Assembly (NCBI GenBank): GCA_003566635.1
Contig: PXCK01000233.1
Coordinates: forward strand, 1-49,248
Source: Balneolia bacterium
GTDB taxonomy: Bacteria > Bacteroidota > Rhodothermia > Balneolales > Cyclonatronaceae
Reading direction: 5' to 3'
Length of the DNA stretch: 49,248 nt
Position numbers and translations under genes: made by a program. The first letter of the stretch is position 1; every line of letters starts with the position of its first letter. Shown one piece after another: positions 1 to 49,248 of this stretch. Under the pieces are notes generated by a model. That model was not told the DNA's origin. It searched no databases and saw only the letters and a list, made by a program, of their open reading frames with translations.

Positions 1-461
1 TACACTTTCTGGTTATATCAATTTGATACAGACACTGATTTATTCTCTGAGCCCGCTGAAGATTCTGCTGTATCTGGTGGTGACGATGGACCTACACCTC
101 CGGCCATGCCAGTTGGGTTTGTCGCTTCTGATATGGTAGGTGAAGAACCTGTTAACCCTGGTGAAGTTTTCCTATCCGCAGGACCAAACGATGTATTAGA
201 TAATGAAAATATTGTTTATCGTTTGTTCTATTCTAGAAGTGATGATGCGCCTTCTAATCCTCAGGATGCTATCGAATACGAATTCGGAAGCACTCCGGGT
301 GATGGTGATGGCGAAAATCCATTCGGCTTCAGACTAGGCGATCTTGACCCGGGAACTGAATACACTTTCTGGTTATATCAATTTGATACAGACACTGATT
401 TATTCTCTGAGCCCGCTGAAGATTCTGCTGTATCTGGTGGTGACGATGGACCTACACCTCC
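1..461 (+). repeat. ~360-bp in-frame tandem repeat; bases 1-101 are identical to 361-461, with a diverged third copy from ~718
   Basis: Direct comparison: tacactttctggttatatcaatttgataca...gacctacacctcc occurs at 1-101 and 361-461 without mismatch. Copy 3 (tacacgttctggttatatcaatataacg...) is diverged. Confidence 0.95.
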
Positions 462-1101
462 ATCCACTCCAGAAGGCTTTGGTGCAAGTAACATGATTGG
501 TGACGTACCTGTTGAAGAAGGTGAAATATTCCTATCAGCAGGTCCTAACGATGTTCAACAAGATGGCATTTCTTATCGTTTATTCTATGCTTTAACAGCC
601 GACGAAGTTGAAGACCCATTGACCGCAACCGAGTATGCATTTGGTTCTACACCAGGTGATGGTGATGGAAATGATGCTTTTGGCTTTACCTTGGGCGATC
701 TTGAGCCTGGTACAGAATACACGTTCTGGTTATATCAATATAACGTTGATGAAGATTTATTCTCAGTACCTGCTAGTGCATCTGCCGTATCAGGTGAAAC
801 AGATACAAGTATTGATGATGACTTAAATAACTTGCCGGATACCATTGAACTAAGCCAGAATTATCCTAATCCATTTAACCCAACTACGCAAATACAGTTT
901 ACTTTACCGGAAAGCGGACAAGTAACTGTTCAGGTTTACAATATGGTCGGTCAACAAATTGCAACACTTGTTGACGGTGTGATGAGCGCCGGTTCCCATA
1001 CTGTGAGCTTTGATGCTACAAATCTCTCAAGTGGTGTGTATCTATACAGATTACAATCAGGAAATGTGGTACTAACAAGAAAAATGATGCTAGTGAAATA
1101 G
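1..1101 (+). CDS. Secreted multi-repeat protein, 5'-truncated by the window edge, with FnIII-like ~120-aa repeats and a C-terminal T9SS type A sorting domain
   Basis: Frame 1 is open from base 1 ([40 protein letters not shown]...), so the listed ATG at 106 is internal. The C-terminus [40 protein letters not shown]...[22 protein letters not shown] is a typical Por secretion/T9SS type A tail. Confidence 0.9.
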
Positions 1102-1124
1102 CCTCAACCATTTGAATTAAACTC

Positions 1125-1158
1125 ATGCCCCGCCATTAAAACGGTGGGGCATTTTTTG
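1125..1158 (+). terminator. Rho-independent terminator after the T9SS-tailed gene
   Basis: ATGCCCCGCC-attaaaac-GGTGGGGCAT (10-bp stem with one G-U) followed by TTTTT. Confidence 0.85.
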
Positions 1159-1375
1159 TTGCAAAAACTTGAGCTTATTAAGAAAAGTTTGCTGTATTTC
1201 CCTAACCTATCACTGAGGGTAAAGATTATATATTTCCAATTTATAAATAAACTATAGTTAGAAATGAGTAATAACCTGAGTTCAATTTTAATCACCTCTA
1301 TTTTTTAACACAGAGCTCACTGAGTAAAGCACGGAGTTACATGGAATTTAAAAAAGAACCCTTCTAAGCATAACG

Positions 1376-1891
1376 CTAAAAATACTCCTCAACAAGACTT
1401 GCAAGTGCCTCATATTCTGCATCAGCCCCTCTTGTTCCTGAGCCATAACTTACAAGACTGCCATCTGGTGCAATTACTATCTTAAATGGGATTGCTCTGA
1501 CTCCAATTTTACGAGCCATCTCACTCGCTTCTACATAAATAAAATCATATTCGTGTTGATCAGCAAAACGCTTTACGTCTTCGGCTGTATCCGACATCCC
1601 CGGTGTTGCAGCTAAAATCACTATTTTATCAGGAAATTCATCTAATGCTTTCTGAAATCCCGGGAAGGTCACCAAACAGGGGCCGCACCATGATTCCCAA
1701 AAATCTAAAACCACTATCTTACCTTCGTAATCGGCAACTGAGTGCTGCCCTCCAAAAAAACCTTCGAATTGAGTAGTAACTATTTCATCATAAAGTTTTT
1801 CTACATTAACATTACTCGTTGAACTACATGAAATAAGTAGTACAGTCAACATAGAAACAAGCATTACCTTTATAAAAAAACGATTATTCAT
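1376..1891 (-). CDS. TlpA-like thioredoxin-fold lipoprotein (redoxin)
   Basis: Lipoprotein signal MLTVLLISCSS; DFWESWCGPCLVTFPGFQKAL thioredoxin CxxC active site; IPFKIVIAPDG cis-Pro region. Confidence 0.88.
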   Translation of the reverse strand: MNNRFFIKVMLVSMLTVLLISCSSTSNVNVEKLYDEIVTTQFEGFFGGQHSVADYEGKIVVLDFWESWCGPCLVTFPGFQKALDEFPDKIVILAATPGMSDTAEDVKRFADQHEYDFIYVEASEMARKIGVRAIPFKIVIAPDGSLVSYGSGTRGADAEYEALASLVEEYF

Positions 1892-2403
1892 AACAGATCA
1901 AGTTTAATTGTCATATTTTAGTTTATTGATGCAATATTATACTTCTCCTCATTTAAAAAGATGCAAATAAACTTCACCAATTAGGCAATTTCTCAAATTT
2001 CTAAGGCAAATAACCTGAATCTTAGGCGATTATTAAGTTAAATCACATTTTAGACTTTCATTTGGTGATCTTATGATCAACTCTTGGTACAATCGTTTTT
2101 CTCAACGCATATCTGCGAAATCTACGTGTCAACCTTAAAATTTCTGTTACAGTAATGATAACCCAGATTATTCACCAAATATTTAACCACACCCAATAGT
2201 ATACACTTATATACCTTATATACTCTGGTTTAAGCTTTAAATATCATACTTTCTTGAATAATTACGGTTAACATAACTACTATCCTGGTTAAGCTGTTTT
2301 GAATGATTGCTTAGTAAAACAGACATGAGATACATGACCAATCACCTCAAGTATCACGTACTTCAGTTTTAAAGTGTTGCACCAGTTCTACGAACTCAAT
2401 AAA

Positions 2404-2436
2404 CAAAAAAAGCCGGCTTGAAATCAAACCGGCTTT
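2404..2436 (-). terminator. Terminator of the ribosomal cluster downstream of rplQ
   Basis: On the minus strand: AAAGCCGG-TTTGATTTCAAG-CCGGCTTT followed by TTTTGTTT. Confidence 0.85.
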
Positions 2437-2459
2437 AAAATTCTTAGAAGAATAAAAAT

Positions 2460-3092
2460 TTACTTGTCTTCTTTTTTCTCTTCTTTGGCTTCTTCAGATG
2501 ATGAACTATCATCGGTCGCCTCAGTAGTAGTTGTGGATTCTGCTTTAGCAGTATCTTTTTTAGCTACATCTGTATCCTCAACTACTTCTTCCGATACTTC
2601 AGCTTCTGCAGGCTTTTCTTCTTTAGTATCAGTATCTTTAGTCTTCGTTTCAACTGCTGGAGTTGTTGATTTTTTACGACCTGCTCTTCTTGTACGCTTC
2701 TTACCGGTTGTCTTACCTTCCGGCTTAACGTCGTTGAAGTCTACAAACTCAATCATTGCAGTAGGAGCACCATCACCCTGGCGTCTACCTAACTTAATAA
2801 CTCTGGTGTATCCACCCGGTCTGTCTCCAACAACAGGCATAATATCATCATATAAGGCTTTAACTGCTTCTTTATCATTGAGAAAAGAAAAAACCTGACG
2901 ACGGTTGTGTGAGTTATCATCTTTCTTAGCTCTTGTTACCAAAGGTTCCACATACCTGCGAAGTTCTTTTGCTTTAGCTAATGTCGTAACAATTTTCTTG
3001 TTTTTAATCAGCGCTGAGCTGAGGGCACGCATTGTCGCAATTCTATGCGATTTTGTACGTCCCAGTTTTCTACCTCTTACTTGGTGGCGCAT
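2460..3092 (-). CDS. rplQ: 50S ribosomal protein L17 with a long low-complexity acidic C-terminal tail
   Basis: MRHQVRGRKLGRTKSHRIATMRALSSALIKNKKIVTTLAKAKELR is L17; position after rpoA. Confidence 0.97.
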   Translation of the reverse strand: MRHQVRGRKLGRTKSHRIATMRALSSALIKNKKIVTTLAKAKELRRYVEPLVTRAKKDDNSHNRRQVFSFLNDKEAVKALYDDIMPVVGDRPGGYTRVIKLGRRQGDGAPTAMIEFVDFNDVKPEGKTTGKKRTRRAGRKKSTTPAVETKTKDTDTKEEKPAEAEVSEEVVEDTDVAKKDTAKAESTTTTEATDDSSSSEEAKEEKKEDK

Positions 3093-3104
3093 ATACTAAT
3101 TTCC

Positions 3105-4091
3105 TTACGATTTTGTTTTATCCATGTACTTGGACACATCCATACCAAACTGAAGATTTTTTTCTTCAATTACTTCATGAAGCTCTGCTAATGATTTACG
3201 ACCAAAGTTTCTGAATTTAAGAAGTTCTGATTCTTCTTTAGAAACTAGCTCGCCTATACTATTGATATTAGCAGACTTTAGACAGTTGTATGCACGGACA
3301 CTTAAGTTCAGGTCTTCAATACTTGTTTTGAGTAAGTTAGAGATTCTAACAGTCTCAGCATCTACTTCATCTTCCTCTTGTGTAAACGGTTCTTCAATCG
3401 TTTCCGTAATGAATTTTTCGATGTGATCTTTTAGAATTTTACCGGCTATGGTAAGGGCTTCCTTAGGGTTAACAGAACCATCGGTTTCTACTTCCATTAC
3501 TAACTTCTCATAATCTGTTCTTTTTCCAACACGAACATTCTCAATATTGGATTTGACAGATTTGATTGGAGTAAAGATTGCATCGATAGGAAGAACACCT
3601 ATATCTGTTTCATCATCAGATGTATTTTCTTCTGCTGTTACATAACCACGTCCTCTACCTAAGCGTAGCTCTATTTGGATATGAGCATCATCAGCAAGTG
3701 TTGCAATGTGATGGTCGGGATTTAATACAGAATATTCTGCACTTGCCTCTTCAATGTCATTAGCGGTAAATGCACCAGGGCCTTTAACACTGACATTTAT
3801 AATACCACTACTTTGTTCTACTTGCTTAAAACGGACGCCTTTGAGATTAAGAATAACATCATAAACATCTTCTGATACACCTTTAACCGAAGAGTATTCA
3901 TGTTTTACTCCGTCAATTTTAATTGCAGTAATTGCAATTCCCGGCAAAGATGACAACAGAACACGTCTGAATGAATTGCCAACTGTAACCCCGAATCCTC
4001 TTTCAAGTGGTTGTAATACAAATTTACCGTATGTATCGGTACATTCGTCAACGACCAGGCTATTAGGCATTTGGAGATTTATATTGCTCAT
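3105..4091 (-). CDS. rpoA: DNA-directed RNA polymerase subunit alpha
   Basis: ERGFGVTVGNSFRRVLLSSLPGIAITAIKIDGVKHEYSSVKGVSEDV plus alpha-CTD (RAYNCLKSANINSIGELV). Confidence 0.98.
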   Translation of the reverse strand: MSNINLQMPNSLVVDECTDTYGKFVLQPLERGFGVTVGNSFRRVLLSSLPGIAITAIKIDGVKHEYSSVKGVSEDVYDVILNLKGVRFKQVEQSSGIINVSVKGPGAFTANDIEEASAEYSVLNPDHHIATLADDAHIQIELRLGRGRGYVTAEENTSDDETDIGVLPIDAIFTPIKSVKSNIENVRVGKRTDYEKLVMEVETDGSVNPKEALTIAGKILKDHIEKFITETIEEPFTQEEDEVDAETVRISNLLKTSIEDLNLSVRAYNCLKSANINSIGELVSKEESELLKFRNFGRKSLAELHEVIEEKNLQFGMDVSKYMDKTKS

Positions 4092-4121
4092 AATTAATTT
4101 AAATAAGTCTTAAAATTCTTT

Positions 4122-4727
4122 TTACTTAGAGTAAAGCTCAACAATCAACTGAACGTTGATGTTTTCCGGTATATCTTCAAATTCCGGATAGTGCAGGAAA
4201 CGACCTGACATTGACTTTTTGTCAATCTCTAGCCAGTTATATCTGTTTTTTGGAGCTACAGTAATAGACTCGTTAATAAGTTCAAGATTTCTTGACTTAG
4301 GTCTAACTGTAATGATATCGCCTGGCTTTAACTGGTAAGAAGGAATGTTTACTATAATACCGTTTACAACAATATGCTTGTGTGTTACCAATTGACGTGC
4401 CTGACGACGCGTACGTGCAAAACCTAGTCTAAAAATAGTGTTATCTAAACGTGCTTCGAGATATTTCATTAGGTTTTCACCTGTAACACCTTCTTTAGCA
4501 CTAGCTTTCTTAAATAGATTTCTGAACTGACGTTCTAAAAGACCGTAAGTGTATTTTGCTTTTTGCTTTTGCTCTAACTGAATTGCATATTCAGATTTTT
4601 TTTGAAAGCGAGATTTGCCGTGTTGTCCCGGACCGTATGGTTTACGTTCCAGGGCTTTACTGAAACCAAAAATAGGCTCTTTGAAACGACGTGCTTTCTT
4701 TTGCTTTGGACCTGTATATCTTGCCAT
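4122..4727 (-). CDS. rpsD: 30S ribosomal protein S4
   Basis: MARYTGPKQKKARRF...LEARLDNTIFRLGFARTRRQARQLVTHKHIVVNG. Confidence 0.98.
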   Translation of the reverse strand: MARYTGPKQKKARRFKEPIFGFSKALERKPYGPGQHGKSRFQKKSEYAIQLEQKQKAKYTYGLLERQFRNLFKKASAKEGVTGENLMKYLEARLDNTIFRLGFARTRRQARQLVTHKHIVVNGIIVNIPSYQLKPGDIITVRPKSRNLELINESITVAPKNRYNWLEIDKKSMSGRFLHYPEFEDIPENINVQLIVELYSK

Positions 4728-4750
4728 TTTATTAAAAAATTAGTTCGTTA

Positions 4751-5155
4751 TTATACTCTTCTTCTCTTGGGCGGACGACAGCCGTTGTGCGGTATTGGAG
4801 TTGTATCTTTAATAGATTCAACTTCCAAGCCAACAGTAGCAAGAGCGCGAACTGCAGCTTCTCTGCCTGTACCAGGTCCTTTTACGAATACATTAACCTT
4901 TCGTAAGCCCATGTCATAAGCAGTACGAGCCGCTGTCTCAGAACTTAGCTGAGCAGCATAAGGTGTGTTTTTTCTGGAACCCTTAAAACCCTGGTTACCG
5001 GCTGATGACCATGAAATAACATTTCCGGCAGTATCAGTAATAGTTACCAAAACATTATTAAATGTGGCCTTAACATATACTAACCCATTGGGGTCGGCCA
5101 ATTGCTTTTTTTTCTTTTTAGCTGCCGCAGCAGTTTTAGCTTGTCTTTTTGCCAT
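4751..5155 (-). CDS. rpsK: 30S ribosomal protein S11
   Basis: [43 protein letters not shown]...[13 protein letters not shown]. Confidence 0.98.
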
Positions 5156-5174
5156 TTTATATCAAATAGTTAAA

Positions 5175-5555
5175 TTACTTTCTTGGAGCTACTTTTTTAC
5201 CTGCAACCGTACGACGACGACCCTTTCTGGTTCTAGCGTTTGTTTTAGTACGCTGACCTCTTGCCGGTAAACCTCGGCGGTGTCTTAAACCACGGTAGCA
5301 ACCAATATCCATTAGTCTTTTGATATTAGAGTTTACTTCCGAACGCAGAGCACCTTCCAACTTGAAGCGCTCTTCAAGTAGTTTTCTGATTTCTATAACT
5401 TGATCATCGGTCCAGTCACCAACTTTAGTGCTAGGATCGATTCCAAGTTCTGTGAGTATTTCGAGTGAACTGGTTTTACCGATTCCGAAAATGTAGGTTA
5501 AACCTATTACACCTCTTTTATTTTTTGGTAAGTCAATACCTGCTAATCTAGCCAT
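5175..5555 (-). CDS. rpsM: 30S ribosomal protein S13
   Basis: [26 protein letters not shown]...[27 protein letters not shown]. Confidence 0.98.
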
Positions 5556-5574
5556 ATATTAGTATACCTTCGAA

Positions 5575-5691
5575 TTAACCCTGACGCTGTTTATGGCGAG
5601 GGTTTTTCTTGTTAATAACATAAATTCTTCCTTTTCTACGCACGATTTTGTCGCTGGAAGCTCTTTTACGAACAGATGATTTGGTTTTCAT
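5575..5691 (-). CDS. rpmJ: 50S ribosomal protein L36, 38 aa, cysteine-free (missed by the ORF track)
   Basis: Hand translation of the infA-rpsM gap: [38 protein letters not shown]. Conserved position between infA and rpsM. Confidence 0.96.
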
Positions 5692-5700
5692 GTGTCTGAA

Positions 5701-5919
5701 TTATTTATAGCGATAAGTTATTCGTCCTTTTGTCAAATCGTATGGTGACATCTCTACAGTCACTTTATCACCAGGTAAAATTTTAATGTAAAACATTCTC
5801 ATTTTTCCTGATACATGAGCAAGGATTTCATGTCCGTTTTCTAGTTCAACGCGAAATTGAGCATTAGGTAATGCTTCTACTATTGTACCTTCTTGTTTTA
5901 TGGGCTCTTGTTTAGCCAT
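5701..5919 (-). CDS. infA: Translation initiation factor IF-1
   Basis: [62 protein letters not shown]. Confidence 0.98.
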
Positions 5920-6724
5920 TTAATTGTATTTCATCGATTCGAATTTTGGTTATCTCCTCAATATACTCAAAAGTACTCAGAATTTCAGCATTTCCTTCAC
6001 GAACAACGATATCGTGTTCATAGTGAGCAGATCTGCTACCATCGGCCGTAACGATTGTCCAGCCATCTTTGAGCGTTTTCACTTTCCACGTACCTAAATT
6101 AATCATAGGTTCAATAGCAAGTGTCATTCCCGCTCTAAGTCTTTTTCCTGTACCTTTTCTTCCGAAGTTTGGTACAGAAGGGTCTTCGTGCAGGGATTTG
6201 CCAAGTCCATGACCAACAAGATCACGAACAACACCAAATCCTTTTTTTTCACAATGCATTTGAACAGCATTAGAAATATCACCAACCGTATTACCATGAA
6301 CTGCCTGATCTATTCCTAGATAAAGCGATTGCATAGTAGTTCTAAGAAGATCCATTGTTTCCTCATCGCAGTCTCCAACAACAAAGGTGTAGGCTGAGTC
6401 GCCATAATACCCTTCTTTTTCAACTCCGCAATCTATGGAAACAATATCACCTTCTTGCAATTCATACTTACCCGGTATGCCATGTACTACCTGTTCGTTT
6501 ACAGATATACATAGACTACCCGGAAATGGGTTCGATCTTGAGCCATACCCTTTAAATGCAGGTCTGGCATTATTTTCTTTGATGTAATCTTCGGCAACCT
6601 GATCTAGCTTGGCAGTTTGCACACCGGGTTCAATATGGCGTGCAACTTCTGCCAATGTACGAGATACAAGCTGTGCGCTTTCTCTCATGAGTTGTATTTC
6701 AGTTTCACTCTTGAGAAAAATCAT
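5912..6724 (-). CDS. map: Type I methionine aminopeptidase
   Basis: [35 protein letters not shown]...[16 protein letters not shown]...TLAIEPMI; overlaps infA by 8 bp. Confidence 0.97.
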
Positions 6725-8034
6725 TACATTCTTCTTCTACCTCTAATCCGACCACTTTTCATAAATCCGTCGTAATGACGCATCATCAAGTGGCTTTCAA
6801 TTTGTTGCAATGTGTCCAAACCTACACCCACAATAATGAGAAGGCTTGTACCGCCGTAGAACATTGCGAAACCAGGTGTTACACCAAAGTTAGCAACAAT
6901 GGCCGGCAAAATAGCAACAAATGAGAGATATAAAGCTCCCGGGAAAGTAATTTTGGTCAAAATGTTGTCAATGAACTCAACAGTTTGTTTACCCGGTCTT
7001 ACTCCGGGAATGAAACCACCCTGACGTTTCATAGTGTCTGCCATTTCTTTCGGATTAATTACAATCGCGGTATAAAAGAAAGTAAAGAACACACATATCA
7101 GGAAGAATACAATTGAGTATGTAAGCCCGGTAAAGTCACCGCTCCATTGCGTTAAAGCTTGAACAGTTTCATTATTGGGGAAGAACATACCAACAGTACT
7201 TGGAATGAACATAATAGACTGAGCGAAAATAATTGGCATTACACCTGCGGCATTAACACGTAGTGGCAAATATTGGGTTGTACCACCATATACTTTACGA
7301 CCAACAACTCTTCTTGCATATTGTACAGGTATTCTTCTTTGTCCTTGTGTTAACAGTACAACAGAAGCAACAACCAATACAAGAATAAGCACTTCAGCAA
7401 TTACAATAATAGCATTGTCTTGCGTTCTCCACTCATTCATAAAGTTTGTTGGCAATGCAGCAATTATACCAATCATAATTAAGAGGGAAATACCATTTCC
7501 GATACCTCTCTCAGTAATTCGCTCTCCTAGCCACATTACGAATATTGTACCTGCTGTTAGTACAATCATACAGTTGATGATGAAGGCAGTGCTTCCTACA
7601 ACAATTGCATCAGGTTGGGTTGCCAAGAGGTTAATACCAAAACCGATAGATTGTACTAAAGTAATGAGTACCGTACCGTAACGCGTTAACTGGTTAATTT
7701 TTCTTCTTCCTTCTTCTCCTTCACGTTGAAGTTTTTGGAAGTAAGGAACAACCGCTCCCATCAACTGAATAATAATTGCAGCAGTAATGTAAGGCATAAT
7801 ACCAAGTGCAAATACACCGGCACGACCAAACGCACCACCCACAAACATATCAATCAATCCAAGAAAGTCAGTTGCAGGACCACCGCCGGATTGAGCAAGT
7901 ATACTTGCGTCTACACCTGGCATGGTGATAAAAGTTCCGAGCCTGAAAATCAGTAAAATACCGACCGTATACAGGATTCGTTTTTTTAATTCTTCAATTT
8001 TGAAGATGTTTTGGAAGTTTTCTATCAAACTCAT
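6724..8034 (-). CDS. secY: Preprotein translocase subunit SecY
   Basis: RILYTVGILLIFRLGTFITMPGVD...ITERGIGNGISLLIMIGI...FFYTAIVINPKEMADTMKRQGGFIPGVRPG. Confidence 0.98.
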   Translation of the reverse strand: MSLIENFQNIFKIEELKKRILYTVGILLIFRLGTFITMPGVDASILAQSGGGPATDFLGLIDMFVGGAFGRAGVFALGIMPYITAAIIIQLMGAVVPYFQKLQREGEEGRRKINQLTRYGTVLITLVQSIGFGINLLATQPDAIVVGSTAFIINCMIVLTAGTIFVMWLGERITERGIGNGISLLIMIGIIAALPTNFMNEWRTQDNAIIVIAEVLILVLVVASVVLLTQGQRRIPVQYARRVVGRKVYGGTTQYLPLRVNAAGVMPIIFAQSIMFIPSTVGMFFPNNETVQALTQWSGDFTGLTYSIVFFLICVFFTFFYTAIVINPKEMADTMKRQGGFIPGVRPGKQTVEFIDNILTKITFPGALYLSFVAILPAIVANFGVTPGFAMFYGGTSLLIIVGVGLDTLQQIESHLMMRHYDGFMKSGRIRGRRRM

Positions 8035-8052
8035 CAGATAACGAAGTCGTTT

Positions 8053-8568
8053 TTATGATTCTGTGTTGTTTGAACTATCGGCATCATCACTACCGGATGC
8101 TTTAACGCCGACATTATGTTCAATTTTTTGAGCAGAACCACCCGCTTTAGAAATTACCTCTTCCGCTGATTTACTGAATGCATGTGCTTCAATTGTTACG
8201 GATGAAGTAAGCTCGCCACGACCAAGAACTTTAACCAGATCTTTTTTTCCTACAAGACCTACTTTGTTAAAATCGCTGATGCTGATGGTTGAAGTCAATT
8301 TTCCTTCTTCTATTAGCTTTTGGATTGTATCCAGATTAACAGCTTTATACTCTACACGAAAAGGGCTAACGAATCCGAATTTTGGAATTCTTCTTTGAAG
8401 TGGCATCTGGCCACCTTCAAAACCTCTTTTGTATGAGTAACCGCTAATTGATTTTTGGCCTTTATGACCACGGCCAGACTGCTGACCTAAGCCTGAACCC
8501 TCACCTCTACCAACACGCTTACGTGTCTTGAGGTTAGTTTTTGGCGCTTTAAGTGTATGTAATTTCAT
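8053..8568 (-). CDS. rplO: 50S ribosomal protein L15
   Basis: MKLHTLKAPKTNLKTRKRVGRGEGSGLGQQSGRGHKGQKSISGYSYKRGFEGGQMPLQRRIPKFGF. Confidence 0.97.
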   Translation of the reverse strand: MKLHTLKAPKTNLKTRKRVGRGEGSGLGQQSGRGHKGQKSISGYSYKRGFEGGQMPLQRRIPKFGFVSPFRVEYKAVNLDTIQKLIEEGKLTSTISISDFNKVGLVGKKDLVKVLGRGELTSSVTIEAHAFSKSAEEVISKAGGSAQKIEHNVGVKASGSDDADSSNNTES

Positions 8569-8606
8569 CGGTAGTAGGAATTTGAATTCCGATTAAATTT
8601 CTGTTA

Positions 8607-9134
8607 TTAACCTTCAAAGACTTTGCTGAGTGGTACCCCACGTCTTTGAGCGATTTCTGAAGGATCAACTAACTGCTTTAAAGCATCTATAGTTGCTTTT
8701 ACCATATTGTGTGGGTTAGACGACCCTAATGATTTACTTAATATATTAGTAATACCGGCACTCTCAAGTACAGCTTTTACAGGACCACCGGCAATAACTC
8801 CGGTACCTTCAGAAGCAGGAACTAATAATACCTCACCGGCACCACATTTCCCGGTAACTGAATAAGGAATAGTACCCGCACTATTAATTGGTACTCTAAT
8901 AAGAGACTTACGTGCGTCATCTACACCTTTTTGGATTGCATCGGAAACTTCATTTGCTTTTCCCATACCATTCCCAACAATACCTTCTTTGTTACCAACC
9001 ACCACTATAGCATTAAAGCTAAAACGACGGCCCCCTTTCACTACTTTTGCTACTCGGTTAATGTGAACAAGTCTGTCATCCAGATTTAGTTCACTGGCTT
9101 TTATATTGTAATTACGACGTCTGAATCTAGGCAT
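8607..9134 (-). CDS. rpsE: 30S ribosomal protein S5
   Basis: [43 protein letters not shown]...[37 protein letters not shown]. Confidence 0.98.
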
Positions 9135-9152
9135 ATTGCTTGATAGGATCGG

Positions 9153-9524
9153 TTAGAAGTTAAGTCCACCTTCACGGGCACCATCGGCAATAGCTTTAAC
9201 TACTCCATGATACTTGTAACCGCTTCGGTCGAACACACAATTTGTAATGTTTTTAGATTGAGCAACCTCTGCAATTTTCTTGCCTACGTGAGTTGCTTTT
9301 TCTGATGCTGGCTTACCATCTAAATCAGATTTAAGATCTTTTACCAAAGATGAACAGCTTGCTAATGTTACCCCATTAATATCATCGATTAATTGAGCAT
9401 ACACATGTTTTGAGCTCTTGAATACAGAAAGCCTGGGACGCTCGGCTGTACCGGATACCTTGCTGCGTACTCTACGACGTATTCTGTCTCTTTTGCTTGA
9501 ATTTACGCTTAGTTTTGATTTCAT
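9153..9524 (-). CDS. rplR: 50S ribosomal protein L18
   Basis: [35 protein letters not shown]...[27 protein letters not shown]. Confidence 0.97.
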
Positions 9525-9526
9525 AA

Positions 9527-10075
9527 TTATTTACCTGCTGATTTACCTGCTTTTTTACGAACTGCTTCACCTACGTAGCGAACACCTTTACCTTTGTAAG
9601 GCTCGGGTTTACGAAGTGATCTAATTTTAGCGGCAACCTGACCAACTAAAGCTTTATCTATACCGGATACAATAATTCTGGTATTTTTTGTGGTCTTGGT
9701 ATCAACTTCAATATTAATACCGGCAGGTGGCACGAAATAAAAACTATGAGAATAACCAAGTGCCAGTTCAAGAATGTTGCCGTTTAAGGAAGCTCTAAAA
9801 CCTACACCAATAATTTCAAGTTCTTTCTTAAAGCCATCATTTACGCCTGTTACCATGTTATTTATTAAAGAACGGTAAAGGCCATGCATTGCGCGGCTTT
9901 GTCTGTCATTATTTTTTCTTGAAAGGCGAATTTCGCCTTCTTCGTTTTCAACAACAATACGGGGATCTACACTCAAGCTGAGTTCACCTTTATTGCCTTT
10001 TACTTTCACGACATTGTCGGAAATAGAAACCTCGGTGTTGTTTAACGGAATGGGTAAAATACCTATACGTGACAT
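9527..10075 (-). CDS. rplF: 50S ribosomal protein L6
   Basis: [16 protein letters not shown]...VKGNKGELS...[29 protein letters not shown]. Confidence 0.98.
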
Positions 10076-10089
10076 AATATTAACTCAGA

Positions 10090-10482
10090 TTAATAGACGT
10101 AACAAATAACTTCACCGCCCACATTTAACTTGCGAGCTTCTTTGTCGGTCATTACACCCTTGGAAGTTGTCAAAATTGCGATACCATATCCATTAAGTAC
10201 GCGTGGAATATCTACAGATGGTACGTATTTACGTAGTCCTGGTCTGGATACTCTTTTAATTTTCTTGATTACCGGATGTCCGTAGTGATCGTACTTAAGG
10301 AATAAACGAATTAAACCTTGTTTACCATCATCGATATCCAGATAATTTTGAATGTAACCTTTATCTAAAAGAATTTGCGTTACAGCACGCTTAACTTTAG
10401 AAGCAGGCACATCAACTCTTCTGTGTCCGGCGCGTTGAGCGTTACGGATACGAGTTAAAAAGTCTGAAATTGGATCAGTCAT
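10090..10482 (-). CDS. rpsH: 30S ribosomal protein S8
   Basis: MTDPISDFLTRIRNAQRAGHRRVDVPASKVK...GYGIAILTTSKGVMTDKEARKLNVGGEVICYVY. Confidence 0.98.
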   Translation of the reverse strand: MTDPISDFLTRIRNAQRAGHRRVDVPASKVKRAVTQILLDKGYIQNYLDIDDGKQGLIRLFLKYDHYGHPVIKKIKRVSRPGLRKYVPSVDIPRVLNGYGIAILTTSKGVMTDKEARKLNVGGEVICYVY

Positions 10483-10507
10483 GATTGTTATTATTTAAAT
10501 TTATTGA

Positions 10508-10777
10508 TTACCAGCTGGCTTTTTTAACGCCAGGTAGTTCACCTTTTAATGCTAATTCACGGAACTTAATACGTGAAACTCCAAATTTACCCACAAATCC
10601 ACGTCCACGACCTGTAAGGCTACATCTGTTACGAACACGTACAGGGCTAGCATTACGAGGTAGCTTTTGAAGAGCTTCGTAATCGCCGGCTTCTTTCAAA
10701 GCTTTACGCTTTTCAGCATATTTAGCGGCTACGGCTTTTCTTTTTTCATTGCGAGCTATCCAAGATTTTTTTGCCAT
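10508..10777 (-). CDS. rpsN: 30S ribosomal protein S14 (zinc-independent long form)
   Basis: [33 protein letters not shown]...[50 protein letters not shown]; 89 aa, no CxxC pair. Confidence 0.97.
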
Positions 10778-10785
10778 GATATATA

Positions 10786-11343
10786 TTAGTTTTTATTGCG
10801 TTTTACGAATGGCATTCCAAAATGTCTTAATAAAGCTATTGCTTGTTCGTCATTAGGAGCGGTAGTTACAAAGGTAATATCCATTCCATGAAGCGCATCA
10901 ATTTTATCTGTATCAATTTCCGGGAAAATTGCATGTTCTTTGATACCCATAGTGTAATTTCCTCGACCATCGAAGCCTTTATCACTTACACCTTGAAAGT
11001 CACGTGTACGTGGGAGAGCAAGGTTGATTAGGCGGTCGATAAACTCATACATTTGAGTACCACGTAGTGTAACTTTGCAACCGATTGGCATACCATCGCG
11101 AAGCTTAAAGTTGGAAATAGATTTTCTTGCTTTAGTAAGTACAGGTTTTTGTCCTGTAATTAGACCGATGTTATTACTAACATCATCTAATTTCTTGCGA
11201 TCAGCTACTGCATCACCAACACCTGCATTAACTACAATTTTAGATATGCGAGGAACGGCCATGAGATTGTCGATACTAAAGTCTTTTTTAAGCTTTGGAA
11301 CAATCTCTTTTTTATAAAAGGTATAAAGTCTTGCTTCTGCCAT
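10786..11343 (-). CDS. rplE: 50S ribosomal protein L5
   Basis: [21 protein letters not shown]...[33 protein letters not shown]...[17 protein letters not shown]. Confidence 0.98.
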
Positions 11344-11360
11344 AATTATTTCTGATGAAT

Positions 11361-11714
11361 CTATTTATCGATAACTTCGCCGCTGAGTTTTGAAACTCTT
11401 ACCCAACGTGATTTACCGTTTTCTTCAATTTTTGTTCTCCCTACACGGGTTGCTTCGTTATTTGTAGGATCAATAGGAAGTACATTAGAAACATGAATTG
11501 GCATTTCACGATCTAAACGACCACCTTGCGGGTATTCCTGACTTGGTTTTTGGTGTTTGGTTCTAACGTTTACACCTTCTACCAATACTCGTTCTTTAGC
11601 AGGAAATACCATTAGTACCCTACCGGTGCTACCTTTATCAGCACCGGAAATAACTTTTACAACATCACCTCTTTTGATGTGTAATTTGTTTTGTTTGTTA
11701 AATTTCCGTGACAT
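11361..11714 (-). CDS. rplX: 50S ribosomal protein L24
   Basis: [47 protein letters not shown]. Confidence 0.97.
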
Positions 11715-11726
11715 AATTCTGCTGAT

Positions 11727-12095
11727 TTATAGTACTTCTGGAGCTAATGATACAATACGCATGAAGCTTTTTTCTCTAAGCTCACGTGCTACCGGCCCAA
11801 AAATACGAGTTCCTACTGGTTCATTGTCTTTATTGATAACAACTGCAGCGTTTTCATCGAATCTAATGTAACTACCATCAGGACGACGGTATTCTTTTTT
11901 AGTTCTTACAACAACAGCTGTTACAACTTGCCCTTTTTTTACGTTACCACCGGGTATAGCAGTTTTTACAGAACAGACGATTAAATCGCCTACACCTGCA
12001 TAACGTCTTTTTGAATCGCCTAAAACCTTGATGCACATTACTTTTTTTGCACCACTGTTATCGGCAACATTTAATATCGATTGAGTTTGTACCAT
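11727..12095 (-). CDS. rplN: 50S ribosomal protein L14
   Basis: [50 protein letters not shown]. Confidence 0.98.
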
Positions 12096-12119
12096 GTTTA
12101 GTTACCTCAGGTCCGGATG

Positions 12120-12386
12120 TTAAATGGCTTTTTCTATGATCTCAGTTAGTCTCCATCTCTTACTCTTAGAATAAGGTCTGGTTTCCATAATGCGAACTAA
12201 GTCGCCTGCTTTGGCTTCGTTGTTCTCATCGTGAGTCATGTATTTTTTTGTCTTGGTAATAAATTTACCATAGATAGGATGCTTGATTTGGCGTTCTACC
12301 GCAACGGTAATGCTCTTATTCATCCGGTCACTTACAACCCGGCCTATCCTGACTTTTCTTTCTTTACGTTCAATTTTTTCTGACAT
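12120..12386 (-). CDS. rpsQ: 30S ribosomal protein S17
   Basis: [71 protein letters not shown]. Confidence 0.97.
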
Positions 12387-12404
12387 ACAAATATCCTGTA
12401 CAGG

Positions 12405-12602
12405 TTATGCGTTGCTTTCCATTTCAGCAATAATAGTGGTTAGACGTGCTAATTCGCGTCTATGCATTTTAAATCTTGCAGGATTTTCCACCTGTCCTGC
12501 AACTGCTTTATTAAAACGCATTTTCTGTAGAGCTTCCTGCTCTTCTTTAACACGTAGCTTCAACTCTTCCAGAGATAAGTCTCTTAATTCATGTGCTTTC
12601 AT
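12405..12602 (-). CDS. rpmC: 50S ribosomal protein L29
   Basis: MKAHELRDLSLEELKLRVKEEQEALQKMRFNKAVAGQVENPARFKMHRRELARLTTII. Confidence 0.97.
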   Translation of the reverse strand: MKAHELRDLSLEELKLRVKEEQEALQKMRFNKAVAGQVENPARFKMHRRELARLTTIIAEMESNA

Positions 12603-12617
12603 AGTATTCTCCGAATT

Positions 12618-13040
12618 TTAACTTCCCTGGTAGTTTCTGCGAGTAACAATTTTCGTTTTAATAGGCAATTTAAACTGCGCTAAACGAAGTGCTTCGTATG
12701 CAAGTTTTTTGCTAACACCGGTAACTTCAAATAAAATTCTACCGGGGTGCACTACTGCAACAAAATGGTCAAGAGCACCTTTACCTTTACCCATACGGGT
12801 TTCAGCCGGCTTACTTGTAACAGGCTTATCCGGGAAAATACGAATCCAGATTTGTCCCTCACGAGACATTCTTCTGGAAATAGCAACACGGCATGCCTCT
12901 ATTTGACGGCTGGTAATGTATTTAGGCTCTAATGCCTTAATTGCAAAATCACCGAATGCAATTTTGTGGCCACGGGAAGTATTACCTTTAATTCTTCCTT
13001 TGTGAACACGTCTTCTTTTAACTCTCTTTGGTTCTAACAT
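12618..13040 (-). CDS. rplP: 50S ribosomal protein L16
   Basis: [56 protein letters not shown]...[23 protein letters not shown]. Confidence 0.98.
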
Positions 13041-13068
13041 GACTCTGGATTATTAAAATCTTGTCTTA

Positions 13069-13827
13069 TTATTGTTTCCGGCCACGTCCCTGACCGCCTG
13101 TTCTTTTTCTGCGTTCACCTCTTCTGCCGCCAGATCTACGCTTATCGGCTGGTGCTTGTTTATCTTGCTTGGATGTTAAAGCAGCAGGAGTTAAATCAAC
13201 ATCACCAATAATCTCTCCTTTGAAAATCCAAACAGAAATACCAATGCTACCATAAATGGTTTGAGCAGTGTGGTTGTGATAGTCAATTTCTGCACGCAAT
13301 GTATGAAGTGGTACACGACCTTCTTTGTATTGCTCGGTCCGCGCCATTTCTGCACCGCCTAAACGACCACTACATTTTACCTTAATACCTTTGGCACCCA
13401 TTCTCATTGCAGAAGCAATTGCAGATTTCATAGCTCTTCTAAAAGAAATACGAGCTTCCAATTGCTGCCCTATATTTTGAGCAACCAAACTTGCATCAAC
13501 TTCAGGTCTTTTAATTTCACTGATGTTGATTTGTACTTCTTTCTTTGTGAATTTTTTTAATTCTTCACGAAGTTTTTCTACTTCTTCACCACCACGACCG
13601 ATGATAACACCAGGACGACTGGTTAAAAGTGTAAGTAGTACTCTTTTGGGAGTTCTTTCAATAATGATGCGAGATAAACCTGCACTACGAAGTCTATTTT
13701 GCAGATACGTACGAAGCGTATGATCTTCTTTTACGTTATCTGCAGCACCTTCTTCTGCATACCAGTTAGAATCCCATCCGCGGATGATTCCTAATCTGAG
13801 ACCGGTTGGATTAGTTTTTTGTCCCAA
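13069..13827 (-). CDS. rpsC: 30S ribosomal protein S3, with a basic C-terminal extension
   Basis: [26 protein letters not shown]...[25 protein letters not shown]-terminus [25 protein letters not shown]. Confidence 0.98.
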
Positions 13828-13831
13828 TGTC

Positions 13832-14221
13832 TTATACCTCGTTGTTTTCGTTTAACTCATCAATAGTAGATACAACCACTGTAATATGGCTCATGCGCTT
13901 ACGTATTGGATGCGCACGTCCTTGTGGTGCAGGTTGTATTCTTTTTAGTGTTGGTCCTTCGTCAACCATAATGGTTTTCAGAACAACTTCACTTTCATCA
14001 AAAGATACTTCGTCGAATTTGTCACGAAGATTTCCAAGAGCAGAGCGAACTACCTTCTCTACATCAAGGGCACCTGCTTTGTTCATGAATTTTAATGTTG
14101 ACAAGGCTTTATCTAAACGCATACCACGAACGGCATCAGCCACAAGTCTTAATTTCCGTGGAGATCTGCGAATATATTTTTGGACAGCTCTTGCCTGATA
14201 TGTGCTAATTACTGGTTCCAT
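13832..14221 (-). CDS. rplV: 50S ribosomal protein L22
   Basis: [36 protein letters not shown]...[29 protein letters not shown]. Confidence 0.97.
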
Positions 14222-14226
14222 ATTAA

Positions 14227-14502
14227 TTAACGTTTATCCCCTTTCTTAACAGGGTGACCTTTAAATGTTCTGGTTGGTGAAAATTCACCAAGTTTATGAC
14301 CTACCATGTTTTCAGTTACAAAAACAGGTACAAATTGTTTACCATTATGTACCGCAAAGGTCAATCCAACAAAATCCGGAGTAATTAATGATCCTCTCGA
14401 CCATGTTTTAATTACTTTCTTAGACTTTGTTTCCAATGCCTGGTCAACTTTTTTCTGAAGTTTATAATGGACGAAAGGTCCTTTTTTTAATGATCTTGGC
14501 AT
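14227..14502 (-). CDS. rpsS: 30S ribosomal protein S19
   Basis: [19 protein letters not shown]...[53 protein letters not shown]. Confidence 0.98.
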
Positions 14503-14509
14503 ACTTTAA

Positions 14510-15337
14510 TTACTTTTTGTTACGACGACGAACAATAAATTTGGATGACAATTTACGCTTATTACGTGTTTTCTTACCTTTAGCAATTTGTCCCCATGGC
14601 GAACGTGGGTGACCTCCGGAGGCCTTACCTTCACCACCACCCATTGGGTGATCTACCGGGTTCATTGCTACACCACGTGTGGTAGGTCTGATACCTTTCC
14701 AACGGCTTCTACCTGCTTTACCAAGAGTTACGTTCATATGATCAGGATTACTTACAACACCCACGGTTGCCATACAGTTACCCAAAATCATTCTCACTTC
14801 TCCTGAAGGAAGTTTTAAGGTTACATATTTTTCTGATTTCGCAATTAATTGAGCTGATGTACCCGCACTACGTACTATTTGACCACCTTTACCGGGCTGC
14901 ATTTCAACATTGTGAACTACAGTACCAAGTGGCATATTTTTAAGTTGTAGTGAGTTGCCAAGATCAGGTGTACCTGATGCACTATTAATAATAGTATCAC
15001 CAACTTTTAATTTATCCGGAGCAAGGATGTACCTTTTTTCACCATCAGCATATACAACTAATGCAATACGTGAAGTACGATTAGGATCATACTCTATCGT
15101 TCTAACTGTTGCCGGTATATCAAATTTATTTCTTTTAAAGTCGATTAAACGGTAACGTCTTTTATGACCACCACCTTGATGGCGGGTAGTAATTCTACCA
15201 TTATGATTACGACCGGCTTTTTTCTTAAGCGCAACAAGCAAAGATTTTTCCGGAGTTGACGTTGTAATATCGTCAAATACCGGGGCAATTCTGTGCCGTG
15301 TTCCGGGTGTCATTGGTTTTAGTTTTCTTGTAGGCAT
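14510..15337 (-). CDS. rplB: 50S ribosomal protein L2
   Basis: [11 protein letters not shown]...[30 protein letters not shown]...[29 protein letters not shown]. Confidence 0.98.
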
Positions 15338-15349
15338 GTCTATATGCTG

Positions 15350-15646
15350 TTAGATTTCACTAAAGAAGTCAATAGCCTGTCCATCTTTTAGGCTAATGAA
15401 TGCTTTCTTAATTTTAGGTTTACGACCACTGATATAACCGCCTTTGGTAAAACGACCTTTTGGCTTTGTTGCGGTAATCAATGTGCGAACAGAAGTAACA
15501 TTTACATCAGGATACAATCTTTCAATTTCTTGCTTTATATCTGTTTTGGTTGCAGACATATGAACTTGAAATGCATAATGATTGTGTTCTTCCTGGATGC
15601 GAGTAATTTTTTCCGTCAATAAAGGCTTTATTAAAACTTTACTCAT
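15350..15646 (-). CDS. rplW: 50S ribosomal protein L23
   Basis: VLIKPLLTEKITRIQEEHNHYAFQVHMSATKTDIKQEIERLYPDVNVTSVRTL; 4-bp overlap with rplD. Confidence 0.97.
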   Translation of the reverse strand: MSKVLIKPLLTEKITRIQEEHNHYAFQVHMSATKTDIKQEIERLYPDVNVTSVRTLITATKPKGRFTKGGYISGRKPKIKKAFISLKDGQAIDFFSEI

Positions 15647-16293
15647 GCTGCTGCCTCCTCATGCTTTTTGTTAAAAACGCTTTGAAGAACTTCCAGTGCA
15701 GACTCAGTAATTACTAGAGTTTGGGCGTGAAGAATTTCATAGGTTGAAGGCTTGTTCGCTTCTAATATGTTTAATTTCGGAATATTTCTTCCCGATTTGT
15801 ACACATTAATATCTGCTGCTGCAGTTAACAATAAAACTTTGTTCTCAGCTAAGTTTAAAGCAGATAAAACTGAAACCATTTGCTTGGTTTTGGGTGCATC
15901 AAATGAGATGTCTTCAACAACAACAATTGCTTCTTCTCTTGCTTTATATGTTAAGGCAGATTTACGGGCAAGTTCTTTCATTTTTTTAGAAAGACGAATA
16001 CCGTAATCTCTTGGCTTAGGACCAAATACAGTTCCACCGCCTTTTAATAATGGAGAACGTAATGTTCCTCTTCTGGCGTTACCCGTTCCTTTTTGACGAT
16101 ATAACTTACGACCACCACCTCTTACTTCTGAGCGACCTTTTGTTTTTGCAGTACCTTGACGCTGGTGAGCTAAATAAGCTCTAACATCTTCATAAACAAG
16201 AGTATCTCTGGTTTCGATATTGAAAATATCGTCACTGAGCTCAACTTCTCTACCAGTATCGGTTCCGTCTAATTTTTTTATACTAATTTTCAT
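15643..16293 (-). CDS. rplD: 50S ribosomal protein L4
   Basis: RQGTAKTKGRSEVRGGGRKLYRQKGTGNARRGTLRSPLLKGGGTVFGPKPRDY. Confidence 0.98.
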   Translation of the reverse strand: MKISIKKLDGTDTGREVELSDDIFNIETRDTLVYEDVRAYLAHQRQGTAKTKGRSEVRGGGRKLYRQKGTGNARRGTLRSPLLKGGGTVFGPKPRDYGIRLSKKMKELARKSALTYKAREEAIVVVEDISFDAPKTKQMVSVLSALNLAENKVLLLTAAADINVYKSGRNIPKLNILEANKPSTYEILHAQTLVITESALEVLQSVFNKKHEEAAA

Positions 16294-16311
16294 GATCTGT
16301 GCTTATAAATA

Positions 16312-16938
16312 TCACGCATTATGAATTTCAACAAGTCTGCCTTTTGGCCCCGGAACAGATCCTTTTACAAGAATCAAGTTGTTCTCAGGTATAACTTTTA
16401 CCACTTGCAACTGCTTGGTTTTAACTCTCTCATTGCCGGTTCTTCCGCCCATTCTCATACCTTTAAATACTTTTGATGGATCCGAAGATTGGCCAATTGA
16501 TCCGGGCGCTCTTTCTCGGTTATGCTGACCATGAGTTCTGTCACCCACGCCTTTAAAACCATGACGCTTAACAACACCCATAAAACCTTTACCCTTGCTA
16601 GTTCCGGCAATATCAACACTGTTGCCTTCAGCAAAAACATCGGCTACGGTTAATTCATCACCAAGATCCAAACCTTCAGGTAAATAGTCGCGAAATTCGC
16701 GTACATATCTTTTTGGTGTTGTACCGGCTTTATCGAAATGACCTTTCATAGCCTTAGTTGTGCTTTTTTCTTTCTTCTCGGTCATTGCTAATTGAACAGC
16801 ATTATACCCATCTTTCTCTTCATGAAATATTTGGGTGATGACGCATGGACCCGCTTCGATAACTGTTACCGGTAGCAAGTTTCCAGCTTCATCAAATACG
16901 CTGGTCATTCCTAATTTAATTCCTAGTAATCCGCTCAT
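16312..16938 (-). CDS. rplC: 50S ribosomal protein L3
   Basis: [36 protein letters not shown]...[38 protein letters not shown]. Confidence 0.98.
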
Positions 16939-16964
16939 TTTTTTATTAGAACTTAATGTGTTTA

Positions 16965-17276
16965 TCAGACTTTAATTTCAACATCCACACCAGACGGTAA
17001 CTCAAGTTTCATGAGTGCATCTACTGTTTGTGAACCGGTTGAAAGTATATCAATAAGTCTTTTGTGAGATCTGGATTCGAATTGCTCACTTGATTTTTTA
17101 TCAACGTGAACAGAACGGTTTACTGAGATAATTGTCCTTTGTGTGGGTAACGGTATTGGACCTGAAACCACAGCACCTGTTGATTTAACAGTTTTGATAA
17201 TTTTCTCAGATGACTTATCGATCAAGTTGTGATCGTAAGATTTTAATTTAATTCTGATTTTTTGTTGTGTAGCCAC
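16965..17276 (-). CDS. rpsJ: 30S ribosomal protein S10
   Basis: [72 protein letters not shown]. Confidence 0.98.
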
Positions 17277-17292
17277 GTATCTGTACCTGCTC

Positions 17293-18480
17293 TTAGTCTA
17301 AAATTTTACTTACCACACCGGCACCTACGGTACGACCACCTTCACGAATCGCGAAGCGAAGTCCTTCTTCCATAGCTATCGGTTGAATTAAATCTACGGT
17401 AAGGGCTACGTTGTCACCCGGCATTACCATCTCTACGCCATCCGGTAATTCACAAATTCCGGTTACGTCTGTGGTACGGAAGTAGAACTGTGGACGGTAT
17501 CCCTTAAAGAACGGCGTGTGACGTCCACCTTCATCTTTACTCAAGATATAAACCTCACATGTAAACTTCTTGTGTGGTGTTACACTGTTTGGCTTACATA
17601 GTACCATTCCGCGTACCAAGTCATCTTTGTTGATACCACGTAACAAAATACCTGCGTTGTCGCCGGCTTGTCCTTCAGGTAATAACTTACGGAACATCTC
17701 GATTCCGGTAACTACAGACTTCATCTTATCATCGTTGATACCTACAATATCAACCTCTTCGTTGAGCTTGATTACACCACGCTCAATACGTCCGGTTGCT
17801 ACGGTACCACGACCTGTAATAGAGAATACGTCCTCAATCGGCATCAAAAACGGCTTATCAACATCACGCTCAGGAGCTGGAATGTAGTCGTCAACGGCTT
17901 GCATTAACTCTATAATCTTCTCTTCCCACTCAGCTTCGCCATTCAAGGCACCTAATGCAGAACCCTTGATTACCGGAATATCATCTCCCGGGAATTCGTA
18001 CTTGTCTAACAACTCACGAACTTCCATTTCTACTAACTCAAGAAGCTCTTCGTCGTCTACCAAGTCAACTTTGTTCATGAATACTACCAAGTATGGTACA
18101 CCTACCTGACGAGCCAACAAAATGTGCTCGCGGGTTTGTGGCATTGGACCATCGGTAGCTGCTACTACGATAATTGCTCCGTCCATCTGTGCAGCACCGG
18201 TTACCATGTTCTTTACATAGTCGGCGTGACCCGGACAATCTACGTGTGCGTAGTGACGGTTATCTGTTTCGTACTCCACGTGAGCCGTTGCAATGGTAAT
18301 ACCACGCTCACGCTCCTCAGGAGCATTATCGATCTCGTCAAACGCCTTCGCTGATCCACCATATTTGGTAGATAATACGCGTGTAATCGCTGCTGTCAAG
18401 GTCGTCTTGCCATGATCTACGTGGCCTATTGTGCCTATATTAACGTGTGGCTTATTACGGTCGAACGTTTCTTTTGCCAT
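17293..18480 (-). CDS. tuf: Elongation factor Tu
   Basis: [37 protein letters not shown]...[23 protein letters not shown]. Confidence 0.99.
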
Positions 18481-18505
18481 AATGATTGAAATCTATCGTT
18501 GTTAA

Positions 18506-20590
18506 TTAATTGTCTTCTAAAATTGTTTTTGCTATTGAATCAGGTACCGGAGAGAATTTTTTAAATTCCATTGAGTAAACGGCACGTCCCTGAGACAATG
18601 AACGTAAGTGTGTGGAATAACCGAACATTTCCGACAACGGAACTTCTGCTTCGATTACAGTCCCTTCAACTTTATTTTCCATGCTGCCAATTACTCCACG
18701 GCGGCTGTTTAGGTCACCCATAATATCACCCATATAATCTTCGGGAGTGATAATTTCTACTGCCATAATAGGCTCAAGTAAAATAGGCTTAGCTTTTCTT
18801 GCTGCCTCACGGAAACCTAGCTTAGAACAAAGTTCAAATGATAGAGCGTCGGAGTCAACATCATGATACGAACCATCAAACAAGCGAACTTTTATACCTT
18901 CTACAGGGTAGCTGGCCTGGATACCGTTCGTTAATGCTGCTTTGAATCCATTTTCACAAGGGTTAATAAATTCACGAGGAATGTTACCACCTGTTATTTC
19001 ATTAACAAATTCAAAACCAGTATTACCTTCAAGAGGCATAATTTCAAACTGAACATCAGCGAATTTACCACGACCACCAGTTTGCTTCTTATAAATTTCA
19101 CGGTGTGTAACCGACTGTGTAATGGTTTCTCGGTAAGAAACCTGAGGCTTACCAACGTTGGCTTCAACTTTAAACTCACGCTTTAATCGGTCTACAATAA
19201 TTTCGAGGTGAAGCTCACCCATACCAGCAATTGTGGTCTGACCGGTTTCATCATCTACGTTAGTTTTAAATGTAGGATCTTCTTCCGCAAGTTTAGCTAA
19301 ACCAGTAGATAATTTGTCATTATCTGCTTTTGTTTTAGGCTCAACTGCTAATTTAATAACCGGCTCGGGGAATACCATTTTCTCAAGAATAATTTCATTA
19401 TTCTCAGCAGAAAGTGTGTCGCCTGTACGTACTTCTTTAATACCAACTGCGGCACAAATATCACCCGCTTTAACTACCTTAATGTCCTCTTTAGAGTTAG
19501 AGTGCATTTTGAGTAGGCGTCCAATTCTTTCACGTTTACCTGTTGAAGTATTCTTAATGTAAGAACCGGCCTCAAGTGTACCTGAGTAAACACGAATAAA
19601 AGTCAACTTACCTACATAAGGGTCTGTTGCAATTTTAAACGCTAATGCAGCGAAAGGCTCATCATAATCTGGTCTACGCTTGATTTGAACGGATTCATCA
19701 TCCGGATCAGTACCGATAATTGCTTCGATATCAACCGGAGAAGGCATGTAGCTAACAATTGCGTCTAACAACGTTTGAACGCCTTTGTTTTTGAAAGCAG
19801 TACCACAAAGAACAGGATTAATATCAAGCGCAATAGTTGCTTTACGAATACCTGCGATTATTTCATCGTTGGAAATCTCCTCTTCCATCAAATACTTTTC
19901 CATGAGTTCTTCATCATGGTCAGCTATGGATTCGATTAAATTTTTACGGTATTCTTCGGCTTGCTCTACTAAATCTGCGGGAATATCAATTTCATCGTAT
20001 GCCGCACCCATTGTTGTGTCGTCCCATACGATACCTTTCATTGAAACAAGATCTACAACGCCACGGAATTGGTCTTCCTGTCCGATTGGTATTTGTAGTG
20101 GAACCGGATTTGCTTTAAGGCGTGTTCTCATTTTCTCAACTACATTGAAGAAATCAGCACCCGTACGGTCCATCTTGTTAACAAATGCCATCCTTGGCAC
20201 TTTATATTTGTTGGCTTGTCTCCATACTGTTTCTGACTGAGGCTGAACTGCACCAACGGCACAGAATACAGCAACTGCACCATCTAATACTCTTAATGAA
20301 CGTTCTACTTCAATAGTGAAGTCAACGTGGCCGGGAGTATCGATGATATTAATACGGTGATCTTTCCAAAAACAAGTTGTTGCAGCAGATGTAATAGTAA
20401 TACCACGCTCACGCTCTTGTTCCATCCAGTCCATAGTGGCATCGCCATCATGAACTTCACCAATCTTGTGGGAAATACCTGTATAAAATAGAATACGCTC
20501 AGATGTCGTAGTCTTACCCGCATCAATATGGGCCATAATGCCAATATTTCGGGTTTTCTTTAATGCGTCAATTACTTTGGTTTGTGCCAT
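18506..20590 (-). CDS. fusA: Elongation factor G
   Basis: [93 protein letters not shown]. Confidence 0.98.
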
Positions 20591-20614
20591 TGTGGATGAC
20601 TATAAATAGTTTAA

Positions 20615-21082
20615 TTAAAATCTAAAGTGTGCGAATGCTTTGTTGGCTTCTGCCATACGGTGTGTTTCGTCTCTTTTACGAACAGCGCCACCTTCATTAT
20701 TTGAAGCATCAATAAGTTCTTTAGACAGACGAGCAGCCATAGACTTATCATTTCTGTTTTTTGCTGAATTAATAATCCAGCGCATACTTAATGCAGTGCT
20801 TCTTTCCTGACGTACTTCCATTGGCACCTGATAGGTAGAACCACCTACTCTTCTGCTTTTAACTTCGAGCATGGGTGCTGCATTAGATAATGCATCGCGA
20901 AATACTTCAATGCCGGGCTTACCGGTTTTTTCTTCAATAATTTCAAACGCCTGATATAAAATCTTGCTGGCAACATTTTTCTTACCGTCTTTCATTAACG
21001 AGTTCACAAAACGAGCTACCATTTTGTCGTTAAATTTCGGATCAGGTATTACCTGGCGACGTTCTGCTTTTCTTCTACGCAT
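20615..21082 (-). CDS. rpsG: 30S ribosomal protein S7
   Basis: [49 protein letters not shown]...[23 protein letters not shown] (sequence reads [21 protein letters not shown]). Confidence 0.98.
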
Positions 21083-21117
21083 AGTATTGGGAATACTTTA
21101 AGTGAAAATCTATTTGC

Positions 21118-21492
21118 TTATTTTTTTGGACGCTTGGTGCCATAAAGGCTACGACCTTGCTTGCGATCATTTACACCGGCGGTATCAAGTGCACCACGTA
21201 TTACGTGATAACGAACACCCGGTAAATCTTTAACACGACCACCACGAATAAGTACAATGGAGTGCTCTTGAAGATTGTGTCCTTCTCCCGGTATATATGC
21301 GGTAACTTCAATTTTATTTGTTAAGCGCACACGAGCCACTTTTCTTAAAGCAGAATTTGGCTTTTTCGGAGTTGTTGTATAAACTCTCGTACATACACCA
21401 CGTCTTTGCGGACATGACTGCAAAGCAGGTGAGTTTGTCTTACTTGTTTTGGGCTTTCTGCCCTTCCGTACTAACTGTTGTATCGTTGGCAC
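21118..21492 (-). CDS. rpsL: 30S ribosomal protein S12
   Basis: [100 protein letters not shown]. Confidence 0.99.
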
Positions 21493-21537
21493 TGTAATTC
21501 GTTTTAGTGGTAATTAATTCAAAAATTTCAAAGACTG

Positions 21538-21570
21538 TGAATATACACTTTTTATCTGACTATTTGCAAA
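21538..21570 (-). promoter_or_regulatory. Candidate Bacteroidota-type promoter of the ribosomal super-cluster (TTTG-N21-TATATTCA)
   Basis: On the minus strand: TTTG CAAATAGTCAGATAAAAAGTG TATATTCA upstream of rpsL; resembles the -33 TTTG / -7 TAnnTTTG consensus of Bacteroidota. Confidence 0.45.
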
Positions 21571-21689
21571 TGATAAATCTACTTTTGATTCATTTTGTAC
21601 CATAAAACAATTATTTTAATCACATTATAGGTTAAGCATAGCCTATTTATAACACTTTTTAGACCTATCGATATATATCGATATAACAA

Positions 21690-23759
21690 ATGAGACTCGA
21701 AGATCTACACAAACTTACTCCTGCCAGATTAAAAGCTTTAAATCAAGCTTCAATTTTTTCTGTTCTTGATCTTCTTCACTTCTTCCCGCGCAGATACCTT
21801 GACAGAAACAATATTAAATCTATAGGTATGATTCGCTTTAATGAAGCCTCTGTTACCATAACCGGCAAAGTGCAACAAATCGAAGAGGTTGGGTTTGGGA
21901 AACAAAAACGTTTAGAAGCTTTTATTAACGATGGCACAGGCATACTTAAATGTGTTTGGTTTAAAGGTGGCAAATATTTTCAAAAAACACTAAAAAAGGG
22001 TGATTATATATCTGTTTTTGGCGATGTCAAAAAGTTTGGACGCTATTGGTCTGTTGCTCACCCCGAAATTGACAAAATTGGTGAGAATGATCAAATTTCC
22101 AGAACACAAGGTACTGTAGCTGTTTATCCTTCAACATCTTTTTTTAAAAACACCTATATAAGTAGTCAAACTATTACCGGATGGATGCGTGAAATACTCG
22201 AGCATATTCAGCACCGGGAATTTATCCCACCACAGCTACTCCAAAAATATTCTTATCCGAATCTTAATTTAGCTTACCGACTTATACATTTGCCGGAACA
22301 AACCTCTGATTACGAAAAGGCCCGTGAACGTTTTGCCTTCGAAGAACTCTTCTTATTTCAACTTGCTATTCAAACCCTGAAAATATCATCAGAAAAAGCG
22401 AGTACATCTATTTTGATTGATAAACCCGGTGAGTTCACCCGCACGTTTTTTCTAAGCAAGATTCCATTCGAATTAACCGATGGTCAGAAAAACTCTTTGT
22501 CGGATATCCGAAAAGATTTAGCATCCGGCCGACAAATGAACCGATTGATTCAGGGTGATGTAGGTAGTGGCAAAACAATCGTTGCTATTGGTGCTATTCT
22601 TATGTGTATTGATGCCGGTTATCAGGCTGCTTTTGTTGCTCCAACTGAGATATTAGCTGAACAACATTTTATCACTCTTAGTGAATACCTCTCTGGCATG
22701 GATATAAACATTCGCTTACTTGTGGGCGGACAAAAAGCTAAACTGCGCGAAGATATTCTTACCGATATTTCATCGGGCGGGGCTCATATTGTAGTTGGTA
22801 CCCATGCGGTTCTTCAGGAAACTGTGAATTTCCACAAGCTTGGCATTGCAGTTATTGATGAGCAACATCGTTTTGGCGTAGCTCAACGAGCCGTTTTCCA
22901 AAAGAAAGCTCATAAACCTCATGTTTTGGTGATGAGTGCGACGCCAATTCCACGCTCCCTTGCATTAACGGTTTTCGGTGAACTTGATATTTCTGTTATC
23001 AAAGGTTTACCCTCCGGACGAAAACCCATCATTACCGCAATCAGAAGCGACAAAAAACGAAAGGATGTGTATAATTTTGTACGGGATTCGGTAAACGAAG
23101 GTGGTCAGGTTTATGTGGTTTATCCGCTCATAGAGGAATCGGAAGCACTGGATTTAAAAAATGCAACCGACGGATACGAAAAGCTAAAAATCGAATTCCC
23201 GAACTTTACAATAGAATTACTGCACGGAAAAATGGATGCAGCTGAAAAGCAGGAAACCATGAAACGCTTCTCCGCCGGGGACGTTCAAATACTGGTCAGC
23301 ACAACCGTTATTGAAGTTGGCGTGAATGTGCCCAATGCCCGTATCATGATAATTGAGGATGCAGAACGATTTGGACTTTCGCAATTGCATCAATTACGAG
23401 GGCGAATTGGTCGCGGTTCACACCAAAGCTTTTGTATTTTGATGGCAGGTGTAAAGCAAAGCAAAACGGCCAGAGAACGACTGAAAGCGATGGAGCAATC
23501 AAACGATGGGTTTCTAATTGCGGAAAAAGATTTAAACCTAAGAGGTCCGGGAGATTTTCTGGGCACCCGACAGAGTGGTTTGCCGGATTTCAAACATGCT
23601 GATTTGCTAAATGATCAACACATATTGGAATATGCTAAGCAAGAGGCAACTAATCTATTAGAGCAAAATCCGGATTTAAGGGGTGATGAATACATTGAGC
23701 TCAAAAAAAGATTTTTACCCTATCTAAATAAGCGGAAGGAGTTTTTTAGTACCGGGTGA
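21690..23759 (+). CDS. recG: ATP-dependent DNA helicase RecG
   Basis: LIQGDVGSGKTIVAIGAILMCIDAGYQAAFVAPTEILAEQHF...VIDEQHRFGVAQRAVF...VMSATPIPRSLALTVFGELDISVI; OB-fold wedge domain. Confidence 0.97.
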   Translation: MRLEDLHKLTPARLKALNQASIFSVLDLLHFFPRRYLDRNNIKSIGMIRFNEASVTITGKVQQIEEVGFGKQKRLEAFINDGTGILKCVWFKGGKYFQKTLKKGDYISVFGDVKKFGRYWSVAHPEIDKIGENDQISRTQGTVAVYPSTSFFKNTYISSQTITGWMREILEHIQHREFIPPQLLQKYSYPNLNLAYRLIHLPEQTSDYEKARERFAFEELFLFQLAIQTLKISSEKASTSILIDKPGEFTRTFFLSKIPFELTDGQKNSLSDIRKDLASGRQMNRLIQGDVGSGKTIVAIGAILMCIDAGYQAAFVAPTEILAEQHFITLSEYLSGMDINIRLLVGGQKAKLREDILTDISSGGAHIVVGTHAVLQETVNFHKLGIAVIDEQHRFGVAQRAVFQKKAHKPHVLVMSATPIPRSLALTVFGELDISVIKGLPSGRKPIITAIRSDKKRKDVYNFVRDSVNEGGQVYVVYPLIEESEALDLKNATDGYEKLKIEFPNFTIELLHGKMDAAEKQETMKRFSAGDVQILVSTTVIEVGVNVPNARIMIIEDAERFGLSQLHQLRGRIGRGSHQSFCILMAGVKQSKTARERLKAMEQSNDGFLIAEKDLNLRGPGDFLGTRQSGLPDFKHADLLNDQHILEYAKQEATNLLEQNPDLRGDEYIELKKRFLPYLNKRKEFFSTG

Positions 23760-23858
23760 TGTCTGATGATTGAAGTTTTTAAAATGAACATATTGAACAA
23801 TTCACCAATCAGACAGTTTAAGTCCGCTTATTAACAAAACCAATGCGCACATTTTTTT

Positions 23859-24395
23859 ATGATTTATTTGATTTCGCTAATTAAACACCGGTCACTGTTC
23901 ACCATACTCATAATCATATTAGTTTATGGTACAAGTTGTACATTGGTCGGTTCTGAATCAGGCCGATATGTAGATGCCGGAAATCAACTTCGCATCTCTT
24001 TAGAACTCAATAAGACGGAAATAGAACCAAATAAAAAACTTGTTGCTACCTATACCATTCGCAATATATCAAGAAGCCCTGTTATACTAACCACATCTCC
24101 ACCACATATTGCAGATGCAGTTACAAGGAAAGATGGTGAGATTATACCATTGGTTGGGACAGGTTCAGGTGGTCCCGGTATTTTCGGGTATTATTATATT
24201 GGTACCGGGGAAAAAATGGTAACCGAGTATGTGATTGAAGCAAAAACTAGCCGGTTTGATTTTGATACTCAGTCAATAATATACACTCCTGCTGAAAAAG
24301 GAGCGTATGCGCTGAACCTTAGTGCAAATGTTGGTTTGATTAACGACCAACAAATAAGGGTACCTGAAATAGAAAAACTTTTCTGGATAAAGTAG
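23859..24395 (+). CDS. Small lipoprotein with an Ig/BsuPI-like domain, function unknown
   Basis: Signal ILIIILVYGTSCTLVGSESG; LRISLELNKTEIEPNKKLVATYTIRNISRSPVIL resembles BsuPI/beta-sandwich domains. Confidence 0.6.
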   Translation: MIYLISLIKHRSLFTILIIILVYGTSCTLVGSESGRYVDAGNQLRISLELNKTEIEPNKKLVATYTIRNISRSPVILTTSPPHIADAVTRKDGEIIPLVGTGSGGPGIFGYYYIGTGEKMVTEYVIEAKTSRFDFDTQSIIYTPAEKGAYALNLSANVGLINDQQIRVPEIEKLFWIK

Positions 24396-24425
24396 GGCTA
24401 CACCTTCTAAACGAAAATATAGCCC
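24395..24425. terminator. Possible terminator hairpin between convergent genes
   Basis: GGGCTA ... TAGCCC between recG-side lipoprotein and typA; no long T-tract. Confidence 0.35.
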
Positions 24426-24437
24426 CATCAAAACTGT

Positions 24438-26246
24438 TTATTTACCGCCGAAACGCTTTCTATCGTTATGATCCAGATATTTTTTCCTGATTCGTAAACT
24501 TTTGGGCGTTACTTCCAATAGTTCATCTTCGGCAATATATTCCAAACATTGTTCGAGAGACATTTTTTTAGATGCGCTAATCTTAACCGAATCTGCTGAT
24601 TGAGCCGCTCTGTGGTTGGTTAAGTTTTTCTTTTTAACCACATTCACAACCATATCGTCGCTACGTGTGTTAGCACCAACGACCTGACCCATATAAACAG
24701 GATCTCCAACTTCACTAAAAAATGTTCCTCTATCCTGCAAGCCTTCCAAAGCATAGGCTGTTACGTTTCCATTATCAAGGGCAATAAGTGAACCATTAAT
24801 GCGACCCTGGATATCACCTTTATAAGGCTCATATGCAAAAAACTGCTGATGAATTAATGCAGTACCTTTAGTTTCGGTCAGTACGTCATTACGAAAACCA
24901 ATCAACCCTCTTGACGGCACTTTGAATGTAAGGCGATTATTTTCCAATTCCTGACCCATACTTTCAAGCGCTCCTTTACGAGTCAACAGAATTTCAATCA
25001 CTTTGCTTGAATAATCACTTGGTACGTTTATTACCACTTCTTCGATTGGCTCAAGTTGAACCCCATCTTCTTCTATCATTAATACTTCAGGGCGAGATAC
25101 TGAGAATTCATACCCTTCACGTCGCATAGTCTCAATTAAGATAGCCAACTGTAATTCACCACGACCGGCAACTCGATATACATCCGGGTTTTCGGTTGGG
25201 GTTACTCTCAGGGATACATTGGTTCTAAGTTCTTTGTGCAGACGATCCCGAATCATATTCGAGGTTACGTATTTTCCTTCCAAGCCTGCAAACGGGGAAT
25301 CATTTACCCTGAAATACATTGCAATGGTCGGCTGATCAATATCATAATAAGGAATTGCAGTAAGATCGCTTTCAACGGTTAGCGTATCACCAATTTCGCA
25401 ATCTTCATATCCGGCTAAAGCAATAATATCACCTGCTGTTCCATCTTCAACGGGAATTCGTTCAAGTCCGCTAAATGTAAACAGTTTCGTTACTTTAGCT
25501 TTTGTTTTGACTTCACTATCGCGGTTAACGAGAATAACTTGCTCATTACGTTTCACAACTCCCTGCTCAACTCTACCTACTGCAATACGACCTACATAGT
25601 CATTCCATTCTACACTACTTACCAGCATTTTGAAAGGAGCATCAAGTGTGCGCTCAGGTTCGGGAACATGATTAACAATCGTTTCGAATAATGGCTCAAG
25701 ATTTTCGCCATCATCTTCAAGATTAAGTTTAGCCATCCCTTTAATTCCGATAGCATAAAGTACCGGGAAGTCGAGTTGCTCATCGGTTGCCTGGAGGTTC
25801 ACAAAGAGATCAAATACCTCATCTAAAACTTCATCAGGGCGTGCATCTTGTCTATCAATTTTATTGATTACAACAATAGGACGATATCCCAAAGCGAGAG
25901 ACTTACGAAGTACAAAACGTGTTTGCGGTAACGGACCTTCCGCAGCATCAACCAAAAGTATAACCCCGTTTACCATTTTAAGAATTCGCTCAACTTCGCC
26001 CCCAAAATCGGAGTGACCCGGCGTATCTACAATATTGATTTTGGTACCATTCCAATTAACGGCTGTATTTTTGGCCATAATTGTGATACCGCGTTCGCGT
26101 TCGATATCGCCTGAATCCATTACACGGTCTTCAACTTCCTGGTTTTCTCTAAAAGTACCGCTTTGTTGAAGCATTTGATCTACGAGCGTAGTTTTGCCGT
26201 GGTCAACGTGCGCAATAATGGCTATGTTACGAATGGGGGTTTGCAT
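24438..26246 (-). CDS. typA: Translational GTPase TypA/BipA
   Basis: [65 protein letters not shown]...HQQFFAYEPYKGDIQGRINGSLIALDNGNVTAYAL. Confidence 0.97.
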   Translation of the reverse strand: MQTPIRNIAIIAHVDHGKTTLVDQMLQQSGTFRENQEVEDRVMDSGDIERERGITIMAKNTAVNWNGTKINIVDTPGHSDFGGEVERILKMVNGVILLVDAAEGPLPQTRFVLRKSLALGYRPIVVINKIDRQDARPDEVLDEVFDLFVNLQATDEQLDFPVLYAIGIKGMAKLNLEDDGENLEPLFETIVNHVPEPERTLDAPFKMLVSSVEWNDYVGRIAVGRVEQGVVKRNEQVILVNRDSEVKTKAKVTKLFTFSGLERIPVEDGTAGDIIALAGYEDCEIGDTLTVESDLTAIPYYDIDQPTIAMYFRVNDSPFAGLEGKYVTSNMIRDRLHKELRTNVSLRVTPTENPDVYRVAGRGELQLAILIETMRREGYEFSVSRPEVLMIEEDGVQLEPIEEVVINVPSDYSSKVIEILLTRKGALESMGQELENNRLTFKVPSRGLIGFRNDVLTETKGTALIHQQFFAYEPYKGDIQGRINGSLIALDNGNVTAYALEGLQDRGTFFSEVGDPVYMGQVVGANTRSDDMVVNVVKKKNLTNHRAAQSADSVKISASKKMSLEQCLEYIAEDELLEVTPKSLRIRKKYLDHNDRKRFGGK

Positions 26247-26523
26247 GGGAATGTGAGTTAAATAATAAGTAAGGCTTTAAACTGAAATGTGTATAGCCTT
26301 TTAATATAAGCTTTTTATTAACAAACTACTATTGTTAAAAATCTATTGATGGCTGGTTTTGATTGAGGTGTGAGATCGGGGAACATAGTATTTTCATTCA
26401 AAAATCAACAATTGGTTTCACTTTTTGAAAAAACATCAAAAACATTGTCGTACTGAGTGCACCGTATATTTTGAGAGTAGCCACACAGAAATGTTCAAAT
26501 ACTACCCACAATATCTATGCACG

Positions 26524-26608
26524 AAGAATCTCGTTGAATAAGAGAAACCTGACAGGTTTCCAAAACCTGTCAGGTTTTTCGTTTGTAAGTCGTTTCCACG
26601 AGATTCTT
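26524..26608. repeat. Nested inverted-repeat element (REP/MITE-like)
   Basis: Outer 11-bp perfect IR AAGAATCTCGT (26524-26534)/ACGAGATTCTT (26598-26608); inner 15-bp perfect IR AAACCTGACAGGTTT (26545-26559)/AAACCTGTCAGGTTT (26563-26577) with a 3-nt loop. Confidence 0.85.
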
Positions 26609-26755
26609 ACGCCATGCTTTAGCATTGTGAGTAAATAACTTAATGGCTAGCGAAAAACTGGTTGCGCGTTCCTGGCGTCTGAAAGCCAAGGTTATGGTTG
26701 GTTGTTTTAGGAGAAGAAATTCGTAATTATGACCAGTATTAAGGACGCATAATCC

Positions 26756-27676
26756 TCAAACCCATTCTACCGGATTCTTTAGCACACTAATTAGCTTTGC
26801 TTCTTCGGACTCCGGCTTTGGTTCAAAAGTATAATCCCAGCGAACACGGGGTGGCAAACTCATCAAAATAGATTCAACCCTACCGTTGGTTTTGAGTCCG
26901 AAAAGTGTTCCTCTATCGTGAATGAGGTTGAATTCTACATAACGTCCCCGACGGATCTCCTGCCAATAACGCTGCTCATCTGTGAAGGGCAAATTCTTAC
27001 GCTTTTCAACTATTGGAATGTAAGCATCTGTGAACGCATCTCCACAAGACTGTGCAAGTTTGAACCACTTTTCGAGTCCTGTTCCATCGCCATTTTCATC
27101 CCTTTTGTAATCATAAAAGATGCCCCCAATACCACGACCTTCAGCACGGTGAGCATTATGGAAGTATGCATCGCATTGTTTTTTAAAGTCAGGATACAGC
27201 TCCGGGTTGATGGCACCACAAGCGGATTGGTGTGTTTTATGAAAATGACGTGCATCTTCATCGAATAAATAATAAGGCGTTAAATCAGCACCGCCACCGA
27301 ACCATGCATCCTGGCGCTCGCCACCCTCTTCATCATACAACTCGAAATAACGGTAATTGGCGTGTACGGTAGGTACAAATGGATTTTCCGGATGAAGAAC
27401 TAATGAAATTCCTGCAGCAAAAAACCAGCCTTGGTTAACGCCGAACCTTTTTCGTATCAATTCGGGAAGTTCACCATGAACAACCGAGCAATTCACGCCT
27501 CCTTTTTCGAAAACGCGACCGTTTGAAATAACCCGGGTACGACCTCCGCCTCCGCCATCACGTTCCCAATTATCTTCGAGGAATTTGGCTTCCCCATCCA
27601 ATTTCTCAACAGCTCTGCAAATGTGATTTTGTAATTGATGAATGTAATCGGTGAATCGGTCTTTTAATGGTTTCAA
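26756..27676 (-). CDS. hemF: Aerobic coproporphyrinogen III oxidase
   Basis: WERDGGGGGRTRVISNGRVFEKGGVNCSVVHGELP...WFGGGADLTPYYLFDEDARHFHKT...GRYVEFNLIHDRGTLFGLKTNGRVESILMSLPPRVRW. Starts with TTG. Confidence 0.97.
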   Translation of the reverse strand: MKPLKDRFTDYIHQLQNHICRAVEKLDGEAKFLEDNWERDGGGGGRTRVISNGRVFEKGGVNCSVVHGELPELIRKRFGVNQGWFFAAGISLVLHPENPFVPTVHANYRYFELYDEEGGERQDAWFGGGADLTPYYLFDEDARHFHKTHQSACGAINPELYPDFKKQCDAYFHNAHRAEGRGIGGIFYDYKRDENGDGTGLEKWFKLAQSCGDAFTDAYIPIVEKRKNLPFTDEQRYWQEIRRGRYVEFNLIHDRGTLFGLKTNGRVESILMSLPPRVRWDYTFEPKPESEEAKLISVLKNPVEWV

Positions 27677-27754
27677 AGCGGGAAAGTTTTTTTTGGTTGA
27701 ATGAAAATGAAAATACTAAAATGTATGATTTTAAAAGAATTTGAGGGATTTACA

Positions 27755-28174
27755 TTACAAATAATCTGACACAAATTGCTCAGGGGTATACACTGGAAGT
27801 GTTGACTTAGCAAAACCTTTTATATCTCTAGTAATTATTGCATCACATTGCTTTTCGAGTCCACAATAAAATTGAACAGCATCTTCAAAGTCATTCCAAC
27901 CGGAACTAATTGCTAATTCGACTATAGATGAATTTATTGATCCAATTTCAAGTAAATTGTGCAGTAGTCTCAATTGCTTAATTGCTATTTCTTTATTTGT
28001 AAGCTTTCTTGATATATAAAAGATATTCGTAAATGAATCTGCTGAGAGAACACCGATGTATAAATTATATTCAATAGCTTCGAATATCCTTGCTGAAGCT
28101 TCGTAAAATGGATGACGTGTGCAAACTACATCAAGGCAAACATTTGAATCAATCAGAATCTTTTTGTAACCCAT
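27755..28174 (-). CDS. PIN-domain ribonuclease toxin (VapC-like)
   Basis: MGYKKILIDSNVCLDVVCTRHPFYEASARIFEAIE...NDFEDAVQFYCGLEKQCDAIITRDIKGF; conserved acidic residues. The listed start at 28183 is TTG; ATG at 28174 is preferred. Confidence 0.85.
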   Translation of the reverse strand: MGYKKILIDSNVCLDVVCTRHPFYEASARIFEAIEYNLYIGVLSADSFTNIFYISRKLTNKEIAIKQLRLLHNLLEIGSINSSIVELAISSGWNDFEDAVQFYCGLEKQCDAIITRDIKGFAKSTLPVYTPEQFVSDYL

Positions 28175-28418
28175 ACTTTTCAAATAATGCTTGCTCTAAA
28201 ACTTCATCATAGTCATTGAATGAATCTGGAAGCGTAATTGTACCACTCAACTTTTCAACAATAGAGCCACTTTTGGGGCGCCACGTTTCCGTTTCATCTG
28301 TAAGTGAATCTAAATATGTCTCAACCAAAGAGGATACGCTAGTTCCATGTAGTTTTGCGTACCTTTTTTATTTTTTGATAGCTTTTTGATTTATGCTGAG
28401 TGTTAATTTTTCTTTCAT
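28149..28418 (-). pseudogene. Antitoxin partner of the PIN toxin, interrupted by an in-frame TAA at codon 17
   Basis: Hand translation from ATG at 28418: MKEKLTLSINQKAIKK*KRYAKLHGTSVSSLVETYLDSLTDETETWRPKSGSIVEKLSGTITLPDSFNDYDEVLEQALFEKYGLQKDSD*. The remaining 90-codon frame is intact and overlaps the toxin start; AGGAG RBS upstream of the ATG. Confidence 0.8.
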
Positions 28419-28433
28419 AATACTCCTGAAAAT

Positions 28434-28464
28434 ATATACGTATCAGCTTTTACAATATACGTAT
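28434..28464 (-). promoter_or_regulatory. Candidate TA autoregulatory operator: two ATATACGTAT boxes
   Basis: ATATACGTAT at 28434-28443 and 28455-28464, 21 bp apart, each with a palindromic ATACGTAT core, just upstream of the antitoxin ATG. Confidence 0.6.
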
Positions 28465-28497
28465 AGAGGTTGTATTATTCAACTAAAAAAGCAATGT

Positions 28498-29541
28498 CTA
28501 CCTACCCCAACTCTTCACCGCTTCAAAAAATGCTCCTGCATTTTCTACCGGTACGTAGGGTAAGATGCCGTGACCAAGATTTGCTATATATCGTTGTGGG
28601 CCAAACCGGTCAATCATGCGGTGAACAAGGCGGGTAATTTCATCGGGGTGATGGAGTAGTTTTGATGGGTCGAAATTTCCCTGAAGGGTGATTTTATTCA
28701 TCGTAGCTTGTCGTGCGTATTCCGGGGTTACACACCAATCAACTCCCAAAGCCGAGGCATTGGTTCGTTGGGTGAGTCCCTCAAGAGCGTACCAGCTTCC
28801 TTTAGCAAATAAAATGACAGGAACTTCTTCTATTGCATCAGAAATTTGCTTTAACCACGGGTATGCAATTTCGTTGAAATCTTCCGGCGATAACAATCCT
28901 GACCATGAATCAAAAACCTGAACGACTTGCGCCCCGGCTTTAATTTGTGCTTTTAAATAATGAATGGTTGTGTCGGAAATAACTTTCAACGCATGGCGCG
29001 CGGCTTCCGGATGTTGCCAGTAAAAGGCTTTTGCGCGAGCGAAGTCTTTTGAACCCCGACCTTCAATCAGGTAGCAAAACAAAGTCCATGGTGCACCGGC
29101 AAAACCAATTAAGGTTGCTTGTCCGTTTAGTTCTTTTCGGGTTAACGTCAGGGCTTCCATCACGTAATGCAGGCGATCTTCTACGTCGGGCATGGTTAGA
29201 GCAAGGGCTGCCTCCGGTGTGTTTACGGGATTGGGAAGGCGCGGGCCTTCACCGGGATTCAGGGTTACTTCTATGCCAAGAGCTTGCAGAACCACGAGAA
29301 TATCCGAAAAGATAATGGCGGCGTCGGGAGCAAAACGACGAATAGGTTGCATGGTAATTTCGCATGCTAGTTCGGGTGTTTCAACCCGCTCAAAAAATGA
29401 GTATTTCTTACGAAGTTCCATGTATTCGGGTAAATAGCGTCCGGCTTGTCGCATCATCCATACCGGCGGACGCTCAACAGGTTCGCCTTTAAGTGCCTTT
29501 AATAATAAATCGTTTTTTAATTCCGGAAATTGCACTGCCAT
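28498..29541 (-). CDS. hemE: Uroporphyrinogen decarboxylase
   Basis: LLLKALKGEPVERPPVWMMRQAGRYLPEYMELRKKYSFFERVETPELACEITMQPIRRFAPDAAIIFSDILV. Confidence 0.98.
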   Translation of the reverse strand: MAVQFPELKNDLLLKALKGEPVERPPVWMMRQAGRYLPEYMELRKKYSFFERVETPELACEITMQPIRRFAPDAAIIFSDILVVLQALGIEVTLNPGEGPRLPNPVNTPEAALALTMPDVEDRLHYVMEALTLTRKELNGQATLIGFAGAPWTLFCYLIEGRGSKDFARAKAFYWQHPEAARHALKVISDTTIHYLKAQIKAGAQVVQVFDSWSGLLSPEDFNEIAYPWLKQISDAIEEVPVILFAKGSWYALEGLTQRTNASALGVDWCVTPEYARQATMNKITLQGNFDPSKLLHHPDEITRLVHRMIDRFGPQRYIANLGHGILPYVPVENAGAFFEAVKSWGR

Positions 29542-29553
29542 AATTTTTCGATT

Positions 29554-30267
29554 TTAAAGTTTAAAATAGTCTTTAAGTTGTTGATTTAAGCCAAGTATTG
29601 TTGGTTCGCAGGCGGCGTACACTTTTGTAAAACCGGCTTTTTGTACTTCCGCTTCAGTTGTTGGTCCAATAGCAAATATGGGTATACTCATGTTTTTGTC
29701 TTTCGATTGCTCAGAATAAGATTGTACTGCACTAGGGCTGTAAAATGCAATTGCTGAAACAGACAAGGAATCCAAATCTTTCACATCCGCATTCTGAGTA
29801 AAGTATGAGATGATGGGTACATAATTGAACCCTGATTTTTCAAGTTCATCACCCGTTTCTTTACGACTTCTGTTACCACAAAAATGCCAAATTACCGCGT
29901 TTTCCCTTTTGAGGACTTCGGCGATAAATTTCGCTGTTTCACTACCGGTTGTGACATGACAATTGATATAGGATATGCTATTGTCTTTCAAAGGTGCTGC
30001 CGTTTTTTGCCCCAGAGCGTAAATCGGTTTTGAAAAGCAATCATCACCCCATGCATCAAAAATCCTGACTAATGCTTTTGAACCATTTTTGCTGGTTACT
30101 ACAATTGCATCAGGTTTAGGCTTGCTGTCGACTTCCCTCAGGATAACATCTGCGGGTTGTGGTACAATTTTAATGAGTGGTTTTACGATGACATCAAACC
30201 CTGATGAACGGACTATATCAAGTTCATCATCCGGCATTTCCCGGGTGAAAAGCACTACCGGTTTCAT
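29554..30267 (-). CDS. hemD: Uroporphyrinogen-III synthase
   Basis: HemD-like fold (DAIVVTSKNGSKALVRIFD, SVSAIAFYSPSAVQSY, PIFAIGPTTEAEVQKAGF) and position between hemC and hemE. Confidence 0.9.
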   Translation of the reverse strand: MKPVVLFTREMPDDELDIVRSSGFDVIVKPLIKIVPQPADVILREVDSKPKPDAIVVTSKNGSKALVRIFDAWGDDCFSKPIYALGQKTAAPLKDNSISYINCHVTTGSETAKFIAEVLKRENAVIWHFCGNRSRKETGDELEKSGFNYVPIISYFTQNADVKDLDSLSVSAIAFYSPSAVQSYSEQSKDKNMSIPIFAIGPTTEAEVQKAGFTKVYAACEPTILGLNQQLKDYFKL

Positions 30268-31193
30268 GTATCATCTCGCCTGATTTCAGCCAAAATATCC
30301 ATTACGCCTTTACGATCCATCATTTTTTCGGCTGTAAGGTCTCCCAAACTTGATGCATGTTCTATTGAAGCCGAAGACTCAATTTCTTCTTTCGTGCTTC
30401 CATCAAGGGAAGTTAATACGGCTTTGAAGTTTACCGACAGGCCATTTACTTCGGCAAATGCACCGAGAGGAGCGGAACATCCACCTTCAAGTACTTGTAA
30501 AAATCGACGTTCAATTCGGGTGCAAATAGCTGTTTCTGAATGATGGATATTCATAAGCGCGCGTTCAATATCCGGACGATGCTCTTTAGCCATAACTGCA
30601 ATGGCGCCTTGTGCCGGGGCGGGAATCATCCAGTCTAAATAATGACCAATCCTATCCTCCAATCCGGCTCTCTTTAGTCCGGCAGCTGCAAAAATGGCAC
30701 CATCCCAATTGCTTTCTTCAAGCTTTCGCAAGCGGGTATGGATATTTCCTCTGATGTCAGTTAACTGATGATTCGGATATCGATTAAGCCATTGACCACC
30801 TCTTCGATGGCTGGATGTTGCAATCAATCCGGGAACCGATTCATTATTCAAAAAGTCATCATTATCACGCAGAACGATTACATCTCTTGGGTCTTCCCGC
30901 TCGAGAATGGCTACTACAGCCAGACCATCCGGTGTTGCAGTAGGAATATCTTTAAACGAATGAACAGCAATATCTACTTCGCTATTTAGAAGAGCGTCAT
31001 CCAGAGCTTTTGTAAAAACGCCTTTTCCTCCAAGTAGTGGTAAGGGTGTATCGAGAACTCTGTCCCCTTCTGTTTTTATGAATACGAGTTGCGTATTATA
31101 ACCCTCCTTTTGGAGAAGATTGCTTACGTGTTCGGCTTGCCAGGTAGCGAGTATACTGTCACGGGTGCCGATTCGAATAAGACCGGCACTCAT
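30264..31193 (-). CDS. hemC: Hydroxymethylbilane synthase (porphobilinogen deaminase)
   Basis: LIRIGTRDSILATWQAEHVSNLLQKEGYNTQLVFIKTEGDRVLDTPLPLLGGKGVFTKALDDALLNSEVDIAVHSFKDIPT; LEGGCSAPLGAFA dipyrromethane-cofactor Cys. Confidence 0.98.
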   Translation of the reverse strand: MSAGLIRIGTRDSILATWQAEHVSNLLQKEGYNTQLVFIKTEGDRVLDTPLPLLGGKGVFTKALDDALLNSEVDIAVHSFKDIPTATPDGLAVVAILEREDPRDVIVLRDNDDFLNNESVPGLIATSSHRRGGQWLNRYPNHQLTDIRGNIHTRLRKLEESNWDGAIFAAAGLKRAGLEDRIGHYLDWMIPAPAQGAIAVMAKEHRPDIERALMNIHHSETAICTRIERRFLQVLEGGCSAPLGAFAEVNGLSVNFKAVLTSLDGSTKEEIESSASIEHASSLGDLTAEKMMDRKGVMDILAEIRRDDT

Positions 31194-32455
31194 TTTAGGG
31201 TATCTTCAGGTCCGATTTTGTACATCTCTTGAAGAACCTTAGCTAATTCTTCCTGGTTGTTTTTATTTTCTTTGAGATGCTCAATCGAATGTGCAACAAT
31301 TTTGTTAACAATTCGGCGCGTTAAATATTCAACTTGCTCCAAACTATCGCTTGTCATTTTGTGACGAAAACGTTCAATCTCATATTTACGGATGTCGTCG
31401 AATTTTTCATTTAAAGCTTTGATGGTTGGCACAACTTTTAAGCTCGACAACCAATTGCAAAACTCGTCTATTTCTTCGTTTATGATGTTTTCAACAAGCG
31501 GGATGTTTGATTCACGTGCACGGAATGTTTCATCCATTGCATCACTCAACATGTCCATATTTATGAGAGAAACGAATGGTAACGAATCAACATCAGGGGC
31601 GATATTTCGTGGTACCGATAAGTCAATCAATACTTTTCTATCAGCTTCAGGGTCTGCCAACTCAAAGTGAGATGCATGAATTACAGGTTTTAGGGCACCC
31701 GTTGCGCAAATTACCAAGTCAGCTTTTGCCAGTTCAATATCCAACTTATCCATCGTTGATACCGAAACATTAAATCGGCTTCCCAAGTCTTCGGCTCTGT
31801 CTACACTTCTGTTAACAATGGTAACGTTTTCAGCACCCATCGAAAGCAAATTCTTGCAGGTTACTTTACCGATTTTGCCTGCACCAACAAGCAAGACTTT
31901 TTTACCGCGGAAGGATTTCATTTCCTTTTTTGCCATTTGGACGGCCGCGTAAGCTGTAGTAGCAGCGCCTGTACCGAGGGATGTCTCGTTGCGTGATCTT
32001 TTGTGCGTGCGCATTACACTTTGCATCATTCGGTGTATAACCGATTCCGACATAACGTTATCGATAGATGATTGGTAAGCCTCTTTAACCTGCTTTATAA
32101 TTTGCAGATCGCCTAAAATTTGGGCTTCAAGTCCAACCGATACCCGGAAAAAGTGTTTGAGAGCTGCTTCTCCGTGTTTGATGAAACCATATTCACGGAA
32201 AGCGTCCATCGTGCCGTTTGAATGCTTTGTTAGCAGTATGGATAACATTTGCGCATCGGAAGTAAGCGCTAAAACTTCGGTACGATTGCACGTTGATACT
32301 ACAAGCATACCGGGGATACCATTCATGGAGGCATCCTTGTATAAGTCAGAAAGCTGTTCATTGCTCATGGCAAAAAGCTCACGAACCGGAACAGGCGCTA
32401 ACCTGTGGTTTACTCCAATTACCGTAAATTTTTCAAGCAGTATGCTTTTATCCAT
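31190..32455 (-). CDS. hemA: Glutamyl-tRNA reductase
   Basis: FTVIGVNHRLAPVPVRELFA...MLVVSTCNRTEVLA...VGLEAQILGDLQIIKQVKEAY...KVLLVGAGKIGKVTCKNL. Confidence 0.97.
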   Translation of the reverse strand: MDKSILLEKFTVIGVNHRLAPVPVRELFAMSNEQLSDLYKDASMNGIPGMLVVSTCNRTEVLALTSDAQMLSILLTKHSNGTMDAFREYGFIKHGEAALKHFFRVSVGLEAQILGDLQIIKQVKEAYQSSIDNVMSESVIHRMMQSVMRTHKRSRNETSLGTGAATTAYAAVQMAKKEMKSFRGKKVLLVGAGKIGKVTCKNLLSMGAENVTIVNRSVDRAEDLGSRFNVSVSTMDKLDIELAKADLVICATGALKPVIHASHFELADPEADRKVLIDLSVPRNIAPDVDSLPFVSLINMDMLSDAMDETFRARESNIPLVENIINEEIDEFCNWLSSLKVVPTIKALNEKFDDIRKYEIERFRHKMTSDSLEQVEYLTRRIVNKIVAHSIEHLKENKNNQEELAKVLQEMYKIGPEDTLK

Positions 32456-32467
32456 ATAAATATCTCG

Positions 32468-33604
32468 TTACGAAGCAGAAGCTATTTCGGCATCCTGTCC
32501 GTTAACTTGTTGAATTTTGTTATCAGTGTTTAAGTGAGAAAGCACTTTTAGTGTTTCATCCATTAATGCTTTGATGAATAACGGATGATCGTTGAGACCC
32601 TTTGTAACTTCTAATTGATCGATATGAAGTTTTTCTTCTTCAATTGCTTCCCTAAGTTCAATATCAAGTTCCATTGCAGTTTCGATATGATCTGTTACGA
32701 AAGCGACCGGAACCATAATAATATGCTTAATACCGTATCGAATCAATCTAAATACTAAATCTTCGGTATTGGGTTGTGTCCACTTTTGGGGACCGACACG
32801 TGATTGAAAACCTAACCAATAATGAACATCACGACCTCTTAAATTCATTATGGCTTCTACGGTATCATTAATTTGTTGTGTATACGGGTCGCCGGACCGA
32901 ACTTCAGCCAGCGGAGTTCCGTGAGCAGTAAATACTAGATGTACTTTATCGCGATCTTCGTGACTGAACTTATCAAGTGCTTCATTGATGCGATCGTTTA
33001 CAGAGTGAAGAAAATCTTCATTCAGGAAATAATCTTTAACGATGTATTCTTGCCATTCGGTTTTCTTACCGGCCTTGTTCTGTTCAATACGCACATTCTC
33101 CCAGTCCCGGAAGCTGCTGCCACTTGTTGTCCATGAAAAATGAGGATAAAGCGGTAACAGCACAATTTCGTCCATGCCATCTTCACGAATCTCGTCCATA
33201 ATTTGGTCGGCAAACGGAAGCCAGTAACGCATGCAAGTATACACTTTGAAATTGTACTCCGGATAGTCTTTTTTAAAGGCCTTTTCCAATGTTCTGCGCT
33301 GTAGTTCAGTAAGGCCATTAATAGGCGAGCAGCAAGTTGAAATCACTTTGTTTTGGCGATTAAAGCAGTATTTGCTTCCTGTGCAACCCTTTGTGCAATA
33401 GTTGATTTCTCTGTAATTCTCTACAATCTTCTTGGAGCGAATGGAAGATATAAACTTGGCTAATTTATCCTGAAAAAAACCGCCACCAAGCTTAATAATG
33501 TCTTCATCACGAAACAGGTTATATAGAAATGTTTTAAGATTGTCTTCTGCGGTTGGGCCGCCAAGGTTCATTAAAACTACACCAATATTTCTTTTTTGCT
33601 GCAT
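32468..33604 (-). CDS. hemH: Ferrochelatase with a Cys-rich internal insertion
   Basis: RNIGVVLMNLGGPTAEDNLKTFLYNLFRDEDII...VYTCMRYWLPFADQIMDEIREDGMDEIVLLPLYPHFSWTTSGSS...FTAHGTPL; insertion YCTKGCTGSKYCFNRQNKVISTCCSP. Confidence 0.96.
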   Translation of the reverse strand: MQQKRNIGVVLMNLGGPTAEDNLKTFLYNLFRDEDIIKLGGGFFQDKLAKFISSIRSKKIVENYREINYCTKGCTGSKYCFNRQNKVISTCCSPINGLTELQRRTLEKAFKKDYPEYNFKVYTCMRYWLPFADQIMDEIREDGMDEIVLLPLYPHFSWTTSGSSFRDWENVRIEQNKAGKKTEWQEYIVKDYFLNEDFLHSVNDRINEALDKFSHEDRDKVHLVFTAHGTPLAEVRSGDPYTQQINDTVEAIMNLRGRDVHYWLGFQSRVGPQKWTQPNTEDLVFRLIRYGIKHIIMVPVAFVTDHIETAMELDIELREAIEEEKLHIDQLEVTKGLNDHPLFIKALMDETLKVLSHLNTDNKIQQVNGQDAEIASAS

Positions 33605-33793
33605 TATGATTTAAGATTGCTTGATTACAGAGTTATTAATTTATGGGTGAAATTTCGCAATTTTATGTGAAGACTACGTGAAGAATTCGGGTTTCAAGGG
33701 TTATTTAGACTAATTCTAATACCTATTCTTAATATTGGAATTAGATTTTGAATGATACAATGATTAGCTTAAAAATCCAAAAAAGATATCACT

Positions 33794-34792
33794 CTACTTG
33801 TATCGCTTTACGTACCATTTTACTGTAAACTCCAGGTCTTTGCGAAAATCCTGAGTATTTTTCCAGCCCAGCTCATTTTCTATTTTAGTGGCATCAATGG
33901 CATAACGCAGATCATGACCGGGGCGGTCAGTAACAAATGAGATTAGGTTTTTGTAATCGCCATCAGGTCCGTTAGATGTCTGTTGATTAAGAATATCGCA
34001 AATCTCACGTACCAAATCGATGTTTTTCCACTCGTTTCGGCCACCAACATTATAGGTCTCTCCTGCTTGGCCTCTGTGAAAGACTTCATCTATGGCTTTG
34101 CAATGATCAGTAACAAACAGCCAATCGCGCACATTCTCACCTTTACCATAAACAGGTATAGGTTTGTGCTTAAGAGCAGTACGAATCACTGTAGGGATTA
34201 GTTTTTCATCATGCTGATGGGGACCATAATTATTGCTGCAATTGGTGGTTACCACATTCATTTTAAAAGTATGAAAATAAGACCGTACGATAAAATCACT
34301 TCCGGCTTTGGTAGCAGAATAAGGTGAATTAGGAGCGTATGGGGTCGTTTCAGAAAACAATCCTTCATCACCTAAACTACCGTAGACTTCATCTGTAGAT
34401 ACGTGGTGAAAACGAAAATCACCAAAGGAAATACCTTCGTCAATACAAAAATTTCTACACTCTTCTATCAGATTAAATGTGCCCACAACATTCGATAACA
34501 CAAATGGCTCGGGGCCTTTAATGGAATTATCAACATGCGACTCAGCCGCAAGGTGTATTACACCATTGGGTTTAAAATTGCGAACAACCTTTCGGACATC
34601 CTCACGATTGACAAGATCTGTTTTAACAAAAGAGTATCGATTGCTACTGCTAATTTCTTCCAAAAAGGAAAGATCACTTGCATAGGATAGCTTGTCTAGG
34701 TTTAGAAATACATATTCGGGATATTTATCATGCAAATGAAGTAAAAGATTAGATCCTATAAAACCGGCTCCACCCGTAATTAGTAAACGCAT
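33794..34792 (-). CDS. rfbB: dTDP-glucose 4,6-dehydratase
   Basis: MRLLITGGAGFIGSNLLLHLHDKYPEYVFLNLDKLSYASDLSFLEEI...HLAAESHVDNSIKGPEPFVLSNVVGTFNLIE...YGPHQHDEKLIPTVI. Confidence 0.95.
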   Translation of the reverse strand: MRLLITGGAGFIGSNLLLHLHDKYPEYVFLNLDKLSYASDLSFLEEISSSNRYSFVKTDLVNREDVRKVVRNFKPNGVIHLAAESHVDNSIKGPEPFVLSNVVGTFNLIEECRNFCIDEGISFGDFRFHHVSTDEVYGSLGDEGLFSETTPYAPNSPYSATKAGSDFIVRSYFHTFKMNVVTTNCSNNYGPHQHDEKLIPTVIRTALKHKPIPVYGKGENVRDWLFVTDHCKAIDEVFHRGQAGETYNVGGRNEWKNIDLVREICDILNQQTSNGPDGDYKNLISFVTDRPGHDLRYAIDATKIENELGWKNTQDFRKDLEFTVKWYVKRYK

Positions 34793-34952
34793 ATTATATT
34801 TCGAAATTTCTGATGTTTGAAAAAGTTCTGATATGATATTCAGCTTTTTACTTGCTGATTGCGTTTAAGGTAACTCTTTTTAGTTAAATTGGAATGATGA
34901 ATTTACTGTATATTCTATATTACATTTCTAAGAAAAAGAGCATGAGTGAACA

Positions 34953-35906
34953 TTGGTGAGCATAAATTATAAAAGTTACGGAGAGCTGATACGTCAAGGC
35001 AACCTTGTGGCCTTCCCTACCGAAACAGTCTATGGATTGGGAGCATCTGCCTGGAATCCGGCAGCCATTAATGAGATTTTCAGAGTGAAAGGACGCCCAT
35101 CTGATAACCCCCTCATCGTACATATTAGTAAGGTTGATATGATTTATGAGTTCACAAATTATATACCACCAAGAGCTAAACTTCTTATGCAAAAATTTTG
35201 GCCAGGGCCACTCACCATCATTTTTAAAAAGAAAAATACGGTATTAGACAGTGTAACTGCAGGACTAGATACCGTTGCTTTACGCATGCCGGATCACCCC
35301 GTTGCACTTGAACTTATTAACCACACCGGCCCTCTTGTGGCACCGAGTGCTAACATTTCGGGCAAGCCAAGTCCTACTAAGTCCGAACATGTAGTTAAAG
35401 ACTATAACGGAAAAATACCCGTAATTGATGGTGGCGATTGTAAAATAGGACTCGAATCAACCGTTATTAATGCAACAACAACTCCTGCCGTAATTTTAAG
35501 ACCCGGATTTATATCTGCTGGTGAGATAGAGCAAAAATGTGGCTTTTTACCTGTTGTGAAAAAAACATCTGATAAAGACAATTTTACACCACAGAGCCCG
35601 GGAACCAAGTATTCTCATTACGCACCGGATGCGCCTGTATATTGGTTAGATCAAACAAAGAAACCTACTTCAAACAGCCTCATACTTTTGCACTCTGCAA
35701 TTCAATTAAAAGATGGCGGTATGACAATTCTAAAATTTGATGGTGATTACAGCCGTTTTGCACGCGAACTTTATGATTGGTTCAGAAAGGCTGATATCGA
35801 AAAGAAAGACGCTGTTTACATAGAACCATTCACTAAAACCCAGCTAATGAACAATTCTATTTTAGAGGCTGTCAAAAATAGGATTGAGAAAGCTATTTCG
35901 AATTGA
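34953..35906 (+). CDS. L-threonylcarbamoyladenylate synthase (Sua5/YwlC/TsaC family)
   Basis: LIRQGNLVAFPTETVYGLGASAWNPAAINEIFRVKGRPSDNPLIVHI...FWPGPLTIIFKKK...GPLVAPSANISGKPSPTKSEHV; C-terminal Sua5 domain. The start codon is TTG or the next GTG. Confidence 0.95.
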   Translation: MVSINYKSYGELIRQGNLVAFPTETVYGLGASAWNPAAINEIFRVKGRPSDNPLIVHISKVDMIYEFTNYIPPRAKLLMQKFWPGPLTIIFKKKNTVLDSVTAGLDTVALRMPDHPVALELINHTGPLVAPSANISGKPSPTKSEHVVKDYNGKIPVIDGGDCKIGLESTVINATTTPAVILRPGFISAGEIEQKCGFLPVVKKTSDKDNFTPQSPGTKYSHYAPDAPVYWLDQTKKPTSNSLILLHSAIQLKDGGMTILKFDGDYSRFARELYDWFRKADIEKKDAVYIEPFTKTQLMNNSILEAVKNRIEKAISN

Positions 35907-36039
35907 CCCGTATTATTCACGAAAGCTTAAGAATTTTTAACTGAGTAGTCTGGATTATTAGTTTTTTTAGATCATTCATACAACATTTTAGTTAAATTAC
36001 GTTTTGATTGTAGTTATAATTAATCATAAACCTTAATCT

Positions 36040-36573
36040 ATGAAATCACTTTTACTACTATTCTTTTTAGCATTCTATTTTGTTCCTGAAGCCCACTCCC
36101 AATCATTACCTGAACCACGTCAATCTCCCATAGGACTAACACGCGCCATGATTGATGACACTTACATTAAAGTGATGTATGGCAGACCCTCCGTCCGCGA
36201 TCGTGAAATTTTCGGAACCTTAGTCCCTTTTGGTGAAGTTTGGAGAACCGGAGCTAATGAAGCTACAGAAATTACATTCACTCATGATTTATTAATACAT
36301 GGAGAGGAAATACCGGCAGGTACCTACAGTATTTTTACCATTCCTAATCCTAATGAATGGACAATCATATTTAACTCAGGATTAGGGCAGTGGGGAAATT
36401 ACTCCTACGACAGATCTCTTGATATTCATCGTTTTACAGTTGAAACAACTCCAACTTCTGAACATGTTGAGATGTTTACCATTGCATTAGAAGAAGGAAC
36501 TAACAATTATGTTACCTTACAAATGATGTGGGATAATGTAAAGTTAGGTTTTGATTTAGAGAAGGTTAACTAA
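36040..36573 (+). CDS. DUF2911 domain-containing secreted protein
   Basis: Signal peptide; IDDTYIKVMYGRPSVRDREIFGTLVPFGEVWRTGANEATEITFTHDLLIHGEEIPAGTYSIFTIPNPNEWTIIFN is the DUF2911 signature. Confidence 0.88.
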   Translation: MKSLLLLFFLAFYFVPEAHSQSLPEPRQSPIGLTRAMIDDTYIKVMYGRPSVRDREIFGTLVPFGEVWRTGANEATEITFTHDLLIHGEEIPAGTYSIFTIPNPNEWTIIFNSGLGQWGNYSYDRSLDIHRFTVETTPTSEHVEMFTIALEEGTNNYVTLQMMWDNVKLGFDLEKVN

Positions 36574-36579
36574 CCTGCA

Positions 36580-37491
36580 TTATTCAGTCCACATTTCATA
36601 ATTTTTCTCCCCTGCTTCTACTGGAATATTCATCCGATTTTGTTCCGGTGGAAGCAGACATAATGTAAATGGCGTTAAGGCGCATGGCGGGTTATAACTT
36701 TTATTAAAATCAAGGATAACTGTATTCCCTTCTTCCGGTTTATCGGCATATAAAAATCTACCTAAACCGTATGTTTGATCACGATTTGTTGCATCCCCAA
36801 AAATGATAAAAAAGCTATCGGTTGCGTCAATTGTATCAAGTGAGAACATTTGTCCATTATGCTCGAACTCTAGCCTGCCCGGGGAATAACTGGGAACAAT
36901 CTGCCCTATTACATCAATCGTGTTGATAAAAACGGAATCTTCATTCGGAATAAAAGTAGCTTCCTTCCTCCAGTTTATATCTATTGGGAATCTATCAAGA
37001 CCGGTGAAGTTGGTGTAATAAGGACTTTCTAAATCAAAAATCCTCACCCCTATTAATTCATTTCTTTGAACAATTCTCCAGATTACACGGTCTTGTTCCA
37101 ATACTAAAGACTCTTCGCCATCGTAAATCATGCCACCTTCAAAAACTTCTTCATCTACCGTAAACATTACGCCTTCTGATGGTTCAAAATAAATTTGCGA
37201 ACCTTCTCTGACTAAAACACCTGCTAAATCGGGTACTGTTCCAGTAGGGAAACGAACATCGCTACCGGAAGTAGAGCCTACTATACTCTCTCCTTCTTCT
37301 ACCCATTCCAGTCCTGCAAGACGAAGCCATCCATCCGGGTTTTGTAACCGTTCGAGTCTGTCAGCATGCCATTCTTCTACATCTTGTATATGCCGCTCAG
37401 ATTTTGGTATCTCATCATCAGCCATATTACAAGAAAAAATAAACAGTAAAAATAAAAGAAGCCAAACAGTATTTTTTAATAAAAAACCCAT
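36580..37491 (-). CDS. DUF1684 domain-containing lipoprotein
   Basis: Lipobox LFIFSCN; DGWLRLAGLEWVEEGESIVGS...GDATNRDQTYGLGRFLYADKPEEGNTVILDFNKSYNPPCALTPFTLCLLPPEQNRMNIPVEAGEKNY. Confidence 0.88.
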   Translation of the reverse strand: MGFLLKNTVWLLLFLLFIFSCNMADDEIPKSERHIQDVEEWHADRLERLQNPDGWLRLAGLEWVEEGESIVGSTSGSDVRFPTGTVPDLAGVLVREGSQIYFEPSEGVMFTVDEEVFEGGMIYDGEESLVLEQDRVIWRIVQRNELIGVRIFDLESPYYTNFTGLDRFPIDINWRKEATFIPNEDSVFINTIDVIGQIVPSYSPGRLEFEHNGQMFSLDTIDATDSFFIIFGDATNRDQTYGLGRFLYADKPEEGNTVILDFNKSYNPPCALTPFTLCLLPPEQNRMNIPVEAGEKNYEMWTE

Positions 37492-37595
37492 GATAAAATT
37501 AAGTTATTGAAGTGTGTCAAGTCTAAATTATTTAGTACTTTAGGTTTGATAGTAACCAAAATCGCAATGTTTATCAATCCTATAAGCAATTTATT

Positions 37596-38393
37596 ATGAA
37601 TAAATCGCAAATCAAACAAGTACAAATATGGCTGAACCAACAAGGTTATGATAGCGGCAATCCTGATGGAATTGTAGGCCCAAGAACCCAAAAAGCACTC
37701 AATAGCGTTCAGGAGCTGCCAAATGAATGGAATTTAACACGAAAGCTTGTAGGGTTTATACAACTAACGGCTCAAAGTGCAGGATTAGACCCCGGACCAT
37801 TCGATGGACTTTGGGGACCACGCACCCAATTTGCTTATGATGAAATGCTTCGTCGTGCGAGTAGGTCAGGGAGGTTGCGAGAACTTCGCAGACCTGAAGA
37901 AGCTATACCACCGAACCCTAATCAGTGGCCAAGCCAACAAACCGATGCTCAACTTATATCATTTTATGGAGAGCCTGGAGAAAATCAGGTTCGGGTTCAA
38001 TTACCCTATCCACATAAATTAGCTTGGGATACAAACACTATTGTAAACAGTTATTTATGCCATGCCAAAGTTCATGACAGTATTTCAAGGGCATTGACAA
38101 AGGTAACCGAGGTTTACTCAGAGCAGGATATTCGACACTTAAGACTTGATTTGTGGGGCGGTTGTTTAAACGTAAGGCGAATGCGGGGAGGAACTCGTTA
38201 CTCAACCCACAGTTGGGGAATAGCGGTTGATTATGACCCTGAACGAAACAGGCTTCACTGGGGCTTTGACCGAGCGTCCTTTGCTAAAAGCGATTATGAT
38301 GATTGGTGGAAAGCCTGGGAAGACGAAGGATGGGTCAGTTTAGGACGCCAGCGCAATTTCGATTGGATGCACATTCAGGCAGCGAGACTTTAA
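37596..38393 (+). CDS. Peptidoglycan-binding and M15-type D,D-peptidase/endolysin-like protein
   Basis: Two PG_binding_1-like repeats (QVQIWLNQQGYDSGNPDGIVGPRTQKALNS; GFIQLTAQSAGLDPGPFDGLWGPRTQFAYDEML) followed by GGTRYSTHSWGIAVDYDPERN...FDWMHIQ (M15 His/Asp metal motif). No signal peptide. Confidence 0.82.
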   Translation: MNKSQIKQVQIWLNQQGYDSGNPDGIVGPRTQKALNSVQELPNEWNLTRKLVGFIQLTAQSAGLDPGPFDGLWGPRTQFAYDEMLRRASRSGRLRELRRPEEAIPPNPNQWPSQQTDAQLISFYGEPGENQVRVQLPYPHKLAWDTNTIVNSYLCHAKVHDSISRALTKVTEVYSEQDIRHLRLDLWGGCLNVRRMRGGTRYSTHSWGIAVDYDPERNRLHWGFDRASFAKSDYDDWWKAWEDEGWVSLGRQRNFDWMHIQAARL

Positions 38394-38461
38394 TCCGGAT
38401 TTTCTGGTGGACAAATTCCATCAATAAATGAACTTCGGGCTATATTGTGATATCGGAGGGT

Positions 38462-38664
38462 AATTATGAATTATGGATTATGGATTATGAATGGGATTAT
38501 CTTAAGTGGCATAATTTCAAATATTTAAGATCCATATTCGTGACAATTAAGTGAATAGCTTTCAATTATACCGGCGATACAAACACAATCGAATGCAATT
38601 GATTTTATTGGTTTTGGAGGCCTCATGGCAAAAATTCATAATTCATAATCCATAATTCATAATT
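38462..38664. mobile_element. 203-bp non-coding MITE-like element bounded by 31-bp terminal inverted repeats
   Basis: AATTATGAATTATGGATTATGGATTATGAAT (38462-38492) versus the reverse complement of ATTCATAATTCATAATCCATAATTCATAATT (38634-38664): 30 of 31 match. No ORF inside. Confidence 0.65.
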
Positions 38665-38795
38665 GAAAAAGGTTCATAATTTATCACCCCCTACCATACT
38701 TCTGGATACTATTCCAATACTAAGTTATTTGATGTATTTTAGTAGTTGTTCACAAATAAAAGTAACTCTCATTCGATAACCTACATAACGATTCC

Positions 38796-39755
38796 ATGAA
38801 ATATTTTCTAGCCCTTATAATTACTTCCTTTCTCTTTGTTGGTTGTAACGATGTAAGCTCACAAAATTCTGCTACTAACGTTGAAATTGACAGAGACCAG
38901 CTACTTCGTGATATTCAAATTTTATCCAGTGATTATTTTGAAGGACGCAAGCCTGATACCAGAGGAGGTTTTATTGCACAAGGGTATGTGATCGGACGTT
39001 TTGCCGGAATTGGCTTAAATAGAATCAGTGATACATACACACAGCCATTCCAAACTGTAAATCAACGAACTAATGAAGAATTTAACCACGCCGCAAATGT
39101 AATAGGATATATTGAGGGTACAGAAAATCCTGATCATTATATTGTGGTTACTGCTCACTTTGATCACTTGGGAACAAGCAATGGCGATATTTTTAATGGT
39201 GCTGATGACAATGCCTCCGGTGTTGGCGGTATGTTTGCAGCGGCAGAATGGTTTATAAATAACCCACCAAGTACCAGCTTACTATTTATTGGATTTGATG
39301 CCGAGGAACAAGGGCTTAGAGGTGCTCGTTATTTTATTGAGAATCCTGTTGTTCCATTAGAAAGTATTGTCATGAACGTTAATCTTGATATGATTAGCTT
39401 GAATACAGAGAATAGAATTTATGCAGTTGGAACCTATCATTACCCATTTTTAAAGCCATTGGTTGAGAACGCCACAGCAGACGCTCCAATTGATGTCTTA
39501 TTTGGACATGATTCTCCAGATTTACCGCCGGGCGAAGACTGGACGATGTCGTCAGATCACGGTCCATTTCACAGTGTGGGTATCCCATTCATTTATTTTG
39601 GTGTAGAAGATCACCCGCATTACCATACGCCAACCGATATATTTGAAAATATTACACCTGAGTTTTACTACAATGCCACTAAAACGATTATTGAAACAAT
39701 ACGAGAATTCGATTCCCAAACCGAAGTGATCAAAGAAGCTTCAGGTAGGTTTTAG
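38796..39755 (+). CDS. M28 family metallopeptidase lipoprotein
   Basis: Lipobox FLFVGCN; VVTAHFDHLG...IFNGADDNASGVGGMFAAAEWF...LLFIGFDAEEQGLRGARYF...SSDHGPFHSVGIPFIYFGVEDHPHYHTPTD. Confidence 0.93.
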   Translation: MKYFLALIITSFLFVGCNDVSSQNSATNVEIDRDQLLRDIQILSSDYFEGRKPDTRGGFIAQGYVIGRFAGIGLNRISDTYTQPFQTVNQRTNEEFNHAANVIGYIEGTENPDHYIVVTAHFDHLGTSNGDIFNGADDNASGVGGMFAAAEWFINNPPSTSLLFIGFDAEEQGLRGARYFIENPVVPLESIVMNVNLDMISLNTENRIYAVGTYHYPFLKPLVENATADAPIDVLFGHDSPDLPPGEDWTMSSDHGPFHSVGIPFIYFGVEDHPHYHTPTDIFENITPEFYYNATKTIIETIREFDSQTEVIKEASGRF

Positions 39756-41077
39756 TTCCAGGATACTACGTAAAGAGTATTATTCTCGACTTCCAGTTCC
39801 GGCAAATCCTCATCATACTCAGAATCGAGGATTACCTCTACGGATGCATTACCAACTGCAAGGAAGTTATTTGCAATTACCGGACCCACAACTTTTCCGT
39901 TACCAAGGACTTCTACGGTTGCATTAGGTGCATACAACACTCTGGTAAGTAACTCGGCATTACCGCTGATTTTAACATCACTACCACCGGTAATAATGTG
40001 CCCTTGAATACCACCATTACCGGTAACATTGATTTCTGCAGTCAGAGCATACATACTTCCATGAAACCTACTATTACCGGCTAAATCAATACTTGCCGTG
40101 CCACTGTAGAACATCATAATATTTCCATCATAGCCTGAAGCTCTCTCCAATCTGGTATTACCACCCATATCGAAATTACCGTTCACATGAAAGTTTACAT
40201 TACCATCACCTACAATCCGAATAGTACCCGATTGAATATTCAAATTCCCAAGCACTATATCACGATCCTCACCTCCGGTTTGAATTTCAAATACCGTATT
40301 TTGGTTCATATTTAGGTTTGGAATATACAATCCTGCATATTCAGCAGGCTCAAGAGGTGGTGGGTTATTTGAGGTAATAGCTATTGCTTCACGACTTATA
40401 CCACCGGGAAAATCAGGAAATACAGGTAGTGGATAATCTAGCTCTTCAATCAAGTTTTCTACGCCATTACCAACATTGTTTGAATTAGCATTACCGTAAG
40501 AAACTACATGTTCTTCAAGACCACCCGGACCAATATAAAGTGTACTATCAATGCTTGTGTTACTACCTAATACTACAGCGCCGGAACTAATTGAGTTCGT
40601 ACCAACAGAACCTGCAATATTAGCATTTCCTGTCAGGTTAATGGTATTATAGGAAAACACTGCTAATGGAAACTGTGGCGACCAAATTCCATCATCAAGT
40701 GAAAGTGCAACATTAACTTGATAATCACGCCCTTCATAATGTCCGATTGAAGTTAATATGACCTGAGAATTATTTATATTTTGAATTGACAAACGATATT
40801 TACCCTGAACATCTGCCCAATCTATATAACTGCTTTGGTCGGGTGGAAATGACAACGTTTGATTTGAAGCAGGTAGCATATTTGAACCGGCTTCATTCTC
40901 TAATTTATAAATGATAGATTGAGCAGCACCTATCGCAATATTACGTGCTTGAGCAATTTTAAATGACTCTGAATTCTGAATTTCAGCTACATTTAAAGTA
41001 TTTTGAAGCCCTACATTGTAATAAAATATTGCAATGTTCAGAGCCATCACTAGTAAAATTGCAAATTTTCCCATCAA
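39752..41077 (-). CDS. Membrane-anchored beta-helix protein, PilX-like/DUF7305-like
   Basis: N-terminal TM segment (FAILLVMALNIAIFYYNVGLQNTL) then helical stretch; long N/G-rich beta-solenoid (NINIQSGTIRIVGDGNVNFHVNGNFDMGGNTRLERASG-type repeats). Confidence 0.55.
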   Translation of the reverse strand: MMGKFAILLVMALNIAIFYYNVGLQNTLNVAEIQNSESFKIAQARNIAIGAAQSIIYKLENEAGSNMLPASNQTLSFPPDQSSYIDWADVQGKYRLSIQNINNSQVILTSIGHYEGRDYQVNVALSLDDGIWSPQFPLAVFSYNTINLTGNANIAGSVGTNSISSGAVVLGSNTSIDSTLYIGPGGLEEHVVSYGNANSNNVGNGVENLIEELDYPLPVFPDFPGGISREAIAITSNNPPPLEPAEYAGLYIPNLNMNQNTVFEIQTGGEDRDIVLGNLNIQSGTIRIVGDGNVNFHVNGNFDMGGNTRLERASGYDGNIMMFYSGTASIDLAGNSRFHGSMYALTAEINVTGNGGIQGHIITGGSDVKISGNAELLTRVLYAPNATVEVLGNGKVVGPVIANNFLAVGNASVEVILDSEYDEDLPELEVENNTLYVVSWN

Positions 41078-41084
41078 TAACCCC

Positions 41085-41579
41085 TTAATTCAAATTGAGG
41101 TTTCTCAGATATAGTTCTGTACTTGAATATGCTTTTAACCTATGCGTTCTGTTACCTACTTCCTCAGCAGGAGTACTTTCAGTAAAAACATCTACCCGAA
41201 TTCGTACCGGTACTGAGCCAATAACCATCGCTGTTGAAAAGTTTAATTCAGACATACGAACATTATGACTAACAATGGTGGGAGAGTTAGACCCATCTCT
41301 TTTCTCAATTACCAAGTTTCTATCATCACGATAAATCAAGACTGTATCACTAACTGCATTTTTAAATGCAAATAAACTTTGATTTAAAGTAACAATTTCA
41401 TGTACATCCCTGACTTCTTCCTGAATTACAAGTGTTGCAAGATCGGCAAAACCTTGAAGTTCCTGGGTAACACGAGTTTCTACAGAAGACTCCATCATTA
41501 ATACATTCACCCCAAAAATAATTGATATAATTATTGAAACTACTATTGATGGTAAAACGATATCAGTTAAAATTGACAT
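41085..41579 (-). CDS. Hypothetical pseudopilin-like membrane-anchored protein
   Basis: N-terminal TM (ILTDIVLPSIVVSIIISIIFGVNVLMM) followed by an extracytoplasmic domain; 7-9 bp from both neighbours. Confidence 0.5.
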   Translation of the reverse strand: MSILTDIVLPSIVVSIIISIIFGVNVLMMESSVETRVTQELQGFADLATLVIQEEVRDVHEIVTLNQSLFAFKNAVSDTVLIYRDDRNLVIEKRDGSNSPTIVSHNVRMSELNFSTAMVIGSVPVRIRVDVFTESTPAEEVGNRTHRLKAYSSTELYLRNLNLN

Positions 41580-41588
41580 ACATTCCTC

Positions 41589-42002
41589 CTATCTCGGTGT
41601 AACCGGAGTTAAAAACTCAGCAATTTGGTTAAAGTTGCCATCATTCTCGTCAAATACACGAATTGTTGCAATTCGTCCATTCACGCCATGCATCAATACG
41701 GATTCTGAGGACAACTGGATTATAGCAAATAAAGAATCCCCTGATGGTGTACCGTAAGCAAATCTTGTATTAGGATTAGTAACATCGTCATAAGCACCAA
41801 ATAATTGGTCAAAACTTGTATAATTGCCTCTTTGCGAAAACATTGTTTCCGATAAAGTTCTGCCAAACGTTATTGCATCCAACTCTTTCTGGATTCTTAC
41901 TGTTTCGGTAGCAGATTGTAAATACGACCTTGTAATCCCTGTTGAGATATACATCAGTATTGAAAGTGCACCTAATGCTAATATGGCTTGTCCGGTTGAC
42001 AT
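41589..42002 (-). CDS. Hypothetical pseudopilin-like membrane-anchored protein
   Basis: N-terminal TM (QAILALGALSILMYISTGITRSYLQSA) then an amphipathic helix; first gene of the three-gene cluster. Confidence 0.5.
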   Translation of the reverse strand: MSTGQAILALGALSILMYISTGITRSYLQSATETVRIQKELDAITFGRTLSETMFSQRGNYTSFDQLFGAYDDVTNPNTRFAYGTPSGDSLFAIIQLSSESVLMHGVNGRIATIRVFDENDGNFNQIAEFLTPVTPR

Positions 42003-42325
42003 TAAACTTTATTTTTCGCTTAATTAGTTTATGTTCGTATCGATTCTATCTGTAATATTAAAATTTTTTAACTAATAGTCAATCTAATTATTAAGTTTTT
42101 TTAATGTTTGATATCTAAACAAATATTGGGTTTTCTACTGCATACAACACACTAAAACCTCTTTTTCACTTACCTGAGTAATCCAACACCCAATTTGTTA
42201 CAATTAATTTTGCTCTAACTCACTTTTATATTAAGATTTTTTATTGTTAGGTGAATAATTCGGGCTAATACCTTTCCCATAGTCAAGGCAAAAGTAGAGA
42301 GTCGAAATTTTTGAAATTATTTGCA

Positions 42326-42856
42326 TTAACGCATTTGCCCAACTATTCTAACATGCTGAGTATCATTCATTGTTACAAGCAAAAATCTGGGTCTTGGTAT
42401 TTCGAACTGCTCTAAACTTATCTCAAACTCTGCGCTTAGACTATACCCTTCATCAATCTTTATTAAGGATACTTCTGACATGGTAAGTCTGTTTGTTTTA
42501 CCACTTATTTCAAAATCTCCCGTAACCGATTGAAGCTCGTCATTTTCATCAAATTCCAGTTGTCCGTTGAAAGTAGCAAAAGGATAAGAATCGGTTTTAA
42601 GATACCTTTCATACATATTCCGATCTCTTCTACGATTGCCGGTACTAACAGAATCAAGAGATACTTCGAATTTAAAGGTAGCTTCATCAAGATTTATATA
42701 TCCGTTTATCGAAGTGGTTCTACCTTCAAATCGCTCGATTTGCGTTCTGGATTCAAAAATAACCTCTCCATTGACCCATTCAATTATTTGGGCTTGAGTC
42801 TGTGAAAGTCCGGTCGAAAAGACAAAAAATAAAATACAAGTGAGCAGATGTTTCAA
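42326..42856 (-). CDS. YceI family secreted protein
   Basis: Signal peptide; INGYINLDEATFKFEVSLDSVSTGNRRRDRNMYERYLKTDSYPFATFNGQ...VTGDFEISGKTNRLTM. Confidence 0.85.
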   Translation of the reverse strand: MKHLLTCILFFVFSTGLSQTQAQIIEWVNGEVIFESRTQIERFEGRTTSINGYINLDEATFKFEVSLDSVSTGNRRRDRNMYERYLKTDSYPFATFNGQLEFDENDELQSVTGDFEISGKTNRLTMSEVSLIKIDEGYSLSAEFEISLEQFEIPRPRFLLVTMNDTQHVRIVGQMR

Positions 42857-42872
42857 TTATAAAACACAATGA

Positions 42873-43178
42873 TTAAATATTGGTATCAAAAACTTTTACC
42901 TTAACCCAATTCTGCTTAAATCTGTTCAAAAACTCAATATGTTCTTGATGTGTTTGATAGGTATCGAGACCATCCCGATTATCAAAAATGGCATGGAGGC
43001 TCATTTTGTAATCATTATCTACAACATCTCTGTCAACTCCTACCGGGGAACCTGCCCAAATCTGTTTAACTGTTTCTATTTTTGATAAATCTTTGAGAAT
43101 GCTATTTCTTTGCTGCTCAATCTGTTCGATTGAAACTTCATCTCTGAAATAAAAATAGACCGAATGTAAAATTGCCAT
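42873..43178 (-). CDS. Dabb (stress-responsive A/B barrel) family protein
   Basis: MAILHSVYFYFRDEVS...IWAGSPVGVDRDVVDNDYKMSLHAIFDNRDGLDTYQTHQEHIEFLNRF. Confidence 0.85.
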   Translation of the reverse strand: MAILHSVYFYFRDEVSIEQIEQQRNSILKDLSKIETVKQIWAGSPVGVDRDVVDNDYKMSLHAIFDNRDGLDTYQTHQEHIEFLNRFKQNWVKVKVFDTNI

Positions 43179-43188
43179 GATATTAATT

Positions 43189-43884
43189 TTATAGGTTCAC
43201 TTTTCCTTCTAACCATGCTCTGCCAACTACGCAGGCAAATAAACCGGCTGTTTCTAAATGTTGCAGGTCTTCTTGTTTGGAAACACCACCACTTGCAATG
43301 AACTTCAAGCCGGGGAATCTGTGCTTTAATTCGGCATACATTGGAACATTTGGGCCTGTCATCATACCGTCACGGGAAATATCTGTACATAAAACTTCTT
43401 TTAAACCTACTTCCAACATGGGTTCAACTATTTCTTCGAGAGTTTCATCAGTAGTTTCCAGCCAGCCGCCCACAGCTACAGCTCCGTCTTTCAAATCCAT
43501 ACCGAAGATACATTTATCACCACCAAAATCTCTGAGGCATGCCAACCATTCGGCAGGCCGACGTACAGCCATAGAACTTGAAACTACACGTGTATAGCCC
43601 GCATTAAAACAGGTTTCAACATCCTCGAAGGTTCTGATTCCGCCCCCCGATTGAACTTCTAACCGGGTTTCCTTCACGATTTCCCCGATTAAATCTAAAT
43701 TTGTGAGTTCACCATCACGAGCACCATTTAAGTCCACTACATGCAACCTTTTGAAGCCTTTGCCCGCCAATGTTTTTGCAAATGCCATTGGGTCTTCGTG
43801 GTAAACTGTTACTTCATCATAACTACCCTGTTTTAAACGAACAATTTTGCCGTCTAAAATATCTATAGCCGGAATTCTAATCAT
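43189..43884 (-). CDS. hisA: 1-(5-phosphoribosyl)-5-[(5-phosphoribosylamino)methylideneamino]imidazole-4-carboxamide isomerase
   Basis: IRIPAIDILDGKIVRLKQGSYDEVTVY...LHVVDLNGARDG...LEVQSGGGIRTFEDVE...FIASGGVSKQEDL. Confidence 0.96.
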   Translation of the reverse strand: MIRIPAIDILDGKIVRLKQGSYDEVTVYHEDPMAFAKTLAGKGFKRLHVVDLNGARDGELTNLDLIGEIVKETRLEVQSGGGIRTFEDVETCFNAGYTRVVSSSMAVRRPAEWLACLRDFGGDKCIFGMDLKDGAVAVGGWLETTDETLEEIVEPMLEVGLKEVLCTDISRDGMMTGPNVPMYAELKHRFPGLKFIASGGVSKQEDLQHLETAGLFACVVGRAWLEGKVNL

Positions 43885-44486
43885 TCTTTCCCCTCATTAA
43901 CATAGTTAATAAAATTATTCAAAATTTTTGTACCTGCTGCACCTGATTTCTCAGGATGAAATTGAACACCATGAAAGTTCTTGTAAGATACCACAGCCGA
44001 AAAATCGACATCAGCATAAAAACATGATGCAGTTGTAGCATCAACAACCGGAGCGTAAAAACTGTGCACAAAGTAGAAATAATCTTCCACACTTAGTCCT
44101 TTTAAAAGAAATGAATCCGCAGCAAATCTAAGTGTATTCCATCCCATGTGAGGAACTTTACCTTTTGAATTGTCAAACTTCTCTAATTTGCCGGGAATTA
44201 AACCAAGACACGCAGTATCCCCTTCAACAGAAAAATCAAACAGCATTTGCATACCCAAACAAATTCCGAGTACCGGCTTTTGGGTTGATTTAAGCCATTC
44301 ATCAAGATTCTTTTCCTTTAATGCTTGCATGGCCGCATATGCGTGTCCAACCCCCGGAAAGATAATCCCGGTAGCATCATTCAATCTTGAAACATCATCC
44401 GTAATACAAAAATCTGCCCCCAAACGGGTTAGAGCATTTGATACTGAAGCGATATTCCCCGCTTTATAATCAATGATGGCTATCAC
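43881..44486 (-). CDS. hisH: Imidazole glycerol phosphate synthase subunit HisH
   Basis: MIAIIDYKAGNIASVSNALTRLGAD...IIFPGVGHAYAAM...PVLGICLGMQMLFDFS...HGVQFHPEKSGAAG. Confidence 0.96.
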   Translation of the reverse strand: MIAIIDYKAGNIASVSNALTRLGADFCITDDVSRLNDATGIIFPGVGHAYAAMQALKEKNLDEWLKSTQKPVLGICLGMQMLFDFSVEGDTACLGLIPGKLEKFDNSKGKVPHMGWNTLRFAADSFLLKGLSVEDYFYFVHSFYAPVVDATTASCFYADVDFSAVVSYKNFHGVQFHPEKSGAAGTKILNNFINYVNEGKE

Positions 44487-45376
44487 TACAAAATTCCTTT
44501 ACTGCTTGGTATTTTGTTTGATTTGCCTCTTTTGACCGAGTTTTTTAAAGCTATAGCAAACCCTTTGAAAATCGCTTCAATTTTGTGATGATCATTCTCC
44601 CCTTTTACTTCTATGTGGAGGGTAGATTTTGTAGCCATAGCCAGCGAATAAAAAAAGTGCTTTGTCATTTCGGTTGGAAAATCACCAACTTTCTCTCTGG
44701 AGAAATCAGCTTCAAAAACTAAATAAGGTCGGCCCGATAAATCAAGGGCAACCATTGCACTTGTTTCATCCATCGGTAAAACAGAAGCATAGCGCTCAAT
44801 CCCGCGCTTATCTCCAATTGCCTGATACAGTGCATCTCCCAATGCAATGGCTGTATCTTCTATAGTATGATGCTCGTCTATGTGCAAATCACCTTTGCAT
44901 GATAAATCCATATCAAGATTTCCATGTTTTGCAATTTGCTCCAACATGTGGTCAAAAAAACCGAGCCCGGTAGAAATGGTTGATTTCCCTTCTCCATCCA
45001 AATTAACAAAAACCTTTATATCCGTTTCATTGGTTTTGCGCACCACCTCGGCTGTTCGCGCCGGATGAATCAGCAAACCTAACAACTCTTTCCAGTCCGA
45101 TACTTTTGCTTCTTTGCCGGAGTTTTCTTTGTACAACATGCCAACTTCTCCGTCAATCAGTACGGAAATTACAGCATCGGGCATTCCCGGATAGTTCTGC
45201 TCAATGTGTACACCCTCTTTTTCAAGCCTTGTTGCAATACTTTCATCATAAGGTGTATCACTTACAAGTTTGTAGCCATAATCAATCAATCTGTAAAGCG
45301 GAATTAAACATCCCTGTTTAAGGCTGATTTGATCGCCGGACTCCAGCAAAGCTGTTTGTTTAACTAAAACTATCAT
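44486..45376 (-). CDS. hisB: Imidazoleglycerol-phosphate dehydratase with a degenerate N-terminal HAD-like remnant
   Basis: C-terminus: VVRKTNETDIKVFVNLDGEGKSTISTGLGFFDHMLEQIAKHG...DEHHTIEDTAIALGDALYQAIGDKRGIERY. N-terminal ~105 aa aligns by eye with HisB-N but lacks DxDGT. Confidence 0.95.
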   Translation of the reverse strand: MIVLVKQTALLESGDQISLKQGCLIPLYRLIDYGYKLVSDTPYDESIATRLEKEGVHIEQNYPGMPDAVISVLIDGEVGMLYKENSGKEAKVSDWKELLGLLIHPARTAEVVRKTNETDIKVFVNLDGEGKSTISTGLGFFDHMLEQIAKHGNLDMDLSCKGDLHIDEHHTIEDTAIALGDALYQAIGDKRGIERYASVLPMDETSAMVALDLSGRPYLVFEADFSREKVGDFPTEMTKHFFYSLAMATKSTLHIEVKGENDHHKIEAIFKGFAIALKNSVKRGKSNKIPSSKGIL

Positions 45377-46428
45377 TCTAAAATCTCTTTTAAAGCTTCT
45401 ACTAATAGTGAATTCTCTTTAGGTGTGCCAACTGATATTCTCAATCCGTTATCACAATGTAATTGATCTCCTCTATATCGAACAATCACCCCTTTTTGAG
45501 CCAACTTTTTATAAATATCTTGTGCATTTTCTATGATCGCTAAAAAGAAGTTTGCATCGGTTGGATGAACTTTAGATACACCCCTAATTTTCCCTATTTC
45601 AAGCATTAGTTGGTTTCGCTCACGAATAATATCGTTAACCCGTTTTTCAACTTCACTAACACCTTCAAGGGCTTTTAATGCGTATTCCTGAGTGAGTTTA
45701 TTTATGTTGTATGGAGGTTTTATACGCATCAGATAGTTGATGATTTCCGGTGATGAAAATGCAAGACCCAAACGCAACCCAGCAAGTCCGAATGCTTTGG
45801 ATAGTGTTTGCATTACAATAAGGTTGGGATAGGATTCTAAATATCCCAGCATTGTACCGTGTTTACTAAAATCGATGTAGGCTTCATCAACTACAACCAA
45901 TCCATTGAAATTTTCAACTACCTTAAGAATAGAAGCTTGTTCGAGTAAATTTCCGGTTGGATTGTTGGGTGAACATAAAAAGATGACTTTTGATCCCTCA
46001 GCGGCTTCTAAAACCAAATCAGGATTTAATGAAAAGTCGGGATTCAACGGAGCTTCTACGAGTTGCACATCCTGTATTCCTGCACTTACCTTGTACATGC
46101 CATAGGTAGGAGGCGTAATTACGATTGAATCTTTACACGGTGTACACACCATTCGCAAAATAAGATCAATGGCTTCGTCACTTCCGTTTCCCGTAAAGAT
46201 TTGATCGGGCGAAACACCCCTGTAGGTTGCTATTGCTTTGCGCAATTCAATGGTGTGCGGATCGGGATATCGATTCCACTCAGAGCCTTCTAACAACCAA
46301 GAAGTATCGTATGGGTTTTCGTTGGCATCGAGGAGGACACCTTCTTTAAAATCGTCCCTTGCGGAGCGATAAGGTTTAAGCGCACGAATATTTGGACGAA
46401 TAAGTGAATCCAGATCAAAACGCTTCAT
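45373..46428 (-). CDS. hisC: Histidinol-phosphate aminotransferase
   Basis: IRALKPYRSARDDFKEGVLLDANENPYD...ITPPTYGMYKVSAGIQ...FLCSPNNPTGNLLE...VVVDEAYIDFS...QTLSKAFGLAGLRLGLAF. Confidence 0.96.
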   Translation of the reverse strand: MKRFDLDSLIRPNIRALKPYRSARDDFKEGVLLDANENPYDTSWLLEGSEWNRYPDPHTIELRKAIATYRGVSPDQIFTGNGSDEAIDLILRMVCTPCKDSIVITPPTYGMYKVSAGIQDVQLVEAPLNPDFSLNPDLVLEAAEGSKVIFLCSPNNPTGNLLEQASILKVVENFNGLVVVDEAYIDFSKHGTMLGYLESYPNLIVMQTLSKAFGLAGLRLGLAFSSPEIINYLMRIKPPYNINKLTQEYALKALEGVSEVEKRVNDIIRERNQLMLEIGKIRGVSKVHPTDANFFLAIIENAQDIYKKLAQKGVIVRYRGDQLHCDNGLRISVGTPKENSLLVEALKEILE

Positions 46429-46431
46429 TTA

Positions 46432-47727
46432 CTATCGCTCCTTCATGCGTTTGAGACGTATACTAACAGCTTGTTTGTGACCTTCAAGCCCTTCCGACTC
46501 AGCCATGATTTCCACAGCCGGCCCGAGAGCAGCTAATCCTTCTCTGGATAATTCCTGAAAGGTAACCCATTTAAAAAAAGAATCTAACGATACACCGCTA
46601 TACATTTTGGCATATCCACTCGTGGGTAAGGTGTGATTGGTACCGCTGGCATAATCACCTACGCTTTCAGGGGTGAAATGCCCCATAAAAATAGATCCTG
46701 CATGTGTTATGGAATCTTTTACTTTGCCGGGATCATCAATGCTTATAATTAAATGTTCGGGTGCCCATAAATTGCTAAACTCTACTGCTTTTTCGAGTGA
46801 TTCAGTAAATACAATACTGCTGTTTGCCAATGCTTTCTGGGCAAAGTCTTTCCGAGGCAATTTTTTTATCTGCTCTTTGATTTCCTTTTGAACCCCAACA
46901 ACCAAATCTTTTGATGTAGTAACCAAAACAACTTGCGAGTCTGCCCCATGTTCAGCTTGAGAGAGTAAATCAGCCGCAACAAAAGCGGGATTTGACGTAT
47001 CATCGGCAATCACTAATACTTCCGAAGGACCGGCAGGCATATCGATAGATACCATTGCATCGGAATTTTGGAGTAGCATTTTTGCGCAAGTAACATACTG
47101 ATTGCCGGGACCGAGAATTTTATCGACTTTTGGTACCGTCTCAGTACCGTAAGCCAAAGCCGCAACAGCCTGCGCTCCCCCTGAAAGTACGATTTTGTGA
47201 ACGCCGGCTAAAGCACAACAGTACAGCACTTCGGGAGCGACTTCGCCTGATTTTTGAGGCGGAGTAGCAACCACGATTTCCTTGCATTGGGCTATAGTTG
47301 CCGGAACTGCCAGCATCAATACAGATGAAGGTAACACAGCTGTCCCACCCGGAACATACAAGCCAACAGAATCCAGAGGACGTGCTTCCCGGGAGCAAAT
47401 TACGCCCGGCATAGTTTCTACCGTTCGAGGGATGGGCATTTGTGCATGGTGAAACGCATGAATGTTATTGAAAGCGAGATCAAAAGCTTCTTTCACCGAT
47501 CTTTTTAACTTGACAGAATTTTTATCAGGAACGTCGATCACGATTTGATCCGGAGCAAACCCATCAAATTTTAGTGAGTACTCATTCAGTGCTCTATCGC
47601 CCCTGTTTTTCACGTCATTAATAATCGATGTAACAACAGGAGTGATTGAATCAAAATTTACGGCTGTTCTTCTGCAGAGTGCGGAAATTTCAGCATTATT
47701 AAGTTCGGAATAATTGTAGCTACGCAT
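46432..47727 (-). CDS. hisD: Histidinol dehydrogenase
   Basis: Start placed at MRSYNYSELN (47727) rather than 47811, which overlaps hisG. VGLYVPGGTAVLPSSVLMLAVPATIAQCKEIVVATPP...GPGNQYVTCAKMLL...DMPAGPSEVLVIAD. Confidence 0.96.
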   Translation of the reverse strand: MRSYNYSELNNAEISALCRRTAVNFDSITPVVTSIINDVKNRGDRALNEYSLKFDGFAPDQIVIDVPDKNSVKLKRSVKEAFDLAFNNIHAFHHAQMPIPRTVETMPGVICSREARPLDSVGLYVPGGTAVLPSSVLMLAVPATIAQCKEIVVATPPQKSGEVAPEVLYCCALAGVHKIVLSGGAQAVAALAYGTETVPKVDKILGPGNQYVTCAKMLLQNSDAMVSIDMPAGPSEVLVIADDTSNPAFVAADLLSQAEHGADSQVVLVTTSKDLVVGVQKEIKEQIKKLPRKDFAQKALANSSIVFTESLEKAVEFSNLWAPEHLIISIDDPGKVKDSITHAGSIFMGHFTPESVGDYASGTNHTLPTSGYAKMYSGVSLDSFFKWVTFQELSREGLAALGPAVEIMAESEGLEGHKQAVSIRLKRMKER

Positions 47728-47732
47728 AGTCC

Positions 47733-48602
47733 CTAATTTATCATGTTTTGAATAGGAAGCATCACGATTCCTGTTGCACCGGCACTTTTTAGGTCTTCCA
47801 TCACTTCCCAAAATTTGGTCGTGGGAATAACGGTGTGAATGGCAATCATGCTTTCATCAGCTAACGGTAAAACAGTTGGGCTATTTAAGGAAGGAATGAT
47901 GCGGGTAATTTCATCCAATGCCTCTCGAGGAGCGTTCATCATTATATATCGACTATTTTCTGCTTGAAGTTGCCCTTCAATACGAACTAAAAACTTATCG
48001 ATTAACTCAGATTTATGAGGCTGAATAGCACGATTTGTTTTAATAAGCTGACACTGCGATTCGAGTATCGTTTCCAGTTCTACCAGGCCATTGGTCTTGA
48101 GGGTTCCACCTGTAGAAACAAGGTCGCAAATTGCATCGGCTACATCAAGGCGTGGTGTGATTTCAACGGCACCTGAAATTTTGATAATTTTTGCATCGGC
48201 TCCTTTAGATTCAAAGTATTTGCGTGCAAGATTGGGATAACTCGTTGCGATTCTCTTGCCTGCCAAGTTTTTTGCAGTTATAATACCCGAGCTTTTAGGA
48301 GCTGCAAAAGACAATCTGCAATGACCAAAATCCAGGTCTTTTAAAACGGAAATATCTGCCTCTGTCTCAAGGGTAACGTTTGCTCCTACAACACCAAGAT
48401 CACAAATCCCATCCTGTACATATTCCGGAATATCATCATCTCTGATTAATAAAAGTTCAACATCGTAATTTAATGCCTTGATGAGTAGTCTATTTTTATA
48501 ACCATCAAATTTGAGTCCGATATTTTCGAGTAGTGTAATAGTTTTTTCGGTCAGCCGACCACTTTTTTGAATTGCTATTCTTAACGTATTTACAGGTTCC
48601 AA
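47733..48602 (-). CDS. hisG: ATP phosphoribosyltransferase, long form (HisG_C domain)
   Basis: TLRIAIQKSGRLTEKTITLLENIGLKF...DLGVVGANVTLE...IATSYPNLARKYF...ICDLVSTGGTLKTNGL; 289 aa, TTG start. Confidence 0.96.
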   Translation of the reverse strand: MEPVNTLRIAIQKSGRLTEKTITLLENIGLKFDGYKNRLLIKALNYDVELLLIRDDDIPEYVQDGICDLGVVGANVTLETEADISVLKDLDFGHCRLSFAAPKSSGIITAKNLAGKRIATSYPNLARKYFESKGADAKIIKISGAVEITPRLDVADAICDLVSTGGTLKTNGLVELETILESQCQLIKTNRAIQPHKSELIDKFLVRIEGQLQAENSRYIMMNAPREALDEITRIIPSLNSPTVLPLADESMIAIHTVIPTTKFWEVMEDLKSAGATGIVMLPIQNMIN

Positions 48603-48654
48603 AATAATTTTATCGTGTTTTTTTTTAATAATAATTGAAATTTTCTTTATCGAT

Positions 48655-48674
48655 TTGGTTTAAAGCTAAACCAA
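48655..48674 (-). promoter_or_regulatory. Perfect 8-bp hairpin in the hisG leader
   Basis: TTGGTTTA-GCTT-TAAACCAA on the minus strand, between leader ORF and hisG; no following U-tract. Confidence 0.6.
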
Positions 48675-48718
48675 TGTGAGACAACAGTTTTATTAAGCGG
48701 GACGTTCGTTTTGTCGGC

Positions 48719-48775
48719 TTAATGACTATGGTGATGGGCATAATGATGGTTAACATCACTTGAGTGATGTATCAT
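48719..48775 (-). CDS. His-rich leader peptide of the his operon (MIHHSSDVNHHYAHHHSH, 8 His in 18 aa)
   Basis: Hand translation of ATG ATA CAT CAC TCA AGT GAT GTT AAC CAT CAT TAT GCC CAT CAC CAT AGT CAT TAA upstream of hisG on the same strand. Confidence 0.85.
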   Translation of the reverse strand: MIHHSSDVNHHYAHHHSH

Positions 48776-48812
48776 CTTAAGAGTTCTGTTGTCAAATCGA
48801 TTTTTCATGAGA

Positions 48813-48842
48813 CGAATATATTTAAAATGAGAATAAATTCAC
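48813..48842 (-). promoter_or_regulatory. Weak candidate promoter of the his operon (GTG-N19-TATATTCG)
   Basis: Minus strand GTG AATTTATTCTCATTTTAAA TATATTCG ~38 nt upstream of the leader-peptide ATG; the -7 box resembles that upstream of rpsL. Confidence 0.3.
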
Positions 48843-49248
48843 ACTAGGATTTCATTCTGTAACATTTTGCTCGCACTTTTTACGGATAGTTTTTATTTCG
48901 AGGTGCTGGAAGAAATACGTTGCTTTTATGGATGTCACGAACCTGCCGGGTTGTCAATGTTGGTAGAATTAGGAATAAGCCATTAATGTTTGAACCCGGA
49001 TTAAGCATTAGGGATACACCATTATTATTCATAGACATGAAGTAAAAAGCAAATTTTAAAAGGCTTCTAAAGCGTAATTTGGGTTTAAATTTTTATTAGA
49101 CCATTTTAAATTCTTAAAATTCAAGTACCGAACAGAGTTTGGCGAAAGATTATAATTGTGTTTTTCTGTTATTATAAAATGCTTGGTTCCGGCTTGCCTT
49201 TGGCGCTAACAGGCTTGTTTGGGTTAAGCAATTCACAACAGGCCAAAA

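Follow-up and report, generated by a model that had tools for sequence, protein, structure and literature searches.

The 203-bp element at positions 38462-38664 of the window (the whole 49,248-nt stretch of Balneolales DNA that was analysed) is a real, dispersed repeat that lacks a gene for S23, the four-helix-bundle protein (PF05635/TIGR02436, also called IVP). Arms of the same heptad type bracket S23 genes in relatives of the host and across phyla. At S23 loci, runs of RRT triplets spaced 7 nt apart are most often exactly five long, which is the number found in each arm of the window element, and this peak at five is new here.

An intergenic element with heptad-repeat ends

The element is non-coding and intergenic, with 31-bp inverted ends around a 141-bp interior:

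37596-38393, + strand: upstream gene (context), peptidoglycan-binding domain and M15 peptidase-like domain (below the Pfam cut-off)
38462-38492, + strand: left arm, five RRT triplets spaced 7 nt apart; fits the S23-arm heptad motif with 21.6 bits
38493-38633, no strand: 141-bp non-coding interior ("type A"), common to copies on host contigs C166 and C56; no ORF, no Rfam family
38634-38664, - strand: right arm, likewise five RRT triplets spaced 7 nt apart, in the minus-strand reading
38796-39755, + strand: downstream gene (context), M28 peptidase

The left arm reads AAT TATG AAT TATG GAT TATG GAT TATG AAT, a 7-bp unit of RRT plus four bases. Both arms follow the pattern AATTATG AATTATG [G/A]ATTATG ... 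AAT with period 7, are 97% complementary (30/31) and lie 141 nt apart, and their fit to the heptad motif ARTKNTR exceeds 20 bits. An inverted-repeat search of the whole window gave a score of 24 for the longest near-perfect repeat; 30 dinucleotide shuffles reached no more than 17. The single-strand fold of the element (-63.5 kcal/mol, z -7.2) is far below that of shuffles because arms of such complementarity demand it. The interior has no ORF of at least 50 amino acids, and an Rfam search of the element matched no family, rRNA included. An earlier sequence-only reading had described these inverted ends of iterated units and an interior without an ORF, and both descriptions hold; it had also seen no target-site duplication, and on re-inspection none is visible at the window copy or at the copy on C166.

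Dispersal within the host genome

The same heptad arrays recur at about a dozen places in the host assembly (2.85 Mb in 246 contigs, 87% complete). The array pattern ATTATGRATTATGRATTATG, allowing up to 3 mismatches, has 67 matches in the genome with overlaps counted, and its reversed control has 4. Three of the places share the type A interior. The copy on C166 is 76% identical across the whole element, with homology ending at the outer edges of the arms (query 22-225 = 38461-38664), and that on C56 retains the interior and the right arm. Copies on C217 and C84 are about 200 bp long and have different interiors; these two and the window element carry five triplets in both arms, other host copies reach five in single arms, and the number per arm varies from 3 to 7. 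When we searched 40 relatives for the interior we did not find it, the only matches being short arm-like stretches in eight genomes. Because there are multiple host copies and the interior is missing from these relatives, we regard the element as dispersed and its interior as seen only in this genome; the alternative of a single copy, identical in all relatives, does not apply.

Searches of the host with PF05635 and an S23-subfamily profile gave no match in the 87% complete assembly, in which several contigs end at these elements. Since the assembly has no S23 gene, the host elements are orphan S23-less copies, and since the interior also has no ORF, the window element can only be a non-autonomous derivative. 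The proposal of the sequence-only reading that this is an emptied or non-autonomous copy therefore stands in its second part: the element is a dispersed copy without S23, but it is not emptied, as its interior is a non-coding sequence common to three copies. A decayed S23 gene as the source of the interior was ruled out, both because the six-frame translation of the window has no similarity to S23 profiles and because the interior is shared and non-coding.

An IS3-family element (L287:310-1620, on host contig C147) has two ORFs that match the IS3-family transposase model, orfB at 4e-45, slightly below the curated cut-off. Its ends (TGTAAGTGCC... and ...GGCATCTACA; given as TGTAGATGCC.../TGTAAGTGCC... 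where a transposase origin was weighed) are unlike the heptad arms. Ends or relics of the IS adjoin heptad arrays at about nine places, in differing orientations, the further contigs being C102, C8, C107, C188, C156, C227 and C162. Because the IS lies beside or inside arrays in varying orientation and has different ends of its own, the arrays look like its targets, which suggests that this element chooses heptad hairpins for insertion. Such insertions explain both the "type B" interiors and three contigs that end there; we therefore rejected type B as a second element family, as it is the IS3-family insertion adjoining heptad arrays.

Heptad arms bracket S23 genes

PF05635 was found in 93 of 129 genomes of the order, with up to 16 genes per genome; the order-level relatives searched include records named Balneolaceae and Gracilimonas. 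We sought an inverted repeat between the 200-bp flanks of 134 distinct S23 loci from this set. The best repeat had a median score of 16, as opposed to 8 when flanks were swapped between loci, and 95 loci scored at least 14 where 6.7 were expected from swapped flanks. Among 102 armed loci the best period was 7 or 14 in 88, and autocorrelation peaks at lags 7 and 14. For a cross-phylum set, we scanned GTDB genomes with the recN-type S23 subfamily and obtained 80 loci that span Bacteroidota, Balneolota, Chlorobi, Planctomycetota, Chloroflexota, Cyanobacteria and others; here all 68 loci with arms had a best period of 7 or 14. The suggestion in the sequence-only reading that such repeats flank four-helix-bundle genes is thus borne out for S23 in the order and across phyla, and bracketed genes of this kind are present in relatives, though none was found in the host.

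The heptad word varies by locus (AGTCTTG, AAGATTT, CAGCTAT and AATTATG are examples), and S23 protein similarity tracks word similarity (Mantel r 0.25, reached in 0 of 2000 permutations, with homologous-outer-flank pairs removed). The word class of the window element, ATT[AT]TG, brackets one S23 subfamily immediately upstream of recN, whose genes match both TIGR02436 and PF05635; its ARTKNTR class is in use at S23 loci. In a minority of loci (L134, L114, L142, L106 and similar) the arm period is 8 nt, with GTTACAGA and AAAGTGAC words. Upstream of one S23 gene in a Tenacibaculum sp. (L303), the arm has 14 perfect AGTGTTG units, an apparent slippage expansion. Among the openly available journal papers searched, none was found that links S23 to heptad repeats.

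Across 79 GTDB S23 loci, 43 upstream and 45 downstream flanks had a longest RRT run, at 7-nt spacing, of exactly five; for a run of four the counts were 14 and 12, and for six 8 and 8. At other spacings the same flanks gave runs of about two, composition shuffles gave almost only 1-3, and control windows elsewhere in these loci held at least five triplets in 6 of 600 cases. When the 134 loci of the order were counted by dinucleotides, whatever their word, the shared run was five in 46 and six in 6. The mode at five in the GTDB set survives thinning to 70% protein identity and is much weaker at 60%, where clades with different words prevail; the use of such words or of the 8-nt spacing by some S23 clades is part of the reason.

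The S23 gene at recN

An S23 gene occupies the recN site in 26 of 30 genomes inspected. Its left and right arms match with a median of 16 within a genome and 9 between genomes, and the word differs among genera. Because a genome's own right arm beats that of every unlike genome in only 12 of 26 cases, within-genome matching is a tendency. Close pairs of recN-linked S23 genes have dN/dS of 0.03-0.06, and purifying selection of this strength indicates that the gene is no decaying passenger; at this locus S23 looks vertically inherited, without recent mobility. Upstream of recN (L256-L282) the S23 element comes after a conserved TGTAAGGAATT...CTCTTACTTA stretch, which is also present in genome G032, where there is no S23.

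Turnover is visible in one orthologous intergenic gap of genus g8. In G025 and G041 the gap contains a heptad hairpin of 80 bp, in G042 a short remnant, and in G016, G043, G013 and G030 other repeats, while in G032 it is nearly empty; this shows that the hairpin was gained or lost within the genus. The g8 genomes carry further heptad-type hairpins elsewhere. We saw no excision product or target-site duplication of heptad elements. The gap is a hot spot of repeat turnover; other dispersed-looking palindromes, TGTCATTTCGAAGGAGC... and TGTCATCCCGAGC..., lie in it in G043, G013 and G016 (L379, L381, L382) and in G030 (L385).

A proposed explanation and its alternatives

To our knowledge, no function has been assigned to S23. 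Pentamers have been described for the S23 fold and for the related Avd, and the solved S23 structures 2RLD and 2GSC have five chains per entry, the number of chains in a crystal being no proof of the oligomer in solution. From five triplets per arm and five chains per structure, we propose that one arm corresponds to one pentamer. Each 31-bp arm would be a putative site for the homopentameric S23 bundle, one RRT triplet per subunit, and would probably be bound single-stranded, its DNA wound round the S23 ring. Two inverted sites would define the ends of an element; a gene between them would make the resident-gene form, and S23-less copies such as that in the window would be dispersed by the same process, persisting after the gene's loss or in its absence. 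S23 binding, single-strand wrapping and a part for S23 in arm spreading are all inferred here. On balance we favour, by a modest degree of confidence, the view that the window element is an S23-less member of a dispersed hairpin family whose arms are each one S23 homopentamer site and were spread by a shared process.

The arms could instead be kept as a long RNA stem, serving as a terminator, an mRNA stabiliser or a substrate of the RNase III type like the intervening sequences of 23S rRNA; S23 would bind the RNA or be processed with it. The strong predicted stem and the fact that 23S rRNA intervening sequences gave S23 genes their name speak for this, as does the proposal that cyanobacterial heptad hairpins influence transcript stability, coupling or termination (PMC2670836). 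Against it stand the lack of a U run after the stem, the lack of an Rfam match, and the differences between left and right arms. Motif positions 1-3 (ART) mismatch in 8-11% of cases, positions 4, 5 and 7 in 24-33%; the gene strand has no surplus of differences compatible with G.U pairing (36 vs 41 for loci of the order, 40 vs 47 for the GTDB loci); and many differences break base pairs yet remain within the motif. Because the differences have no G.U bias and are concentrated at positions 4, 5 and 7 while ART stays, S23-type arms seem to preserve their motif and not base pairing, a feature that is new here and that fits a pair of protein sites in DNA better than an RNA stem. We rejected an RNA stem under selection for want of G.U bias, and consider an RNA-hairpin element unlikely overall.

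We think it quite unlikely that the element is an ordinary MITE with heptad terminal repeats, moved by a DNA transposase such as that of the multi-copy IS3-family element. Its 200-bp size, inverted ends, dispersed copies and common interior would suit a MITE, and IS3-family ends do adjoin the arrays. However, those ends, which belong to the one IS found in a non-exhaustive search of the contigs, differ from the arms, the varying orientation of the IS makes the arrays look like targets, type A copies are free of IS sequence, no target-site duplication is seen at the window and C166 copies, and the triplet number per arm is variable. Simple 7-bp slippage tracts, lying inverted by chance and with no protein partner, would draw on the commonness of heptad repeats in bacterial intergenic DNA (PMC4679880). 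This origin is very improbable, since inverted pairing around S23 genes far exceeds the swapped-flank null, runs cut off at five triplets, and arm words correlate with S23 phylogeny.

We put forward a broader proposition tentatively and with somewhat less than even confidence: S23 would be a class of sequence-specific ring protein that reads RRT triplets in fives, 7 nt apart, and S23 with its arms would be a cross-phylum selfish or domesticated family, a second REPIN/RAYT-like system, whose S23-less copies, that in the window included, seed heptad hairpins. S23 is widespread and structurally solved, and joining it to heptad hairpins, with five on both sides, yields one question that can be tested by binding; the ends of the window element suggest what S23 recognises.

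Comparison with known systems

We find the element best read as REP/REPIN-like, with S23 apparently occupying the place of RAYT. Like REP/BIME/REPIN sequences with their RAYTs (PMC3116915, PMC2817692), heptad elements are short, dispersed intergenic palindromes, present in several copies in the host genome, and in both systems a resident gene bracketed by inverted repeats occurs alongside gene-free dispersed copies. REPs also serve as targets of IS elements (PMC1525189), which the IS3-family element at heptad arrays resembles. The systems differ in that the gene between like arms in relatives encodes the S23 four-helix bundle and not RAYT, an HUH tyrosine transposase; in that heptad ends are five-triplet arrays at 7-nt spacing and REP ends are GTAG-type palindromes; and in copy number, about a dozen as opposed to hundreds.

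Cyanobacterial STRR hairpins (PMC2670836) and Beggiatoaceae TAACTGA repeats (PMC4679880), as presented in the pertinent sections of those papers, are likewise 7-bp iterated intergenic units. The STRR heptads form hairpins, the function of heptanucleotide hairpins such as these being described there as unknown (PMC2670836), and two cyanobacterial S23 loci (L344, L372) have heptad arms. In contrast, these sections mention neither an S23 gene nor a five-unit rule (PMC2670836, PMC4679880), and the TAACTGA repeats are described as mostly direct repeats upstream of start codons (PMC4679880). The 23S rRNA intervening sequences with an S23 ORF, from Leptospira and Coxiella (PMC4990558), also carry PF05635/TIGR02436 inside an element with inverted ends; they lie within 23S rRNA, whereas heptad elements are intergenic and the window copy, which sits between the peptidoglycan-binding/M15-like gene and the M28 peptidase gene, has the inverted ARTKNTR arms with no S23 gene between them.

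The closest likeness to the proposed mode of binding comes from a different protein. TRAP, a ring-shaped 11-mer, binds RNA through one short triplet per subunit at fixed spacing, and S23 would probably be wrapped by its arm as TRAP is by triplet-repeat RNA. In both cases triplet number would equal subunit number, TRAP being an 11-mer on RNA and S23 a pentamer, probably on DNA.
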